Assembly (NCBI GenBank): GCA_017554445.1
Contig: JAFZIJ010000196.1
Coordinates: forward strand, 1 to 64,000
DNA length: 64,000 nt
Source: Victivallales bacterium
GTDB taxonomy: Bacteria > Verrucomicrobiota > Lentisphaeria > Oligosphaerales > Oligosphaeraceae
Direction of reading: 5' to 3'
A program made the translations under genes and the position numbers. Shown piece by piece: positions 1 through 64,000 of this stretch (within the stretch, counting starts at the first letter, position 1; the number at the start of each line of letters is the position of its first letter). The notes below the pieces were generated by a model. That model did not search any database. It saw only the letters and a list, made by a program, of their open reading frames with translations, and was not told the DNA's origin.

Positions 1-43
1 GCCGATGACGCCAAGCCGGACCGTTTTTCTTTCTTTCATATTT

Positions 44-1147
44 TTACTCAGCAATCCGGACCGCCTTCTCCTGCGCCAGCAGGCACAGTTCCGCCGCCTT
101 GAAGGCATGTTCCTGCGTCATGGCGTTTTCCGTACGGTTGAGGCAGTCCAAGATGAACTGGCCGAAGAACTTGCAACCGACGGTGTTCCGTGCGTCAATG
201 CGGACTTCCTGCTTGTTGTCGAAGAGATACAGTTGGTTGGCGCCGTTGTCGGTGGCGATATCGATGTTCTTGCGCAGTTCGATGGTGCCTTCCGTACCGA
301 GAATGATGGTCTTGCCGTCGCCCCATGAGCGGAGGCCGTCCGGCGTGAACCAATCAACGCGGAAGTAGAATGACGCGCCGTTGTCGCCTTTCAGGGAAGC
401 TTCGCCAAAATCTTCCAGTTCAGGAAATTGCGGATGCGCGAAGTTGTTGACACGCGCGAAATTGATCGTCGCGTCCTTCGCACCCGTGTATTGGAGGAAC
501 TGCTCGCATTGGTGGGAGCCGATGTCGCAGAGGATGCCGCCGTAGAGCTCCTTTTTGAAGAACCAGCCGGGGCGCGATTCTGGCTTGCCCATGCGATGCG
601 GGCCGAGGCCGATGACGCTGATGACTTTTCCGATGGCGCCTTGCGAGACGAGATCGTCCGCCAGCATGGAGCATTCGTTGCCGATGCGTTCGGAATAATA
701 GACCATGTATTTCCGGCCGGTGGCGGCGACGGTTTTGCGGGCTTCGTCAAGCTGTGCAAGAGTCGTAAATGGCGTCTTGTCCGTGAAATAGTCCTTTCCG
801 GCGTTCATGCAGCGGACGCCAAGCGGGCCGCGGTTGGAGGGCACGTCAGCGGCGGCGACGAGTTTGACGTCCGAATCGTCCAAAATTTCATCCAGAGAAC
901 GCGCGACTTTGGCGTTAGGATATTTGGCGGCAAGCTTTTGCGCTTTGGCGTCGTTTTTGTCAAAGACCCATTTGAGAGTGGCGCCAGCCTTGACGAGCGA
1001 GGCGACCATGCCGTCGATATGGCCATGTTCGAGAGCGGTGGCGGCGATGGTGAAATCGCCTGGCTTGCACACGGGCGGCGGAGGTGGCAAAAGCGTGTAT
1101 GACGAACCGTCGGATTTGCGTAGGTCAGAAAGCGAGATAAGCGGCAT
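44..1147 (-). CDS. Gfo/Idh/MocA family oxidoreductase
   Basis: A 367-residue predicted NAD(P)-dependent oxidoreductase of the Gfo/Idh/MocA superfamily, which usually oxidises or epimerises sugars and sugar derivatives. The N-terminal half is a Rossmann-like domain. Its glycine-rich loop is degenerate (ALEHGHIDG), and the usual EKP motif appears as DKTPF. The C-terminal half carries the substrate-domain pattern GGILCDIGSHQCEQFL, with the histidine expected near the active site. I chose the ATG at 1147 because it starts the conserved part and has AAGGA upstream. The frame stays open to about 1333 but has no family features there. It is transcribed away from the protease gene at 1336. The substrate cannot be read from the sequence. 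Confidence 0.85.
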   Translation of the reverse strand: MPLISLSDLRKSDGSSYTLLPPPPPVCKPGDFTIAATALEHGHIDGMVASLVKAGATLKWVFDKNDAKAQKLAAKYPNAKVARSLDEILDDSDVKLVAAADVPSNRGPLGVRCMNAGKDYFTDKTPFTTLAQLDEARKTVAATGRKYMVYYSERIGNECSMLADDLVSQGAIGKVISVIGLGPHRMGKPESRPGWFFKKELYGGILCDIGSHQCEQFLQYTGAKDATINFARVNNFAHPQFPELEDFGEASLKGDNGASFYFRVDWFTPDGLRSWGDGKTIILGTEGTIELRKNIDIATDNGANQLYLFDNKQEVRIDARNTVGCKFFGQFILDCLNRTENAMTQEHAFKAAELCLLAQEKAVRIAE

Positions 1148-1308
1148 GGTGTGTTTTCCTTTTGGTTGGGACAAGTCGTTCATATAACATAATCTGTTTT
1201 TCGCCAAAATGCAGGCAAAACGATGTGCTTTTTCATAAATCATGCCCATGGCATGAAGTTTTTGCTGGAAAATTTTTCCTTTTGCGTGATGACGGATTAC
1301 ATTAGAAG

Positions 1309-1325
1309 TTTTACTATTAGTAAAA
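1309..1325. promoter_or_regulatory. perfect 17-bp palindrome at the ribosome-binding site
   Basis: TTTTACTATTAGTAAAA has two 8-bp arms around a single T. It ends inside the AAAAGGA ribosome-binding site of the M50 protease gene that starts at 1336. It could be an operator for a dimeric repressor or an RNA hairpin that hides the ribosome-binding site. No partner regulator can be named. Confidence 0.4.
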
Positions 1326-1335
1326 GGAACCAACG

Positions 1336-1950
1336 ATGGATTTGTTCATTTTTTTACTGTTTAATGATCCGCTGAAGTACTTCTTCATCGTCGTGCTGAT
1401 GGCGTTTTCCATCTGCGTGCATGAATTCTGCCATTCATACGCGGCGTTGAAGGAAGGCGACGACACGGGCGAACGGCTTGGATTCATGACGCTGAATCCC
1501 ATGCGTGTCATGGGACCGACGTCGATCATCGCTCTTTTCCTGTTCGGCATTGCGTGGGGGCAAGTTCCGATCATCGCGTCGAACATGCGCCACAAGTGGG
1601 GAGCCGCGTGGGTGTCATTCTGCGGGCCGCTGTCCAATCTGGCGTTGGCGCTGTTGTTTTCCGTGATGGTGCGGATTTCGCGTCCGTTGCCAATCATTTT
1701 CCAGACGTTTTTCTATTGCGGAGCATACGTAAATGTCTTTCTGGCCGTATTCAACCTGCTGCCGATTCCGTCGCTGGACGGATGGGGCGTGGGTGAATAT
1801 TTCATCCCGCCGATGCGGCGTCTCACTGCGGAGCAACGCGGCGTGATTCTGCTGGTGGCGATCATCCTGCTGTGGGGAAGCACGCTGAGCCGCTTCCTTA
1901 ACCTGTTGGTGGCCAAAGTCTTGTCCCTCTATGAAATCATCATGTTCTAA
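1336..1950 (+). CDS. M50-type site-2 protease family membrane protein
   Basis: A 204-residue integral membrane zinc metalloprotease of the M50/site-2 protease type (the short, PDZ-less, YwhC-like kind). The zinc motif HEFCH is at residues 29-33 inside a hydrophobic segment. The third zinc ligand lies in the late motif NLLPIPSLDGW, with Asp148. There are about five hydrophobic segments and no PDZ domain, so its substrate recognition probably differs from RseP. The start has AAGGA upstream, overlapped by a perfect palindrome (1309-1325). The solute-binding protein gene follows 22 bp downstream and may share the transcript. The family role is regulated intramembrane proteolysis. The substrate is unknown. 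Confidence 0.85.
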   Translation: MDLFIFLLFNDPLKYFFIVVLMAFSICVHEFCHSYAALKEGDDTGERLGFMTLNPMRVMGPTSIIALFLFGIAWGQVPIIASNMRHKWGAAWVSFCGPLSNLALALLFSVMVRISRPLPIIFQTFFYCGAYVNVFLAVFNLLPIPSLDGWGVGEYFIPPMRRLTAEQRGVILLVAIILLWGSTLSRFLNLLVAKVLSLYEIIMF

Positions 1951-1972
1951 CATTCTTCAAGGATAGGAAACC

Positions 1973-3703
1973 ATGTTGAAACGCCTGTTGCTGTCATCGC
2001 TTCCATTGATTGTGATCATCGCCCTTCCGCTGATTTTCCGTAAAAGCAGCGAGAAGATCGACTTGTCGGCGGACCAGTTGGTCATCGTCTCGCCGCACAA
2101 TGAGGCGATCCGCTATGAGTTCGAACAGGGCTTCCGTGCTTATTACGAGAAACTTACGGGGCGAAAGGTCAGTATTGACTGGCGCGCCACGGGCGGCACG
2201 AGCGAGATCGCCCGCTATGTCTCCAGCGCGTATGAAGCCGTCTTCCGCGACTATTGGGTGAAAACGCTGAAGCAACCATGGAGCGACAAAGTCGCCATGG
2301 CCTTTATGAATCGCAAGATCAAACCGGACGATCCGGACTATGCGGCCCGCGAAGCCTTCCTGAAGTCCGATCTCAGTATCGGAATTGATTTATTCTTCGG
2401 TGGCGGCCAATATGATTTGAACAAGCAGGCTCAGGCCGGAACGCTGACGAAAATCGGTGCGTCCGATCCAGAAAGCGTTTTCTACAAAGGAGATCCGGAT
2501 GGCGAACTGTACAAGCTGTTGACGGATGAAGCACGCGAACGGACGTATCCGAAAACGCCAGCCGGCGCCCATCCTGCGCTCTACGATGAACTGTTCAGCG
2601 GTGAAAAGCCGAATCTCGTACAAGGGCAGGGCGGCGAGACATGGTATGACAAAGGCGACATGTACTATGGTCTATGTTTCTCATCGTTCGGTATTTGCGT
2701 GAATCTTGACCGTTTGGCGAAGCTTGGCTATGACGTTTCGACAGGCTATCCGTTGCGCACATGGCGCGATTTGGCGGATCCGCGGCTCTACAAGCAGATC
2801 GGTCTGGCCGATCCGTCGAAGAGCGGTTCCATCAATAAGTGCTTCGAAATGATCATCCAACGGCAGATGCAGGACACGTATGGATGTCTGGCGGCGGATG
2901 TGGCGGCTGGAAAAATGACGGAGAAGGACGCTGTCAACCAGTCGTGGCAGGAAGCGTTGGCTCTTGTTAAAGAAGTGGGCGGCAATGCGTTGTATTTGAC
3001 GATGTCCGCCAGTAAAGTTCCTGTTGACACAGCGAGCGGGCAGGTGGCCGCCGGCATGTGCATCGACTTCTATGGCCGTTCACAGGCGGAATGGGAGGAG
3101 TCGCACGTCGGCCGCAAGACGATGACGTATTACACGCCGGACGCCGGATCGACCGTGTCAGTCGATCCAATCGGCATGTTCCGCGGTGCGCCGAATCCAG
3201 AGCGTGCACGGTTGTTTATCCGCTATCTGTTGACGGCGGAAGGCCAGCGGCTGTGGAACCAGCGGGCGGGCACGGAAGGCGGTCCGATCAAATACACGCT
3301 CCATCGGCTGCCTGTGCGTCGGGACATGTATTCCGATGAATGCCGCAAACTCATGAGCGCACCGGATGCGGATCCCTTTGGTCTTTCTGGTTCATTTACT
3401 TACAAAGGCGCCTGGACGGGGCCGTATTTCGATTTGATCCGCACGTTGATTCGCGTCATGGTGTTGGATTGCCGTGACGAATTGCAAGCCTGTTGGAAGG
3501 CGATCATCGACGCAGGCGGACCTGAGGCCGTGCCGCAAGCGTACGCCGAATTCTGCCGTCTGCCATTCGAACATTCGGACGGCGGCGATACGGCGAAGAA
3601 GCTATGGGTGGCGGAGTCACAGACAGTGACGACGCGTGATTGGGCGATTTTCTTCCGTGATTCATACGGAAAGGCCCTGAAGCTCGCCAAGGAAGGAAAA
3701 TAG
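1973..3703 (+). CDS. extracellular solute-binding protein (ABC type), orphan
   Basis: A 576-residue exported protein. Residues 5-22 are a signal peptide or anchor (a run of L, I and V). The body resembles iron(III)-type or polyamine-type periplasmic binding proteins (family 1), beginning VIVSPHNEAIRYEFEQGF and then WRATGGTSEIARYV. It is longer than the usual 330-400 residues because of insertions and a C-terminal extension after about residue 450. No ABC permease or ATPase lies beside it. The next gene, 23 bp downstream, is an AI-2E-type permease. The partner transporter must be elsewhere, or the protein has another periplasmic role. The start has GGATAGGAAACC ahead of the ATG. The ligand is not predictable. 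Confidence 0.75.
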   Translation: MLKRLLLSSLPLIVIIALPLIFRKSSEKIDLSADQLVIVSPHNEAIRYEFEQGFRAYYEKLTGRKVSIDWRATGGTSEIARYVSSAYEAVFRDYWVKTLKQPWSDKVAMAFMNRKIKPDDPDYAAREAFLKSDLSIGIDLFFGGGQYDLNKQAQAGTLTKIGASDPESVFYKGDPDGELYKLLTDEARERTYPKTPAGAHPALYDELFSGEKPNLVQGQGGETWYDKGDMYYGLCFSSFGICVNLDRLAKLGYDVSTGYPLRTWRDLADPRLYKQIGLADPSKSGSINKCFEMIIQRQMQDTYGCLAADVAAGKMTEKDAVNQSWQEALALVKEVGGNALYLTMSASKVPVDTASGQVAAGMCIDFYGRSQAEWEESHVGRKTMTYYTPDAGSTVSVDPIGMFRGAPNPERARLFIRYLLTAEGQRLWNQRAGTEGGPIKYTLHRLPVRRDMYSDECRKLMSAPDADPFGLSGSFTYKGAWTGPYFDLIRTLIRVMVLDCRDELQACWKAIIDAGGPEAVPQAYAEFCRLPFEHSDGGDTAKKLWVAESQTVTTRDWAIFFRDSYGKALKLAKEGK

Positions 3704-3726
3704 TTATCGGAGAGGAAGATACGGAT

Positions 3727-5082
3727 ATGGACGAATCACAACAGCTAAAAGCGAAAAACATCGCGCCATATGCATTCGGTGCGCTGACTATCCTGCTTTT
3801 GTTCGGCGTCCTTTTTCTGGTGAAGGGATTCCTGCATGCGTTGATTCTGGGCATCATCGGCGCGACCATGCTGATGCCGGTCCATCGTCGCATCCTCAAG
3901 GGAATCAAGCGTTTGAACAAACGTCTTCCTAAATACTCACTGAGAAAGGATGATAAAAATGCTTCCGAGCCAGTAGGCGAATACACGAACGGCGAAAAGC
4001 GGGCGGCCGCCTTGTGCTCTGTCACGTTGGTCTTCTTCTGCGTTCTCATCCCATTGACGTTCTTCATGTTCACATTGGTCAACCAAGGCCAGAAGGCGTT
4101 GGCCGACGCGAAGACATGGCTTGCAAAAGGCCCAGATGGTCGTTCGACGCTATCGAAACATCTGGAGGAATTGGACAGCAAATACCAGATTTCGCGCCGT
4201 TGGGGGCAGTTGAACGCCTTGAACAAGGCGCTTGATTTCGGCGTACCTGAAAACAAGCAGGACGAAAAGAATCTTGATGAGACTGACGGCGACAAGCCAT
4301 CGCAGACGGCTGAAACGGATGTGGTTACCGAACAAAAGCCGCAAGTCAAGGGGGGTACCAGCATCCAGGAGCCGCCGGAAAAGACGGAACGTGTTCAAGA
4401 AACGGAACTTCAGGAGCTTGCGGGAAAGGTTGCGGTGATTCTGCAGAACTGCTTGAGTTCCATCATCCGTGCGTTGATGGGCGTGGCCAAGCAAGTCTGG
4501 ATGATGGTCGTGAACTTTTTCATCATGCTTCTTGTCATGTTCTTCGGCTTTCGCGACGGTGAATCGTTTGTGAAATATGTCCGCGACATCAGTCCGTTCA
4601 GCGACAAAGTGCAGGAGCAGATTCTGGACCGTATCAGCGAAGTGTCCCGCGCAGTGTTGTTCGGCATTCTGGGTACGGCACTTGTGCAGAGTCTCGTTGC
4701 GATGGTCATCTTCCGGATTGTGAAGATTCCCGCGTTGTTGTGGGGCAGCCTGCTGGGCATGTGTTCGTTGATTCCGTTCATCGGGACATCGTTGGTTTGG
4801 ATTCCCATCACCATCTATTTCCTGTTGATCGGGCAACCGTGGCAGGCGTTGTTCGTTGTGTTCGGCTGCGGCGGCATCGTGGCGAACGTTGATAATTTCA
4901 TGCGGCCCGCGTTCATCTGCGGCGGTCGTACAGGCATGTCCTACATCGTGCTTTTCTGCTCGCTGCTGGGCGGTTTGCAGACGTTCGGGCTGGCCGGCGT
5001 GGTCTATGGGCCGTTGATCAGCGGTCTCTGCGCGCTATGCTTGTACATTTTTGGTACTCAATATAAAAACCGCAACATGTAA
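3727..5082 (+). CDS. AI-2E family transporter (PerM/TqsA-like)
   Basis: A 451-residue polytopic membrane protein of the UPF0118/AI-2E exporter family. It has about eight hydrophobic segments, two near residues 12-45 and the rest from about 240 to the end. The family segments are recognisable at LPALLWGSLLGMCSLIPFIGTSLVWIP and AGVVYGPLISGLCALCLYI (both read in parts). Between the early and late segments lies a long charged insert (about residues 135-235, rich in K, E and T) that is larger than in typical members and probably soluble. It starts 23 bp after the binding-protein gene. Members export autoinducer-2 or act as Na+/H+ antiporters, and the sequence does not tell which. Confidence 0.8.
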   Translation: MDESQQLKAKNIAPYAFGALTILLLFGVLFLVKGFLHALILGIIGATMLMPVHRRILKGIKRLNKRLPKYSLRKDDKNASEPVGEYTNGEKRAAALCSVTLVFFCVLIPLTFFMFTLVNQGQKALADAKTWLAKGPDGRSTLSKHLEELDSKYQISRRWGQLNALNKALDFGVPENKQDEKNLDETDGDKPSQTAETDVVTEQKPQVKGGTSIQEPPEKTERVQETELQELAGKVAVILQNCLSSIIRALMGVAKQVWMMVVNFFIMLLVMFFGFRDGESFVKYVRDISPFSDKVQEQILDRISEVSRAVLFGILGTALVQSLVAMVIFRIVKIPALLWGSLLGMCSLIPFIGTSLVWIPITIYFLLIGQPWQALFVVFGCGGIVANVDNFMRPAFICGGRTGMSYIVLFCSLLGGLQTFGLAGVVYGPLISGLCALCLYIFGTQYKNRNM

Positions 5083-5144
5083 TACCGTTTCATTTCTAGA
5101 AGGATAGGCTACTAGACATCTAGAAGAAAACTGTTCTTAAGACC

Positions 5145-5786
5145 ATGGAATACACAGATTTATTCACGAAAGAAAGCTGCGATGCGATTCAGACGTTCTA
5201 CGACAGCTATGAGCCATGCCAGGCGTTGTTGCATGACTATCGTCGCATCAAGTCGAAAGTTGGCCATGTGCAGAACATTTTCTATGGCGATTCCATCACA
5301 TACGGCTGGCCGCTGAAGGAGTTCTTTCCAAACGTTAGTCTCTTGAACAGAGGCATTGGCGGCGACAACACGTCGGGCCTTTATCTTCGGATGGAGGAGG
5401 ATGTCTTCCCCTATACGCCGAAACGCGTCTTCATGTTGATCGGCATCAACGGCATCAATGCTCCGAATGAACGGTTGCTGGCTCAAATTTCCGTGCTTGC
5501 TCAGATGATGCAGAAACGCGATATCAATGTTTTTTTGTCCAGCGTTCTGCCGTTGCGCAGTCCGGACAAATGGGACCGTTTCCAATATCAAGGCAAGATT
5601 GTGGAACTGAACGGGATGCTCCATAAATGGGCGGACGCGAACGGTTGCGGTTTCATGGACTACCATTCCGCGTTGAAGGACGAAACAGGCCAGTTGGCGG
5701 CGGAATACGCGAAGCCTGACGGCACGCATGTCACGTTCGCCGCCTATGAGGTGATGTCGGAAATTGTAGCACCTTACCTATTATAA
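5145..5786 (+). CDS. SGNH/GDSL family hydrolase
   Basis: A 213-residue esterase or lipase of the SGNH superfamily. Block I is YGDSITYGW with the nucleophile Ser50. Block II is GIGGDN (residues 70-75), block III is IGINGIN (around 99-104), and block V is DGTHVT with Asp192 and His195. All four catalytic blocks are present and the length is usual for small single-domain members. There is no signal peptide, so it is likely cytoplasmic. In this kind of genome such proteins often deacylate sugars or polysaccharide fragments, which is inference. It follows the AI-2E gene by 62 bp, and repeat-rich noncoding DNA lies downstream. Confidence 0.85.
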   Translation: MEYTDLFTKESCDAIQTFYDSYEPCQALLHDYRRIKSKVGHVQNIFYGDSITYGWPLKEFFPNVSLLNRGIGGDNTSGLYLRMEEDVFPYTPKRVFMLIGINGINAPNERLLAQISVLAQMMQKRDINVFLSSVLPLRSPDKWDRFQYQGKIVELNGMLHKWADANGCGFMDYHSALKDETGQLAAEYAKPDGTHVTFAAYEVMSEIVAPYLL

Positions 5787-6195
5787 TTCATGAACCACGA
5801 AAGGCACGAAAATCACGAAAATTCAGTCCACAGAAGACACTGAACAAACAAAAAGCCTCGCCGCCGGGCCGACGATATCTTAAGAAATCAAAGGAGAAAC
5901 AAGGCGTTGCTTGCGAATGATGCAAACGTCTCCGGCGGCTCGGCGGTTGTGAAAGCGCTTCGCGCGACAGAAAAACGTGTGATAAAATCTTTGTCACAAA
6001 ACAAGAAAATGAACGATAGTAGTACGAATGCTACTTTGCGACGTTTATAGTCAATGGCATGAGATTCTGGATATTTGGAAGATAGGATAAATTCAACAGA
6101 TCCAGTTAATCCAGAAAATCCAGCCAAGCCAGTATCATGATTCTTGTATTTGCTTTAAGCTTTAAGCTTTAGGCTTTTAGCTCCGTGAAACGGTT
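5787..6195. other. 409-bp intergenic region with short tandem repeats
   Basis: No credible gene. It holds three kinds of short repeat. A 9-bp array of the form CACGAAANN occurs around 5800-5822. A second 9-bp family, CCAGNNAAN, occurs around 6102-6131 and recurs at 21608, 38870 and, inverted, at 21500. A 7-bp array of GCTTTAA occurs at 6152-6180. The small open frames here lack ribosome-binding sites and family features. Confidence 0.7.
6152..6180. repeat. 7-bp tandem array (GCTTTAA)
   Basis: About four copies of GCTTTAA or GCTTTAG, sixteen bases beyond the stop codon of the MATE gene (minus strand). Because 7 is not a multiple of 3, successive copies place TAA or TAG in all three frames. 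Compare the arrays at 9554, 9627, 21648 and 50051. Confidence 0.7.
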
Positions 6196-7605
6196 TTATT
6201 TCTCGCTGACGATGTTTCGTATCCAAATGCCGGATTTGACGAGAATTATCGAGACTAGAAATTTGCTGAAATCCGCCGCGCGGGAGATGAAATAGAACGG
6301 AAGGATCGGCAGGCTGGTCAGATTGCCGATGCACCATGTGATGGGAACGACGACCAGCCATGTATAGCCGCTGTCCATCATGAACGTCAGGAAGCTTTTG
6401 CCGCCTGCGCGGACAGTGAAATAGCTGGAATGCATGATGGCGAGCAGCGGGCTGAGGACGGCATTGATCCACATCATGCGCGTGGCCAATAGCCTGACGG
6501 TCTCCTCCGTCTTGTAAAGTTTTGGAATGTAAGGAGCTAAGACGCAAATCGGAATGGATATGACAATGCTGGTGGCGACTGACAGCGCAATCAGTTTCCA
6601 GGCAGTCTCCTTGACCGTGTCCAATTTGTTGGAGCCCAGTTCGTGTCCGATGACGACGCCTGTCGCGACACCCATGGAGAAGAATGCGCAGTTGAAGATG
6701 TTCGCGAATGTCACGGCGATGTTACAGGCGGCGATGACATGGATGCCGCGCAGCGAATAGCACTGAACGAGAAACGTCATGCCGAAAGACCAGCACATCT
6801 CATTGAACAGCAACGGTGTACCGCGCACACAAATGTCCAGGAATAGCTTTTGGGGGATGTAGAGGGAGCGATATACGCCTTCGATGAAACGGTATTTGGC
6901 GTGTTTCACATGCGTGTAGATGACGATGATGGCCATTTCCACGACGCGTGAGAGGACGGTCGCGATGGCCGCGCCCGCAGCTTCCATGCGTGGAAATCCG
7001 AATTTGCCGAAAATCAGCAGATAGTTGAAAACAAGATTCACGAGAATGGCGGTGATGCTTGCGATCATGGGAACGCGTGTCTCGCCAAGCTCGCGGAGAG
7101 CGCTGGAATACATCATGGCGAAGGCGAACGGCAAAAGTCCGAACAGCATGATTTGCAGGTATTGGCATGATATTTCGAATGTCTTCGCGATGTCTTCCGG
7201 CGAGCCTTCTCCTTTCAGAAAACAATTGATGAGCGGTTTTTCCAAGATGATGCAAATGGCGGTGGCGATCGCCGTCATCAGCATCATGATGATCAGTTTG
7301 AAACGGAAGCAGTGGCGAAGACCGTCATCGTCATGCGCTCCCGCATACTGCGTGGCGAAAATGCCCGGGCCGGAAAGTCCGCCGAAGACGCAGAGATTGA
7401 AGACGAAAAGCATATAGTTGATGATGGATACGGCCGCCATCGGAATCGTGCCGATGGCGCCGACCATCAAATTGTCCAGCATGCTCACGATGTTCGTCAC
7501 CGTGTTCTGGATGATCATCGGAATGACGATGACCGCGACCTCATGGTAGAACTCATGGTTCCCTATGAAGCGTTTTTTCAATGTATTGTGAAAATTACCG
7601 AACAT
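6196..7605 (-). CDS. MATE family multidrug/cation exporter
   Basis: A 469-residue polytopic membrane protein with about twelve hydrophobic segments in the two-fold repeat typical of MATE exporters. The first repeat begins EVAVIVIPMIIQNTVTNIVS and includes MLDNLMVGAIG. The second begins near TPLLFNEMCWSFG and includes YSLRGIHVIAACNIA. Members exchange Na+ or H+ for drugs and metabolites. The length is normal. I see no ribosome-binding site before the ATG at 7605. It stands alone, transcribed away from the NhaC gene. Confidence 0.9.
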   Translation of the reverse strand: MFGNFHNTLKKRFIGNHEFYHEVAVIVIPMIIQNTVTNIVSMLDNLMVGAIGTIPMAAVSIINYMLFVFNLCVFGGLSGPGIFATQYAGAHDDDGLRHCFRFKLIIMMLMTAIATAICIILEKPLINCFLKGEGSPEDIAKTFEISCQYLQIMLFGLLPFAFAMMYSSALRELGETRVPMIASITAILVNLVFNYLLIFGKFGFPRMEAAGAAIATVLSRVVEMAIIVIYTHVKHAKYRFIEGVYRSLYIPQKLFLDICVRGTPLLFNEMCWSFGMTFLVQCYSLRGIHVIAACNIAVTFANIFNCAFFSMGVATGVVIGHELGSNKLDTVKETAWKLIALSVATSIVISIPICVLAPYIPKLYKTEETVRLLATRMMWINAVLSPLLAIMHSSYFTVRAGGKSFLTFMMDSGYTWLVVVPITWCIGNLTSLPILPFYFISRAADFSKFLVSIILVKSGIWIRNIVSEK

Positions 7606-7716
7606 GCTTGGAGGATTTTTTGACGTGTTTTGACACTTATTATTAAGATAAATGCGAACATGTCATGTTTCAATTAATCGCCTTGAAAAAGAGTGGTATG
7701 AATCTGAATGGATTTA

Positions 7717-7744
7717 TTGATATTTCTTTGGCATACAGTATATT
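7717..7744 (+). promoter_or_regulatory. possible sigma-70 promoter for the NhaC gene
   Basis: TTGATA at 7717-7722 and TATATT at 7739-7744 are separated by 16 bp, about 115 bp upstream of the NhaC start. The surrounding sequence is AT-rich. Predicted by eye only. Confidence 0.4.
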
Positions 7745-7858
7745 TTAAGTTTTTATATGTTTTTGAGAGGTGGGTTGGACTGGCGGAATTCGTGTTTTTA
7801 AAGAGTTGTTTCTTAGTCATAATCAACCTATTACAAAAACAAAACAAGGAAAGTGCAG

Positions 7859-9562
7859 ATGAAGAGTCGATTTTCGGTTTCGTCGTTGATGGTCCTGCTG
7901 ATGCTGGGCCTCATGTTCGCTCCGGCATTGTTCGGACAGGATGCGGCCGCTGTTGGTGAAAAAGCGGTTGAGGCAGTGAAGGAAGCGGCGGCGGCCGTCG
8001 CACCGGCGGCGGAGGCTGCCGCGGAAGCCACGGAAGAGGCCGCGGCGGAGAAGTCCTGCATGGCGGGAACGTTCTGGGCGTTGATTCCGCCTGTCATCGC
8101 CATTATTCTGGCGTTGATCACCAAAGAAGTTTATTCGTCACTGTTCATTGGTATTCTGTGCGGCGGTCTGTTCGCCGGGCAGTTCAATTTCCTGAAAACC
8201 GTTGATCATATCATCAACGACGGTCTGATCGCCGCTGTGAAAGACAGCGCCGGCGTGTTCATCTTCTTGGTCATCCTCGGCGTGCTCGTCGCTCTCATCA
8301 ACAAGACTGGTGCCGCCAACGCCTTCGGCGAATGGGCGAAGACGCATGTCAAATCCCGCGTCGGTGCATGTTTGGCGACATTCGTGCTCGGCGTTTTGAT
8401 TTTCATCGACGACTATTTCAACTGCCTAACGGTCGGCAGCGTCATGCTTCCTGTGACGGACAGCCACAAGATCTCCCGCGCCAAACTGGCCTATTTGATC
8501 GACGCCACGGCGGCCCCGATCTGCATGATCGCCCCGATCTCCTCTTGGGCGGCGGCTGTTTCCGAATATGCGGAAGGCACTCAGTACAGCGGACTTGAGC
8601 TGTTCTGCCGCGCCATCCCCTACAACTTCTACTCCCTGCTGACGTTTGTGTTCATCATCGGCATCACGCTGATGAAGGTCGATTTCGGCCCGATGGCTAA
8701 ACATGAAAAGAACGCGATGGAGAACGGCGATTTGTTCACGAGCGGCGGCGAAGTCGATAACGGCGTCCGCCCGCTTCAGAACGCGCAGGGCAAAGTCCGC
8801 GACATGATCGTTCCGATCATCATGCTCATCATCATCTGCATCGCTGCGTTGGTCTATGTCGGTGGCATCGGTGAAGACGGTAAGGGCTTCATCGCCGCGT
8901 TCAGCGACACGGATGCGACGGTTGGTCTGCCGTGGGGCGGCATGCTCGTCCTGATCCTCACCATCATCTATCTTGCGCTCCGTAAGGTCATTCCGCTCCG
9001 CGACGCCATGAAAGCCATTCCAGAGGGCTTCAACGCCATGGTTCCCGCTATTTTAATTCTGACGTTTGCAACGGCTCTGAAGAACATGACGGGACTGCTG
9101 GAAGCGAAGGAATACATCGCCCAGATCATGGAAGCCTCCGCCGGCAAGCTGGCCAACTTCCTGCCCGCCGCGATCTTCTTCGTGGCTTGCGTGTTGGCGT
9201 TCGCCACTGGTACGTCTTGGGGCACGTTCGGTATTTTGATCCCGATCGTCGTCCACATCTTCCCCGCCGACAGCTCGCTGCTGTTCATCGGCATGTCCGC
9301 CTGCCTGGCCGGCGCTGTCTGCGGCGACCATTGCTCGCCGATTTCCGATACGACGATCATGTCCTCCGCAGGCGCTCGCTGCGAACACATCAACCATGTC
9401 CAGACTCAGTTGCCGTATGCGATCACGGTTGCGGTCGTGTCATTTGTCAGCTTCATGCTGGCCGGTTTGGTTCAGAATTGGTTCGTGGTCTTCCCGATCT
9501 CCGTCATCATGATGCTGGTCGTCCTCTTCCTCATCAAGAAGTTCTCGAAAGCAAATGCTTAA
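7859..9562 (+). CDS. NhaC family Na+/H+ antiporter with N-terminal signal and Ala/Glu-rich linker
   Basis: A 567-residue membrane protein. The core (from about residue 65) fits the NhaC Na+/H+ antiporter superfamily, with segments LIFIDDYFNCLTVGSVMLPV, DATAAPICMIAPISSW and ATGTSWGTFGILIPI, and a late CGDHCSPISDTTIMSS. Ahead of it is an apparent signal peptide (residues 1-26) and then a 35-residue linker rich in Ala and Glu, which is unusual for an antiporter and would lie in the periplasm. I chose the ATG at 7859 because AAGGA lies 8 bp upstream, and a GTG at 7853 is less well placed. The last two codons and the stop lie inside a 7-bp repeat array, and a strong terminator follows at 9588. Confidence 0.85.
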   Translation: MKSRFSVSSLMVLLMLGLMFAPALFGQDAAAVGEKAVEAVKEAAAAVAPAAEAAAEATEEAAAEKSCMAGTFWALIPPVIAIILALITKEVYSSLFIGILCGGLFAGQFNFLKTVDHIINDGLIAAVKDSAGVFIFLVILGVLVALINKTGAANAFGEWAKTHVKSRVGACLATFVLGVLIFIDDYFNCLTVGSVMLPVTDSHKISRAKLAYLIDATAAPICMIAPISSWAAAVSEYAEGTQYSGLELFCRAIPYNFYSLLTFVFIIGITLMKVDFGPMAKHEKNAMENGDLFTSGGEVDNGVRPLQNAQGKVRDMIVPIIMLIIICIAALVYVGGIGEDGKGFIAAFSDTDATVGLPWGGMLVLILTIIYLALRKVIPLRDAMKAIPEGFNAMVPAILILTFATALKNMTGLLEAKEYIAQIMEASAGKLANFLPAAIFFVACVLAFATGTSWGTFGILIPIVVHIFPADSSLLFIGMSACLAGAVCGDHCSPISDTTIMSSAGARCEHINHVQTQLPYAITVAVVSFVSFMLAGLVQNWFVVFPISVIMMLVVLFLIKKFSKANA

Positions 9563-9579
9563 TGCTTAATGCTTAATGC
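9554..9579. repeat. 7-bp tandem array (AATGCTT) containing the NhaC stop codon
   Basis: 3.7 copies of AATGCTT. The array encodes the last residues (Asn-Ala) of the NhaC protein and its TAA stop at 9560-9562. The same 7-bp unit, reversed, recurs at 21648-21702. Confidence 0.85.
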
Positions 9580-9587
9580 AAAAAGTT

Positions 9588-9622
9588 AGGGGCCGTCGCT
9601 GAAAAGCGACGGCCCCTTTTGT
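9588..9622 (+). terminator. rho-independent terminator of the NhaC gene
   Basis: A perfect 13-bp stem, AGGGGCCGTCGCT with AGCGACGGCCCCT, closes a GAAA tetraloop and is followed by TTTTGTTTTT. It lies 26 bp after the stop codon. Confidence 0.9.
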
Positions 9623-9626
9623 TTTT

Positions 9627-9733
9627 AGCCACCAACCATTAGCCACCAACCATTAATCACCAACCACTAGCCACTAGCCACAAACCACTAAACACTAACC
9701 GCTAGCCACTACTCACTAGCCACTAGCCACTAA
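9627..9733. repeat. degenerate 7-bp tandem array (CCACTAG-type)
   Basis: About fifteen copies of a 7-bp unit of consensus CCACTAG or CCACTAA, with variants such as CCATTAG. The array includes the TAG stop (9730-9732) of the phosphatase gene that reads in from the right on the minus strand. No sequence similarity to the AATGCTT array beyond the shared period. Confidence 0.8.
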
Positions 9734-11808
9734 TACTCGCGGAGGGTCTTGCGGAGCTGAATGACGTTCTGATCGTTTTCTCGGACATATCGGACTTGAT
9801 CCGCGAGCTTTTTGTACAAAAGGACGCCGAGGCCGCGGGTGGGGCGGTCCGCCACGGGAATCGTGGTGTCCGGCTCCGCGACCGTCATCGGATTCCATGC
9901 CGCGCCGTCGTCGATGTAGGAAAGCCGCCAGATATTGACGATGGGCACATGTTCGATTCGGAGCGTAACTTCCTTGGCTCCAGAGAATTTGACGATGTTA
10001 GAGAGGATTTCGTCATTGGCGATTTGCAGTTCGGAGATGAATTTCTGCGGACAATCGGCGGCATGGAGAACTTCGCCAAGAAAACCGCTGACATCGGGCA
10101 TGGTGACAAGGCTGACCGGAACGGTTTTTTCCCGTGTGATCGGCGCACCACGGTATTTCAGGGAGAGCATCGTCATGTCGTCTGCTTGTTCTGCACCGTT
10201 GGCGAATTTCATGACATCGGCTTCGACATCCGTGCAGATATGGCTGGAGGCTTTGGTAACAGCGTCTTCAAGTCGTTTGTCACCAAATAGTTCCATAGAT
10301 GGATTGACGGCTTCCGTGATGCCGTCTGTATAGAGGAAAAGCGTGTCGCCTGGCCGCAAGGTGATTTCGAAAGATTTGTATTTGGCTTCCGGCATGGCGG
10401 CGAGGACGAGAGACGGTTTGGAGCGAATCCATTCGATGGATTTGTTTGCTCGTTTGAGAATAGGGAAGTTATGGCCGGCGTTGGAGTAGGTTAGAATGCC
10501 TGTCTTGGGGTCGAGAATGCCTAGCCACACCGTCACAAACATGTCTGCATCATTGTTTTCCGCAAGTCTGGCATTGGCTTTCGCGAGAATGTCCGCCGGA
10601 GCGTTGCTGGAAGATGCGATGGAGCGGATGGTGGTTTTGGCGGTCATCATGAACATGGCGGCGGGAATGCCTTTTCCGGAGACATCTGCAATGAGAAACG
10701 CGATATGGTCGTTGTCGAGAAAGAAAAAGTCATAGAAGTCGCCGCCAATCTGCTTGGCGGCTTTCATCTGAGCGAAGATGTCGAATTCCAAGATGTTAGG
10801 ATATGGGGGGAAGACACATGGCAGGGCGGAGGCCTGGATGGTTTTGGCGACCTGCATCTCCTTGTGCATGCGATCCTGCTTCTCTTTGATGAACGCCTTC
10901 AGTTGTTCATTGGATTTCGCCGCGCCAAGAAGCATGCTGGTGAGAAACGCCAGGAAAAGAAACAGAATGACGGCGAAAAGGGCGACAAAGAGTGTGAGAT
11001 TCCGTTGGTATTCGTTCTGCGGGATGACGGATATGAGACGGTGCCCCGCGAAGATGGTGGAACGGCAGAGGCAACGGGTATTGTCGGAAAGAACTTGCCG
11101 GAAGGTGGTGTTTTCATCGTCTGGAATCGATTTGATATCGAAGCCGAGATCGGAAAGCGTGAGGCCGACACGATTTTTCGGTTCGGAGACGATGACGTTC
11201 GTTTCAGCGTTGGCGAAGACGTAGTATCCTTTATGGCCGATTCGCCAACTCTGCGTCAATGTGCGGAAGATGATGGGAAAGCCTTGTTTGAAATGCTCTT
11301 CTTCATAGCCGACCTGAATGAACCCTCGGCCGCGTTTGAAGGCGACGCCGCAGTATTTGAAGCGTTTGTTCGGTTCGGATACGGATGGGCGGAGCTTTTG
11401 CGTGTGTACTAACGTCACGCCATCCAGCAACTTGAGAAATTCCGCTGTCAACGGATGGCGGTGCATGTCTTTTCCGACGATGATCGGAACGGTCGATGCG
11501 ATTTCGATGCCTTTGATATCGACGACGTTGATTTCATCGAAACCGTATGTCTTGCAGTATTCGGCCAGATCCGCCCGCGCGGCGACTTCGTAGGAACCGC
11601 ATTGATCTATGATTTTCAAGGCGTTGGCCACCAGAAGATGGTCGAGATAGTCATTGAGTGTGACGATGAGATCTTGTTGGGCGGACTGCAGGAGCTCCTC
11701 CGTCTGATGGGCGGCGTATTTGCTGCCCACCCGCCAGATGATGGCGATGGCGACCAGATAGAGGACGCACAGGCCGATGACGAGTCTATGGGCGAAGGAG
11801 GTGCTCAT
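9730..11808 (-). CDS. membrane-bound SpoIIE/RsbU-type serine phosphatase with fused anti-sigma-type kinase domain
   Basis: A 692-residue signalling protein. Membrane segments near residues 7-29 and 282-305 flank a periplasmic sensor domain of about 250 residues. A PP2C-type SpoIIE phosphatase domain follows (about 345-545), with GGDFYDFFFLD, LIADVSGKGIPAAMFM, YTDGITEA and QADDMTM, which hold the metal-binding aspartates. The C-terminal part (about 560-690) is an RsbW/SpoIIAB-like ATPase with NDEILSNIVKF, DDGAAW and RGLGVLLYKKLAD. I chose the ATG at 11808, 28 bp after the STAS gene. The frame remains open to 11862 but would overlap that gene. The neighbour supplies the expected phospho-substrate. 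The stop codon lies in a 7-bp repeat array. Confidence 0.88.
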   Translation of the reverse strand: MSTSFAHRLVIGLCVLYLVAIAIIWRVGSKYAAHQTEELLQSAQQDLIVTLNDYLDHLLVANALKIIDQCGSYEVAARADLAEYCKTYGFDEINVVDIKGIEIASTVPIIVGKDMHRHPLTAEFLKLLDGVTLVHTQKLRPSVSEPNKRFKYCGVAFKRGRGFIQVGYEEEHFKQGFPIIFRTLTQSWRIGHKGYYVFANAETNVIVSEPKNRVGLTLSDLGFDIKSIPDDENTTFRQVLSDNTRCLCRSTIFAGHRLISVIPQNEYQRNLTLFVALFAVILFLFLAFLTSMLLGAAKSNEQLKAFIKEKQDRMHKEMQVAKTIQASALPCVFPPYPNILEFDIFAQMKAAKQIGGDFYDFFFLDNDHIAFLIADVSGKGIPAAMFMMTAKTTIRSIASSSNAPADILAKANARLAENNDADMFVTVWLGILDPKTGILTYSNAGHNFPILKRANKSIEWIRSKPSLVLAAMPEAKYKSFEITLRPGDTLFLYTDGITEAVNPSMELFGDKRLEDAVTKASSHICTDVEADVMKFANGAEQADDMTMLSLKYRGAPITREKTVPVSLVTMPDVSGFLGEVLHAADCPQKFISELQIANDEILSNIVKFSGAKEVTLRIEHVPIVNIWRLSYIDDGAAWNPMTVAEPDTTIPVADRPTRGLGVLLYKKLADQVRYVRENDQNVIQLRKTLREY

Positions 11809-11836
11809 ATTTCGGAAACAATCCTCCGGCGATAAA

Positions 11837-12133
11837 TCACTCGATGTTGAGGATATCCGCAAATCCCGTCATGTCAAAGACTTCCTGTACAACGTCATTG
11901 ACGTTGCGGATGATCATCTTGCCGGCTTTGACCATTTTCTTGTTGGTGGCGAGGAGGACGCGTAGTCCTGCGGAGGAGATGTAGTCCAATTTAGCAAAAT
12001 CGAAGGCAAGTTCGGTGACGCCGTCCAATGAGCTGTCCAGAACTTCCTGTAGCTGGGGGGATGTCACGGTGTCCAGACGGCCGACCAACGAAATGTTGAG
12101 TTTGGAGCCTTCTTGTGTTTTGTTGATTTCCAT
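11837..12133 (-). CDS. STAS-domain anti-sigma factor antagonist
   Basis: A 98-residue single STAS domain of the SpoIIAA/RsbV type. The phosphorylatable serine lies in KLDYISSAGLRVLL. These proteins bind an anti-sigma kinase when dephosphorylated and release it when phosphorylated, so they report the balance of kinase and phosphatase activity. The ATG at 12133 has GGGAG upstream. The longer frame (to 12178) adds residues unlike the family. The phosphatase/kinase gene lies 28 bp downstream on the same strand, so the two probably form one partner-switching operon. No sigma factor gene is in the window. Confidence 0.88.
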   Translation of the reverse strand: MEINKTQEGSKLNISLVGRLDTVTSPQLQEVLDSSLDGVTELAFDFAKLDYISSAGLRVLLATNKKMVKAGKMIIRNVNDVVQEVFDMTGFADILNIE

Positions 12134-12180
12134 ACTTATGTTTCTCCCATGGTGGGTGAGAAGATTTTCATTCGTCATGA

Positions 12181-12210
12181 TTGACGGACTATAAAGCCAT
12201 AATATATACT
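12181..12210 (+). promoter_or_regulatory. possible sigma-70 promoter for the LOG-family gene
   Basis: TTGACG at 12181-12186 and TATACT at 12205-12210, with an 18-bp spacer, lie about 100 bp upstream of the LOG gene start in an AT-rich divergent spacer. Confidence 0.4.
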
Positions 12211-12307
12211 ATATTTCCGATGAGACAAAAAAACAGACCGTATAATTGTGGAGAAAGTCCGTTTAGGGCTTATATTGAAAAAAATGTAGTGTATCAAGGG
12301 AGTCAAT

Positions 12308-12874
12308 ATGGCAGATATCCATTCAATAACCGTTTATCTCGGTGCGACGATGCCGAAAAATCCAGTCTATGTCGATGCCGTCAGGGAACTTGGGCAGAAA
12401 ATGGCCAAGCATGGGCTGACGCTTGTGTTCGGCGGCTCGAAGGAAGGCACGATGGAGATTCTGGCGGATGAAATCCTCCACAACGGCGGCAAGGCCGTCG
12501 GCATTTTCACGGACAGTCTTCCTGCTGAATTTCTTTATCCTGGCTTGACGGAAACAGTTGTCGTCCATGATCTTGCGGATCGGAAGAATCTGATGCGCGA
12601 ACGTGGCGACGCGATCATCGCGCTGCCAGGAAGTTTCGGCACATGGGACGAACTGTTCGACGCGTTGGAACGTTCGAAAATCGCGATGATCAACGGCGGT
12701 TCGCCGAAGCCCATCGGCGTATTGAATCTGAATGGCTATTTCGACGGATTGCTGGAATTTATCCAACATTCCGTCGATGAAGGATTTACGGCGCAGGCCT
12801 ATGCGTCTTTGCTGAAAAGCGGCAGGACGGTCGATGAATTGCTTAGGCAGTTGGTGTGTGAATTTGTAGTCTAG
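12308..12874 (+). CDS. LOG family Rossmann-fold protein (TIGR00730-type)
   Basis: A 188-residue protein of the LOG family, which cleaves nucleoside 5'-monophosphates (for example cytokinin ribotides) into base and ribose 5-phosphate. The Rossmann start has FGGSKEGTMEILAD. The family motif usually written PGGxGTxxE appears here as PGSFGTWDE, preceded by the expected MRERGDAIIAL with its catalytic arginine. The serine in place of the second glycine is a deviation. GGGAG precedes the ATG. A NifX-like gene follows 18 bp downstream. The true substrate in this organism is unknown. Confidence 0.85.
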   Translation: MADIHSITVYLGATMPKNPVYVDAVRELGQKMAKHGLTLVFGGSKEGTMEILADEILHNGGKAVGIFTDSLPAEFLYPGLTETVVVHDLADRKNLMRERGDAIIALPGSFGTWDELFDALERSKIAMINGGSPKPIGVLNLNGYFDGLLEFIQHSVDEGFTAQAYASLLKSGRTVDELLRQLVCEFVV

Positions 12875-12892
12875 ATAAAAAAGGCAGTTGAT

Positions 12893-13285
12893 ATGAAAGT
12901 AGCAGTAACGTGTGAAAATGGGTCGGTGTTTCAGCATTTCGGGCATACGCCTGAATTCGCTATTTTTGAAGTGGAAGACGGCAAGATTCTCACGGAAAGC
13001 GTGAAATCCTGTGGCGACAGCGGGCATGGCGCTTTGGCGGGGCTTCTGGCGGATGAGAAAGTGTCCGTCTTGATTTGCGGCGGCATCGGTGGTGGCGCTA
13101 TCAATGCCTTGAAGGAGGCGGGCATATTGGTTGTCGGCGGCATGTCCGGATCAGTTCGCACAGTGGTGGAAAACTGGCTTGCCGGCAAACTGCCTGTGAA
13201 TTTGGATTTTATGTGCCATCATCATGACCATGAGGGCGAAGGCCATAATTGCCATGACCACAAGTGTGGCGGTCATTGTCATTGA
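12893..13285 (+). CDS. NifX/NafY-type dinitrogenase FeMo-cofactor domain protein with His-rich tail
   Basis: A 130-residue protein. Residues 1-105 fit the NifX/NifB C-terminal ribonuclease-H-like fold (VTCENGSVFQHFGHTPEFAIFEVEDG read in parts, and ICGGIGGGAINALKEAGI). The last 25 residues are very rich in His and Cys and look like a metal-binding tail. No nif genes are present, so this is one of the many stand-alone members in anaerobes, perhaps handling iron-sulfur clusters or another metal. AAGG precedes the ATG. It sits 18 bp after the LOG gene. Confidence 0.85.
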   Translation: MKVAVTCENGSVFQHFGHTPEFAIFEVEDGKILTESVKSCGDSGHGALAGLLADEKVSVLICGGIGGGAINALKEAGILVVGGMSGSVRTVVENWLAGKLPVNLDFMCHHHDHEGEGHNCHDHKCGGHCH

Positions 13286-13325
13286 AAATATATTTTTTCA
13301 AAAGTAATAACAAGGAGCGAAAAGA

Positions 13326-15500
13326 ATGCGGATGCAATTATGTCTGGCGGCGTTATGCGTTGCGGCGTGTGGATTTGTGCATGGTCAAGGCGTCACGCGG
13401 CAATATCGTGATTTGGATGGCGACGGCGTTCCGGAAGTCGTCATGGAGAATGAATTTCTGAAAGTCTCCGTTATGACTGGCGTGGCGGCGGATCCGATTC
13501 CCGAAGCGACGAAACTGGCGGACGGCCGCAAAGTGCCTTATAAATATGGTAATCGCTTCAATTGGGGCGGTTGGGTCTATAATATCACGTTCAAGCCGAC
13601 GAATCGCGACTGGTTCATCAATCGTCTGGATGGCGGCGAAGTGTGGCATGGAATTCCAGAAGAATTTGAAGAGGCGATTCTTATGAAGGAACTTGAGCCT
13701 GGCGTGTATGCGACGATGATTCCGGGCATCGGCACAGCCGTCGGAACAGGCCGTTGCTTCCGCTGGACTCTTCGCGACGTGAAGCATACGCCGTGGACGA
13801 TGGAGGAATTCTGCCTGCTGAACGGCGAATGGAAGGCCGTCAAACAAGGCGAATCCGTCGAAAACGCCGCCGGATGGCGTCTGACATTTACGAACAAGAT
13901 CACGACGGAATACGGTTATGGCTGTGAATATCAGAAAGAAATGACGCTGCTGGCGGGCGATTCCGCCTTGCGGACGTATCGTATTTTGCGGAACACGGGC
14001 GAAAAGGACTTCCAGACGACGTGGTTCACGCATGGCTTCTGGGGGCATGGAAAGGATGGCCATTATGATCGCTATAGTTGGAGCATCGTACCGCTGCGTC
14101 CGCCGCAGGTCGTTGGTTCGGCCTTTCCGAACACGTTGCGTGACACGGAGAAAGGCTTTGCGAGGGCCTTCTCGCCAGGCTACTACTGGGGGCCGATCAG
14201 TCAGGAGGAGGTCGGCGGCAGTTGGCATGCCTGCGGCAACCTCGCGAACGGCGATGTCTGCCTGAGCGGCGTCAACCGCCCGCTTGCTTTCTTCCGAATC
14301 TGGACGCATGATTTGACGTATTCGTTCGAACCGTTCCTTGCGTTGGATGTAAAGGCCGGTGGTTTCGCGGATTGGACGACTTATCGCATGACAGGCAATG
14401 GTTTGACGGGCATGAAAAATTTTGGCAAAGGCGGTCTGCTGGATTGGAAGGTCGTTAAAGATGGTGACGCCAAGGCGTTGCAGATTCAGTTCCTGCCGAT
14501 GAGCAAGCTGGATGGCGAGCTTCGTCTGGAAGGTCAGTTGGAACATCTTGGCGCCAAATCGAAGGTGGAATATGAAGCCGATGCGGATGGCGCATCGCCG
14601 ACGAAGCCGTGGACGGCGACCGTGAAGATTCCGCGTGGCATGTCCCACGAGCCGTTCATCACGATTCGTCTGAAGGTGAAGGAAGCGAAGGAAGATGGTG
14701 CAGAACTGGTGGCTGTCGATGCGACGTATCGTCTTGATACGGAGCCACGTTCGGCATGGAAAGGGAGAGCCGGCGGTGCTGGTGGTGCCGCTGTGACGGT
14801 GTTCGGCGACGTGAACCGCAACGATGACGGCTCCTGTAATCCGAACTTCATGATGGCTTTCTGGAAGGCGTATCTGGAAGATGCAGGTTTCAAAGTGACG
14901 TTGGACACGGCGCAGGGCGACGGTGCACAGGCTGCATGGAAGGATATGAAGCTTGCCGTCGTGGCGTCGCGGAAAATCACGATGCCGTTGTTGCGGAAAC
15001 TGGAGGCGTTTGCGAAGGACGGTGGCGCGGTCGTCGTCAACGGAATGATTGATTTCCGCCAGTTCGAAATGTCCGATTTGCTGCCGATCGAGAATGTGAC
15101 GGGCGAGTTGAGCACGCATGCGTTCTCGCCGCGTGACGGAACGCGTGAATTCATGCGAATCAACGAGTTCCGTTATCATTTGGCTGGCGACCGTGAACAT
15201 GCCGTCTTGAAAGGACTGCCGCTTTATCCGGAAAGCTGCCAAGGAATTGGCGCCGTCCAGCGTGTCATTCCGAAGGCGGATGCGACGGTTGTGGCGAATT
15301 TCGTGGCGGGGCGTGGTCTTGCGGATGCGGGAACGGAATATCCCGCGTTGGTCATTGGAAAATACGGCAAAGGAAAAGTGGCGTATTTCGGCGCACCGAT
15401 TACGTGGGGGGCTCCGGCAGCCTGCAGCATGTGGGGCCGTCTGGGCGAATACCACGAGAAATTCTTCAACCAGCTGGCGTTGTGGATGATTGGAGAATAA
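13326..15500 (+). CDS. large exported protein of unknown function with amidotransferase-like C-terminal region
   Basis: A 724-residue protein with a signal peptide (cleavage probably after VHGQ, about residue 21). Residues 22-420 look like a beta-rich domain with many aromatic residues (WGGWVYNITFKPTNRDWFI, FTHGFWGHGKDGHYDRY in parts), as in carbohydrate-active or sugar-binding proteins. I cannot name a family. Residues about 490-720 resemble the ThuA/glutamine-amidotransferase-like flavodoxin fold found in Lentisphaerae and Planctomycetes, with a line of beta-strands and AFAKDGGAVVVNG. GGAG lies 9 bp before the ATG. A long frame on the opposite strand is only a shadow. It ends at a bidirectional terminator. 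Confidence 0.7.
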   Translation: MRMQLCLAALCVAACGFVHGQGVTRQYRDLDGDGVPEVVMENEFLKVSVMTGVAADPIPEATKLADGRKVPYKYGNRFNWGGWVYNITFKPTNRDWFINRLDGGEVWHGIPEEFEEAILMKELEPGVYATMIPGIGTAVGTGRCFRWTLRDVKHTPWTMEEFCLLNGEWKAVKQGESVENAAGWRLTFTNKITTEYGYGCEYQKEMTLLAGDSALRTYRILRNTGEKDFQTTWFTHGFWGHGKDGHYDRYSWSIVPLRPPQVVGSAFPNTLRDTEKGFARAFSPGYYWGPISQEEVGGSWHACGNLANGDVCLSGVNRPLAFFRIWTHDLTYSFEPFLALDVKAGGFADWTTYRMTGNGLTGMKNFGKGGLLDWKVVKDGDAKALQIQFLPMSKLDGELRLEGQLEHLGAKSKVEYEADADGASPTKPWTATVKIPRGMSHEPFITIRLKVKEAKEDGAELVAVDATYRLDTEPRSAWKGRAGGAGGAAVTVFGDVNRNDDGSCNPNFMMAFWKAYLEDAGFKVTLDTAQGDGAQAAWKDMKLAVVASRKITMPLLRKLEAFAKDGGAVVVNGMIDFRQFEMSDLLPIENVTGELSTHAFSPRDGTREFMRINEFRYHLAGDREHAVLKGLPLYPESCQGIGAVQRVIPKADATVVANFVAGRGLADAGTEYPALVIGKYGKGKVAYFGAPITWGAPAACSMWGRLGEYHEKFFNQLALWMIGE

Positions 15501-15524
15501 AAACGAATCATAATCTGAAAAACA

Positions 15525-15558
15525 AAAAGCCTGGCTTCCTATTGGGAGTCAGGCTTTT
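15525..15558. terminator. bidirectional rho-independent terminator
   Basis: AAAAGCCTGGCTTCC pairs with GGGAGTCAGGCTTTT (two G-T pairs) around TATT. T-rich runs follow on both strands. It separates the exported-protein gene (ending 15500) from the convergent RodZ-like gene (ending 15598). Confidence 0.85.
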
Positions 15559-15597
15559 ATTGTGTATATCGGTTTATAGGCACTGCTCGCAGGGCGG

Positions 15598-16446
15598 TTA
15601 TTGTTCTTCTGGAATAGGAAGAACGGTCAAGGCACCACGATTGACAGGAACCAGTTCAGAGAGACTGGCGGGGGATTTGACGGCAGTTTTGCGGAAGTAG
15701 AGCTTGGCAAGACCGCCGAGAACAAACAGGCAGAGAACAACAATCAACGTGCCGATCAGCAAGCTCGGAATCGAGACGAAATGCTTCTTCGGAATTTCGA
15801 TTTCACGCAATCCGCCCGTACTCGTCGCGGAAACGGTGCGTACGGACGGTTCGTCGTCGTTGCCGTAGGCACGATATGCATCCCTAAATTTCTGGACGTA
15901 TTTATCTGGAGCGACGACATATTCAATGCAGAGTTTTCTCACGTAGTCTGCGCCGACGTTGATGTTGCTGATCTGCTCGTAGTTGCCTTCTTCAAGAGCG
16001 CGGATCTTCTGGATTGGAATCTTTGTCTTGTTGGCAAGATCCTGCAAGGAGCAACCCAAGCTCCCGCGAAGTTTTGTCAACGCATCGCCAAGCGACTCAT
16101 CATCGCTTATTTCAAAGATTTCCGGCTCTTCTTCCGGTTCTTCCTCCGGCTCCTTAGGAGCTTCCTGCGGAGGCGGCGACGGAGGTTGCGGGGCCGTCAT
16201 TTGCGGAGTGGGTGGCAAGCTTCCACCGAATCTGGTTGTCTGACGGGATGATGCGGCGTTATCCGTCTCCTCTCTACCAATAAGGGCATTGGCGGCATCT
16301 TCCGCCGTTTCCTCATGTTCCGGTTTGGAGGACATGACAGACTGGAGATTGACCATGGCTCTGCGGCCTTCGTTCGGCTTGTCATCCCAAACAAGCGGAA
16401 GGTTCTGCATTGTGTTGGATTCGGCTTTTTTTCTTGTCTTCAACAT
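15598..16446 (-). CDS. RodZ-like helix-turn-helix membrane protein
   Basis: A 282-residue protein. Residues 1-110 are low-complexity and acidic or Pro-rich. Residues 119-185 form an HTH_25/Xre-like domain (LGDALTKLRGSLGCSLQDLA, then KTKIPIQKIRALEEGNYEQI). A single membrane segment covers about 224-248, and a short periplasmic end follows. The order HTH, linker, membrane span is that of RodZ, which couples MreB to the cell-wall machinery, but the long leading segment and short periplasmic part differ from the E. coli protein. AAGGAG lies 10 bp before the ATG. It follows ftsK on the same strand, in keeping with an envelope or division role. Confidence 0.7.
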   Translation of the reverse strand: MLKTRKKAESNTMQNLPLVWDDKPNEGRRAMVNLQSVMSSKPEHEETAEDAANALIGREETDNAASSRQTTRFGGSLPPTPQMTAPQPPSPPPQEAPKEPEEEPEEEPEIFEISDDESLGDALTKLRGSLGCSLQDLANKTKIPIQKIRALEEGNYEQISNINVGADYVRKLCIEYVVAPDKYVQKFRDAYRAYGNDDEPSVRTVSATSTGGLREIEIPKKHFVSIPSLLIGTLIVVLCLFVLGGLAKLYFRKTAVKSPASLSELVPVNRGALTVLPIPEEQ

Positions 16447-16557
16447 CCTATGTTATCTCCTTGTGTCATGGAGCTTTTTATCTGGTTGTTAATATAAGGA
16501 CAACAACATGAAAAGGAAAGTCCGGACTGTTAATTTTGTTTAAAAAACAGAAGGCTT

Positions 16558-18975
16558 TCAGAAGTCGTTGTCCAAGGCGTCGTTCGGATTGCCGTGCTCC
16601 TCTTTTGTCACGAGAATTTCACGTTTGCCGCTGTTGCCCGGATCGGGGCCGACGATGCCATTGTCCTCCAGTTCCTCCATCAAGGTGGCAGCCTTATTGT
16701 AGCCGACGCCGAGACGTCGCTGCAGATAGCTAATGGAGGTTTTCTTTTCAGTGAGGACAATATGCTTGGCGCGTTCGTAGAGATCGTTTTCGTCTCCGTC
16801 ACCGCCGTCAATGCCATCGCCGCCGTGTCCGCCGCCACCATCGCCGCCATCGCCATCTTCGACGACCGTAAACATGTTCTCCTCAAAGGATTGCGGCAGT
16901 TGTTGCGCGATGTATTCGACGACGCGATTGCGTTCTTCGTCCTCCGCCATGGCACCTTGGATTCGCTCCAGCCCAATGCCGCCGGACTTATAGAGCATGT
17001 CGCCTTTGCCGAGGAGGGATTCGGCGCCTTTGCCCCCTAGAATCGTCATGGAATCCGTTGCGGAGGCGACGCGGAAGGCGATACGGACTGGGAAGTTGCT
17101 CTTGATTGTTCCCGTAATGACCTTGACATCAGGACGTTGTGTCGCTATGATGACATGGATGCCAGTGGCACGGGCTTTGGCAGCCAATCTTGATAAAGAT
17201 GTTTCGACATCGACTTTGGCGGTCGCCATAATGTCGGCCAATTCGTCGATAATGACAACGATGAAGGGCATGCGGTCCGGGATGGGCTGTCCTTCGTCGT
17301 CAAGGAGGACGGGATGTCCTTTTTCGATGGGGCGTGCGTTAAAGGAGAGGAGGTCGCGTGAGCCTGCCTTCTGGAGGATTTTGAGGCGCCGTTCCATTTC
17401 GCGGACGGCCCATTTGAGGGCGAGAGCGACCTTTTCCGTGTCGAAGATGACTGGTGTGAGCAGATGCGGAAGTTTTTGGTATGCAGCGAATTCGACCTGT
17501 TTGGGATCGACCATGATCAGTTTGAGCTGATCTGGGCTGTATTTGTAGAGCATTGACATGATGATGATGTTCATGCAGACGGACTTACCCGCGCCGGTGG
17601 CACCGGCGATCAAGAGGTGGGGAGCCTTTGCGAGGTCGATGATGATGGTTTTGCCGGCAATGTTTTTGCCTAGCAGGAGGGGCAGGTCGCATTTGGAAGT
17701 ACGCCACAGAGGGTCTTCGAGCAGGGAACGGACGGAAACAGGCTTGAGAACTTTGTTCGGCACTTCGACGCCGACGCGATTATCGCCTGGAATTGGCGTG
17801 AGGATGCGGAGGGAGGTCGCCTTGAGGGCCATCATGATATTGCCTTCCAGACTGGATATCTTGTCGACCTTCACGCCTGGTTTCATGGAGATTTTGATGA
17901 GCGTGACTTGTGGGCCAGGCACGGAATCCACAACCTGTGCCTCAATTCCGAATGAATTTAGTTCCTGCTGCAGAAGCTCTTCATTGAGTTTGATTTCCTT
18001 CTCGGATGCCTCTGAATTTTCAGCGGTTTCCACAATGTTGAGCAAATCGATCGGCGGCAGACGGTAGCCCTCCAGTGAATTGAATGGTGGTGGTGGCGGC
18101 ACTTCCTCACGTGGCTTGATGATTGTCTTGGCTATGGTCGTCTCTGTTTTGGGCGGGGGAGGCGGTGCCACGGGCGGTTGCGGCGTTGACTTAGGCTGTT
18201 CGATTTCCTCTTGCGGCTTCGGTTTTGGCCGGACGATTGTGTCATCCGGTTGAGACTTTCCTTCACGGGATTTTAGTGCATTGATGGCATGGATGACAAG
18301 TTTCTGCCAGTCATATCTCCAAATATAGTAGAGAGCACCACAAATGCAGAGCGACGCGAAAATGGCTGTTCCCGTGGTGTTTAGCGTGATATGGAACCAT
18401 CCGCTGTCCGGATTGCCCAGACGCTGGCCCACGACACCGCCGGGCATGGTCGCCAGATTGTATTTGGAGGCGGCTGACGCGAATTGATCTGGCAGGGTCG
18501 CCAAAAGAATGGACAACGCGACGGTGAAAAGGATGATGGAGGCGATGTAGAAGAAACCGACGGAATCAAGATATTTGTTGAAGATGAGCCGCCGGAGGGC
18601 GCAGAAGAAGACGAGCGCGATGGAGATTGGTGTAGCGAGCCCGAAGGTCAGCATCATGTACCATGCGGTATAGGCGCCCCATTTGCCCATGGGATTGCGC
18701 GGATAGAGGCCGCTTGTGATGCCGCCGGCGAAATAATTGATGTCGTCTTGGTCAAATAGGAACAGCGCCAATGCCAGACAGACGCATATGACGATGATGA
18801 GCAGACGGAAGAAATAGGATGAAGAATTGGAAGATTCCGGCTCGGATGTAGTTTTCGAATAAAGCGTGCTCACGATGATTATAAAGAAGAAGACAGGAAA
18901 GCGTAAGGGTGCTCTTTCCCCGGTTGTTACAGATGACTCATCGTGCGTTTCTCCTCCCCTTGACAAGAAAAACAC
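16558..18975 (-). CDS. ftsK: FtsK/SpoIIIE DNA translocase
   Basis: A DNA-pumping ATPase at the division septum, up to 805 residues. Four N-terminal membrane segments lie between about 55 and 220, followed by a Pro-rich linker (250-300) and the alpha/beta motor domain. The motor has Walker A GATGAGKS (458-465), MVDPKQVEF, Walker B IVVIIDELAD and RLAAKARATGIHVIIATQRP. The C-terminal winged-helix gamma domain is present, with SISYLQRRLGVGYNKAATLMEELE read in parts. The start is uncertain. The frame opens with GTG at 18975 without a ribosome-binding site, and another GTG is at 18873. The only strong site (GGGGAGGAG near 18952-18960) leads to an ATG in another frame. A Gly/Asp-rich stretch separates motor and gamma domain. 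Confidence 0.92.
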   Translation of the reverse strand: MFFLSRGGETHDESSVTTGERAPLRFPVFFFIIIVSTLYSKTTSEPESSNSSSYFFRLLIIVICVCLALALFLFDQDDINYFAGGITSGLYPRNPMGKWGAYTAWYMMLTFGLATPISIALVFFCALRRLIFNKYLDSVGFFYIASIILFTVALSILLATLPDQFASAASKYNLATMPGGVVGQRLGNPDSGWFHITLNTTGTAIFASLCICGALYYIWRYDWQKLVIHAINALKSREGKSQPDDTIVRPKPKPQEEIEQPKSTPQPPVAPPPPPKTETTIAKTIIKPREEVPPPPPFNSLEGYRLPPIDLLNIVETAENSEASEKEIKLNEELLQQELNSFGIEAQVVDSVPGPQVTLIKISMKPGVKVDKISSLEGNIMMALKATSLRILTPIPGDNRVGVEVPNKVLKPVSVRSLLEDPLWRTSKCDLPLLLGKNIAGKTIIIDLAKAPHLLIAGATGAGKSVCMNIIIMSMLYKYSPDQLKLIMVDPKQVEFAAYQKLPHLLTPVIFDTEKVALALKWAVREMERRLKILQKAGSRDLLSFNARPIEKGHPVLLDDEGQPIPDRMPFIVVIIDELADIMATAKVDVETSLSRLAAKARATGIHVIIATQRPDVKVITGTIKSNFPVRIAFRVASATDSMTILGGKGAESLLGKGDMLYKSGGIGLERIQGAMAEDEERNRVVEYIAQQLPQSFEENMFTVVEDGDGGDGGGGHGGDGIDGGDGDENDLYERAKHIVLTEKKTSISYLQRRLGVGYNKAATLMEELEDNGIVGPDPGNSGKREILVTKEEHGNPNDALDNDF

Positions 18976-19198
18976 ACATAATATTATTTAATATGCAATC
19001 AGAAACAAAAGACGCAAGCGACCACTGATGTTTTTTGTGGATTTTTTGTGATTTTTTAGGAACCGCGAAGACCGCTTCATGGAGCTGAAAGCTTAACGTA
19101 AATGCTGAATGCAAAAGGGACGGAAGTTATAAGCCTCTTGTCCATTTTGCCGCGTTTGTCGCTGAAAAACGGTCGCGCAGGAGCGCAACCCTCCCGTA

Positions 19199-21496
19199 TC
19201 ATTCGAGGATATCGTAAGTGCCGCTGGTAATGAATGGTTCGCAGCCGTTGTGGCCGTCATTGGAGGGAATGACATTGTAGCGCCATGTCGTTTTGGAGCC
19301 GTCGATGACGATGTGCCCAAGCGAATCAATCGTGACGATGGCGCTGAGCGGATCCGTGAAGAACCATGTGTTTTTAGCCTGGCCTAATTCGGTCAAATTG
19401 CGTTTACGAGAGCCGGTCGGCTTGCCATCTTGGTCGTAATCGACAAAATCATACGTCATGCCGTCGGCGTAATGCTGCTCCTTCTGTCCGCCCTGCCAGT
19501 CGCCGTTATAGACTGTGTTGACATCGAAGAAGAGGATGTTGTCGATGACTTTGACATGATTCGTGTGAAGGTGCCCATTGATGGCCATGAGGACGGTGCC
19601 TAGACGGCTGGCGTTGGCCTTTTTGAAAATCTCGCGGACTTTCTTTGTGTCCGGAGCGGAGCTCCATTCGGCGGAATAGCCGACGTGGCTGAAAACGAGG
19701 CAGGGGATTTCTTTGTCCGCAGCGTCCATGAGGATATTTTCAAGCCATTCCAACTGCTTGGGGCCCAGCGAGTTGCCAGATGAATTGCCTTTGGGCGGGC
19801 CGTAGCTGGCTTCCGTGTTGTGCTGCCATTCCTTCGTCGTCGGATTCCATGAATAGTTCGTGTCCAGGCAGATGATGCGGAAGCCGTTGGATTCGAAATA
19901 GTAATGGGCGATGAAACCATCGCCGATCTTGCCGTCTTCCGTAGCCCAGACAACGTTGTCGGCCTGATTGGTCAAACGCGGCGTGACGAGTGGCATGACG
20001 TTGCCGCGTGATTCGAGTTCATGGTTGCCGTAAACACCGTAGGCGGGGAGGTTTCGGTTGTTATTCAGATAGGCGTTCATCAGTTCGGGAGAGCCTTTGT
20101 AGTCGTTGCAGAAGTCGCCGCCATGGATCATGAAGGCGACATTGGCCTGCGCGGCGCGATCGACGATGGCCTGCATACCGGCGACGGGGGAGGCGTACAT
20201 GCCTTTCTTATAATGGAAATCAGAGAAGACTGCGAACGTCAGTTGCTTGACATTCGGGCCTTGATAACCTTTGACATTTTTGAATACGGTATCCATGTTT
20301 CTTTTTTGGGTATCATTTAATTGGTTGTAGTTTTTGTTGGCGATCATGACGGGATTGATGCGCCATTGCTTCGTGGAATAGAGGACTGGCCATCCTACAG
20401 ACGTATAAGAAAGGAATGCGCGGACGACATATGTGCGGGAAAGATCGTCGCCTCGCAGGTTTGGGAACTTCAGTAGTTCGATTTTGGTTTTATCGTCTTG
20501 TGAAATGGTGCTGCTTTCGTGGTAACGGGCGGTCAATTTCGCGTCTTCCAATAGGTCTCCCAAATGTACGAGAAGAAGCGGGGATGACAGGACACCGTCG
20601 TTGAGATTTTTGTCCGTCTTGTCAAGCGTGACGGGTACCAACAGTGTGCAGGCATCGCCGTCGCATTCGATATATGGCTTGCCCATCGTCAGGGCAGTAG
20701 TCAACCCTCTCTCCAGCAACGTTTTGGGAAGTAGTTTACGGACAGTGACGGATGAGACGAGAAAACTGCCGCCGCAACTGTACATGCCGATGCGGGTGCG
20801 CGGAGCGTCCGTTTCGCGTTTCCTGTCCGCCAACTGCGAGACGAACTTGCCGTTGCAATAGAAATAGGAGACACCTTCCAGATGATAGACCGTGAAGACG
20901 ACATCCGTGTTCAAGTCAGGCAAAGGGCCTGCAAAATAGCCAGTGGAGCAGTCTATGTTCTGTCTGCCGATATCGCCATTGCCTTGCTTGCGGACGAACT
21001 GCGCGAACTCGCCTTCTTTCACTTCGTACGGATACATCATGCTATTCGTAGCATAATTACAGTTCACATAATCGTCGGCGATGTCCGTTTCAAGCCCGAA
21101 GGAGCCGCCTCTGCCGACAAATTGGAAGGTCGCCGAAAAGACGTAGTTCTCCGTGCAAAGCGGCGGCAAGGCGATGATATGGGCGCCCTTGTCCGAACGG
21201 ATGGCGAACTTGTGGTTCTGGACGGAAACGACGTCACCGCTTAGGCCTGTGGCTTTGTCGGCGGCCCACAGGAAATTGAACGGATGGTTTTTGATCCAGC
21301 CTTCCGGCATGCCGCCGTTTTCGATTTTGGAGAAATCCTCCTGAAGAATGACTTCTCCAAGACGCGCATTGGCAAAGATTTGGGATTCAACAGTATTGTC
21401 TTTCGCCTGTTGTGCGAGAATGGCGGACGGAAATGCGCCGACGAGCAGCATCGTGGAAAGGACGGCACCTATACGATATGAAGTAGAGTGATTCAT
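19199..21496 (-). CDS. exported calcineurin-like metallophosphoesterase
   Basis: A 765-residue secreted protein with a signal peptide (about residues 1-28, ending ILAQQ). Residues about 45-280 form a beta-sandwich, LamG-like region. The metallophosphoesterase domain (about 420-670) shows the metal motifs FSDFHY, GGDFCND, GNHELE, FSHVGYS and NGHLHTNH. A short C-terminal beta domain follows. I chose the ATG at 21496. The open frame continues to 21604, but that part is only the translation of a 9-bp repeat array, giving an Ser-Arg-rich stretch. The substrate, perhaps a phosphodiester in the environment or envelope, is unknown. It is downstream of the pilus cluster but separated by repeats. Confidence 0.85.
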   Translation of the reverse strand: MNHSTSYRIGAVLSTMLLVGAFPSAILAQQAKDNTVESQIFANARLGEVILQEDFSKIENGGMPEGWIKNHPFNFLWAADKATGLSGDVVSVQNHKFAIRSDKGAHIIALPPLCTENYVFSATFQFVGRGGSFGLETDIADDYVNCNYATNSMMYPYEVKEGEFAQFVRKQGNGDIGRQNIDCSTGYFAGPLPDLNTDVVFTVYHLEGVSYFYCNGKFVSQLADRKRETDAPRTRIGMYSCGGSFLVSSVTVRKLLPKTLLERGLTTALTMGKPYIECDGDACTLLVPVTLDKTDKNLNDGVLSSPLLLVHLGDLLEDAKLTARYHESSTISQDDKTKIELLKFPNLRGDDLSRTYVVRAFLSYTSVGWPVLYSTKQWRINPVMIANKNYNQLNDTQKRNMDTVFKNVKGYQGPNVKQLTFAVFSDFHYKKGMYASPVAGMQAIVDRAAQANVAFMIHGGDFCNDYKGSPELMNAYLNNNRNLPAYGVYGNHELESRGNVMPLVTPRLTNQADNVVWATEDGKIGDGFIAHYYFESNGFRIICLDTNYSWNPTTKEWQHNTEASYGPPKGNSSGNSLGPKQLEWLENILMDAADKEIPCLVFSHVGYSAEWSSAPDTKKVREIFKKANASRLGTVLMAINGHLHTNHVKVIDNILFFDVNTVYNGDWQGGQKEQHYADGMTYDFVDYDQDGKPTGSRKRNLTELGQAKNTWFFTDPLSAIVTIDSLGHIVIDGSKTTWRYNVIPSNDGHNGCEPFITSGTYDILE

Positions 21497-21499
21497 AAG

Positions 21500-21581
21500 T
21501 ATTCTGGATATTCTGGATGTTCTGGAAATTTTGGATGGTCTGGACGATCTGGATATTCTGGAAGTTCTGGATGGTCTGGAA
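21500..21581. repeat. 9-bp tandem array (TTCTGGATN)
   Basis: About nine copies of a 9-bp unit of consensus TTCTGGATA or TTCTGGATG, directly upstream of the metallophosphoesterase start. The same family in the opposite orientation (CCAGAATAT) begins 27 bp away at 21608, so the two could fold back on each other. Other copies are at about 6102, 38870 and 58261. Confidence 0.85.
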
Positions 21582-21607
21582 GAAGCCTGTTTCCTATGAG
21601 ACAAGAA

Positions 21608-21640
21608 TCCAGAAATTCCAGTAAATCCAGATAAGCCAGT
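21608..21640. repeat. 9-bp array, inverted copy (CCAGNAATN)
   Basis: Three to four copies of the 9-bp unit in the reverse orientation to the array at 21500-21581. Confidence 0.75.
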
Positions 21641-21647
21641 GAAAAGA

Positions 21648-21702
21648 CATTAAGCATTAAGCATTAAGCATTAAGCATTAAGCATTAAGCATTAAGCATT
21701 AA
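21648..21702. repeat. 7-bp tandem array (CATTAAG), 7.9 perfect copies
   Basis: Perfect repeats of CATTAAG, ending seven bases downstream (minus strand) of the TAG stop of the PilP/GspC-like gene. It is the reverse complement of the unit at 9554-9579. Confidence 0.9.
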
Positions 21703-21708
21703 AAAGAG

Positions 21709-22404
21709 CTATTCTTGTTTAAATGTAAAAGTATGCTTATTGTTCCAGTTGATGGACGTGGAGTTGCCGTCGGCATCCGTGAAAGTCGCCTGTTTATCGT
21801 CTGCGCTTTGGAATGTGACTTTGTCACAGATGACTGTTCCTTTTTTGCAGACGAGTCGTTTTTCCTTCTTTGCCGAATCCGTGACGATCAACATGGCGAG
21901 AGATTCGCCGCGCACATCGATATAGAATCCACGATAGGCGATCGTGAAAACGATGTCCGGCTTTTTGGGCGGCGGTGGCGGCTCTTCTTTCTTGGGCGGT
22001 TCTGGCTTTTGAGGGGGCGTTTCCTGCGCAGGTGGCTGAGCGGCATCCGGTTTGGGTGGTTCCGTCTTTGCTGTCTGTTCCGCTGGCTTTGGCGGCTCTT
22101 CCTTTTTGGGTGGCTCCTTTGTCTCTGGCTTGGGTGGCTCCGGTGGTGCCGTCAGATTAACCAGCGTATGCGCAAATGGATTGGCGGTAGTCACTTCTGG
22201 AACAGAAATGCTGAAAAATGAGCGATCCTGCCATGGGAGGATGGACACGGCGACCGGCTGATGGCCGATTTCATCCTGTTCCTCCGGAGCGGCCGTGAAG
22301 TAATGCGTCGCAAGGGAGCACAGCGTCAAGCAGGCGAGAAGCGCGATTAGAAACAACGCTTTTTCCCAAACGCGAATGAAGAGTGTGGTCAGTGACGCGA
22401 GCAT
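21709..22404 (-). CDS. PilP/GspC-like inner-membrane protein (pilus/secretion cluster)
   Basis: A 231-residue protein with one membrane segment (about 15-35), a linker rich in Pro, Lys and Glu (about 88-148) and a C-terminal beta domain (about 150-228). That is the layout of GspC and PilP, which link the inner-membrane platform to the secretin. Direct sequence similarity is too weak to be sure, so the call rests mainly on position as the last gene of a secretin/PilM/PilO cluster. Its ATG overlaps the stop of the PilO-like gene by one base (TGATG), a sign of translational coupling. A 7-bp repeat array follows the stop. Confidence 0.6.
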   Translation of the reverse strand: MLASLTTLFIRVWEKALFLIALLACLTLCSLATHYFTAAPEEQDEIGHQPVAVSILPWQDRSFFSISVPEVTTANPFAHTLVNLTAPPEPPKPETKEPPKKEEPPKPAEQTAKTEPPKPDAAQPPAQETPPQKPEPPKKEEPPPPPKKPDIVFTIAYRGFYIDVRGESLAMLIVTDSAKKEKRLVCKKGTVICDKVTFQSADDKQATFTDADGNSTSINWNNKHTFTFKQE

Positions 22405-23312
22405 CAGTTTTCCTTCGTCCCTCCTTCGACGTTTAGCAATGTGTTTGACGATGGCGCAGGGAAGAATGCGGAGAAACTCGCACGGAAATGCAGCTGTGAG
22501 ATGTCGATTTTGGCGCCGGGCGGCAATTCCTTCGGAGGTTCCGAATAGACGCGTATATGCTTTAGAGGAAGATATAAATCTTTTTCCTGCAATGATTTGA
22601 TGAATTTCAGGAAATTCTCCATCGTTCCAGTCAGATGGATGGAGACCGGAAATTCCAGAAGGTACGGTTTGGCGGTGTCGCTGCCGATGGCGTAGGCTAG
22701 CGTGCGGGTTGCGGAGATTTTGGCTTCGCCGTTTTCCTCCGCTTCAACTGCCAGCGAGTTGTCTAGAGCGTTGTGGAGGAGGATTCGGATGACCCATAAC
22801 TTCAGCATCAGATGGAAGACTGGTTCAGCTGTGTCAGTTTCGAAGCGCTTTTCCGTGATGATGATATTTTTCTCCTTGAATTCGGATTTGATTCGGTCTG
22901 AAAGGTCTTTGTAGTCGATACGGGTGGAATTATAGACGAACTGGTCTTCCGGGCTGAGACCGCGCGGCTCATCGCTTGGATAGACGTTGTGGATTTCGTT
23001 ATGGAATGTCATGGCGGCGCGGGCGAGCGTGTCGTCCGCGGCTTTCACGAGACCTTCCGTCGTCTGGCTTCCGTTGAGTGTGTTGTTGCATTCTTCAATG
23101 TGTTTTTTCAGCATTTCCGGATCCAGAAGGACGCCGTTCTTTTCAAGTTTTGCGCGTTTTTGTTCGTTTTGAGCACGGAGCGATTCAAGATTGCGCCATC
23201 TGGGAAAGACACCGAGCCACAGTGCGGCCAACGCCACAGCCATCAGGATGATGGTGTAGTGCAGCAGTCTGTGGTAGCCTTTCGGCCAGTCCTTGTAGGA
23301 TGGCTTGAACAT
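22404..23312 (-). CDS. PilO/GspM-like inner-membrane protein
   Basis: A 302-residue protein with a short cytoplasmic start, one membrane segment (about 18-40), a coiled-coil region (about 45-75, ending in KRAKLEKNG) and a periplasmic domain that probably has the ferredoxin-like fold of PilO and GspM. The region VSIHLTGTMENFLKFIKSL is typical of PilO. It lies 3 bp after the PilM-PilN-type gene and overlaps the next gene by one base. In Akkermansia the Amuc_1100 protein sits in a comparable place. That comparison is from memory. Confidence 0.7.
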   Translation of the reverse strand: MFKPSYKDWPKGYHRLLHYTIILMAVALAALWLGVFPRWRNLESLRAQNEQKRAKLEKNGVLLDPEMLKKHIEECNNTLNGSQTTEGLVKAADDTLARAAMTFHNEIHNVYPSDEPRGLSPEDQFVYNSTRIDYKDLSDRIKSEFKEKNIIITEKRFETDTAEPVFHLMLKLWVIRILLHNALDNSLAVEAEENGEAKISATRTLAYAIGSDTAKPYLLEFPVSIHLTGTMENFLKFIKSLQEKDLYLPLKHIRVYSEPPKELPPGAKIDISQLHFRASFSAFFPAPSSNTLLNVEGGTKEN

Positions 23313-23315
23313 GGA

Positions 23316-25112
23316 TCAGTATCGTTTTGTGGTGGATGGTGCGGTGAGGAGACTGGATTGGATAAGTTCTTCCTTGAAAGGAAGTTGCATGAAAAACGTC
23401 GTGAATTCGCCGCCAAGGGCGTCCGTATTGGCCTGCAGGAAGGTCCGCCATGGCGTGAAATACATGTCGCTGAAGTTCTTGGTGATGAAATCCGTATGGT
23501 CATCGACGTTGACATAGACGCCTGATTCGACCAGTTGCGTCTGCATGTCTTTAACGACCTTGTAGCGTGTTTTGCCAAGCGGTGCGATGCCGCCGATATA
23601 GATGCTGTTAAGAATCTTCAATGTGTTGACATTGATAGTTTTGGGAGAATATGTTATGACAGGTTGTTCCTGCGTCTTGTTTTCTTCCGAGAAGAGATCC
23701 GTGTAAGTGCTTGGCGTCCGAATGGGCTGGGGCCTGGTGGGAGGCTCCTCTTCCTCCTGTTTCTCTTTGTTGGCGCGTTCGAAGGAGAATTCATCCGCAA
23801 GGTAGATACCCCAGCACCGTTCGGCTTCATCGCCCACAGCCTGCGCGGCCTGCCAGCGTTGCAGGGCTTCCAGATACCGTTGCGTGCGATAGCCAACCTC
23901 CGCGACGGGTAGCATCCGTTTTTGCTGATAGGCCATCCGTTCGTGCATTTTTTCCATTTGCGGGATGAGGGTGGAGCATCGATTTAACGTATCATGTTCA
24001 GCATCAGCGATTTTCAATGCCGTATTGATATGGTAGAATGCGCCGGCGAACCATGCCAGAAGGCCGATTACCAGCAGTGCGAAGGCCAACGCGAGGTACG
24101 GGTATTCATGTTTTTTGTGTTCGAGCCATTTCTGGCGTTCAGGCAGGAGGGAGATTTTGACGGGCGTTTCATCCAAGGCGAATAGTGCGAGGCCGAAAAG
24201 CACTGTTAAGTCGGTATGGAGCAATGTGTCCGGTTGCGGCATCATGTCTCCCGGAATGCCGAACATCTGGACGGCGGCTTCCGGCTGGATGGCACAGAGC
24301 ATATCTACGAACTGCGAGATGTTTTCGCTTTCGCCTGTGGCCCAAATGTTGGGCAACGGCGTCAATGCAACTTCGGGAGGAAGTGTCTCCCGCCAGCGGG
24401 AGACGGCGTTTTCATATTCTTCGCGGAGCAACTGCAGGCCTGTCGCATGGGGGATGTTGTGGATGCCGAAGAGAAGCAAACTTGTGCAGACGACACCGCC
24501 GTTACAGATGATTGCCATAACGGTCGAATCCTCTTCCAGATTCAGAATTACCTGCGGCGTAGTGAGATAGGCGGCATCTGGATGCAAGGCGCAGAACGCA
24601 GAGGCGACCGCCAGCACGTGGGAGGTGACCTTCTGTCTCTTCAGCGGCTTGATACCGCTGAGAAAGTCGCAGCAGCCTGTGACGGACTCTTCGCGGGCAA
24701 TACTCAGGAGGATGTTTCGCTTCTCCTGATCCAGACCGCGCATAAGCTGGTAGTCGTAGATAAGGTTATCCTCCGAAAGGCTGCCGATGGAACGGACCTG
24801 CACCTGCACGAAATTCTCCAATGCGCTGTCCGGCAATGTATTCGGAATATCATGGATTGTCTCGTTGGATCCGAGCGACGTCAAGGAGACGCCCGCCAGA
24901 CTGACGCCTTCCGCCTTGATATGGCGTTTTAGAGCGGTCGGAAAGACGGTGGCGGCTCCATCCGCATCCTGATCATAGGGGAAGGAGGAGATATCCGTTA
25001 TGCGCAAATGACCACCTTTCCGCTCCAGACTGATGGTCTGGGCGGAATCTGGCGTGAAGTCGATGCCGATGCCCTTCGCCGCGCCTCTGTTGATGGACTT
25101 AAGGTTTGGCAA
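23316..25112 (-). CDS. PilM-PilN fusion (GspL-like) assembly protein
   Basis: A 598-residue protein. Residues 1-315 resemble the actin-like cytoplasmic PilM/GspL domain, starting KGIGIDFTPDSAQTISLERK. At about 318 comes ISLLPERQKWLEHK, matching the INLLP signature that opens PilN, then a membrane segment (338-360) and a periplasmic part with a Pro/Glu-rich linker near 450-470. PilM and PilN are separate genes in most type IV pili but one chain in GspL. The start is TTG at 25112 with GGAG nine bases upstream, inside the end of the secretin gene (14-bp overlap). It would recruit the assembly ATPase, which is not in this window. Confidence 0.78.
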   Translation of the reverse strand: MPNLKSINRGAAKGIGIDFTPDSAQTISLERKGGHLRITDISSFPYDQDADGAATVFPTALKRHIKAEGVSLAGVSLTSLGSNETIHDIPNTLPDSALENFVQVQVRSIGSLSEDNLIYDYQLMRGLDQEKRNILLSIAREESVTGCCDFLSGIKPLKRQKVTSHVLAVASAFCALHPDAAYLTTPQVILNLEEDSTVMAIICNGGVVCTSLLLFGIHNIPHATGLQLLREEYENAVSRWRETLPPEVALTPLPNIWATGESENISQFVDMLCAIQPEAAVQMFGIPGDMMPQPDTLLHTDLTVLFGLALFALDETPVKISLLPERQKWLEHKKHEYPYLALAFALLVIGLLAWFAGAFYHINTALKIADAEHDTLNRCSTLIPQMEKMHERMAYQQKRMLPVAEVGYRTQRYLEALQRWQAAQAVGDEAERCWGIYLADEFSFERANKEKQEEEEPPTRPQPIRTPSTYTDLFSEENKTQEQPVITYSPKTINVNTLKILNSIYIGGIAPLGKTRYKVVKDMQTQLVESGVYVNVDDHTDFITKNFSDMYFTPWRTFLQANTDALGGEFTTFFMQLPFKEELIQSSLLTAPSTTKRY

Positions 25113-26973
25113 TGACGTATTCTCCGTTTTCGTCGATGATGGTGGCGGTCACGAAAATGAGCAGATTCGTCGGCTCGTTTGTCTTGGACGTGTGGGTGAA
25201 GAGACGGCCGATGAACGGAATGTCGCCCAAGAACGGAATCTTATGGACTTCGTTGGTTTCACGGTTTTCGACCATGCCGCCGAGGATGACGGTTTCGCCG
25301 CTGTTGATGGAGACGGCGGTGGCGATGGTCTGTTCATGTGTACGCGGCAGGAGGATGTTCGTGTCAACAATGGAGGTCACTTTGTTTTCCGTGACGGTTT
25401 TGGTGGCGGCATAATCTTCCCACTGGACGAAATTAACGATTTCCGGCTTGAGGCCGAGGAGGATGGTGCGGTTGTCCTCTCCGACGCTTGGAACAACATC
25501 GAAAGTGATACCAAGGGGAAGGGCGGTCGGCTTGCCGGAGGGGACGAGTACCTGCTCTTTCCCCTTGTCGCCACGGTCTACAGTCTGAAGGCCATATTCT
25601 TCGAAATAAACCATTTTATCGCCTTTACGGATACGGGCCGTGCGGTTGTTGAGGGCCGTAATGCGCGGTGCACTCAAGGTGACGGTGGAGGCTTTCTTCT
25701 CCAAAGCGCTGATGAGCACGTCAAAACTGCGGTTGCCGAGGATACCGCTGATAGTTAGAGCACCGAGGCCTTCGGCATTATCCGCTGTCAGAATACCGAG
25801 CTTCGTGAAGAAATCGCTGAGATTGCCGTTCTCTTGATTCTTGGCGGGGATGTTCTTGCCGGTCTTGCCGCCGTTGTAGTGGGTCAGTTCGACGCCGACG
25901 TCATGCAAATCCGCTTCACTGACGGTGAGGAATTTCGCCTCGATGAGCACTTGTTTGGGCGGCTTACTGAACGTCGCGACGATTTTCTCCACTTCGCGGA
26001 TGTTCGAAAGCGTGTCGCGGACAAGCAGGACATTGCGTTGCGGGAAAAGGTTGTAGGATCCGCCGGTGGTGGATTTTTCAAAGAACGCCTTGAGAGCGGT
26101 ATCCAAATCCGTATCGGTTTCCTTTGTGCTTTCGAAAGCGGCCTTTGCGGCGGCCGCAACACCGATACCTTCCGGGATGTTCGGGATGACACCCTGTCGC
26201 AGCGGGATGATTTTGGTCATGAGCTGCGGCCCTTCGGCGGGTTTCGCAAGCTTGGTGATCCAGATGATGTTTTCACGGATGTTGAAATTGACGGCCAATG
26301 TGTGTGAAAGGTAGTCGAAGATTTCGCGGAGTGGAACGTCCTTGAAATTGGCGGAGAATGTCGCGCCTTTGAGGACTTCGTCATTGAAAATGACGTTTAC
26401 GGGATCGGCCATGTTAAGGCCTTCCAGATCACGCAACTGCATGGTGAATTCGGCGAGCGACATGCCGGTCACCTTCATGGAAATGGTCTTATCCAGCAGT
26501 TTTTCAAGGGAGTTCAGTTCTTCGTTTTTCTCTTCATGGTTGATTTCACGAATCTTGTTGTAGCTTTTGGGCAGTTGGAGGCCCGTAATTGATTCGTTGA
26601 GGATGGTCTTCTGGTCGATGGCGAGATCCGTCTTGCTGAGAGTGAGCTTACGGGCCAAGTCGATCAGTTCCTGCAAATCATCCAGCTCGGTCTTGTATTC
26701 CGTAAACTGACGTAACTGATCAAGATAATTTTCCGCTTCGACGAATTTGTGTTCGCCAACAAGCGTACGGATGTTTTCAAACGCTTTCAGTATCTCCTCC
26801 CGTAGCTGGCGTTTGTTCGCCTCTTTCTGGAGACGTTCCATTTCCGTGAGGTTGCGGAGCGTCATTTCGTCTTCCAGAAGGGAGGAACGGTGGAAGAGGG
26901 AGCATGACACCAGCAGTCCGCAGCATATCGCCGCCATGAATGTCGTTTGTACTATTTTCATGATGTTTTCCAT
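25099..26973 (-). CDS. secretin lipoprotein (GspD/PilQ family)
   Basis: A 624-residue outer-membrane secretin. The N-terminus has a lipoprotein signal (GLLVSC, Cys24). A coiled region rich in Leu, Glu and Lys (about 30-130) comes next, then a STN/N0-like domain (about 165-255), a secretin N domain, and the secretin pore domain (about 345-610). The pore domain has the signature INSGETVILGGMVENRET followed by IPFLGDIPFIGRLF and LLIFVTATI. These proteins form the ring through which pili or exoproteins pass. It is the first gene of the four-gene minus-strand cluster and overlaps the next by 14 bp. No major pilin, ATPase or GspF gene lies nearby. Confidence 0.88.
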   Translation of the reverse strand: MENIMKIVQTTFMAAICCGLLVSCSLFHRSSLLEDEMTLRNLTEMERLQKEANKRQLREEILKAFENIRTLVGEHKFVEAENYLDQLRQFTEYKTELDDLQELIDLARKLTLSKTDLAIDQKTILNESITGLQLPKSYNKIREINHEEKNEELNSLEKLLDKTISMKVTGMSLAEFTMQLRDLEGLNMADPVNVIFNDEVLKGATFSANFKDVPLREIFDYLSHTLAVNFNIRENIIWITKLAKPAEGPQLMTKIIPLRQGVIPNIPEGIGVAAAAKAAFESTKETDTDLDTALKAFFEKSTTGGSYNLFPQRNVLLVRDTLSNIREVEKIVATFSKPPKQVLIEAKFLTVSEADLHDVGVELTHYNGGKTGKNIPAKNQENGNLSDFFTKLGILTADNAEGLGALTISGILGNRSFDVLISALEKKASTVTLSAPRITALNNRTARIRKGDKMVYFEEYGLQTVDRGDKGKEQVLVPSGKPTALPLGITFDVVPSVGEDNRTILLGLKPEIVNFVQWEDYAATKTVTENKVTSIVDTNILLPRTHEQTIATAVSINSGETVILGGMVENRETNEVHKIPFLGDIPFIGRLFTHTSKTNEPTNLLIFVTATIIDENGEYVIAKP

Positions 26974-26994
26974 TTTATTCCATCTTGCTCTCTC

Positions 26995-27025
26995 ATCATA
27001 TAAAAAACGAATGGAAATAAGTCAA
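26995..27025 (-). promoter_or_regulatory. possible promoter of the secretin/PilM cluster
   Basis: On the minus strand, TTGACT (27025-27020) and TATGAT (27000-26995) are separated by a long 19-bp spacer, 21 bp before the secretin start. A weak prediction. Confidence 0.3.
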
Positions 27026-27212
27026 TATTTGTCAAAAGGCATCTATATGCAAACACATCGTCTCTTGTCTTCTTCTTGCGTCTATTGCGTAATGGTGCTT
27101 GTATCACGCTATTTGACATCAGATGCGAGACGCGAGCAAAAGACGTCAGATGACAAGACGATGTTTTTTACTTGATGTTGCCGTTTGTGCTTTTTAGCTT
27201 TTAGCCATGAGC

Positions 27213-27236
27213 ATAATCGCCGTTTGCGGCGATTAT
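27213..27236. repeat. perfect inverted repeat at the esterase stop codon
   Basis: ATAATCGCCG and CGGCGATTAT are separated by TTTG. The TAA stop of the esterase gene (27233-27235, minus strand) lies in one arm. No T-run follows, so it is not a classical terminator. A 7-bp-like repeat (TTTTAGC) lies just beyond, at about 27191-27204. Confidence 0.7.
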
Positions 27237-28528
27237 CGGACGCCTTCGCGTTCCCATGCGCCTAGATCGCGGTAGAACTGCCCGAAGCAAGAATGCGTCA
27301 TGCCTATGCCGTGCACGATCTTCTTGTCCTGCACAGGGATGTTGTTGTAGGCGGCGTAAACGGCGCAAGGGGCGCAGGTTGTGTCCGAAAAACCGACGGC
27401 GACACGGACGGGGCATTGGATGCGAGCCGCAAAATTGGCACCGTCGAAATAGGGGGCGTTCTTCTCAGCAGAGGCTTTCGCTTCGGCGGACGGCTGGCTT
27501 TCGATGATGCGCGGCCATCCGCTTTGGCGGCCTTTCAGATACCCCATGGTGTCCGTGATGGCAGGAACGTAGAAGACGGCGCGGGTGAAATGGTGGTTGA
27601 GGCCTGTGAGATAGAAGCCGAAGCCACCGCCTTGGCTCGTTCCTGAATAGGTGAAATCACGCAAATCGACGTAAGGCTGCTTCGCGAGCCAGTTGACGGC
27701 GCGGTTGATGCCGAGCAACGGTGCGTAGAAGAAATATTCTTCACGGGAAACCGCGATGCCTGCAGTGGAATAGTTCGTGCGATATTTCTCGCGGAGGCGT
27801 TTGTTCATTTCATCGTAGGCTTTCTTATGTTCTTCGACATTGAAGATCGGCTCGTAGTCATAGACGCAGATGAACATCTTGACGGCTTTGTCTTCGCCGC
27901 CCATGTTGTTCGTCCAACCGCCGTTGCCTGCCGCGGGCACGCTGAAGCGAACAGGATATTTCTTTTCCGCCGAGGCATCCTTCGGAACGGAGAGATAGCC
28001 ATAAACGCGACGGTTGTTGGCGGTCGCGAAACTGATTCTCCAGAAATTGAAGGCTCCTTGCGAACGTTCTGGCAGAAGTACTTGCTGCATATCTTCTGGA
28101 ATCGTTTCGTCAAGTTTCTTGACGGCATTGGCCCAGAAAGCGTCAAAATCCTGCGGAGATGGGCTGCCTTTTTCGATTTTCTCCGGTTCGAAACCGACGC
28201 TCCACGAACGGGTCTGCGTGTCCTTCGCAGAGAGGCGGAGACGCAGGAAGCCCGCTTCTGGCAACGTCCCTTCCATCGTGAATGTGTCGCCATCCGCAAG
28301 ATTCCATTTTTTTCCTGTGATGACTTTCGGGCCAAAGTTATCAAGATAGGCGTCCACGACTCCCTCCGTGGGGACGGAACCATCCTTTTCCTTGACTTTG
28401 ATGGTGAAGACGGCCTTTTCGCCAAGCTTGTAGAGGCAGTCCTCATGGTCGGCGGAAATGGTGAATTCGAGCGCGAAAAGCGGCAATACGCAAGCAAAAG
28501 CAAGTATGAACGTCAGTTTTTGGGTCAT
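27233..28528 (-). CDS. exported acetylxylan esterase/cephalosporin deacetylase-like (AXE1)
   Basis: A 431-residue exported alpha/beta hydrolase. It has a signal peptide (about 1-20, ending PLFA), an N-terminal beta domain (about 20-130), and the AXE1 domain (from about 140, SPSPQDFDAFWANAVKKLDE in part). The nucleophile elbow is SGTSQGGGFG. Later elements are VAVGFSDTTCAPCAVYAAYN, with the likely catalytic Asp, and HGIGMTHSC, with the likely His. The family removes acetyl groups from xylan and other sugars. I chose the ATG at 28528, which starts the signal peptide and has AAGGA upstream. The frame extends to 28573 without support. A perfect inverted repeat (27213-27236) overlaps the stop codon. 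Confidence 0.85.
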   Translation of the reverse strand: MTQKLTFILAFACVLPLFALEFTISADHEDCLYKLGEKAVFTIKVKEKDGSVPTEGVVDAYLDNFGPKVITGKKWNLADGDTFTMEGTLPEAGFLRLRLSAKDTQTRSWSVGFEPEKIEKGSPSPQDFDAFWANAVKKLDETIPEDMQQVLLPERSQGAFNFWRISFATANNRRVYGYLSVPKDASAEKKYPVRFSVPAAGNGGWTNNMGGEDKAVKMFICVYDYEPIFNVEEHKKAYDEMNKRLREKYRTNYSTAGIAVSREEYFFYAPLLGINRAVNWLAKQPYVDLRDFTYSGTSQGGGFGFYLTGLNHHFTRAVFYVPAITDTMGYLKGRQSGWPRIIESQPSAEAKASAEKNAPYFDGANFAARIQCPVRVAVGFSDTTCAPCAVYAAYNNIPVQDKKIVHGIGMTHSCFGQFYRDLGAWEREGVR

Positions 28529-28746
28529 TGTGGTTCCTTTTAAATCATCGGCTTGTAAAACAATGTTTTGCAAAAACTATATTCTGAAATTGCAAAAGGC
28601 AATTCAGAAGGGTAAATTTTTAGGCATAATTTAATATAAAGGAAAGAAAGAGCTTTTCAGAAGGCCGCTGCTTGGAAAAGTCCGGCAAGCTTTTGGATGG
28701 CTGTTTTGATGATTTGTTCCCTAGAAAAGCAAAAATAGAGAAGACC

Positions 28747-29856
28747 ATGTCGGACACGGTTGTTTTGAAAAATGGCGATTTTTTCACATTGGCGGACATG
28801 CCGAATGAACTGACGGCGCAAGTCCCGAAAGGCGGCAAGATCCGTTTTATGCTGGAAGAGTCTGGAAATGAATGGACTGCTGATTTCAATCGAAACGAAT
28901 GCGACCTGTCGTTGGAACATCGCACAGGCGACGGGGCGGTGACTGGCCGCGCCGTCGTGGAAGTCGCCAGCCATGTGCAGACGCCTGCGAGAATTGAATT
29001 GGCATACGGTTCATCTGCTGACAAACATGTCCGTCTGCTGGTATATACTGTCGGTGAACAGCAGTCCGTTTCGCCACTCTATCCGCGGACGCCTGTTTTC
29101 AATATGCTGATTGCGGCCTGTCGGAAACGCGGCGTCGTGCTGAGTGACTGGCATATCCACATCCGCGGCGGCATGACGCCACAATTGGCGGCGGAACGTG
29201 AAGCAGACTGCGGCATCCGTTCCACCGCCATGGAGAACCATGGTCGTGAATGGGAAATCTATGACAATGAAAAACTTAAAGCGTTTGCTAGCAGGGCGAA
29301 AGCCGTGTCCGTCAACGGCCATCAACTGCCGACTGGCATTCAAGTGAACGATCGTGATTGGTTCCGTCAAATCGATTCGGAGACACGGGCTTGTTTCGAT
29401 TACATTCTGGCGGACACGATGATCATGGGCAAGTTGCCGTCCGGTCGCGACAACCGCCTGTGGCTCGATCAAAAAATCGATGATGTAAGTGCTTGGATGG
29501 CAGCCTATACGCAACATACGCTAAGGATTCTTGGCGAGCCGATTTCGATTCTTGCGAATCCGACATATCTGCCGAAGGAAGTGGCGGATGGCTACGACGA
29601 ATTATGGACGGATGAACGAATGAAGGCGGTTATCGGCCTGGCCGTCGAGAAAGGCGTCGCGTTGGAAATACAGGCGGGATCGCCGTTCCCGCGGCCAAAG
29701 TTCCTGAAGATGGCGAAAGCGATGGGCGCGAAATTTTCCTTCGGCACGAACAATTTCGATCCGACTCCGAAGGATTTGTCGCGTTGGCTGGAGACCATCG
29801 AATGGCTGGACATGACGGCGGATGATGTGTGGACGCCATCCAATCTACGACGTTGA
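28747..29856 (+). CDS. PHP-domain metal-dependent hydrolase-like protein
   Basis: A 369-residue protein, probably cytoplasmic. Residues 1-120 form a beta-rich N-terminal domain. The rest looks like a PHP-type metal-dependent TIM barrel: SDWHIHIRGG (first metal motif), a middle YILADTMIMG, SILANPTYLP, and late GVALEIQAGSPFPR and FSFGTNNFD. The PHP fold usually hydrolyses phosphoesters with two or three metal ions. Which substrate is used here is not visible. The start at 28747 (ATG with GAGAAG upstream) fits better than the ATG at 28672. The downstream neighbour is a separate AT-rich module. Confidence 0.65.
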   Translation: MSDTVVLKNGDFFTLADMPNELTAQVPKGGKIRFMLEESGNEWTADFNRNECDLSLEHRTGDGAVTGRAVVEVASHVQTPARIELAYGSSADKHVRLLVYTVGEQQSVSPLYPRTPVFNMLIAACRKRGVVLSDWHIHIRGGMTPQLAAEREADCGIRSTAMENHGREWEIYDNEKLKAFASRAKAVSVNGHQLPTGIQVNDRDWFRQIDSETRACFDYILADTMIMGKLPSGRDNRLWLDQKIDDVSAWMAAYTQHTLRILGEPISILANPTYLPKEVADGYDELWTDERMKAVIGLAVEKGVALEIQAGSPFPRPKFLKMAKAMGAKFSFGTNNFDPTPKDLSRWLETIEWLDMTADDVWTPSNLRR

Positions 29857-29921
29857 TGCCGAAAGGAATAACAATTAAAAGGAAATACCATGCAGAAAAT
29901 ACTTTTCGTTGCGAAAACATC

Positions 29922-29949
29922 TTGGCATTTTACATTAATCTAATATAGT
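29922..29949 (+). promoter_or_regulatory. sigma-70-type promoter of the DUF3791/DUF3990 unit
   Basis: TTGGCA at 29922-29927 and TATAGT at 29944-29949, with a 16-bp spacer, lie 50 bp before the first gene of the unit. Each box matches the consensus at five of six positions. Confidence 0.6.
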
Positions 29950-29999
29950 ATTTAGTGCTTCCATGTGAGAACTACTGACTGTATGGATTTGTCGATGAT

Positions 30000-30221
30000 A
30001 TGACCAAAGAGACTAAAATAACGGAATTTATTGTTTTCTGCATCGAAATGATGGCGGAGAAGCATGGCATTTCCGGACGGCGTGTGACCGAATGTTTTGA
30101 AACTGCTGGTGTCATCGACTATCTGTCTAATGGCTACCAGACATTGCATGCCATGGGAAAGGAATGGCTGATGGCGGATATTGAAAAATATCTTGAAAAC
30201 AGAGGGATAAGGGAGATATGA
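30000..30221 (+). CDS. DUF3791-type small protein (putative antitoxin-like partner)
   Basis: A 73-residue, helix-rich protein with a DUF3791-like pattern: FIVFCIEMMAEKHGISG, then TAGVIDYLSNGYQTLHAMG and a tail WLMADIEKYLENRG. Its function is not known. It is the first gene of a three-gene unit in which each gene overlaps the next by four bases (ATGA), and it has its own promoter at 29922. There is no clear ribosome-binding site before its ATG. DUF3791 genes commonly neighbour DUF3990 genes in gut bacteria (from memory). Base composition is more AT-rich than the flanking genes, which suggests recent acquisition. Confidence 0.65.
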   Translation: MTKETKITEFIVFCIEMMAEKHGISGRRVTECFETAGVIDYLSNGYQTLHAMGKEWLMADIEKYLENRGIREI

Positions 30222-30715
30222 TTCTGTATCATGGAAGCATGGTTGTGGTTGATAAGCCGCGCATTATCGCGCGTGCAGATGGTCGTGGCGCAGATTTTGG
30301 CGTCGGTTTCTACACGACTTCTTCATACGAACAAGCTGTCAGATGGGTTCATATCCGTCAGCAGAATCTCGCCATGACGACTTCAGGCTTTGTTTCACAT
30401 TTTGAAGTGCCTGATAATCTATTGAAATTGCCTGATTTGCTTGTGCGTCGATTCATGCATGCAAGCCGTGCTTGGCTTCATTTTGTCCATGAAAACCGTA
30501 GCAATCCTCAGTTCGAGCATTCATACGATATTGTCAAAGGGCCAGTTGCCAATGATCGTGTATATGCGACATTGACTCTATGGGAAGGCGGATTCTATGA
30601 TGAAGAACAGACCATCAGGCAATTGAAGACTTTCAAACTAGTTGACCAGTATCTTTTCCATACGGACAAGGCTCTTGCCTATTTGCGTTTTCTCAAGGCG
30701 GAGGAAATCCGATGA
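30218..30715 (+). CDS. DUF3990 protein, likely ADP-ribosyltransferase-fold
   Basis: A 165-residue protein with the DUF3990 layout. It starts LYHGS with His5. FGVGFYTTSSYEQAVRW follows (residues 27-43, with Tyr32), and it ends DQYLFHTDKALAYLRFL. I recall this family being placed in the ADP-ribosyltransferase clan. His in the first strand and Tyr in the second fit the H-Y type of that fold. I cannot assign the third catalytic residue. A strong AGGGAGAT lies just before the ATG. The gene overlaps both neighbours by four bases and is flanked by two DUF3791-like proteins, so it may be an enzyme (toxin or modifier) controlled by them. No signal peptide is seen. Confidence 0.72.
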   Translation: MILYHGSMVVVDKPRIIARADGRGADFGVGFYTTSSYEQAVRWVHIRQQNLAMTTSGFVSHFEVPDNLLKLPDLLVRRFMHASRAWLHFVHENRSNPQFEHSYDIVKGPVANDRVYATLTLWEGGFYDEEQTIRQLKTFKLVDQYLFHTDKALAYLRFLKAEEIR

Positions 30716-30942
30716 AGCTCCCGAAAATCACACAGCAAAATTTCCGCATGCTTCTTCCTGCGAAAATCGCCATGACGGTTGAGATGATAGCAAAGCATGA
30801 GCAAATCATGCCTATTACCGCCATGGTGAATTTCTACCATTCCCGCACATATTCCAGTCTTGAGAAGGAGGCGACCAAATTCTGGTGGATGAGTCCGCTC
30901 CAGCTTTTCCGTGAATATGAACTCGAAATGGAGGACGTTTGA
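30712..30942 (+). CDS. second DUF3791-like small protein
   Basis: A 76-residue protein that resembles the first gene of the unit in outline: an amphipathic N-terminal helix with VEMIAKHEQIM, then a middle FYHSRTYSSLEKEATKFWW and an acidic tail. It may bind DUF3990. Its start has GGAGG seven bases upstream and overlaps the DUF3990 stop (ATGA). It is the last gene of the unit. A noncoding region of about 380 bp, full of repeats, follows. Confidence 0.6.
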   Translation: MKLPKITQQNFRMLLPAKIAMTVEMIAKHEQIMPITAMVNFYHSRTYSSLEKEATKFWWMSPLQLFREYELEMEDV

Positions 30943-30975
30943 TTTTTGGGGGCAAACACGTAGGCGGGACGCAAA

Positions 30976-31152
30976 TACTCCTGACTTTAGTTCCCGCCAC
31001 CGCCATGCCCGTGGGGGGAAAAACACGGTTGAAGTCCTGCCACCGCTACGCGGTTCTGAATGTAAATTCCATGTCACCCGTGGGTTTCGTTCGCTCCTTC
31101 GGCGCTCTCTTCACCCACTTCCTGCGCCCCCATGGGGCTTAAATTAGGAGTA
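30976..31152. mobile_element. 177-bp noncoding element with imperfect terminal inverted repeats (MITE-like)
   Basis: TACTCCTGACTTTAGTTCCC at the left end pairs imperfectly with GGGGCTTAAATTAGGAGTA at the right end. The outer seven bases match perfectly. The interior is GC-rich and has no credible gene; the open frames lack ribosome-binding sites. No target-site duplication is obvious. It could be a non-autonomous mobile element or a structured RNA. Confidence 0.4.
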
Positions 31153-31173
31153 CCCCGCAGGCGGGACGCAGGC

Positions 31174-31324
31174 AGGACCATCAACGGCGGGACGCCGTCG
31201 TTACCATCGGCGGGACGTACGCAGGACCATCAACGGCGGGACGCCGTCGTTACCATCGGCGGGACGTACGCAGGACCATCAACGGCGGGACGCCGTCGTT
31301 ACCATCGGCAGGACGCCGTCGTTA
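31174..31324. repeat. 49-bp tandem repeat, three copies plus a partial, reaching the stop codon of the next gene
   Basis: Units start at 31174, 31223 and 31272 and are nearly identical. Each unit contains the 14-nt word GGACGCCGTCGTTA (minus strand TAACGACGGCGTCC) at 31190, 31239 and 31288, and a final word lies at 31311-31324, ending exactly with the TAA stop (31322-31324) of the minus-strand oxidoreductase. There are no unique spacers, so it is not CRISPR. Confidence 0.9.
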
Positions 31325-32344
31325 CTCAACGATTAGCTTGAGGCCGTCGATGCGTACCGGACGGCCGAATTCCGCGCTTTTGCGGATGGCGATGCAGGTC
31401 AGATGGGCGTTGACGGCGGAGCGGATGTTGTTCGGTGATTCTTTGTCCTCCTGGATGCATTCCACGAAATGCGATATCATCGCTGGGAAGGGATGGTCAT
31501 AGACGTCGCCCGATTTCTTGACACCCGTGTCCAACGTGAAAAAGTCCTTCTGGCCTTCGAAACGCTTCAGGTAGAAACGGTCGTTGACGATGGTGCCTTT
31601 TTCGCCTAAGATGCTGGTGTTCGCCATGTAAGGCGTTGTGCCGACAAGCGAGCAGGAGAAGACGCCGATGGCGCCGTTGGAGAATTGGACTTGCGCTGTT
31701 TCAACGGGCGGATATTCATAGTAGTTTCCAACCATCGCCGCCTGCGCGGAGACGCGGGTGATGTCCGCTCCGATGATGTGTCGGACCATATCGACGGAAT
31801 GGCAGCCCGCCAGAATGAAAGCGCCGCCCGTCTGTTCGGCATGCTTCATCCAGCCTTTGCGTTCACGGCCGAACCAGTAGTCGGTATTCGCCATGAAAAC
31901 TTTGCCGAGTTCGCCTTCGGCGACGAGCCGCCGTTGTAGTTGGACGAGCGGGTTGAACCGCAGGATGAACGCCACAAGTGTATGGACATGAGATGTTTTC
32001 GCTGTTTCGACAAGACGTGGGATGTCCTCTTCGCAAATGGCGATGGGCTTCTCCAGAAAGACATGCTTGCCTGCCTTCATGGCGAGAATGGCCTCCTCCG
32101 CATGCTGGCAGTTCGGCGTGCAGATGGAAACGATGTCGATACGGTCGTCGTTGAGGATGTCGTTGAAATCCGTCGTGGCGCGGCAGTCCAGACCGAATTC
32201 CGCCTGTTTGGCTTGGACGCTTTCAAGACGTCGGCTGCCGAGCGTAACGACTTCGCAGGCAGGATGTTTCATATAGGCGTTGATATGGCCGCTGGCCACC
32301 CAGCCGCAACCCCAGACCGCACAACCGAATTTACCGTTTTTCAT
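31322..32344 (-). CDS. Gfo/Idh/MocA family oxidoreductase
   Basis: A 340-residue NAD(P)-dependent sugar or inositol-type dehydrogenase. The Rossmann motif is complete (VWGCGWVASGHINAY near residues 9-24). The dinucleotide motif FLEKPIAI follows at about 94-101, and the substrate-domain motif GGAFILAGCHSVDMVRHIIG includes the catalytic His. The length is usual. It lies next to, and on the same strand as, the WYL regulator gene (27 bp downstream of it), which faces a DUF4838 protein. These genes may act together on a sugar. The stop codon is the start of a 14-nt repeat word. Confidence 0.92.
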   Translation of the reverse strand: MKNGKFGCAVWGCGWVASGHINAYMKHPACEVVTLGSRRLESVQAKQAEFGLDCRATTDFNDILNDDRIDIVSICTPNCQHAEEAILAMKAGKHVFLEKPIAICEEDIPRLVETAKTSHVHTLVAFILRFNPLVQLQRRLVAEGELGKVFMANTDYWFGRERKGWMKHAEQTGGAFILAGCHSVDMVRHIIGADITRVSAQAAMVGNYYEYPPVETAQVQFSNGAIGVFSCSLVGTTPYMANTSILGEKGTIVNDRFYLKRFEGQKDFFTLDTGVKKSGDVYDHPFPAMISHFVECIQEDKESPNNIRSAVNAHLTCIAIRKSAEFGRPVRIDGLKLIVE

Positions 32345-32371
32345 GATGTTTCTCCATTTTTTTATTTATAA

Positions 32372-33382
32372 TCAATGGGTTAGCTTTTGTGCTTTCAGGA
32401 AGCCCTCTGCTTTCTCGATGGCGCGTTGACGTAAATCCTCTGGAGCGATGATGACGGCGTTTCCTTCGCTTGTGAGAATGAAATTCATCAATCGATACTC
32501 CTGAATATCATGCAACGTGAGGATGACGGAGCCGTCGGGCTGTTCTTCCGCCGCGCCGACGGGCAAGTATTCGCGGCCATATTGGATGGCGAAGCCTGAT
32601 ACTTTCAATTTGACGGTTGGCAGCAGAGGAAAGGAGAAAAGCCGCCCTGCATTCACTTCGGCGATGACTTTCTGGTCGAGTTTGAAGCGATTCGGCAGGT
32701 AGTCGATTTTGCGGATGCGATGGAGGGCGATGACGGTGAAGGGCGGATTCACCTTGTCGAGGCCGCCTTCTTGGAGCAGCCGCGCCTTCAGGTACCAAAC
32801 GTTGTCGTATAACGTAAGAACGTGCGGCTCAATGCGCAACATCTGAATGGTACCGTCCTTCAGACGATGGTAATCGATGTCCAGGCAGTGCTGTTTTCGC
32901 CATGCTTCGAAAACCGTCTGGAAGACATCCGGCCTGACATTGCCGCGGCTGGCTTGCGCAACCAATGCGTTCAAGGCCATGAATTCGTCCGACGAACCGC
33001 GATTCCGATTCCACAATCGGTCTGTGCTACGACGGATGTCTTGCGTTATTTCCGATTGCGGCAGAATGGTTTCCGCAAGATGAGCACCGAGAATGGCGGC
33101 ATCCATTTCGATTTTATCCGCATAGGGGCCTTCGTCCCATTCCCAATTGGGATCGGAGAGATAGTAGCCCCGCTGTTCGGCGTCGTATTCTATTGGCGCA
33201 TTGTATTCTTTTTTTAGGTATGCAACGTCCCGCTGGACGGATTTTTGCGAAATGGCGTAGGCTCCAGCCTCATCCATGAGGCTCATGGCCGCCTGAAGGA
33301 TGGGATGGTTCGGATAGCGATTTTCGCGCATGAGCCGCAGCAGGCAGTTAAGGCGCGTTTGTCTTTGCTTGTTGATGGGCAT
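32372..33382 (-). CDS. WYL-domain transcriptional regulator
   Basis: A 336-residue protein. Residues about 1-85 form a winged helix-turn-helix (QKSVQRDVAYLKKEYNAPIEYD read in parts). Residues about 140-220 hold the WYL domain, with the exact motif WYLKARLL. WYL domains bind small ligands or nucleic acid and switch the DNA-binding part. I chose the ATG at 33382, preceded by AAAGGAGGAACC, over the upstream frame that begins at 33433. It is divergent from the DUF4838 gene. A good promoter for it lies at 33405-33433. It probably controls one or both flanking genes. Confidence 0.88.
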   Translation of the reverse strand: MPINKQRQTRLNCLLRLMRENRYPNHPILQAAMSLMDEAGAYAISQKSVQRDVAYLKKEYNAPIEYDAEQRGYYLSDPNWEWDEGPYADKIEMDAAILGAHLAETILPQSEITQDIRRSTDRLWNRNRGSSDEFMALNALVAQASRGNVRPDVFQTVFEAWRKQHCLDIDYHRLKDGTIQMLRIEPHVLTLYDNVWYLKARLLQEGGLDKVNPPFTVIALHRIRKIDYLPNRFKLDQKVIAEVNAGRLFSFPLLPTVKLKVSGFAIQYGREYLPVGAAEEQPDGSVILTLHDIQEYRLMNFILTSEGNAVIIAPEDLRQRAIEKAEGFLKAQKLTH

Positions 33383-33404
33383 GGTTCCTCCTTTGTCAGC
33401 AAAC

Positions 33405-33433
33405 AATATAGTGGATTCAATGTATTTTGGCAA
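33405..33433 (-). promoter_or_regulatory. sigma-70 promoter of the WYL regulator
   Basis: On the minus strand, TTGCCA (33433-33428) and TATATT (33410-33405) with a 17-bp spacer. Each box matches five of six consensus positions. The -10 box is 22 bp from the start codon. Confidence 0.6.
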
Positions 33434-33528
33434 AAGACAAGAGTTGACATCTGCTTTTCCCTATATAAATTTGCAGGAAGGCGATGTTACGGGAGGAAGA
33501 TTTTCAATCCACTTTCAAGAGGTTCATC

Positions 33529-36522
33529 ATGAGACATTGGACTGGTTTGCTATTGCTTTGCCTGACAGCCACTTCCGTTCAGGCTGATCTTGTATTGGCC
33601 CGTCGTGGCACGGCCGCGGACACGGTGATTGTCCACGCGGTGGACGCCCCTGAATCTATCAAACTGGCTTGCAATGAGATGCAGATGTACATCGAACGCC
33701 AGACCGGCGTGAAACTGCCGATACAGGACGATGGCGGCGCGTTGCCGAAGAAGGCGATTCTTGTCGGCAAGCCGCGTTATCTGGCGGAATTGCCCGGTTG
33801 CCAGTTCCCTGAAATGGCACTGCCGGATGATTCATTCTGCTTGAAGACTGTCGGCGAACGACTGGTCATCTACGGCGGAAAGCGCGGTGGCATGTACGGC
33901 GTGTATGAAATTCTGGAACGCTTCGGCGGTTGCCGTTGGTATTCGTCTTGGTGCGAAGTCGTTCCGACGCTGGACGAATTCAAAGTGGCGTCTGATTTGG
34001 ACGAAAAACAGATTCCCGCTTTTCTCATGCGCGAACCGTTCTGGTATGACATGTTCAATACGGAACAGGCCTATCGCAACAAATGCAACGGCAACCAGAT
34101 GCGGCTTTCAGAAAAAGAAGGCGGCAAGGTGCGTTTCGGAAGCGGTCTGTTCGTCCATACGATGGATCAATTCATTCCTGTCAAGGAATTCTATGATACT
34201 CATCCGGAATACTTTGCGGAAATCGGCGGCACCCGCCGCAACGGCTATGTGCAGCGCTGCCTGACGAATCCGGATGTGTTGAAAATCACGACGGAACGGC
34301 TGTTGGATCGCATCCGCAAGGATCCGACGGCGACGATGTACAGCGTCAGCCAGAACGACGTCTATAACTTCTGCACATGCAAGGAATGCAACGCGATGGC
34401 AGAGAAATACGGCGGCCAGTCCGGCCTGCTGATCTGGTTTGTGAACCAAGTGGCGGAAGCCGTCGAGAAGGAATTTCCGAACGCGTTGGTCGAGACGTTG
34501 GCGTATCAATACACGCGTACGCCGCCTGTGAACATCAAGCCGCGCCACAACGTCGTCCCGCGTCTTTGCACGATTGAATGCGACTTCTCCAAGCCGCTGG
34601 ACGTTTCGAAACATCCACAAAACATTAAGTTCGTGAAAGATATCGAAGGCTGGAGCTCTATGACAGACAAGCTGTTCATCTGGGACTACACGACGGATTT
34701 CGCCAACTATCTCTGTCCGTTCCCGAACTTCGGCTGCCTGCAGGGCAACGTGAAATTCTTCCGCGACAACCATGTCATCGGTTTGATGGAGCAGGGCGCT
34801 TATCAGGGCTATCATGCTGAGTTCGCGGAACTTAGAGGATGGATTCTTGCCAAGCTGTTATGGAATCCGGATCAAGATGTCGCGCCGTTGTACGACGACT
34901 TTTTCAACGGCTATTACGGCAAAGGCGCGCCGTTCATCCGTAAGTATTTTGATGAATTGCAGTCGCTTGTGACGGGCGATGACAAGATTTTGAACATCTG
35001 GATCGCGCCGAACGTCGGCTGGATTACGGATGACTTCCTTGATCGTTCTCTGAAGTTGTGGCAAGATGCGGAAGCCGCTGTAAAGGACGATCCTGTCAGG
35101 CTTTACAACGTCCGTAAGAGCTCCATTCCAGTTTTCTTCGCGCTGTATCAGCGGATGCCGCATGACAAGCCTGAATACAAATGGTCGGACACGGAAGTCA
35201 GCCCATTGCTAACGCCGAAGGCTGCCTATATTTGCAAGGAATTGGTGGCGCGTTATGACGAAGCGGATCCGAAAGGCGTCAAGCGGAACATTTATATTCG
35301 CGAAGGCGGCAATGCGCAGTATCAGGAATGGATAAAATTTGCGAAAACGGCTCCTGTCGTCACGATAAACGGTCGCGGATGCAAGGCGGGAATCGCGCCG
35401 AAGTTAAACGCGCAGGTCGGTTTCTTCCGTAATGCGGAAGGCGTTGACTTGCTGGATGCAACAGCAGGCGGCTTCTGCTTCTCTAACAATTTGGGTGGTG
35501 CATTTTCAGACGTCGCCGCCATGGAATATGAGATCAAGACAGAAGGCGATGACCAACTAATCGTGAGCACTGGGAAAGATGGATTGGAATATACTCAGTC
35601 CATCGGTTTTTGGGGAATTGACAATCTGATTTGCGTCACGGGAATCAAAAATACGTCAAAGAAAGTCCAGAAGATCCGTCCATTCGCGTCGTTGGCGTTG
35701 GCAATCAATGCAAGTCCGTATTTCACTTGGTGGCTGGATAGTGGTCATGGGGATAGCGGTCATGAGAATGTATGTGCCTTGCAATCAGGGACGAAGCTCG
35801 ACTACATGGCGATTGGCGGTGAGGAACTGAAAGGCAAGAAGATATTGACAATTGTCGGGGCAGACGGACAGGGTGTGGTAATTGGGTTGCCGGATGCAAC
35901 GTGTGAACGCATCGCCATTCAATATCATGCCAAGGGGGTGCGTCTGTACTACATCGAACCTGTGGCGGATTTGCCGTTGGAGGGGAATGTGTTACGCCGT
36001 TTCGTTTTGAGACATTTCAAGGGAACCACTGCGACTGACGTCAAGCCTGCAGATGTGAACGCTCCCGCCCGCATCGTCTATGAGGACTGCGAGATTCCGT
36101 TGAACAAGAAGCCGACGTGGGGCGAGACGGTCATTGATGCGGAAGCCATTGACAAATCGGCGCATAAGCTGTCGAACTCGCACTACGAATGGTGCATCCA
36201 GCTGCGGCCGGACATGAATCTTCTGGACGCGTCCAAAACGTATACGGTTCGCGCACGCGTGAAGGTCGTTCCGAAGGAAGGCGCAACAGGCGAGGCCTTC
36301 TGGGCGGGCGTCTACAACACGTCGACGACGGAGTACTACGGCAATCTCAGCGTAAATCTGAAGAATGTCCAGCCGGGCTACCAGTGGTATGTGCTGAGTG
36401 AAAAATGGCCGCCGCATTCGACTGATTACATCTGGATGGGACCGCCGCGTTTCCACAACAATACGTCGCCTGTGGATGCTGTTTATTTGGATCGGATTGA
36501 GATTATTGAGAATAAGAAGTAA
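33529..36522 (+). CDS. exported DUF4838 protein (carbohydrate-active type)
   Basis: A 997-residue exported protein with a signal peptide (about 1-19, ending SVQAD). An alpha-glucuronidase-like N-terminal domain comes first (about 25-140, HAVDAPESIKLACNEMQMYI). The DUF4838 domain follows (about 160-430), with TMYSVSQNDVYNFCTCKECN, EKEFPNALVETLAYQYTR, FIWDYTTDFANY and GLMEQGAYQG (each partly). The rest is beta-rich and ends in a domain like a carbohydrate-binding module (WAGVYNTSTTEYYG). DUF4838 proteins are typical of Lentisphaerae and Bacteroidetes polysaccharide loci, and their exact reaction is not known. I chose the ATG at 33529, start of the signal peptide, with AGAGG upstream. The TAA stop is the start of a 14-nt repeat word. 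Confidence 0.85.
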   Translation: MRHWTGLLLLCLTATSVQADLVLARRGTAADTVIVHAVDAPESIKLACNEMQMYIERQTGVKLPIQDDGGALPKKAILVGKPRYLAELPGCQFPEMALPDDSFCLKTVGERLVIYGGKRGGMYGVYEILERFGGCRWYSSWCEVVPTLDEFKVASDLDEKQIPAFLMREPFWYDMFNTEQAYRNKCNGNQMRLSEKEGGKVRFGSGLFVHTMDQFIPVKEFYDTHPEYFAEIGGTRRNGYVQRCLTNPDVLKITTERLLDRIRKDPTATMYSVSQNDVYNFCTCKECNAMAEKYGGQSGLLIWFVNQVAEAVEKEFPNALVETLAYQYTRTPPVNIKPRHNVVPRLCTIECDFSKPLDVSKHPQNIKFVKDIEGWSSMTDKLFIWDYTTDFANYLCPFPNFGCLQGNVKFFRDNHVIGLMEQGAYQGYHAEFAELRGWILAKLLWNPDQDVAPLYDDFFNGYYGKGAPFIRKYFDELQSLVTGDDKILNIWIAPNVGWITDDFLDRSLKLWQDAEAAVKDDPVRLYNVRKSSIPVFFALYQRMPHDKPEYKWSDTEVSPLLTPKAAYICKELVARYDEADPKGVKRNIYIREGGNAQYQEWIKFAKTAPVVTINGRGCKAGIAPKLNAQVGFFRNAEGVDLLDATAGGFCFSNNLGGAFSDVAAMEYEIKTEGDDQLIVSTGKDGLEYTQSIGFWGIDNLICVTGIKNTSKKVQKIRPFASLALAINASPYFTWWLDSGHGDSGHENVCALQSGTKLDYMAIGGEELKGKKILTIVGADGQGVVIGLPDATCERIAIQYHAKGVRLYYIEPVADLPLEGNVLRRFVLRHFKGTTATDVKPADVNAPARIVYEDCEIPLNKKPTWGETVIDAEAIDKSAHKLSNSHYEWCIQLRPDMNLLDASKTYTVRARVKVVPKEGATGEAFWAGVYNTSTTEYYGNLSVNLKNVQPGYQWYVLSEKWPPHSTDYIWMGPPRFHNNTSPVDAVYLDRIEIIENKK

Positions 36523-36533
36523 CGACGGCGTCC
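36520..36533 (+). repeat. 14-nt word TAACGACGGCGTCC beginning at a stop codon
   Basis: The first three bases are the stop of the DUF4838 gene. The following CCGCCGTTG completes a hairpin. The same 14 bases start at the stop codons of the gene ending at 49073 and of the minus-strand gene ending at 31322. Confidence 0.9.
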
Positions 36534-36609
36534 CCGCCGTTGCACGCAGACGGGACGCCAGAGCCTATCTCTGTGCAACCCGTCAGCACGATAACAAGGA
36601 AGATGTATC

Positions 36610-37800
36610 ATGAAGAAATTATTGCTTGTTTTCTGCCTGTTGTTTGTATTTGCGGAGGCGCATGTCAGTAACTGGCCGCTCCGTCCCTCCGCGGATTTGC
36701 GTGATGATGCCATGAAGCAAATCAAGGCGTTTACGGAGAACTTCCCACAGGATGTGGCGGTAGCGCGCGCGAAGGAGATTCTGGCGGACGAGACGATGCA
36801 GAAGGACATTCACGCGTGGATGAGACCGACCATGGATCTGGCGTTGGACATCATCGACCGCCATCCTGTCTCCCCTGAAAACGAAGCCATCCGCAAGGCC
36901 GCGCTGATGATTCTTGACTATCCGATCCATGTGAACAACAAGGCGGACGAACCGGACGTCAATGAAAAATGGCAGTCGCTGATTGCGTACTATCAGCAGC
37001 GAGCTCTCAAGAAGCTTGCGGAAACTGTTAAAAACACGAAGGTTCCGGCTGGCAAACTGGCGATCTGGAAAGTCTATAACATGGGCTACATCATCAAGAG
37101 CGAGCATCATTGTATCGCATGGGACATTGTGCGCACCAATGGTTTAGGGCAGCATGTCAATGAATTGAACGAACCGATGGCGGAGCTGTTGAAGCTGATT
37201 GAATGCATGTTCGTCTCCCATTGGCATGGCGACCATTTGCAGATGTGGTGCGCATGGCGCATTCTGAAGGATGGCAAGCCTGTATTCATTCCCGAAATAC
37301 CACCGACGAAGAATGTTCCAGCACCGAACCGTTCAGACAAACGATTCACGTATGTATGGGAAAGCAAGGAGGTTCCTGCGGAAGGTTACAAAGACATCAA
37401 ATTCAAGGTCATACCTGGCCATCAAGTGGAATTATTATGTAGTTTGTTCTCCGTGACAATCGACGGACTGACCATTCTGCAGACAGGGGATAATCAAGAC
37501 AAGACCGTCTTTGATCATTTTGCAGAATTGGGCCGCGTCGATGTACTGATCGGCACTTGCTGGACTTCCATTCCGCGCAACGGATTGGAAGTCGCAAAGT
37601 CCTGCAAGGGAGAAGGTATTGAACGGCCGCAGTTCTATATCACGGGACACGAAAATGAAATGGGACATCCGCCGACCAACCGTGAATCTTTCAAGGAGAG
37701 CTATATGCGGCTTGGCGACCGCAGCAAGCTGCCGATGCCTTCCTTTATTCTAAATGTTGGTGAGGGCATCTGGTATCCGGATGGAAAGGCCATACAGTAG
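36610..37800 (+). CDS. exported metallo-beta-lactamase-fold hydrolase
   Basis: A 396-residue protein with an N-terminal signal peptide (about 1-18, LLLVFCLLFVFAEAH). Residues 19-150 look helical. The metallo-beta-lactamase fold follows, with the metal motif SHWHGDH near residue 204. Later come the partner residues: FKVIPGHQVELLCSLFS (His), LQTGDNQDKTVFDHF (Asp) and YITGHENEMGHP (His). The order fits MBL-fold hydrolases such as the UlaG-like type. The substrate is unknown. It is 87 bp after the DUF4838 gene, and AAGGAAG precedes its ATG. The gene and its neighbours may form a sugar-processing set. Confidence 0.8.
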   Translation: MKKLLLVFCLLFVFAEAHVSNWPLRPSADLRDDAMKQIKAFTENFPQDVAVARAKEILADETMQKDIHAWMRPTMDLALDIIDRHPVSPENEAIRKAALMILDYPIHVNNKADEPDVNEKWQSLIAYYQQRALKKLAETVKNTKVPAGKLAIWKVYNMGYIIKSEHHCIAWDIVRTNGLGQHVNELNEPMAELLKLIECMFVSHWHGDHLQMWCAWRILKDGKPVFIPEIPPTKNVPAPNRSDKRFTYVWESKEVPAEGYKDIKFKVIPGHQVELLCSLFSVTIDGLTILQTGDNQDKTVFDHFAELGRVDVLIGTCWTSIPRNGLEVAKSCKGEGIERPQFYITGHENEMGHPPTNRESFKESYMRLGDRSKLPMPSFILNVGEGIWYPDGKAIQ

Positions 37801-37863
37801 TTTTACGGGACGAAAGGGACGTTTTTTGAAAAGATTGAAAAAAAGAGTGTTATAAGGAAAAAC

Positions 37864-38715
37864 ATGGCTCATTTGACAAAATTCAGCGGAAATTGCCGCT
37901 ATATCGTGACGGACATTGATTACACGTTCATCGGAAGCGACCGAAAGATGATTCAGGCAAATCTGGATGCGATTCGCGATGCGCAGGCGGCAGGCATTGA
38001 AGTCGCTTTCGCGACGGGACGTTGCATGAGCGCCATTCAGGAATGGTGCGAACAGATGAAAATGACGGCTCCACAGGTCGTCGATAATGGCGCGACTGTG
38101 TTTTCGCCTGTGACGAAAAAGGTTCTGGACGCGAAAGTGCATACCGTCGAGGCCTGCCGTTATTGGGCGGAAGGCTTTCATAATGCGGGATTTGAACCAG
38201 TTCTTTGTACGCCGGAGGACTACTATGTCTGCAATCCGGACGACGATGTACGGCATCAGATCGAAGTCCATGACGAACATTACACCGTCTATGATTCATG
38301 GGACAAGATGATGGCGGATCATGGCGCGCGGGCGGTGAAAGTCACAGGAACGACTGGTTACCGTATCGCGGAAATCGAAGCGGTTTGCACACGGTTGATT
38401 GCGGAGGCGAAGCAGCGCGGAATTCCGTTCAGTGCGACCTATACGGAGAAAGGAATTCTGGTCGTGACGGCAGAGAATGTCTCGAAGATAAGCGGCGTGG
38501 AAATGGCGGCGAAGCAATTGGGCATTAGTTTAGCGGATGTCGCGGCCATCGGCGACGGCGATAATGACGCCGATATGCTGGCTGGTTGCGGTCTGGGTAT
38601 TTCGTTGGCCAATGGCACGGATATGGCGAAAGCGGCTTCGACGCATGTCGTCGGCAGTTGTGACGACGCAGGTTTCGCGCAGGCGATTCGGATGATTTTG
38701 GAAAAGCGGTTTTAA
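37864..38715 (+). CDS. HAD superfamily phosphatase (Cof/HAD-IIB type)
   Basis: A 283-residue HAD-superfamily hydrolase of subclass IIB. Motif I is TDIDYTF with Asp18 as nucleophile and Asp20 as the general acid. Motif II is FATGR, motif III includes a lysine in the cap region, and motif IV is IGDGDNDADML. Members dephosphorylate sugar phosphates and similar compounds. The length is usual. AAGG precedes the ATG at 37864, and the gene is 63 bp after the MBL-fold gene on the same strand. Confidence 0.9.
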   Translation: MAHLTKFSGNCRYIVTDIDYTFIGSDRKMIQANLDAIRDAQAAGIEVAFATGRCMSAIQEWCEQMKMTAPQVVDNGATVFSPVTKKVLDAKVHTVEACRYWAEGFHNAGFEPVLCTPEDYYVCNPDDDVRHQIEVHDEHYTVYDSWDKMMADHGARAVKVTGTTGYRIAEIEAVCTRLIAEAKQRGIPFSATYTEKGILVVTAENVSKISGVEMAAKQLGISLADVAAIGDGDNDADMLAGCGLGISLANGTDMAKAASTHVVGSCDDAGFAQAIRMILEKRF

Positions 38716-38869
38716 CCGCGAATGGACACGAATAAACACTAATTCTGTTTACAACAAAGCTAATAATGTTTTGCCGCAGGTCAATATCCGCCGAAGGCGA
38801 CGGTTATGGCAAAAAGTTTTTTATTGGATTTTACTGGATTGGCTGTTATAGAGTAGATTAGCTTTATCA

Positions 38870-38914
38870 CCAGAACTTCCAGAATATCCAGAATATCCAG
38901 AATATCCAGAATAA
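38870..38914. repeat. 9-bp tandem array (CCAGAATAT), five copies
   Basis: Units CCAGAACTT, three CCAGAATAT and CCAGAATAA in a 248-bp spacer between the HAD gene and the IscA-like gene. It is the same family as the arrays at 21500 and 21608. Degenerate 7-bp units (TTAAGCC, ATAGGCC, ATAAGCA) follow at about 38920-38941, close to the stop codon at 38964. Confidence 0.85.
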
Positions 38915-38963
38915 CAACGTGTTAAGCCATAGGCCATAAGCATCAACAAGCATAGCTTGTTGA

Positions 38964-39278
38964 TTAATGCTGGTTGCAGTTCGGGCAGCCGCCTTCGCGG
39001 TGCGGCCATGTCAGATGAAGGCCTTTGGAAAAAAGGCCTGTCTCATAGTCGAGTGTGGCGGTTTCGAAGACGGTTTCGTATTCAGGGGGGATGAAAAACG
39101 TGATGAAATCCGTCTTGTATTCCAGAAAGCCATCTGGTTTCTGGAATACAGGTTTTAACAACGGGATGGAGTTTCGGCAGGAGCCGACCGAGCCATCGAA
39201 GCGGATGCCGACAGGGCTTCCACCCATTCGCTCCAGAAGTTTTTTCAAATGGGTTGTGGCTGAATCGGTGATTTTCAT
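38964..39278 (-). CDS. small HesB/IscA-like protein
   Basis: A 104-residue protein beginning KITDSATTHLKKLLERMG, which matches the opening of A-type iron-sulfur carriers (HesB/IscA). It has a cysteine at the middle (GSCRNSIPLL) and a terminal GGCPNCNQH. The usual three-cysteine pattern CGCG is altered to CPNC, so cluster binding may differ, and a role in iron-sulfur delivery is not proven. No ribosome-binding site is seen before the ATG at 39278. It diverges from the release-factor gene. Confidence 0.5.
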   Translation of the reverse strand: MKITDSATTHLKKLLERMGGSPVGIRFDGSVGSCRNSIPLLKPVFQKPDGFLEYKTDFITFFIPPEYETVFETATLDYETGLFSKGLHLTWPHREGGCPNCNQH

Positions 39279-39371
39279 GGTATATTTGAAAATAACGTTG
39301 GCTTAATGTTGATTATGTGCTATGTTAGGAGAAAGTAGGATTTATAGGATCTCATCACCAAGGAGAGACGT

Positions 39372-39806
39372 ATGGAAAATGGCATGCTTCGCATCGGAGA
39401 CATGCTTTCCATTCCGGAAAGTGAAATCGAATATGAATACTGCCGCAGTTCGGGCCCAGGGGGGCAGCATGTGAACACGACGGACAGCGCGGTGCATCTG
39501 CGTTTTGACGTCATCCATTCACCGTCGCTACCGGAAGATGTCCGCATCCGGTTGCTCGGCCTGTGCGGCAACCAAGTGAACGAAGATGGCGTATTGGATT
39601 TGTTTTCGCAGAAGTATCGTCGCCAGCAACGGAACAAATTCGATGTACGCGAGAAGCTTATCATGCTGTTGCTGCGTGCCGCCACGCCGCCACGTCCCCG
39701 TGTGAAGACGAAACCGACCAAGGCCAGCATCGAGCGTCGTCTTCAGGAGAAGGCACGTCATTCCGAACGGAAGGCGAACCGCAGAAATCTTGGCGATGAT
39801 TATTGA
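39372..39806 (+). CDS. ArfB/YaeJ-like release-factor-domain protein
   Basis: A 144-residue protein with a single class-I release factor domain. The peptidyl-tRNA hydrolysis motif GGQ appears in SGPGGQHVNTTDSAVHLRF (residues about 28-46). It lacks the codon-recognition domain of RF1/RF2. The C-terminal tail is basic (about 110-144, with ERRLQEKARHSERKANRR), as in ArfB, whose tail enters the empty mRNA channel of a stalled ribosome. It therefore probably rescues ribosomes stalled without a stop codon. GGAGAG precedes the ATG. Its last 7 bp overlap the end of the convergent large gene. Confidence 0.85.
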   Translation: MENGMLRIGDMLSIPESEIEYEYCRSSGPGGQHVNTTDSAVHLRFDVIHSPSLPEDVRIRLLGLCGNQVNEDGVLDLFSQKYRRQQRNKFDVREKLIMLLLRAATPPRPRVKTKPTKASIERRLQEKARHSERKANRRNLGDDY

Positions 39807-42800
39807 GCGTTTTTCTCCAATGCCTTCAGCTGTGGCGTGATGGCTTGCGTCCAGTTTTCGATCTGGTCGCCGCAAACATTGCAGTTCAGCTGATGCAAAT
39901 CGTTGAAGAAGAAGGGCATGCCCTTCTCATCCGTGAACCGTGCAAAGAAGCCGTAGTTGAGCTTGTCATCCGAGATGATGAATTTCAGGGTAATGTCGCC
40001 TTCCGGTATGTCGAGCACGACGGTTTCCTGGTCTCGTCTCGCAATATGCTGTGAGCTTGGGCCGAAGACTTTCTGTCCATTCAGTTCGACTATGAGCGTG
40101 TGGTCGAAGCCCAGATGGAGCGTAAGTTTCTGCGGAAAATAGTTGTGGAATTGCGTTGTCGCCTCAACTGTGCAGTTGTCAATCCCGTCGAAGGCATAAT
40201 CGATATCAACGAAGCCATTTGGATCAGCCACGACCGCCAATGGCCCCTTGCCTTTGTCTGAAGGAACTCCCTTCACAAACGTCGCGTTCCAATTGCGAAG
40301 GAACGAGATGTCGAAGGACGTCTGCCAGAGAATCTTGTTGAGTTCGGCCAATTGCGCTTTGCGTGGTTCGTAATGATTGCATTCCAAGTCTATCTCGTAG
40401 TCTTTTTTCAACGCTTGGAGAACCATGCTCTGAATCCGTCTGCACGGATAAAGCGCTGTAGTTTCCAATGTTTTGCGGAAGGGCTCAAATTTCGTGCCTT
40501 GTGAGAGATGGAGCATGATATTGTTGATGAGCACGGCCGTCTGGACTCTGCGTTCCTCATCGGTCATCGACATTTGCTGTTTTCTGATCTGCTTGGCGTA
40601 CACGGAGTTAGGAGCGTAGATGGAGGAAAGCCTTATGATACCGAACACATCCGGACGGACCGTCTTGAGTTTGCTTTGATAGCACATGGCAAGTTCGTGG
40701 TGTGTAGCGCGCATGATTTGTTCGAGGGTCGGGAAACCTTCGGGGGAGACGTCATTGAACGGTTCGGGCCATGGCGGCATCCGGAGCACCTGTCCGCGGT
40801 CTTCTGGGGCGCGTTGGATATTCTCTCCGTTCAATTCAAGGACATCTAGAAGTAACGGGATGCCAAGATCTTCAAGGTAAGCATCCTTGAAGGGGCTCAG
40901 CTCTTGCTTCGCATGGAAGAACTCCAGAATGGGATCTCCTGGAAACTTGTCGCGCAGTACTTTTGTCAACTCATGATGCGGTTTGGTTCGACTGAGTTTC
41001 AGATGGTTGATGGCATAGTCCTCATAGAAATGAAGCAGGTCCAACCCGTCGAGTTTCGATTCCGTTTTTTCATAACGTTGTTTCAAAATCTCAAAGCACT
41101 GGTTGAATTTTCCGTATTTATAGCAGAGAAGCGCGAGGGCGAGCGACGTGGAGTTGAAATTTTGTCTATTGGCTTGCTTGTCCGTTTGGGAATCTTCAGA
41201 GCCGTCTGTTTCGATTGTGACGAGAATCTTGTGATAGAGATCCGCCGCTTTTGCATAGACCTCTTCTGGATAATAAGTAATGAATGTGTCCGGGGAGAAT
41301 GCCGGCGTTCTGGCGAGCAAATGTGACGGAACATTTTTAAGAAGCTTTTCAAGCTTTTCCGGAACGAGCAGGGCGAACTGGTCGGCCGCCATGCGCAACA
41401 GCTTCAAGTCATTGTCATATTCACCATCCGCCAGCAGGAATTCGACGGCCGCATGTTCGGGGTAGTTCATTTCGGCATATCGGCGTGCGTATTCCAGATG
41501 CTGTTGCCTCACCTTCTTCTCTATATCAAGCTGTTCGTCTTCCGGCAAGTCGTTTTGTTCCATCTTGGGAGTGATTCGCGGATAGAAGAAGATTTTGCTG
41601 ATATGGTATGATTTCGTTTCTTTTGAGCCGAACATGCCGAAAAGGATGTTTGTTTCGCTCGACATGTCTTCGTTTTCCGTTTTGGAATAAAATGGCGAAA
41701 ATCTCAATTTCGTTTTCCATGAACGTTTTTCCTTGCCGAACAAGCCGAGAAAAGCGGATTTTGTTCCGAACATAAGCGGGTCATGGTTCTTGGTGGTGGC
41801 GATTCCAGACAGAATGAACTGTTTCTGGATACCGTCTGCCAGATTGTTGTAGTAAATCAAGCCGGCGCCAACCGTTGTTTTGCTGGCGTAACTCTTGATT
41901 ATGGGTTGCTTTTCCGTTTGGTCATTATCGTCCCCCTGTTTGGGCTCATCTTCGTCTTGATTGCCGTTGTTGGCGGGAATATCAGCAACGTTGGCTTCAG
42001 GAGCATTGTCGTCGTCAGGCTCCGTCGTATTGTCGAAGGATATGCTGGTCCGGCTGGAGTAGAACGGGAATAGCCAGTGATTCGAGATGAGAGAGATTGG
42101 ATCGTTGTCTGGCAGACTGGTTTGCTGGTGGAGGTTTTTGAAGAGAGGAACCCAACGATGCGGGGAGGCGAAAGCACGGCTGTCGCTGATGTATCCGTTC
42201 TCAACAGGGACGGTGTTGTGGTCGTAGGAGAGCGGTGGAAGGGATGCCGTCACACGCGTATGGCCGGGTTTGACAGTCTTGGCATAGAACGGGATGGCGT
42301 GCCAATAGGAGGACTGCGGCGCGTCATTGTTTCCAGGCGTCGTATCGGATGATCTGTAATATAGGTAAGCTGCGGCGAAATCGCGTTTTTCAACGGTTCC
42401 GTCTTCTTTTTCGCTTGTTTTGAAGCGTGCAATTGCAAGTGGAATGGTGGTTGCACGGGTGGTTGTATCGTCCGTTGGCATGGATTGGGATTTTCCATAG
42501 AATGGGAAGAGCATCCAGAAAGCGGAGTTCAGATTGTATTTGGAATACCAGAATGGGAGGAGGAAGGAGACTTTTCGCGTGTAGTCCAGCGGGTCTTCGT
42601 CTTCATAGATGGTAACGGGATATTTTTCAGAGTCGAACTTTGACTGAAGCGGGATCTGCCTTTCGAAATTGCCGGCCAGCAGGGCGAACCACCAGTTGCG
42701 ATGGGCGTGCTCTTCGTCTGACATGTAGGCCAATGGGAAGAGGGTAGCCATTCGCCCGATGGATTTCCCAATGCGTTTGGAAGTATGGTAGTATGGGAAC

Positions 42801-44323
42801 ACCCATAGACGGGTGTTTTCTTTGTCGTCCAATGAATAGGGGGTGGCGCCGATGGAGTGGCGGCGGCTACGGTAATATAATGGGAAGAGGAAAGAATACT
42901 TCTGGCTGTAGCCCGGATAGTCCGGAATCTTTAGATCCGCGTTCCCCCAACCTGCGAGAATCATGAAGGAACTTTGCCGTCCTTCCGCATTTTTGTTCTT
43001 CGCATAACGGCTGAGATAGGGGAACAGATAGAAGAAACGCTGGTCAACGAGCATTTTTTTGGTCATGCCGTCTTTCCAGGTCTTCTGCGTGTTATGATAG
43101 AGGAGCGGGAAGCCGGAGGTGCGTTTTTCATAATCGTCGAGATTGCCTTGGATACGGGTCGGCATGAAAATGTCTTTGGGCTGGTCGTCCGCGATTTCGA
43201 GTTCTTGTAGATCAAGGCTTCTGACTGGCTCCCTCTTATAAAAGGAATAATAAGGGAAATACCAGCGGTAGTCGTGTTCTGACGGAATCTGTTCGACATT
43301 TTTCAGATCATGCGGCGAGTCTGTAATTTCATATCCATAGGAGCGGAGATACAGGGGAAAATAGAAGTCGGCTTCCCTGTGAAGTATCTTGGTTCCAGAG
43401 ATTTGATCCAATTCTTCGAACGTTTCAGGAACATTGTCTGGTCTGACGACATGAAAACGAATGGAGGCGAAAGCTGGGAAGAGGAAGAAGATCTTGTTGC
43501 GGATAATATTGCCGTTGGCGTAATACAAATAGTTTTCTTTTTTATAGAACGACAGCGGAAAGAGGCCGACATCATTGACTTGTGCGAGGCCTTCTGGCGC
43601 AATCTTGTCACGATACCAGCGATAGAACAGCGTAATGAATGCGCGTTCACGGAGAGTATGCATGGTTTTCCCATATTTGCCTTCAGCAAGTTCTTCGTCT
43701 CGATTAACATAGAACAACGGGAAGAGAAGGTGAGAGTATCCGTTGAAATTTCGCTGCTGGCCCCATTTTGTCCATGCGATCGGTAGCAGAAAATGGTTGT
43801 GGTAGCCAGGCCCCCAGTAGTTGTGGTTGAGGAGGGCAATGTTCAAAACTTGCGTCTTGCCGTCATTACGCTTGTAGTACCAATAGAGCGGAAAGATTAC
43901 GTTGTGCTGTGAATAGCCTTTGACATTGCTCTGCCACATGATGGGGAATATCCAGTTGTTGTAGCCGAATTTCGGACTTGACTGGAAGCCGACAAAGGGC
44001 CAGAGAACATAGGTATGGTCAGAGAAGGTCCGTGGATATTTGTTCTGGAAGCTGAGAATCTGGTTGACTTTCTGTTCGGGCGTGACGGTCCGAGTGTAGA
44101 TCGGCCATAGAATGTGTTTTCTATAAGCTCCCTTGCTCGTGTATATCTTATAATAGTATAATGGCCAGAGTGGAACGGTTTTCGTCGGCCCATATGGCCC
44201 GAAAGGATGGGCAGGGTCTTCAAAAATAGAGCTTTGTTCAGCATGGAGCGACAGAGCCGCCACGGAAAGAATAACCAGAATAATGTAAAGGATGTTCTTT
44301 TTCACAGTGACACAAGGCAGCAT
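39800..44323 (-). CDS. 1507-residue exported protein with many FP-Y repeats, unknown family
   Basis: A giant exported protein with a signal peptide (about 1-30, ending SLHAE). Residues about 50-960 contain some nineteen copies of a short motif of the form hydrophobic-F-P-[LFY]-[YW] (such as LFPLYWYY, LFPLYYRS, FYFPLYLRS, VFPYYHTS, LLPFWYSK), spaced 25-60 residues. I read these as beta-strands, and the whole could be a large outer-membrane or surface structure. From about 960 to 1340 it is helical, then a C-terminal beta domain (VELNGQKVFGP, then ETVVLDIPEGDITLKFII in parts) resembles sugar-binding or PA14-like folds. It is the last gene of a unit with an anchored helical protein and an ABC permease. 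I chose the ATG at 44323; a GTG at 44332 is possible. The family is not recognised. Confidence 0.6.
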   Translation of the reverse strand: MLPCVTVKKNILYIILVILSVAALSLHAEQSSIFEDPAHPFGPYGPTKTVPLWPLYYYKIYTSKGAYRKHILWPIYTRTVTPEQKVNQILSFQNKYPRTFSDHTYVLWPFVGFQSSPKFGYNNWIFPIMWQSNVKGYSQHNVIFPLYWYYKRNDGKTQVLNIALLNHNYWGPGYHNHFLLPIAWTKWGQQRNFNGYSHLLFPLFYVNRDEELAEGKYGKTMHTLRERAFITLFYRWYRDKIAPEGLAQVNDVGLFPLSFYKKENYLYYANGNIIRNKIFFLFPAFASIRFHVVRPDNVPETFEELDQISGTKILHREADFYFPLYLRSYGYEITDSPHDLKNVEQIPSEHDYRWYFPYYSFYKREPVRSLDLQELEIADDQPKDIFMPTRIQGNLDDYEKRTSGFPLLYHNTQKTWKDGMTKKMLVDQRFFYLFPYLSRYAKNKNAEGRQSSFMILAGWGNADLKIPDYPGYSQKYSFLFPLYYRSRRHSIGATPYSLDDKENTRLWVFPYYHTSKRIGKSIGRMATLFPLAYMSDEEHAHRNWWFALLAGNFERQIPLQSKFDSEKYPVTIYEDEDPLDYTRKVSFLLPFWYSKYNLNSAFWMLFPFYGKSQSMPTDDTTTRATTIPLAIARFKTSEKEDGTVEKRDFAAAYLYYRSSDTTPGNNDAPQSSYWHAIPFYAKTVKPGHTRVTASLPPLSYDHNTVPVENGYISDSRAFASPHRWVPLFKNLHQQTSLPDNDPISLISNHWLFPFYSSRTSISFDNTTEPDDDNAPEANVADIPANNGNQDEDEPKQGDDNDQTEKQPIIKSYASKTTVGAGLIYYNNLADGIQKQFILSGIATTKNHDPLMFGTKSAFLGLFGKEKRSWKTKLRFSPFYSKTENEDMSSETNILFGMFGSKETKSYHISKIFFYPRITPKMEQNDLPEDEQLDIEKKVRQQHLEYARRYAEMNYPEHAAVEFLLADGEYDNDLKLLRMAADQFALLVPEKLEKLLKNVPSHLLARTPAFSPDTFITYYPEEVYAKAADLYHKILVTIETDGSEDSQTDKQANRQNFNSTSLALALLCYKYGKFNQCFEILKQRYEKTESKLDGLDLLHFYEDYAINHLKLSRTKPHHELTKVLRDKFPGDPILEFFHAKQELSPFKDAYLEDLGIPLLLDVLELNGENIQRAPEDRGQVLRMPPWPEPFNDVSPEGFPTLEQIMRATHHELAMCYQSKLKTVRPDVFGIIRLSSIYAPNSVYAKQIRKQQMSMTDEERRVQTAVLINNIMLHLSQGTKFEPFRKTLETTALYPCRRIQSMVLQALKKDYEIDLECNHYEPRKAQLAELNKILWQTSFDISFLRNWNATFVKGVPSDKGKGPLAVVADPNGFVDIDYAFDGIDNCTVEATTQFHNYFPQKLTLHLGFDHTLIVELNGQKVFGPSSQHIARRDQETVVLDIPEGDITLKFIISDDKLNYGFFARFTDEKGMPFFFNDLHQLNCNVCGDQIENWTQAITPQLKALEKNAQ

Positions 44324-44362
44324 CGGTGGCACCTCGTCTGCAGAGGATTACTTGAGATTGGA

Positions 44363-46045
44363 TTATTGGACTTGCGGCGTCTTGATTTCGCCTGCTTCCG
44401 GAATGAATTTTTCTCCGGTTTTTGGAAGCATACGTTCAAGATTGTCCGCAAGTTCAGGGGAAATACGTTCACGGATGGAACGTTTGGCCATGTCCAAAGA
44501 CGTCTTGCGCATCTGATCCCAAGGGGGCAATGCACGGCGTTTTTCCGTGCCTTCCACGAACTTGGCATATTTCGCATATAGCTTCTGTGCGACTTCCAGA
44601 TAGCCTTCGGCTTGCTCCTGGTTTTCGATGGCGAGCTGGTAGTAGGCGTTGATCAGATAACTTTGGACGGCTTTCTGGGCTTCGCTGTGAGAGGCGGATT
44701 CCATGTCCGACGCCAGCGATTTCAAGACGAAATCGTCCAGATCCGGAGCAAAACGCGATTTGGCGCCGACACCGTAGTGCGGATAAGTACGTCCCAGCTT
44801 GAGGTATTCCATTGCTTTCTTCTTTTCGCCGAAGAGGAACAGCGTGACGATGGCGTTTTCTAGGAAGTTGCCGTATGCGCCTTTGACCGTGTATTCGTTG
44901 AACCCTTCCATAGCTTCGTTGTAACAGGCATTTGCAGCATCCACGAGGCTGACGTTTGGCGTCATTTCAAGGAATTTAATATCCGAATACATATTGTCCG
45001 GATCGGCATTCTTAACATAGACGAGGCGTCCGCTTTCGAAGGCGGCCTGCAACGACTGGAAGATCATGCGGTCGCAGGACAACTTCTTGAAATAGCGTTC
45101 ATTGTCACGTTCCGTGGACCATTTGTCCTTACCGCGTTCCGCCCAGTAGATGGCGTGGGCTTCTGGCAAGCGCCAGTCGAGATTGCCGTATTTTTTGTTG
45201 ATGGTGACAAGCCATTGCGGCTCTAGGCGGTATTTGCGGATGATCCATCTGGAGCGCAGGCAGAGCTCCACTTGATCAGCGATGCCGATTTCTTCTAGTT
45301 CTTTTTTGAATTCTGGCGGATACAGAACGGCATGCGTGCGGAAAGAGTCCTCCAAATCATTGAACGTTGCGTAGGAGTATTTTGCGCAGGCTTTCTTCAA
45401 CGAATTGAAATCTTTGTCCCCGATGGCGGCGCGGAGCTTGGCTTCATTGGTGGGCGCCTTGTCGATAAGATCCCATTTGCCGTAGTAGCTACCGAAAAGG
45501 CGGATCATTTCCTTTGCGAATTCAGTCTTGTAGAAACGGTTGGCGTCATCAAGGTCCTGTCCCATCTTGTGCTGATAGATCCAACCGAGCTGGCGGAAGA
45601 GCTCCGGATCGCCAGGGTTGTATTCAAGTGCTTCATCACGAATGAGTTCGATACCTCTTTTAACCCAACGCCAGCGGTCTTCAAAGCCTGTGAAGGTCAC
45701 GGAGACGTTGTAGGCCATGTTCCATGCCAGGAAGGCGTGCGCGGTCGTGTAGCGCGGTTGCAATTTGACAAGCCAGTCAGCCAACTGGACCATTTCGAAA
45801 TAATTGCCTTCGTCCTGCATTTTGGACGAACGGAGCCAGAGATAGTCCGCGACAAGACCGCGGAAGCCGCCGAGGGCGACGGATGTGAACGCGACAGCCG
45901 GCGGCGCGTTTTCAAGCGGGTCCGTATCCGTAAGCTTCTCCGTATAACGGATAGCGTTCATTTTCCCCTGTACAAAGGACAAGGCGGCGCCGATCAAAAT
46001 GATCGCGACCACAAGAGTAAGGAATGATTTGATTTTCGTATTCAT
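44363..46045 (-). CDS. membrane-anchored helical (TPR-like) protein
   Basis: A 560-residue protein with an N-terminal signal anchor (about 5-28) and a helix-rich body. FRGLVADYLWLRSSKMQDEG is followed by YFEMVQLADWLVKLQPRYTT, AFLAWNMAYNVS and further repeats, with ALEYNPGDPELFRQLGWIYQ like a tetratricopeptide. It resembles proteins found beside ABC-2 permeases in other PVC and delta-proteobacterial genomes (from memory). Its ATG overlaps the permease stop by four bases (ATGA), so the two are translationally coupled, and the giant gene follows 39 bp later. It could link the transporter to periplasmic partners. Confidence 0.65.
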   Translation of the reverse strand: MNTKIKSFLTLVVAIILIGAALSFVQGKMNAIRYTEKLTDTDPLENAPPAVAFTSVALGGFRGLVADYLWLRSSKMQDEGNYFEMVQLADWLVKLQPRYTTAHAFLAWNMAYNVSVTFTGFEDRWRWVKRGIELIRDEALEYNPGDPELFRQLGWIYQHKMGQDLDDANRFYKTEFAKEMIRLFGSYYGKWDLIDKAPTNEAKLRAAIGDKDFNSLKKACAKYSYATFNDLEDSFRTHAVLYPPEFKKELEEIGIADQVELCLRSRWIIRKYRLEPQWLVTINKKYGNLDWRLPEAHAIYWAERGKDKWSTERDNERYFKKLSCDRMIFQSLQAAFESGRLVYVKNADPDNMYSDIKFLEMTPNVSLVDAANACYNEAMEGFNEYTVKGAYGNFLENAIVTLFLFGEKKKAMEYLKLGRTYPHYGVGAKSRFAPDLDDFVLKSLASDMESASHSEAQKAVQSYLINAYYQLAIENQEQAEGYLEVAQKLYAKYAKFVEGTEKRRALPPWDQMRKTSLDMAKRSIRERISPELADNLERMLPKTGEKFIPEAGEIKTPQVQ

Positions 46046-47541
46046 TTTCTGATCACCGCTCCGAGTTCGCGTCTGTTGAGGATCCAAATGCCGAGACCGA
46101 TGATGATGGCCCAGCGTAGCACCAGAATGGCGAGGCTGGACATGAAGATGACCGGCTTGGATTCGAAGACGGAGGACATTGTTTTGAAGACTTTGCGGAT
46201 ACGCTTGTTATAGACGAGACGCCCCTGCGCGAGATCCGTCGTTGCGTCAAAGTCATCGACGGATACGACCGTGTAGGAGACGCCTTTGGCCATGATATGG
46301 AGGGAATGCTCCCAAAGATTCTTATATTTATAGGAACCGTCTTCATTTTGGAGCGGCGCATCCAATGCGGCCTGTACGGAAAGGCCGATGAGCAAATAGG
46401 TTACGGCGACGAATGCGGCAACCGGCGTCGAGAAGGCGGCGGAAACCGTGCAACCCAGAGCTGTTAAGAAAGCGATTTGTAGCAACGCTTGAAAAATGGC
46501 GCGGCAGTAGTTGACGATAAAACCAGTCTCCGCTACAAGGAAGATCGGACCATCGTTTGGCTGGATGACGTTGACAGGAGGATCGACGGGGGCACCGGGT
46601 TCCTTCGGCGGGTTGAGATAGCGGAGCGTGATCGTATTGTTGTCATTCTTGTCAATATAGCTTGCTGCGACAGGAAGCTCCTGGAAGGTGCCGCCTTTGC
46701 CTGTGGGAATCTTCAAACCGAGGGATTTGCCTTCCTTGTCCTTTTCTTCAAAGTAAAGCGGTGCAAAGGGATCGGCGACATTGGCGGGGGCTTCGGGATC
46801 CTTCAACAGCCAGATGTAGCTGAGTAGCGTCTGGTTGGTGGTGGAGGTGGATCCGGAGAAGACGCGGAAGTTGAGGAAAAGCGTATCTGATTTGGTACGG
46901 ACGTTTTTGAACGTCCACTGCTTGGCGAAGCCGGGCTTGATTTCGCCGCTCTGCTGCTTGACTTGGTAGTAGAGCATGTCTTTTGTCGATTTGACGTCAT
47001 GCCCTTCCTTCAGTTCGCCGGCCGCTATACGGCGCTGGTACTCCTTTTCGACCATTTCCTTGTACGGCTCAGGCTCCGGCAAGTATGCACGGCGGCCAAC
47101 GCGGACTTCTTTGTCCAGCTTTGTGATTTCCGCTTCTGTGAAATGGCCGATACCGACGCGGAACTGGATGAGAAGCAAGATGACGATGGCCGAAACGATA
47201 AGTATGGCGGCATGCATGGCGAAGATGCCGACCCATTTGCCGCACCACAGTACCCAGCGCGGGCAGGGTTTTGCGACGACCAGATGGATGCTGTATTTTT
47301 CAATTTCGGAGGAAAGCTGCGAACAGGCCAGCCAAAGCGTTGTCATGGACACAAGCGCGACAACGATGCCCAACGAATAAGTGATGGATATTTGGACGAG
47401 ACTGACGGCTGTTCCGTCTCCTGATACGGTTAGAGGGAGAAGGAAGACGGCGAGGAGGATCAAGACCGAGAGGACATGGAAGACCTTGGAACGGATGGCC
47501 GAACGCATGGTCTGCATGACGATGGCGAGAAATGGTTTCAT
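46042..47541 (-). CDS. ABC-2 type permease with large extracytoplasmic insert
   Basis: A 499-residue membrane protein with about six hydrophobic segments: AVFLLPLTVSGDG, SLGIVVALVSMTTLWLACSQ, ILIVSAIVILLLIQF, ALLQIAFLTALGCTVSA, VAAFVAVTYLLIGLSV and IIGLGIWILNR. A soluble insert of about 190 residues lies between the third and fourth segments. This is the ABC-2 permease pattern. The partner ATPase gene is not beside it. I chose the ATG at 47541 over the frame that opens at 47658, whose extra residues are unlike the family, and a promoter and a terminator of the upstream gene fall in that stretch. It is first in a three-gene unit. Confidence 0.75.
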   Translation of the reverse strand: MKPFLAIVMQTMRSAIRSKVFHVLSVLILLAVFLLPLTVSGDGTAVSLVQISITYSLGIVVALVSMTTLWLACSQLSSEIEKYSIHLVVAKPCPRWVLWCGKWVGIFAMHAAILIVSAIVILLLIQFRVGIGHFTEAEITKLDKEVRVGRRAYLPEPEPYKEMVEKEYQRRIAAGELKEGHDVKSTKDMLYYQVKQQSGEIKPGFAKQWTFKNVRTKSDTLFLNFRVFSGSTSTTNQTLLSYIWLLKDPEAPANVADPFAPLYFEEKDKEGKSLGLKIPTGKGGTFQELPVAASYIDKNDNNTITLRYLNPPKEPGAPVDPPVNVIQPNDGPIFLVAETGFIVNYCRAIFQALLQIAFLTALGCTVSAAFSTPVAAFVAVTYLLIGLSVQAALDAPLQNEDGSYKYKNLWEHSLHIMAKGVSYTVVSVDDFDATTDLAQGRLVYNKRIRKVFKTMSSVFESKPVIFMSSLAILVLRWAIIIGLGIWILNRRELGAVIRK

Positions 47542-47598
47542 GTTGTTGTATTTCCAGATTGGTGTATTTTCAGTGAAAAGGCCAAAGGCTATACTAAT

Positions 47599-47627
47599 AT
47601 TATAATAGCACATTAGCAGAAATGCAA
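47599..47627 (-). promoter_or_regulatory. promoter of the ABC permease unit
   Basis: On the minus strand, TTGCAT (47627-47622) and a perfect TATAAT (47604-47599) with a 17-bp spacer, 58 bp before the permease start. The -35 box is weak. Confidence 0.5.
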
Positions 47628-47629
47628 TT

Positions 47630-47678
47630 CTGTAATAAAAAATAATGCTCTTCTGCAATGGAAAACACAGAAGAGCAT
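47630..47678 (-). terminator. terminator of the DJ-1 gene
   Basis: A perfect 11-bp stem (ATGCTCTTCTG with CAGAAGAGCAT, 47645-47678) with a 12-base loop is followed on the minus strand by a T-rich run (ATTATTTTTTATT), 29 bp after the DJ-1 stop codon. Confidence 0.85.
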
Positions 47679-47706
47679 GTAATTTGGAAGGTTGTCCGAC
47701 GGTTGT

Positions 47707-48264
47707 TTATTTGGCGAGCATACCGTCTTTGAGCTTTGACGCAACATCGCCCATGCCGAGCTGGCGGAGGATTTCATAGGCGAATTCCAACGATGCTCCT
47801 GGCCCGCAGGCGGTGATGACTTTGCCATCGACTTGGACACGGCTACCGGTGTAGTTCACTGGATTGATTTGCTTTTCAAAAGACGGATAGCACGTGTATT
47901 TGCGGCCGTTCAGCAAGCCTGCTGCGTTCAGGACGATTGGCGCGGCGCAAATGGCGGCGGCATAGTTGCCGGTGTCGAAGACGGCGGCGATGAGTTTCGT
48001 GACGACTGGATCGTCCCGCAGATTGGTCGCTCCAGGCAGTCCGCCCGGGCAGATGGTCAAAATCAAATCCGACGCATTCAAATCTTTGGCGAAAACATCC
48101 GCTGTGACGGGAATGTTATGGGCCCCAACGACTTGCAATGTCTTGGCGCCGCCTGCGGCGGCGGTGACGACATCCAGACCCGCGCGGCGGAGGACGTCAA
48201 CGGTCGCCAATGCTTCGACTTCTTCGAATCCGTTGGCCAGAAAAACGGCGATCTTCTTGCTCAT
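47707..48264 (-). CDS. DJ-1/PfpI family protein
   Basis: A 185-residue protein of the DJ-1/ThiJ/PfpI superfamily, DJ-1 subgroup. The conserved glutamate is in ANGFEEVEA (residue 14 or 15), and the nucleophile cysteine lies in AAICAAPIVL at the elbow. The end GPGASLEFAYEILRQLG is typical. Members serve as chaperones or glyoxalase-like and deglycase-like enzymes against reactive aldehydes; which applies here is not visible. AAAGGAG precedes the ATG. It has its own terminator, so it is transcribed independently of the ABC unit. Confidence 0.92.
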   Translation of the reverse strand: MSKKIAVFLANGFEEVEALATVDVLRRAGLDVVTAAAGGAKTLQVVGAHNIPVTADVFAKDLNASDLILTICPGGLPGATNLRDDPVVTKLIAAVFDTGNYAAAICAAPIVLNAAGLLNGRKYTCYPSFEKQINPVNYTGSRVQVDGKVITACGPGASLEFAYEILRQLGMGDVASKLKDGMLAK

Positions 48265-48410
48265 GCTGTTGATTCTCCTTTGATTGTGATTTTATATGAT
48301 TCTCTATGATTCTTTATGTAAATGTATGACTTTCAATGACTAATCTTGCAGAGTAGCAGAAATGGTGTATGGTAGTCGATAGGATGTCAACGAATACGGA
48401 GATTATGTTT

Positions 48411-49073
48411 ATGGATACGAAGATGAATCGACAACAGGAATGGTATCTGCTGGGCACGCTGGTGGCGGTGTTTGGAGGTCGCTTCAGCGGACGGATCGGC
48501 GATTATGCGCATAGTGCGCGTTTTCAATTGAAAACTGCCGCCGAACTGGCGGACGATGAGACGGAGCGGAAGCGACGTCTCATCGGTCAGGCGGACAGTT
48601 TGCTGTCGCGAATGATGAATGAAACGGAGCTGTTGCTAATGGCCTGCGGAGGCGCCGTTTGGTCGGAGGAGGATGAGCTGTATCTTGAGATAATGGCTCA
48701 ACGGATGGAACCGTTTGAAGACGGCGCGGATGGCGTGGCGGTTTTCAGCCACGCCGTTTTGAAAGAGCGTGAACGGTTTGGACGATGGCTTTTGTCGGAA
48801 GACATGTCCATGGCGCTAAATGGTTTATTGGTTCTGACGGGACGCCTTCGGCGTCTTCTACGCCATGAGCGGAAACGGCTTGCGGAAGAGGAAGGCGAGG
48901 CGAAACACCGCGCCTTGTTTCCAGAGGCCGCCGAATCGCCGAAATGCCCCGTCTGTGGTTCACCGATGCGTCTGCGGACGGCGAAGACCGGAACGAATGC
49001 GGGTTGCCGTTTTTGGGGCTGCACGCAGTATCCGGCCTGCCGCGGCGTCCGCGAAATTATTGACGGAATGTAA
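48411..49073 (+). CDS. helical protein with C-terminal topoisomerase-type zinc ribbon
   Basis: A 220-residue protein. Residues 1-165 are helical (NRQQEWYLLGTLVAVFGGRF, then LADDETERKRRLIGQADSL). The C-terminal 40 residues are a topoisomerase-type zinc ribbon with four cysteines: CPVCGSPM, then a later GCTQYPACRG. It may be the four-helix bundle suffix family known next to the 23S rRNA intervening-sequence type (from memory, unsure). Zinc ribbons of this type bind DNA or RNA. I chose ATG 48411, which has GGAG nine bases upstream. The frame opens at 48369. The stop is the start of a 14-nt repeat word and hairpin. Confidence 0.6.
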   Translation: MDTKMNRQQEWYLLGTLVAVFGGRFSGRIGDYAHSARFQLKTAAELADDETERKRRLIGQADSLLSRMMNETELLLMACGGAVWSEEDELYLEIMAQRMEPFEDGADGVAVFSHAVLKERERFGRWLLSEDMSMALNGLLVLTGRLRRLLRHERKRLAEEEGEAKHRALFPEAAESPKCPVCGSPMRLRTAKTGTNAGCRFWGCTQYPACRGVREIIDGM

Positions 49074-49094
49074 CGACGGCGTCCGCGCCGTCGT
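49073..49094 (+). repeat. perfect hairpin with the 14-nt stop-codon word
   Basis: ACGACGGCG and CGCCGTCGT around TCCG, beginning at the last base of the TAA stop (49071-49073). TAACGACGGCGTCC spans 49071-49084. No T-run follows. Confidence 0.85.
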
Positions 49095-49146
49095 AGGGAA
49101 ATACGCCCTTAGTTTAGAATACCCAAGCTTCCTCCATGGTTGCGGG

Positions 49147-49971
49147 TTATTTGTTCTTCGCTCTGATAGAATAGAAGTGATAGACAAGAAGGTCTTCCGG
49201 CATGTCTGTGCCGTGCGAGCCGCGGCCAGGAGATGATTCGTGGGCGCCGTGATCGGGGCACCAGACGAGCAGGCGGTTGTAGCCACCCCAGTATTCGTCA
49301 ATCCATGCGGAGAACTGTTGGAAAGCGGCGATGTTGCGGTCCAACGCGCCGATGGCTTCGTCCGCAAACGGGCCCGTGGCGTGCATGATGTGGTCGTAGT
49401 CCGTCGCGTAGTTGAGCACGACGTCGAAGGCGGGATCCTGCATGAGAAAATGTGAGAATTTCACGGCTTCCGCGTCCGACCGCGTGGAGCAGTAGGTGAC
49501 GGGGCGCTTGCGGAAGATAAGATCGATACTGCACTGGTTTACAGCGCAGATACCGGTCTTTTTCTTCGCTTCCGGGAAGGTGTTGAAAATGGTTTCGACG
49601 GTCAGAATGGGGCGTTCGTATTTCTGGATGCCGTGGATGGCGGGCGTGGCACCCGTGTACATGGAGGCGAAGCAGACAGGCGTGACAGACGGCATGACGA
49701 CTTTCGTCGGAACGCGCAATGGCGCAACGGCTTCGACTTTCGCAAGTTTCTCCGGATAACGTTCCCACAGATGGATGCCGCAGGCATCCGGAGCGAAAAT
49801 CAGCATTTTTTCAACTTTTTCGCCGTTCAGTTTCTTTTCCGCTTCGGCGATGACGGCGTCCAACGGCGTGTCTTCGCATTGGGCGGGAATGCGCGCTCCG
49901 ATGAGCGTGCAGACGGTGGGCGTGAAAGCCGTGACACAACGGAAATCTTCTAATTTCTCCGGAAAGTTCAT
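49147..49971 (-). CDS. alkaline phosphatase superfamily protein (nucleotide pyrophosphatase-like)
   Basis: A 274-residue protein of the alkaline-phosphatase superfamily. The core has MPSVTPVCFASMYTGATPAIHGI (nucleophile Thr or Ser and the TGxxPxxHGI signature), then NYATDYDHIMHATGP and WCPDHGAHESSPGRGSHGT with metal-binding His and Asp. It has no signal peptide and is short for the superfamily, so it may be a compact phosphodiesterase or phosphoglycerate-mutase-like enzyme. I chose ATG 49971, which has CAAGGAG upstream. It lies 113 bp after the GH4 gene on the same strand; two adjacent perfect hairpins lie between. Confidence 0.78.
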   Translation of the reverse strand: MNFPEKLEDFRCVTAFTPTVCTLIGARIPAQCEDTPLDAVIAEAEKKLNGEKVEKMLIFAPDACGIHLWERYPEKLAKVEAVAPLRVPTKVVMPSVTPVCFASMYTGATPAIHGIQKYERPILTVETIFNTFPEAKKKTGICAVNQCSIDLIFRKRPVTYCSTRSDAEAVKFSHFLMQDPAFDVVLNYATDYDHIMHATGPFADEAIGALDRNIAAFQQFSAWIDEYWGGYNRLLVWCPDHGAHESSPGRGSHGTDMPEDLLVYHFYSIRAKNK

Positions 49972-49995
49972 AAATTCTCCTTGATGGTTTTGGAG

Positions 49996-50035
49996 GGTCA
50001 CGCTCCCGCGTGACCGGACGCGCAGGAGCGCGTCC
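49996..50035. repeat. two back-to-back perfect hairpins
   Basis: GGTCACGC-TCCC-GCGTGACC (49996-50015) is directly followed by GGACGCGC-AGGA-GCGCGTCC (50016-50035). A 26-nt word spanning 50019-50044 recurs at 19174-19199 with 24 of 26 bases identical, and there it abuts the stop codon of the metallophosphoesterase gene. Confidence 0.85.
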
Positions 50036-50050
50036 CTCCCGTATTGCTTA

Positions 50051-50092
50051 TAATTGTAAATTATTAATTGTTAATTGTTAATTGTTAATTAT
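50051..50092. repeat. 7-bp tandem array (TTAATTG) containing the GH4 stop codon
   Basis: About six copies, some degenerate, of TTAATTG. The TAA stop of the GH4 gene (50085-50087, minus strand) lies within it. Confidence 0.8.
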
Positions 50093-51431
50093 AATACGGT
50101 AGGCGGTCGCCATGGGCGGCGATCATTTCATCGACGAGGCGGATGATGTCGTCGGGCGACAGTTCGGCGGATGTATGCGGGTCGAGCAGGGCAGCCTGGT
50201 AGATTTTCTCCTTGCTGCGTGTGACGATCGCTTCAATCGTCAGCAACTGCGTGTTGATGTTCGTCTGGTTGATGGCCGCGCATTGTGTCGGAAGCGGTCC
50301 GAAGTACGTGCCCTGCACGCCGTTGCGGTTCACGAGACAAGGAACTTCGACGACGGCTTCGGCGGGCAGGTTGTCGATGAAACCGTGGTTCAGGACATTG
50401 CCGGCGATCGTATAAGGCTTGTCCGTGACGATAGCCTCCATGATGCCGCAGCCGAATTCGTTGGACTTCTTATGCGTCAGGACAGGATTTTCGCAGATGT
50501 CTTTGTATTGTTTATTCCAGTTGGCGACGATGGCGCGGCAACGGTCCGGCGATGCGTCCAGCGGGATGTTATATTCATCGATGAGTTCCGGATAGTTCCG
50601 TTTGATCCAGTAGGGCATGTATTCGGCGGAATGTTCGGACGATTCCGTGACATAGTATCCGAATTTGCGCATGACTTCCAACCGCACCATGTTGGCGCTC
50701 TTCTCCGCTTTGGGGGCTTTTCGCCACGCGTCAAGTTTCTCGAAGGCGAGTTTTTTTATTTCCGGATAGATGTCCTTGCCGTCGTAAATCAATTCCAGCA
50801 GCCACGCCTGGTGGTTGATGCCGGCGATACGCGTCTTGAATTTCGTCATGTCGTAGTCTTTGGCAATGCCGAGCGTGTTGAGCAGACTGCCGACGCAGGC
50901 CTGCACGGAATGGCAGAGGCCGACAGTCTTGATGGGCGTATGGCGCAACAGCAGTCCCGTCAGTGCGCACATGGGATTCGTGTAGTTCAGAAACCACGCG
51001 TTCGGACAGACTTCCGCCATGTCCTCCGCAAAATGGAGCATGTGCTCTCCCGAGCCGAGGGCGCGGAAGAGGCCGCCGATGCCGAGCGTGTCCGCGATGG
51101 TCTGGCGGAGGCCGTATTTCGTTGGAATCGCGAAATCAATGGCTTCCGAAATCGTGTAGTCCCACACGCGGATGGCGTTAACGGCGAAATCCGCCCCGCG
51201 CAGGGCTTCCTTTCTGTTTTCGACGCCGCAGTAGGCCTTGATGATCGCCTTGTTGCCGTTGATATTGCGGTTCAACGTCGTGAGCATTGCCTCCGACTCT
51301 TTCAACCGTTGCGGATTGATGTCGTAAAGAGCAATTTCCGAGTCTTGCAGAGCGGGAGTGCAGAGGACGTCGCCAAGGATGTTTTTGCAGAAAATGGTGC
51401 TGCCAGCGCCGAAGAATGTGATTTTTGTCAT
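50085..51431 (-). CDS. glycoside hydrolase family 4 (alpha-galactosidase/alpha-glucosidase-like)
   Basis: A 448-residue NAD-dependent glycosidase of family GH4, like MelA and AglA. The N-terminal Rossmann motif is ITFFGAGSTIFCKNILGDVL. YDINPQRLKES follows, then FAVNAIRVWDYT, TLGIGGLFRALG, NYTNPMCALTG and VGLCHSVQ (Cys and His that bind the metal), GINHQAWLLEL and the later VLNHGFIDNLPAEAVVEVPC (each partly). Family members use NAD+ and Mn2+ to cleave alpha- or beta-glycosides. The substrate is not certain but MelA/AglA-type alpha-glycosides are likely. No clear ribosome-binding site precedes the ATG. It is followed by the alkaline-phosphatase-fold gene. Confidence 0.9.
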   Translation of the reverse strand: MTKITFFGAGSTIFCKNILGDVLCTPALQDSEIALYDINPQRLKESEAMLTTLNRNINGNKAIIKAYCGVENRKEALRGADFAVNAIRVWDYTISEAIDFAIPTKYGLRQTIADTLGIGGLFRALGSGEHMLHFAEDMAEVCPNAWFLNYTNPMCALTGLLLRHTPIKTVGLCHSVQACVGSLLNTLGIAKDYDMTKFKTRIAGINHQAWLLELIYDGKDIYPEIKKLAFEKLDAWRKAPKAEKSANMVRLEVMRKFGYYVTESSEHSAEYMPYWIKRNYPELIDEYNIPLDASPDRCRAIVANWNKQYKDICENPVLTHKKSNEFGCGIMEAIVTDKPYTIAGNVLNHGFIDNLPAEAVVEVPCLVNRNGVQGTYFGPLPTQCAAINQTNINTQLLTIEAIVTRSKEKIYQAALLDPHTSAELSPDDIIRLVDEMIAAHGDRLPYYN

Positions 51432-51576
51432 GATGTCTAGTTGTGGTTATTGTGATAGGAAAAGAAAAGAATTCCGTCTAAAATAATATCATCTGCGTTT
51501 CTGTCCAAATGCCAATGGCAAAAAAAGCATGAAAAGAGAGTTTTTTATTTTGGGTGGAGCGACTGTTGGGAAAGTG

Positions 51577-52722
51577 TCAGTATATCGCTTTGCCTTCCTT
51601 GATCCATTGCTCGAAGGGGGGACGCGGGGCGAGACGTTGCTGTTTCATGGCCTTTTCCGCTTCGTCTTGGCAATCAAAGAGTTCCCTGAATCGTTCATGC
51701 TCCTTGTTTGTTACATCGGCGTTGTGTTTCTTATCGTAGATGGTCAACAGCGGTTCCAGACTTCGGCTTCCGTATGGATTGATGACGATATCAAATCTCA
51801 AGTAGATTTTTTTCTCCGATACATAGGCATAGTTCAAACAAAACCTTGCGTACATTCCCGGATTTCTCAACCGCAGGTACAGGAATTTCGGATACGTTTC
51901 ACACAGTTCTACCAGTTCCTTGTTGCTATAACCAGTACCAGGACTAAATGAATAACCTTCTCCTGAATATTTGAACGTCAGGGCAATCTCCTTCTCATAA
52001 CCATCCTCTGGTGCTTCATAGAGCATTGCGTCGCCTGCCTGGATACCGGCGTTTTCACCGTTCACCTTGATGCGAACCGTCCATTCCTGTTTTTCCGGAT
52101 GGTTCTCCCCCGTTGCTTCGTAATCCCAAAAAACATCTTTATCTTTATATTCTATACGACTTTTGTCTTCAGAAGTGCGCGTCCAGCCATGTTCCATATC
52201 TTTTTCCAGCCATTTTTCCGCTTGGTCATCCTTGAAAACGATTTCGGTTTCTTTTTTCAGGAGAAACACAGCCTCATTGTGTTTTTTGCGGAGATGGAAC
52301 ACGACGGGCTTCGTCTTGTCCGGACGGTGGCGGTCCCTGTACCAACTCCTGTAGTCGAAGGAGGTCTGATTGTTTGTCGCTAGAGAAAATTCGTAGCCTT
52401 GCAGCACGATATCTTGAATATAAAGAAAACGTCCTATTCCTGCATTTATCTTGAAATGACCATCCTTGTCCGTGACGGCTTTGCCTTTCCATTCGAGAAA
52501 GGCGCTCATTTTATAAATGACATCCGCGTCGGCCACGGGCTTTTCGTCAAGATCCAGTACGGTTCCGTAGAATTTGACGCTTCGCATACTGGCGGCCGAG
52601 TCCACAAAATAACAACCATAATAAATGATTCCGCAACCGGGGCAGAACAGTGAAATCAATGTCAGCAGGAACAGTAGAATCATTGCCAGCAGGAAGCCAT
52701 TTCTGATATGTTTGAATTTCAT
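51577..52722 (-). CDS. membrane-anchored protein with carboxypeptidase-regulatory-like domain
   Basis: A 381-residue protein with an N-terminal membrane segment (about 8-32, AMILLFLLTLISLFC). The region about 50-130 (VKFYGTVLDLDEKPVADADVIY, then VTDKDGHFKINAG) is a carboxypeptidase-regulatory-like beta domain, common in exported proteins. The rest is not recognisable. I chose ATG 52722, which has AAAGGA about nine bases upstream, over the ATG at 52731 immediately after it. A spacer with a direct/inverted repeat (52847-52885) lies upstream. Its function is unknown. Confidence 0.6.
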   Translation of the reverse strand: MKFKHIRNGFLLAMILLFLLTLISLFCPGCGIIYYGCYFVDSAASMRSVKFYGTVLDLDEKPVADADVIYKMSAFLEWKGKAVTDKDGHFKINAGIGRFLYIQDIVLQGYEFSLATNNQTSFDYRSWYRDRHRPDKTKPVVFHLRKKHNEAVFLLKKETEIVFKDDQAEKWLEKDMEHGWTRTSEDKSRIEYKDKDVFWDYEATGENHPEKQEWTVRIKVNGENAGIQAGDAMLYEAPEDGYEKEIALTFKYSGEGYSFSPGTGYSNKELVELCETYPKFLYLRLRNPGMYARFCLNYAYVSEKKIYLRFDIVINPYGSRSLEPLLTIYDKKHNADVTNKEHERFRELFDCQDEAEKAMKQQRLAPRPPFEQWIKEGKAIY

Positions 52723-52846
52723 GTTCACCATTCCTTTTATTGTTGATCCAGATGTCGTTTTTTTGCGATTTATCTGTCAATAGCAGGAAGCATGCCAAAC
52801 GATAACAAGGCTGAATTGACCGTTTATCCAGCCTTAAAATGGCCAT

Positions 52847-52885
52847 GGCCTGACATTTTTTGTCAGTCGGCCTGACATTTTTTGT
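52847..52885. repeat. 17-bp direct repeat with 22-bp period
   Basis: GGCCTGACATTTTTTGT occurs at 52847-52863 and again at 52869-52885. The first copy with following bases forms CTGACA-TTTTT-TGTCAG (52850-52866), a palindrome. It lies between the end of rsmB (52906) and the start of the anchored-protein gene (52722). It could be a pair of operator sites on one face of the helix, or a terminator-like structure. Confidence 0.6.
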
Positions 52886-52905
52886 ACACTGAACGTGATT
52901 TTTGC

Positions 52906-54141
52906 TCACGCTTGTTTTTTCTGCAGGAGGGCGGCGAAGGCGCCGTCGTGATTTTCATCCGGCAGGATGAGCTGCTTCTTGACAAGCGTGAAATCCGGAT
53001 GGGATTGGAGGAAGGCTTTTATTTGCAAGTCGTTCTCGTCCGGTTCGATGGAACATGTGCTGTAAACGAGACGGCCATTTGGTTTGAGGGCCAGCGAAGC
53101 CTGATGGAGGATTTGCGATTGGATGGCGGTGAGTTCCGAAAGTTTCTTGAGGTCGAACGTCCATTTGGCGTCCGGCTTGCGGCGGAGGACGCCTGTGTTG
53201 GAGCATGGAACATCCAGTAAAACGGCGTCCAGTGGCGTCGGCGACTGGAATTGCGTGGCGTCCATTTGCGCAACAGATATGCAGGAGAAGCCTTTCAGAT
53301 TTTCCTGCAACCGTGCAAGTTTCGATTCTGCAATATCATACGCATAGAGAACGCCCGTGTCTTTCAGCGATTCCGCCAACAGGACGGACTTGCCGCCGGG
53401 CGCGGCGCACAAATCGGCGACAACTTCGCCGGGCTTGGGCGCGAGAAGCGACGGAGCGAGCAAAGTCGCGGGATCCTGTATGTAGAATCTTGCATTGGAA
53501 CTAAATACGTCCGCAATGGACACGTGGGCCTTGCGGTCCAATTTGTAGATTTTGGCGTTCGGGGCCCATTCCGGCGGTTCGATGGAGATGACGCCTTTGA
53601 TGTCTTTGGGCGGTTGCTGCGGCGGATATTCACGAAGGCGGAGGAACGTGTCCGCCGGAGCGAGCAGGGCGTTGGCGATACATTCAGCCGTTTCATCTCC
53701 GAATTGCTCTTGCCAACGGCTCCAGAGGATTTCCGGAAGACGGAGCTGAATGTGGCGCGGCGCGTCATCAAAGAAATGGTCTTTCTTGTCTAAATCAGCG
53801 CAGATAGCTCGGAGACATGCATTTACGAATCCGGCCTCCTGCGGCGAATGGCGGCGTTTCACGAACGATGTGGCGGTATCGACGACATGCGGGGCGGGCA
53901 CGCCCGACAGGAAGACGATTTCCGCCAACGCCCAGCGGAGGACCTTCCGTGTGCGCGGGCGGACTTTTCCCGTGGCATGCTGGTCAACAAGCCAGTCCAT
54001 CGCGTTCTGATGACGGCTGATCGTGAGAAGGAGATTTTGTTCGAGCTTGGAGTCCGTCAGATCGGAAGGGCTGTTGGCGGCTCCAAGATTGTCAAGCATG
54101 GCGAAAATGCGGGAAAGAGTTGCGGCGAGATCGATTTTCAT
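52906..54141 (-). CDS. rsmB: 16S rRNA m5C methyltransferase RsmB-like with NusB domain
   Basis: A 411-residue protein. Residues 1-130 form a NusB-like RNA-binding domain (ATGKVRPRTRKVLRWALAEI, HVVDTATSFVKR). The rest is a RsmB/NOL1 (Fmu) methyltransferase: VADLCAAPGGKSVLLAESL binds SAM, LDAVLLDVPCSNTGVLRRKP has the catalytic cysteine (PCS), and a second cysteine lies in LVYSTCSIEPDEND. These enzymes methylate C967 of 16S rRNA. No ribosome-binding site is obvious. Downstream the anchored-protein gene is separated by 183 bp. Confidence 0.9.
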   Translation of the reverse strand: MKIDLAATLSRIFAMLDNLGAANSPSDLTDSKLEQNLLLTISRHQNAMDWLVDQHATGKVRPRTRKVLRWALAEIVFLSGVPAPHVVDTATSFVKRRHSPQEAGFVNACLRAICADLDKKDHFFDDAPRHIQLRLPEILWSRWQEQFGDETAECIANALLAPADTFLRLREYPPQQPPKDIKGVISIEPPEWAPNAKIYKLDRKAHVSIADVFSSNARFYIQDPATLLAPSLLAPKPGEVVADLCAAPGGKSVLLAESLKDTGVLYAYDIAESKLARLQENLKGFSCISVAQMDATQFQSPTPLDAVLLDVPCSNTGVLRRKPDAKWTFDLKKLSELTAIQSQILHQASLALKPNGRLVYSTCSIEPDENDLQIKAFLQSHPDFTLVKKQLILPDENHDGAFAALLQKKQA

Positions 54142-54351
54142 GCGATTTTGTTAGAGAATGGATGTTTTTTTTATATTGTTTCCAATAACGGCAGGTTATT
54201 GACAGTTTTTAATAAAAACATTGATGAGTTATTATACCATAAGGAAAAACGTGCTATAATAATAGGTTTGTTTTTGTCGTATTCAAACAGAACGACGGAA
54301 AAAAAGAGAAAAAGGCGCAGGAAGAAGGATGCGTCCATACTGGAGAAAGAC

Positions 54352-54987
54352 ATGAAGATGAAAATCAATGTGATTCGAACGGGGCTGTGCGTACTGATGG
54401 TCATGGCCGCGATGTGTACGGCAAACGGGCAGGACATGCGGTCGCTTGTCCGTGAATTTGCGCAGTTGCGTGCGGACATGCGGATACTGCAGGAGGACCA
54501 GAAGGTTTTGCTGGACCGTATTACGGGACTTGCGCAGGAGAATGTAGCGAAGGATGCGCAGATTGCGGAACTGCAGAAGATGCTGACGATGCAGGAGACG
54601 CGTATCCAGGGGATTGAAAAGGATTTGATCATGCGGCTGGAGCAGTTGCGAAAGGCATTGGAAAGCGAGCAGGTTTCGCGCCGTAAAGATCTGGAGTCGG
54701 CTGTCGGCTCGATGGCTGCCGAAATCAGCAAGCTGGACAAAGTCGCGACGAATGCGAGCGCGGTCGCGAATGCGGCGAGTGCCGCGGCAGCCCGTCGTCA
54801 GCAGCCCCCGCCGCCCCCCGCCTATTCGGGCAGTTACAAAGAGATAGAAGTGAAGCGTGGTGACACATTGAGCATGATCGCACAGGCTGTCGGGGTGCCG
54901 ATTTCCACGTTGCGTCAAATAAACAATTTAAAAAGCGACACGATTTTCGTGGGGCAAAAACTGAAGATTCCCGTCGTCCAGAAGTGA
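54352..54987 (+). CDS. exported coiled-coil protein with C-terminal LysM domain
   Basis: A 211-residue exported protein with a signal peptide (about 1-26, ending TANGQ), a coiled-coil region (about 28-120, rich in L, E, Q and R), a Pro-rich stretch near 150-160, and one LysM domain (about 163-208, EIEVKRGDTLSMIAQAVGVP and INNLKSDTIFVGQKLKIP in parts). LysM binds peptidoglycan. The start at 54352 has GGAG six bases upstream. A longer frame opens at 53848 but runs opposite rsmB and lacks support. It is first in a plus-strand run of five genes. Confidence 0.8.
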   Translation: MKMKINVIRTGLCVLMVMAAMCTANGQDMRSLVREFAQLRADMRILQEDQKVLLDRITGLAQENVAKDAQIAELQKMLTMQETRIQGIEKDLIMRLEQLRKALESEQVSRRKDLESAVGSMAAEISKLDKVATNASAVANAASAAAARRQQPPPPPAYSGSYKEIEVKRGDTLSMIAQAVGVPISTLRQINNLKSDTIFVGQKLKIPVVQK

Positions 54988-55026
54988 TGATTGGAAGTGT
55001 TCTTATATGAAAAAAGAAGGAAGATG

Positions 55027-55524
55027 ATGGAACGGAATGAATTGAAGACGAAGATTCTGGCGTTGCTGGAAAGGAATGCGCGGATTCCCGTGAAGGAGAT
55101 CGCGGAGCGTCTTGCATGCGAGGAGACGACGGTCGCCGCTTTGATCGACGAACTGGAGAAAGAGCACGTCATTATGGGCTATTCGGCGATTGTCAGCGAT
55201 TTGGCGAAAAGCAGCGAAGTGCGGGCCATCATCGAGGTGGAGGTGCAGCCGGAGCGTGATACAGGCTTTGACAAGATTGCGGAGCGTCTTGGAAAGTTTC
55301 CGGAAGTGCGGTCTGTCTATTTGGTTTCGGGACGTTATGATCTACGTCTGGAAGTCGTCGGATCGAGTCTGCAGGAAATTGCGTCGTTCGTGGCGTCCAA
55401 GCTGTCCTGCCAGAACGGTGTGAAATCGACGGCGACGTACTTCATGCTGAAGAAGTACAAGGAAGCGGGCATCCCGTTGAATGGAGGAGGTGAAGAGAAT
55501 GAACGCCTCAAGATCGTGCCGTAG
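55027..55524 (+). CDS. Lrp/AsnC family transcriptional regulator
   Basis: A 165-residue regulator. The N-terminal HTH (about 1-60: ILALLERNARIPVKEIAERL, then ETTVAALIDELE) is followed by an RAM/AsnC ligand domain (about 75-150, AIIEVEVQPERDTGFDKIAE, then VRSVYLVSGRYDLRLEVVG, each in part). Such proteins respond to amino acids. I chose ATG 55027, about five bases after AGGA; ATG 55024 is also possible. The last 26 bp overlap the aminotransferase gene, whose ribosome-binding site lies inside this gene, so it probably regulates or is co-made with the aminotransferase. Confidence 0.9.
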   Translation: MERNELKTKILALLERNARIPVKEIAERLACEETTVAALIDELEKEHVIMGYSAIVSDLAKSSEVRAIIEVEVQPERDTGFDKIAERLGKFPEVRSVYLVSGRYDLRLEVVGSSLQEIASFVASKLSCQNGVKSTATYFMLKKYKEAGIPLNGGGEENERLKIVP

Positions 55525-56683
55525 TTGGGTGGCGCCGCACATCGCGGCGTTGCCACGTAGCGGGATCCGCGACTTCTTCGAACTGGTCAATGCGATGGAC
55601 GACGTGGTCAGTTTGGGTATCGGCGAGCCCGATTTCGTCACGCCGTGGCATATCCGCGAAGCGGCAATCTATGCCTTGGACAAAGGCGTTACACACTATA
55701 CGTCCAATCTGGGCGACATTCGTCTGCGCAAGGCGATCTGCCGTTATGTGAAAGAGCGTTTCGGCGGCGACTACGATCCGAAAGGCGAATGCATTGTGAC
55801 GGTCGGTGTCAGCGAAGGTCTGGACATCTTGTTGCGGGCCGTTTTGAGTCCGGAGGACGAAGTGCTTTATCCGTCTCCGTCGTATGTGTCGTACAGCCCG
55901 ACCATTCGCATGTGCCATGCCGTGCCAGTGGCCGTGGAGACACATGCGGAGTATGATTTTGTCGTGCAAGTTTCTGATTTGGAAGCGAAAGTGACGCCGA
56001 AGACGCGTGTGCTTCTGCTGAACTATCCGAACAATCCGACGGGTGCGACGTTGACGGCCGCCGACAAGGCGGCCTTGGCGGATTTCGCAATCCGCCATGA
56101 CCTGTTGGTCGTCAGCGACGAAATCTATGAGGAGTTGAGTTATGTGGATCGGTCGCCGAGCATCGCGTCGCTGCCGGGCATGAAGGAGCGGACGGTTTTG
56201 CTGAACGGCTTCAGCAAGGCGTTCGCCATGACAGGTTTCCGTATCGCCTACGCATGTTCGACGAACGACATCATCGAGGCGATGATGAAGGTCCATCAGT
56301 ATTCGATCATGTGCGCGTCCAGCATGGTTCAGGCGGCGGCTTTGGAGGCGTTGCAGAACGGCGCGGCCGGGCGGGACGAAATGCTGGAGGAGTATCGCCA
56401 GCGGCGCAACGTGATTGTAAAACGGCTGAACGCCATGGGGCTGAACTGCTTCATGCCGAACGGCGCGTTCTATGCTTTCCCATGCATCCGTTCAACGGGG
56501 CTGGATTCGATGACATTCGCGAAACGACTGCTACAGGAACAGCATGTCGCCGTCGTGCCAGGTACGGCGTTTGGCGAATGCGGCGAAGGGTTCGTGCGTT
56601 GCAGTTATGCATCGTCGATTTCAGACATCGAGACGGCGATGGATCGGATGGAAACATTTGTCGCGTCATTGCGCAAAGGGTGA
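55499..56683 (+). CDS. PLP-dependent class I/II aminotransferase
   Basis: A 394-residue fold-type I aminotransferase. The PLP lysine is in NGFSKAFAMTGFRIAY. Other conserved parts are LGIGEPDFVTPWHI, PSPSYVSYSP, NYPNNPTGATLT, VVSDEIYEEL and a C-terminal arginine FVRCSYASS. The pattern resembles PatA/AspC-type enzymes. The substrate is probably an amino acid and its 2-oxo acid. I chose ATG 55499, which has GGAGGAGGTGAAGAGA upstream, overlapping the AsnC-type regulator gene by 26 bp. trmB starts 8 bp after the stop. Confidence 0.92.
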   Translation: MNASRSCRSWVAPHIAALPRSGIRDFFELVNAMDDVVSLGIGEPDFVTPWHIREAAIYALDKGVTHYTSNLGDIRLRKAICRYVKERFGGDYDPKGECIVTVGVSEGLDILLRAVLSPEDEVLYPSPSYVSYSPTIRMCHAVPVAVETHAEYDFVVQVSDLEAKVTPKTRVLLLNYPNNPTGATLTAADKAALADFAIRHDLLVVSDEIYEELSYVDRSPSIASLPGMKERTVLLNGFSKAFAMTGFRIAYACSTNDIIEAMMKVHQYSIMCASSMVQAAALEALQNGAAGRDEMLEEYRQRRNVIVKRLNAMGLNCFMPNGAFYAFPCIRSTGLDSMTFAKRLLQEQHVAVVPGTAFGECGEGFVRCSYASSISDIETAMDRMETFVASLRKG

Positions 56684-56691
56684 TAGCGGCG

Positions 56692-57267
56692 ATGATTACG
56701 TTTTTAACCAATACATGGGCGCAGTTGGAACTGCCGCAGAGCGAGTCCGGAATCACGGAACTGGACATGGGCTGCGGCAAAGGCAAGTTCACGCTTGCCT
56801 TGGCGCGACGTTATCCGGAGCGTCTTATATTGGGCAACGATGTGATGCTTGGGAGGTTGCGCCGTCTGGACAGGAAGGTGGAACGTGGCGGGCTGACGAA
56901 CATGCGGTTGCTTCGGGCTTCGAGCTTGGAAATGATCGCGTTCCAACTGCCGCCGCGGTGTATCGACCGCATCCATCTGTTGTGTCCTGATCCGTGGCCG
57001 AAGGACAAGCATGAAGTGAAAAGGCTGGTATGTTCGGATTTTCTGTGCCGTCTCCGGAGGGTGCTCAAGCCCGGCGGAATCCTGCACATGTCAACCGATC
57101 ATGCCCCGTATTTCGACGCGTGGCTGCGATTTGTCGGACAGTTGTCATGGTTTGAGAGGGCGGATGGCGCGAGCGACGATGTCGCGGATATCAAAACGGA
57201 TTTTGAGGAGTTGTGGCTTAGTCAGGGAAAGACTGTCCAACATGTGAATTGGCGTCTGGTCGGTTGA
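56692..57267 (+). CDS. trmB: tRNA (guanine-N7-)-methyltransferase
   Basis: A 191-residue SAM-dependent methyltransferase that makes m7G46 in tRNA. The SAM motif is ELDMGCGKGKFTLALARRYP, and LLCPDPWPKDKHEVKRL is the TrmB signature. It is shorter than the E. coli protein at the N-terminus, as in many bacteria. It begins 8 bp after the aminotransferase stop, with AGGGTG upstream. The small frames that cover this start on the same strand are shadows. It lies within the plus-strand run from the LysM gene to the coiled-coil gene. Confidence 0.93.
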   Translation: MITFLTNTWAQLELPQSESGITELDMGCGKGKFTLALARRYPERLILGNDVMLGRLRRLDRKVERGGLTNMRLLRASSLEMIAFQLPPRCIDRIHLLCPDPWPKDKHEVKRLVCSDFLCRLRRVLKPGGILHMSTDHAPYFDAWLRFVGQLSWFERADGASDDVADIKTDFEELWLSQGKTVQHVNWRLVG

Positions 57268-57299
57268 AAGAAAACGATTCAGAGGAAGAGGTCCCATCC

Positions 57300-58256
57300 A
57301 TGAGTTCAGGAAGTGTCAAATCAATTATTGTTCTACTGGTCTTCATTCTGTTGCTGGGCGGCGGTGGCTTCTTGGTCTATCGTCATATCCAGCAGAAGGC
57401 TGAAGCGAAGAAGAAAGCCGTGCCGATTGAGAAGGAATATCGCTATGGCACCGTGAAGGATGACGCGGAAGTTTTGGATGCTGAAGCACCGCAAGTTCCT
57501 GATATGCCTGTCGTTGTGACGCGGAAGCCGACTGCGAAGCCCACCACCGATACGGAGGAAGATGAAGAAGAGGACGAGGAGGATAAGACGGAGGCTGAGA
57601 AACTTGAGAAGGAGCTGCAGTCATTGAGCGGCATGTCACAGGAAGAGCGCGACAAGGCGGAAGCGGAGCGCAAGCTGGCCATCAAGGAGGAGGAATTGAA
57701 GGCGGCACGCGAAGCGGCTGCGGAACAGGTGAAGAAGGCTGAAGAGGCCCGTCTGGCCGCTGAAGCGGCCATGAAGGCGGCGGAGGAGAAGGCCGCCATG
57801 GAGAAGCAGGGCAAGGAAGCGGCCGAAGCGAAGGCGAAGGAAGCCGCGCAGGCCGTGGAGCTCGCTCAGAAGAAGGCTGAAGAGGCGGCCAAGGAACTGT
57901 CGGAAATCGAAGAACGCGTGAAGCAGGAGGAAGAGGAAGTCGCGAAGATTGCGGAGGAGAAAGCGAAACTTGACGAGGCGAAGAAAGCGGCGATTCGCGC
58001 CGTGGAGGCGAAAGTCGATGCCTTGAACGCTAAAATTCATGATTTGGAGACGAGGCATCAGCAAACGTTGCGTCCTGTCGCGGTCACGCCTGCATTTGAT
58101 TCAGCGGATGATGCGGCGGCTCGCGCGGCTCAAGCCAGGCAGGCCGCTGAAAATGCACGCCGCAAGGCGGAAAGCAAGAGAATAGCGGATGAGTTGCGCA
58201 AGTTGAAGCTGGAACGCCAGAAACTGAACGGCGAAATCAGCAGATTGAAGCGGTAA
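57300..58256 (+). CDS. membrane-anchored Ala/Glu/Lys-rich coiled-coil protein
   Basis: A 318-residue protein with one N-terminal membrane segment (about 8-30, SIIVLLVFILLLGGGGFLVY), an acidic region (about 90-115), and a long coiled coil rich in Ala, Glu and Lys (about 115-310), reminiscent of TolA or the alanine-rich domain of other envelope proteins. No family is recognised. I chose ATG 57300 with AGAGG eight bases upstream. The frame opens earlier within trmB at 57249. It is last in the run, and a terminator lies 31 bp downstream. Confidence 0.7.
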   Translation: MSSGSVKSIIVLLVFILLLGGGGFLVYRHIQQKAEAKKKAVPIEKEYRYGTVKDDAEVLDAEAPQVPDMPVVVTRKPTAKPTTDTEEDEEEDEEDKTEAEKLEKELQSLSGMSQEERDKAEAERKLAIKEEELKAAREAAAEQVKKAEEARLAAEAAMKAAEEKAAMEKQGKEAAEAKAKEAAQAVELAQKKAEEAAKELSEIEERVKQEEEEVAKIAEEKAKLDEAKKAAIRAVEAKVDALNAKIHDLETRHQQTLRPVAVTPAFDSADDAAARAAQARQAAENARRKAESKRIADELRKLKLERQKLNGEISRLKR

Positions 58257-58286
58257 ACTGGAAGTTCTGGATATTCTGGATAGATT

Positions 58287-58318
58287 GCCCCAAAAGCTGA
58301 AGTGCTTTTGGGGCTTTT
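58287..58318 (+). terminator. rho-independent terminator
   Basis: GCCCCAAAAGC pairs with GCTTTTGGGGC around a six-base loop (58298-58303), then TTTT. It ends the plus-strand run; the tatC gene on the minus strand ends at 58326. A short 9-bp repeat (TTCTGGATA) precedes it. Confidence 0.9.
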
Positions 58319-58325
58319 GTAGCTT

Positions 58326-59396
58326 TTATTTCCTACCGCTACGTCTGCGGAAATGTCTGGCAGGCGTGATGTTGCGGATGCGGACTTGTTTCTCCGTAGG
58401 GGATTGGTCAACGGAAGTCTGCTGATAGGCGTAGATGTCTTCCGGTGAACTGCTGTATTGTTCGTCATCCATGAACTCTTCGTATGATGTCGTGTCTTCG
58501 GCTGGATCCTTATAAATTGGATTTGGAATGACAGGCGGCGTCGATGACGCCGCGATAGCGCCGTTTTCTGGAGGTGGCGTTATTTCTGTCGTTTGCGGTT
58601 GTGGAGTACTATTATTATTTTCCCCTGCCGCCAATTCCTCTTGCTGTCGTTCCTCTTCTTCTGCTTCCTCCTTCGCTTTTTTCTTACGCAACGATGCTCG
58701 CGCAAAGAGAAGGCTGATTTCAAAGAGAAGCCATGACGGGAGGGCCATCGCGATTTGGGAGATGATGTCTGGCGGCGTCATGATGGCCGATACAATGAAA
58801 ATGATCACGATGAAATATGGTCGTGATTTTCGGATTGTATCTATCGAGACGAGGCCGGAAAGCGCCAGAAAGAAAATGACGATCGGCAGTTGGAACATGA
58901 CGCCAAAGCCCAGCATGAGCATGACGGCGAGATAGACGACCGAATCGACGCGAAGCAGCGGCTTGATACTGTTCGTTGCCATGCCGTAGGAGAAACGCAT
59001 GATCGCCGGAAAAATGAATAGCCCCGCGAACGCGATGCCGAAGAGAAACAGGAAACAGCTGAAGCCGGATACGCGGGAGATGGCGACACGCTCATGTTTG
59101 AAGAGCGCAGGAGCAACAAACTTCCAAATCTGATAGGCAATGACAGGAGAGGCAAACAACAAGGCAAAGACGAGCCCCATGGCGAGCTGCGTGAAGAACC
59201 AGTCCATCACCCCTGTATAGACGAGGTTCGTGTCCGGCGGACAGCCGTATTGTTGCAGTCGTTCGATGGCGGGCTTGGCCAGATAGAAGCCAGGCACGTA
59301 CATGGCCATCGTCACGTAAAGCATGACGAAAATACGCTTCCGCAGTTCTTCCAGGTGGTCGATTAACGATAGTTTGGGATCGTCGATTTCATCCAC
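58326..59396 (-). CDS. tatC: Sec-independent protein translocase TatC
   Basis: A 356-residue protein with the six-segment TatC core (residues about 1-245): SLIDHLEELRKRIFVMLYV, YQIWKFVAPALFKHER, FGVMFQLPIVIFFLAL and IFIVSAIMTPPDIISQIAMA (in parts). The cytoplasmic tail (about 245-356) is long and rich in Glu, Gln and Pro, unlike most TatC. It starts with GTG at 59396, 12 bp after tatA, with a weak ribosome-binding site (GGTGA). It forms the receptor for twin-arginine signal peptides. Confidence 0.95.
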   Translation of the reverse strand: MDEIDDPKLSLIDHLEELRKRIFVMLYVTMAMYVPGFYLAKPAIERLQQYGCPPDTNLVYTGVMDWFFTQLAMGLVFALLFASPVIAYQIWKFVAPALFKHERVAISRVSGFSCFLFLFGIAFAGLFIFPAIMRFSYGMATNSIKPLLRVDSVVYLAVMLMLGFGVMFQLPIVIFFLALSGLVSIDTIRKSRPYFIVIIFIVSAIMTPPDIISQIAMALPSWLLFEISLLFARASLRKKKAKEEAEEEERQQEELAAGENNNSTPQPQTTEITPPPENGAIAASSTPPVIPNPIYKDPAEDTTSYEEFMDDEQYSSSPEDIYAYQQTSVDQSPTEKQVRIRNITPARHFRRRSGRK

Positions 59397-59408
59397 GGCA
59401 AATCACCG

Positions 59409-59666
59409 TCAAGCCTGTGGCTGGTTGTTGTTGCTCTGCGGCGGTTGCGCGGCCTGCTGCTGTTGCGGAGGCTGCTGATACTGCTGTTGAGGCGGCTGCG
59501 GCTGAGACGGCGTTTCCGTGTAGCTGGTCAGTTCGTCTTTGGCCTTTTTGAATTCATTGGTGGCCTTGCCGAGAGAGCGTGCGATTTCCGGAAGGCGTTT
59601 TGCGCCGAAGAGGAGCAGGATGATCAGAAAGATAATGAGCCATTCGCCCATGCCCATGCCAAACAT
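59409..59666 (-). CDS. tatA: Sec-independent translocase TatA/E-type protein
   Basis: An 85-residue TatA-family protein with one membrane segment (about 8-22, EWLIIFLIILLLFGAKRLP), an amphipathic helix (ARSLGKATNEFKKAKDEL) and a Gln/Pro-rich tail (about 55-85). TatA forms the oligomeric pore used by TatC. AGGAG lies ahead of the ATG at 59666. The gene lies just upstream of tatC on the same strand, as expected. No TatB is seen beside it; this may serve as a combined TatA/B. Confidence 0.92.
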   Translation of the reverse strand: MFGMGMGEWLIIFLIILLLFGAKRLPEIARSLGKATNEFKKAKDELTSYTETPSQPQPPQQQYQQPPQQQQAAQPPQSNNNQPQA

Positions 59667-59721
59667 TGTCGTTCTCCTGTTGTTTAGTGTGTTTATATGT
59701 GAATAAGTTATTGATTATTAG

Positions 59722-60345
59722 TTAGTTCCAATTGTTTTCCAAATGCGCCGTATCGTTCCAGACGTTGAGCCGCCATTTGCCGTTCAGCAACGTGAACTTG
59801 GTGATTGCCGTATTGTCCACTGGCCCCGTCGGCGTCGGCAGACCGGGGAGTTTCAGCTCCGGATCACAAACGACAGCCATGATGGCTTTGATGAGACCGC
59901 CGTGCGAGACGGCGAGTACGGCATCGTCGTTTGCATGGCGACTGGCCATATCGTCGATGAACGATTTGGCCCGTTCGCGCATTTGGTTCCATGATTCGCC
60001 GCCCGGAGGCGCGAATGACGGATCGTATGATTCGTATCGACTGATCAGTTGTGGAAATTCCTTTTTGATTTCCATGTAGTTGAGGCCTTGCCACTGGCCG
60101 AACGCACGTTCGCGGAGTCGTTTGTCCAAAACGAAATCGCCTATTGGATGGATTGTTTTGGCCGTATCCATCGCGCGGTCCAAGTCGCTGGTATAAAAGG
60201 CGTTGAACGTCGTATGTACCAAGCGTTTGGCGAGCAGGGCGGCCTGCTGTCTGCCAAGATCCGTCAACTGGGAGTTTGACTGGCCTTGGATCCGTCGGAT
60301 GATATTGTAGTCTGTCTGGCCGTGTCTGACGATATAGAGCAACAT
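59722..60345 (-). CDS. histidine phosphatase family protein (phosphoglycerate mutase-like)
   Basis: A 207-residue histidine phosphatase. The phospho-acceptor histidine is in YIVRHGQTDYN (residues about 4-14). ERAFGQWQG holds the acid residue, and a second histidine is in LAVSHGGLIKAIM. The length is usual for GpmB or alpha-ribazole phosphatase types. No ribosome-binding site is clear. The next gene upstream on the strand is the frameshifted hydrolase. The substrate is unknown. Confidence 0.92.
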   Translation of the reverse strand: MLLYIVRHGQTDYNIIRRIQGQSNSQLTDLGRQQAALLAKRLVHTTFNAFYTSDLDRAMDTAKTIHPIGDFVLDKRLRERAFGQWQGLNYMEIKKEFPQLISRYESYDPSFAPPGGESWNQMRERAKSFIDDMASRHANDDAVLAVSHGGLIKAIMAVVCDPELKLPGLPTPTGPVDNTAITKFTLLNGKWRLNVWNDTAHLENNWN

Positions 60346-60414
60346 GTTACGTGAAAGATAATGCCTTGATGGATGGAGTCAAGCGAGAGGGCTGAAAATC
60401 AGCCGTTAGGCCGG

Positions 60415-61391
60415 TCACTTGACGAGTGGATTCAGAAAGTCGAGAGCACGTTTTGCGGGCCACCAGAGGTTGTCGCGTCCAGGCGTGATGAAACCGCAGT
60501 GGCCGCCTGATTCCGGTATCTCCAGAAACAGGCAGGGGCTTTGTTTCGCGAACTCGACGGGATAGCAGTCTCCTGCGAGAAACGGGTCGTTTTTCGGATT
60601 GACCATGAGCAACGGCAGTTTTAGACCTTCAAGATAGCGGCTTGCTGAGGCTGTCGTATAGTAGTCGTCCGCGTCACGGAATCCGACGAGCGGTGCCGTG
60701 TAGTGGTTGTCGTAATCATGGAAAGTCTTAATTTCCTTGATATAAGACAATCGACTTTGTCCGGGAACTGCTCATGCTTGGCATGAACCAAGTCGATGAG
60801 CTTCTTCAGAAAGTGCTTTGTGTAAATTCTGTTGAACGGGTTGTCGAGAGAAATCGTGCAGCCATGCAGATCAATGGCTGCGCAGAAAACGGCGCCGCCG
60901 ATGACCTGCGGCGGTACAAGTTCCGCATCACGAGCCAGATAGAGGGTGGCAAGATTACCACCCATGCTGTAGCCGGAGAGGGCGACACTGCGGTAATGGC
61001 CTTTTTCGATGGCGTGGTTGACAACCCAGCCGAGCTCATCCGTCGAGTTGTTAGTCGTGAATTTCAGCTGTTTGTAATGGATGTCCGAAGCGCCCGTTCC
61101 GCGGTAATTCCATGCGAGGCAATCCCAACCAGCGGCATTGAACGCCTTTACGAGCGAGAGGACGTAGTGGCGGTGGGTGTGGCCGCAGAGCCCATGGTTG
61201 ATGACGAGCAGTTTGTCGGAGCCAACGCGTGACCAATCGATCTGGATGACATCGTCGTCCGGCGTGGGCAACGGTTCGCGATCGTATTCTATGTCCGCCT
61301 CATGCCGCAGGTAGCTTGGGAGGATGGTTTGGACATGAGCGTTCCCAAGCAGAAATGGCGCTTTATATGATGAAGGGGCGATAAGAGGCAT
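60415..61391 (-). pseudogene. YheT-type alpha/beta hydrolase split by a frameshift
   Basis: The N-terminal 211 residues of a YheT-like alpha/beta hydrolase (from ATG 61391) contain LVINHGLCGHTHRHY and the nucleophile elbow SGYSMGGNLA. The C-terminal 110 residues are in another frame (from about 60750 to 60415) and contain the acid residue in NPKNDPFLAGDC and His in SGGHCGF. The frames switch between DKVD and SYIKEIKTFHDYD, near 60745-60755. Joining them by one added base would restore a typical 320-residue protein. There is no homopolymer at the junction. It may be a true inactivating deletion, a sequencing error or a programmed shift. Confidence 0.85.
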
Positions 61392-61403
61392 GGAAAAACG
61401 GCG

Positions 61404-64000
61404 TTATTTTTTCAGAAGGACGGTCGTCATGGCCGAATGATAAAGAGTCTTGCTGAGGTCTTTTAGTTCCTTGTATTTTTCTGGCGGGATGACATCTGGT
61501 GTGAGATTGACGGTGTAGTTGAATGTGATGGAGCGGTCCGGATTGACGGATTTACGGGATACGAGTTCGCCTTTTCCGGAAGGCTGCGTCCAGTTCATGT
61601 CCTGCGGCGTGATGATGGCGTTCTGGAAGGAAGGCGGCAGGACAATCCGAACTTGGTGATGGCTTTCGGAGTATCCACCCCAGTAGAGCGGATTTTTGCG
61701 TTCATCAGTCGTGGTGCCGAGAGCCCCAGTGAATGAGCCATTGGGGATATTGAAATAGTAGTAGTCTTTGTCGATGACGGCGAAATCCTTTATGCGGCAT
61801 GAGAATGTGCGTTTTCCAGGATAGCTGTTGAAATCTGTGACGAACTCGCCTTCGAGGGTTGCGGACTGCGAGACGTCCGCCACCATTTCCTGTATGTGGC
61901 GACGACGGTCTTCCGGTGTGATTTCCGCATAGTACTTTTTCGTTCTGGCGAACGGTACGGCGCAGTAGAGGGAGTTTTCCGTGTAGATGGCGGAGCCGTC
62001 GTCCTGCAACTGGATCGTGATATCTGTACGGGAGTTGTTGACGAATGGCGCGTCTGGCGTGATGACGAACGGGCGGCCGTTCATCTGGATGGCATGGTAT
62101 TTGTCAAATGATGTCGTTCCGAGTTGTGCATATTGGTCTTGATCGTTGAGCCACAATGTCTTGCCATCGACGGTCAGCTTGAGAAGAAGGATGGAGAAGA
62201 GGGTGGGCGTGGGGCGATCCACGGCATTCTGGAAGATCATCGGATGGAGCGGGCCGCCCGCAAGGATGAATTCAGATTGGTAGCCGAGTTCCTTAAGAAG
62301 CGTATAGAGGAGGATGCCTTTGTCCGCTTGGTTGCCGTAGCCCTGCGTGATGGTCACGTCCGGTTCAGAGAGGCATGACAGCGGGAGGTTGAGGAAATTC
62401 GGGCCGGCCGAGCGAATGGCCTGCGCGACATAGTCGCGCGCGCCTTTGATCAGATCATCCTTGGATTTCTGGCGGATCTGTTCGGCCACGGCCTTCAGTG
62501 CTTCGCCAGCGACGGCTTTTTCCGTGAGCGCCTTGGAGATTTTGGACATGAAAGCGGTCCAGTTGCCAGTGGATGTCTGGATGGAGGGGAGGAAGGAAGT
62601 GGACGGCGGGAGGCCGCCTTCCTTCGCGATCATGCCTTGGTCGATGGCGGTCCATGTCCAGATGGTACGGTCGTTTTCCTTCTTGATGTTTTCCGTGATG
62701 TTGTTCTGGTGGGCGTCTTTGTCCGGAGCGAGGAATCCGTTTTGATAAACGGCGGACTGCAGGTTGATATGCGTTGGGGCGGAGATCGTTACCTGCCGTT
62801 TCTGGATGGGATTGCTGCCTTTGAAATTGACGGCGAAGGCGAAGAAATGCTGATTCTTGCAGACAGTCGTGATCTGGTAGTCGATGACGCTGCCGATTTC
62901 GACGCCAGGCAATGACGCGACAAGCGTCTTGCCGGCCGGATACCGCGGGGCGGAAGCGACCCAGCCTTCGTCCATGAGATTGATTTCCTGCTCGGAGATT
63001 TCTTTGATGACAGGCTTGCCGTCCTTTTCCTTCGCCGGCGTGGTTACGCGGGCGTAGTTGATTTTGATATCCTGCCAGACGGGATTGTAGGAGATTTTGA
63101 GTTCGGCATTGCTCTTCTTGCCGTTGTACGTAAGGATTTCTTTTGTAACGGTTTCAGTCATCGTCCAGTTGTATTCGTCCGAAAGGACGATGTCAATGTC
63201 CTGCCGGGCGATATTGATGTCCGCCTCCTCGGATTTTGCGAGTGCGGCTGGTTGCGGCGTGCATTTGAAAATGGCCATCTTGCGGTCATTGATTTCAATG
63301 GCCTTCAGGTGGTTTTTCAGTTGAGCATACTGTTCAGGGGAGAATTGAACGGCATCGATGGCGAAGTATTTGTCCAGTTTGAGCGTCCTGCTCTGCGGGT
63401 CGAAGGCAAGCTGTTTCGTCCAGAAGAACGGATTTTCGTTGATGTCCTTGAATTCCGGCAATGCGATTGGATTGCCCCATTCGGGGGCGATTTTTATGGA
63501 AAAATGCTCTTCGACACCGCATGCTATGTCCGTAAGAAGCGGATACTTGCGCTTTTCAAGACCTGTGGCGCGGAGAACGAAATTGATAATGCCGACGGCG
63601 TAGCCGAACTGCGGGATGTCCAGCATGGCGTTGTCACCATTGTGGACGAAGAGGTTGGCATCCGTGCTGATGGCGAGCGTCGCCTTCAGGATCTGTTCCG
63701 TATTCAGCATGTCCTTCGGCGTGATTTCGAACGCCTTGAGGATGGCGCCCGGAGCGACATGTTTGACGACACGTTCAAAGAACTGGCGCTGCTGTTGCGG
63801 CGTGTAGCTGGCGAACGTGCCGCGGTACGCGTTGTCGTTTATGCCGTCGAATGTGATTTGCGCGGTGGCCTCGAAGGAGCCGTCCTGTTTGATTTCACCG
63901 CTGGCGTCGATGTACAGCATGTTTTCCTTCGCGGGTGAGAAAGGGCTTGTCCGCAGCGTGTCGCCTTCCGAGCGGGCGACTAGAATGCTCTTGTTGGCGA
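61404..64000 (-). CDS. DUF3857/transglutaminase-like protein with repeated modules (partial at the right edge)
   Basis: The frame is open past the window edge, so this is the C-terminal 865 or so residues of a larger protein. The ATG at 63920 is internal: the sequence before it (ILVARSEGDTLRTSPFSPAK) continues in frame. A second DUF3857-type module begins near the middle (DIDIVLSDEYNWTMTETVTK). It is followed by a transglutaminase-like part with YGNQADKGILLYTLLKELGY and WLNDQDQYAQLG. The expected Cys is replaced in this copy; I read GNQADK where GDCKDK is typical, so it may be catalytically inactive. The far part before it looks like the tail of a first module. Such proteins are exported; no signal is visible within the window. 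Confidence 0.8.
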   Translation of the reverse strand, partial: ANKSILVARSEGDTLRTSPFSPAKENMLYIDASGEIKQDGSFEATAQITFDGINDNAYRGTFASYTPQQQRQFFERVVKHVAPGAILKAFEITPKDMLNTEQILKATLAISTDANLFVHNGDNAMLDIPQFGYAVGIINFVLRATGLEKRKYPLLTDIACGVEEHFSIKIAPEWGNPIALPEFKDINENPFFWTKQLAFDPQSRTLKLDKYFAIDAVQFSPEQYAQLKNHLKAIEINDRKMAIFKCTPQPAALAKSEEADINIARQDIDIVLSDEYNWTMTETVTKEILTYNGKKSNAELKISYNPVWQDIKINYARVTTPAKEKDGKPVIKEISEQEINLMDEGWVASAPRYPAGKTLVASLPGVEIGSVIDYQITTVCKNQHFFAFAVNFKGSNPIQKRQVTISAPTHINLQSAVYQNGFLAPDKDAHQNNITENIKKENDRTIWTWTAIDQGMIAKEGGLPPSTSFLPSIQTSTGNWTAFMSKISKALTEKAVAGEALKAVAEQIRQKSKDDLIKGARDYVAQAIRSAGPNFLNLPLSCLSEPDVTITQGYGNQADKGILLYTLLKELGYQSEFILAGGPLHPMIFQNAVDRPTPTLFSILLLKLTVDGKTLWLNDQDQYAQLGTTSFDKYHAIQMNGRPFVITPDAPFVNNSRTDITIQLQDDGSAIYTENSLYCAVPFARTKKYYAEITPEDRRRHIQEMVADVSQSATLEGEFVTDFNSYPGKRTFSCRIKDFAVIDKDYYYFNIPNGSFTGALGTTTDERKNPLYWGGYSESHHQVRIVLPPSFQNAIITPQDMNWTQPSGKGELVSRKSVNPDRSITFNYTVNLTPDVIPPEKYKELKDLSKTLYHSAMTTVLLKK

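Follow-up and report, generated by a model that had tools for sequence, protein, structure and literature searches.

Why should three unrelated genes end in the same short word, with the stop codon included? In the window, by which we mean the whole stretch of 64,000 nucleotides analysed here (Victivallales bacterium, contig JAFZIJ010000196.1), copies of TAACGACGGCGTCC start at the TAA stop codons of a DUF4838 gene, a zinc-ribbon gene and, on the minus strand, a Gfo/Idh gene. An earlier note, made from the letters alone, had drawn attention to these three coincidences, and all of them are real. Here we argue that the word is, with high probability, the left end of a REP of the GTAG superfamily. 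It would belong to a REP/RAYT system in which the tag, mostly GTAA and also GTAG, is followed by an 8-bp hairpin.

The word is the front of a tagged hairpin

An exact search of the window returned six copies of TAACGACGGCGTCC, against an expectation of 0.00 from 100 dinucleotide shuffles. Four lie on the minus strand (31190-31203, 31239-31252, 31288-31301 and 31311-31324) and two on the plus strand (36520-36533 and 49071-49084), all at the positions reported in the earlier note. The word is the front (left) part of a larger unit: a G precedes every copy, and nearly all copies run on as (N)GCCGTYG. The full unit, GTAACGACGGCGTCC(N)GCCGTYG, is 23-24 nt long and consists of a GTAA tag and an 8-bp hairpin with a loop of 3-4 nt. 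The unit GTAACGACGGCGTCCCGCCGTCG folds into four unpaired bases and an 8-bp stem, and the consensus reaches a z-score of -5.2, which bears out the hairpin that the word had been said to open. Folding is weak for the copy at the Gfo/Idh stop (-4.7 kcal/mol, z -1.9), whose right arm has decayed. Tandem arrays of the unit are frequent, and the three further copies noticed beside the Gfo/Idh gene are indeed present, at a spacing of 49 bp. The units in the window, and the genes whose 3' ends they form, are as follows.

31182..31204, minus strand: putative REP unit 4, third of three in the 49-bp tandem array
31231..31253, minus strand: putative REP unit 3, second of three in the 49-bp tandem array
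31280..31302, minus strand: putative REP unit 2 (GTAACGACGGCGTCCCGCCGTTG), first of three in the 49-bp tandem array
31303..31325, minus strand: putative REP unit 1 (GTAACGACGGCGTCCTGCCGATG), right arm decayed, supplying the Gfo/Idh stop as TAA (31324-31322)
31322..32344, minus strand: Gfo/Idh/MocA-family oxidoreductase gene (GFO_IDH_MocA), 3' end from putative REP unit 1
33484..36522, plus strand: DUF4838 gene, 3' end from a putative REP unit
36519..36542, plus strand: putative REP unit GTAACGACGGCGTCCCCGCCGTTG, supplying the TAA stop of the DUF4838 gene
48369..49073, plus strand: Zn_ribbon_Top1-domain gene, 3' end from a putative REP unit
49070..49093, plus strand: putative REP unit GTAACGACGGCGTCCGCGCCGTCG, supplying the TAA stop of the zinc-ribbon gene

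The window's own assembly (G000; 4.92 Mb, 90.5% complete) contains 98 exact copies of TAACGACGGCGTCC genome-wide and none of its reversed form, which served as control. Four genomes of the same genus were compared (G001 to G004), among them the sister species G002 and G003. The word occurs 34 and 75 times in two of them (75 in G003), is absent from G001 and G004, and is almost absent outside the genus. A direct (head-to-tail) partner accompanies 43 of 96 copies, and an inverted pair is formed by only 9 of 96. The tag is mostly GTAA, with GTAG and GTGG variants in the same lineage. The GTGG-tagged sub-family (GTGGCGGCGGCGTCCCGCCGTCG), whose tag lacks a stop, numbers 48 copies in G000, interspersed with the GTAA copies.

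Short, palindromic and multicopy, the element could be taken for a MITE mobilised by an ordinary DDE transposase. Its ends, however, are asymmetric, with the tag on one side only, the arrays harbour a Y1 transposase (see below), and target-site duplications are not in excess: a 5-nt direct repeat flanks 1 of 30 isolated copies, where shuffled flanks give a mean of 1.35. We therefore regard a MITE as extremely improbable. Suggestive repeats such as CGGAAG around g13 were also considered as duplications and set aside, as they do not exceed the level in shuffled flanks. MIRU was considered as the closest known element and not adopted.

Many array starts fall on stop codons

The stop test took arrays of copies as its units and set the tag-side start of each one against the stops of called genes; gene calls near copies rest on a home-made dicodon score. 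Under the strict filter, 17 of the 45 independent array starts in G000 (38%) and 12 of 42 in G003 (29%) coincide exactly with a real gene's stop codon. Counting starts at a sense-gene stop or up to 15 nt after it, the numbers become 28 of 45 and 22 of 42, and in both genomes the position is mostly extragenic, adjoining gene 3' ends. With the looser filter, 20 of 50 array starts in G000 are at a stop, compared with 3 of 163 other GTAA words in the window (Fisher p 9e-12). The genome-wide excess at stops on which the claim had been staked beforehand is thus present (17/45 against 3/163 other GTAA words).

Reading frame and tag point the same way. Among the genes that meet the element at their end, 20 stop in its TAA and 3 pass through in another frame (p 2e-7). 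GTAG-tagged copies in G003 give TAG stops in 2 of 22 cases under the strict filter and in 6 of 28 under the looser one, a count that takes in some loci chosen for their gene ends. No GTGG-tagged copy is at a stop among the 20 loci read (L327-L346).

The tag reads G-TAA or G-TAG, so that a copy landing in frame at or just before a gene end becomes its stop. Once the REP supplies the stop, the original gene end is lost or left downstream. In the mechanism that we propose, a RAYT mobilises single-stranded copies, and copies inside genes are mostly purged by selection, such that the survivors would pile up at and just after stops. Because the element supplies the stop, in-frame survivors would collapse onto position 0.

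Many copies are found 3-15 nt past a native stop or elsewhere, and one lies within a gene. Those located 1-15 nt past a native stop all turn their tag side towards that stop (11 in G000 and 10 in G003), and an antisense gene stop near the hairpin side was found at none of 32 sites in G000 and 37 in G003. This one-sided orientation is not explained by stop supply, because an insertion into non-coding sequence should tolerate either orientation. It may reflect the insertion mechanism, selection on the transcript or the growth of arrays.

Sister species end the same genes without the element

We compared the gene ends of orthologues with and without a copy, for 17 genes against the four same-genus species and for 16 further genes against the sister species. 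In relatives without the element, the protein mostly ends at the same residue or within about one codon, at another stop and with unrelated 3' sequence. For the Gfo/Idh gene, the sister species G002 reads LIVE-TGA in place of LIVE-TAACGACGG. The DUF4838 protein ends NKK-TAACGACGG with the element, and one residue earlier, as NK-TAATGA or NK-TGA, in the sister species. The zinc-ribbon protein ends DGM-TAACGACGG with the element; in G002 it ends one residue later, as DGTA-TAA, and unrelated sequence follows. Larger changes occur as well, with three residues lost at one gene end (EAIMAAKP to EAIMK) and about six in the L065 gene relative to G002.

That relatives carry the same genes without the element indicates that it is mobile and brings its own stop; their different stops and unrelated flanks indicate that it overwrites the gene end. 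Hence the part of the earlier note that saw a mobile 3' element able to replace gene ends stands. Its suggestion of stop targeting as such remains conjectural, since many copies lie elsewhere. In G003, one unit sits in frame inside a formylglycine-generating-enzyme-like gene (L233 ~1290-1350, contig C42), where it is read as SNDGVPAI. The site is empty in G000 and G002 (L304 and L305), with a net difference of 30 nt and no target duplication.

Could the insertion machinery itself recognise stops, or the coding-strand ends of genes, such that position 0 reflects targeting beyond selection? The spike at position 0 is sharp, most orthologues end within 0-1 codon, and the uniform orientation of copies past native stops would fit. 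However, the empty sites carry TGA, TAG or TAA in varied flanks, and a GTAR at the stop in some cases only; truncations of 1-6 residues occur, and the copies away from stops include the one inside a gene. Stop-codon targeting is thus a possible but unlikely reading. A variant, in which the RAYT machinery of this lineage prefers stop sites on the coding strand and the GTAA tag evolved so that insertion preserves termination, we consider distinctly unlikely. A fixed GTAR target, as in IS200/605-like insertion 3' of a tetranucleotide, was rejected as a requirement, as only some of the empty orthologues fit.

The comparison also bears on whether the repeat is a conserved 3'-UTR regulatory element or a transcription terminator, kept at particular genes for its function. 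It does place a stable hairpin at gene 3' ends, and several sites (e.g. g2, g10 and L265) are common to two or three species. Yet at many genes one sister species has it and another does not, the host genes are unrelated, the copies read show no T-run after the hairpin, and an Rfam search with the element returned no match. Together with the arrays and the RAYT association, which indicate a mobile element, this makes a functional 3' element very unlikely.

A Y1 transposase within the arrays

Dense arrays of the element in the sister species G002 (contig C235) and G003 (contig C126) enclose a gene for a Y1/HUH protein of ~240 aa. Its sole PDB match is 4er8, TnpA_REP. It scores above the cut-off of Pfam Y1_Tnp (PF01797); with NCBIfam REP_Tyr_transpos it scores 61 bits (E 9e-17), below the curated cut-off of 80 bits. 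H157 and H159 (HUH) and Y217 are invariant across six relatives, and Y217 is probably the catalytic tyrosine. We treat the protein as a divergent relative of RAYTs and use that name for what it works like. G001 and G004, both free of the word, also lack a RAYT of this type.

In another genus (G019), a RAYT of 57% identity is flanked by GTAA-CGACGACG-loop-CGTCGTCG hairpins, which have the same tag and a different but still paired stem. The same tag with a different paired stem, beside a related RAYT, suggests that the tag-plus-hairpin architecture travels with the transposase. At L313, the stop of a long ORF coincides with the start of one of these copies.

The G000 assembly, 90.5% complete, yielded no RAYT of this type, which counts against the REP/RAYT reading. 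Contigs C31, C51, C135, C137, C157, C185 and C190 of this genome start or end within element arrays. Contig ends inside arrays imply that the repeats break the assembly, which may hide the transposase gene. Two PF01797 genes of G000 were rejected as partners: the 3.3 kb read at L031 contain no copy of the word, and L032 sits in an unrelated CCGTGGGT/ACCCACGG repeat array. At the latter locus (L032, contig C93, 1-1000), a second Y1 transposase gene lies among arrays of another palindrome, CCGTGGGT...ACCCACGG, together with ACCCCTTCGGGGT units; this looks like a further REP-like family that has a transposase of its own.

Further points that count against a REP/RAYT system are the commonest tag, GTAA rather than the canonical GTAG, and the head-to-tail arrays, which prevail over the few inverted pairs, unlike in most REP families. 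The orientation bias past native stops is likewise not predicted by stop supply alone.

Comparison with known systems

The earlier note knew of no element described in this way; GTAG-type REPs that supply stops were, however, reported in 2013. Di Nocera, De Gregorio and Rocco described GTAG-tagged REPs that adjoin gene 3' ends and whose termini "often provide" the TAG stop codon of flanking ORFs (PMC3733652). Such REPs occur in Verrucomicrobia, for example in Opitutus terrae, where many tags are GTGG (PMC3733652), a tag change like that of the GTGG sub-family in G000. GTAG-type REPs are short palindromes (20-40 bp) in high copy number, and the unit described here, with 23-24 nt and 98 copies in G000 and 75 in G003, falls within this description. 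They also flank a RAYT gene, as here in G002, G003 and, with a related repeat, G019. Both groups share a 4-nt tag beside a hairpin (6-9 bp in the published families), many copies, the RAYT association, a location near gene 3' ends, stop-supplying termini and copies inside genes (PMC3733652). Unlike the published GTAG REPs, the present family most often carries GTAA, and hence a TAA stop, alongside GTAG and GTGG sub-types within one lineage, and its tag varies at position 4 rather than at positions 2-3. In addition, tandem arrays outweigh inverted dimers, and position 0 has been counted (38% and 29% of array starts) and followed across orthologues.

The transposase shares with RAYT/TnpA_REP proteins the Y1/HUH class, the HVH motif, the conserved tyrosine, the NP motif and a gene flanked by its own REPs (Nunvar et al. 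2010, PMC2817692; PMC8266576; PDB 4er8). It differs from them in its ~240 aa with an N-terminal extension and in its 61 bits against the 80 of the REP_Tyr_transpos cut-off. In experiments with TnpA_REP, both tag and hairpin were recognised.

The RepRanger paper (PMC12306157) relates earlier work in which E. coli REPs lying no more than 15 nt from a stop led to ribosome stalling and down-regulated translation. There, as here, the hairpin lies immediately downstream of the stop; the difference is that here the stop codon is part of the element. By analogy with E. coli REPs, a hairpin that begins one base past the stop may influence the decay of the mRNA or the release of ribosomes. Rickettsia palindromic elements (RPE), as described in PMC3733652, are in-frame palindromes inside coding sequence, as found once here in G003. 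In contrast to RPE, the in-gene copy is exceptional in this family, and most copies are at gene ends.

Taken together, the element family is new, and its kind, REP/RAYT with stop-supplying GTAG REPs, is already known. A known class of mobile hairpins thus explains a striking pattern, and a GTAA-tagged form from rumen Victivallales widens that class. The one-sided orientation past native stops adds a small question beyond stop supply. Supply of stops by REPs is not in itself new; in these gut bacteria (order Victivallales) it is unusually common and can be traced, and the comparison of sister species reveals a 23-nt mobile element that repeatedly rewrites the last codons and stops of unrelated genes.
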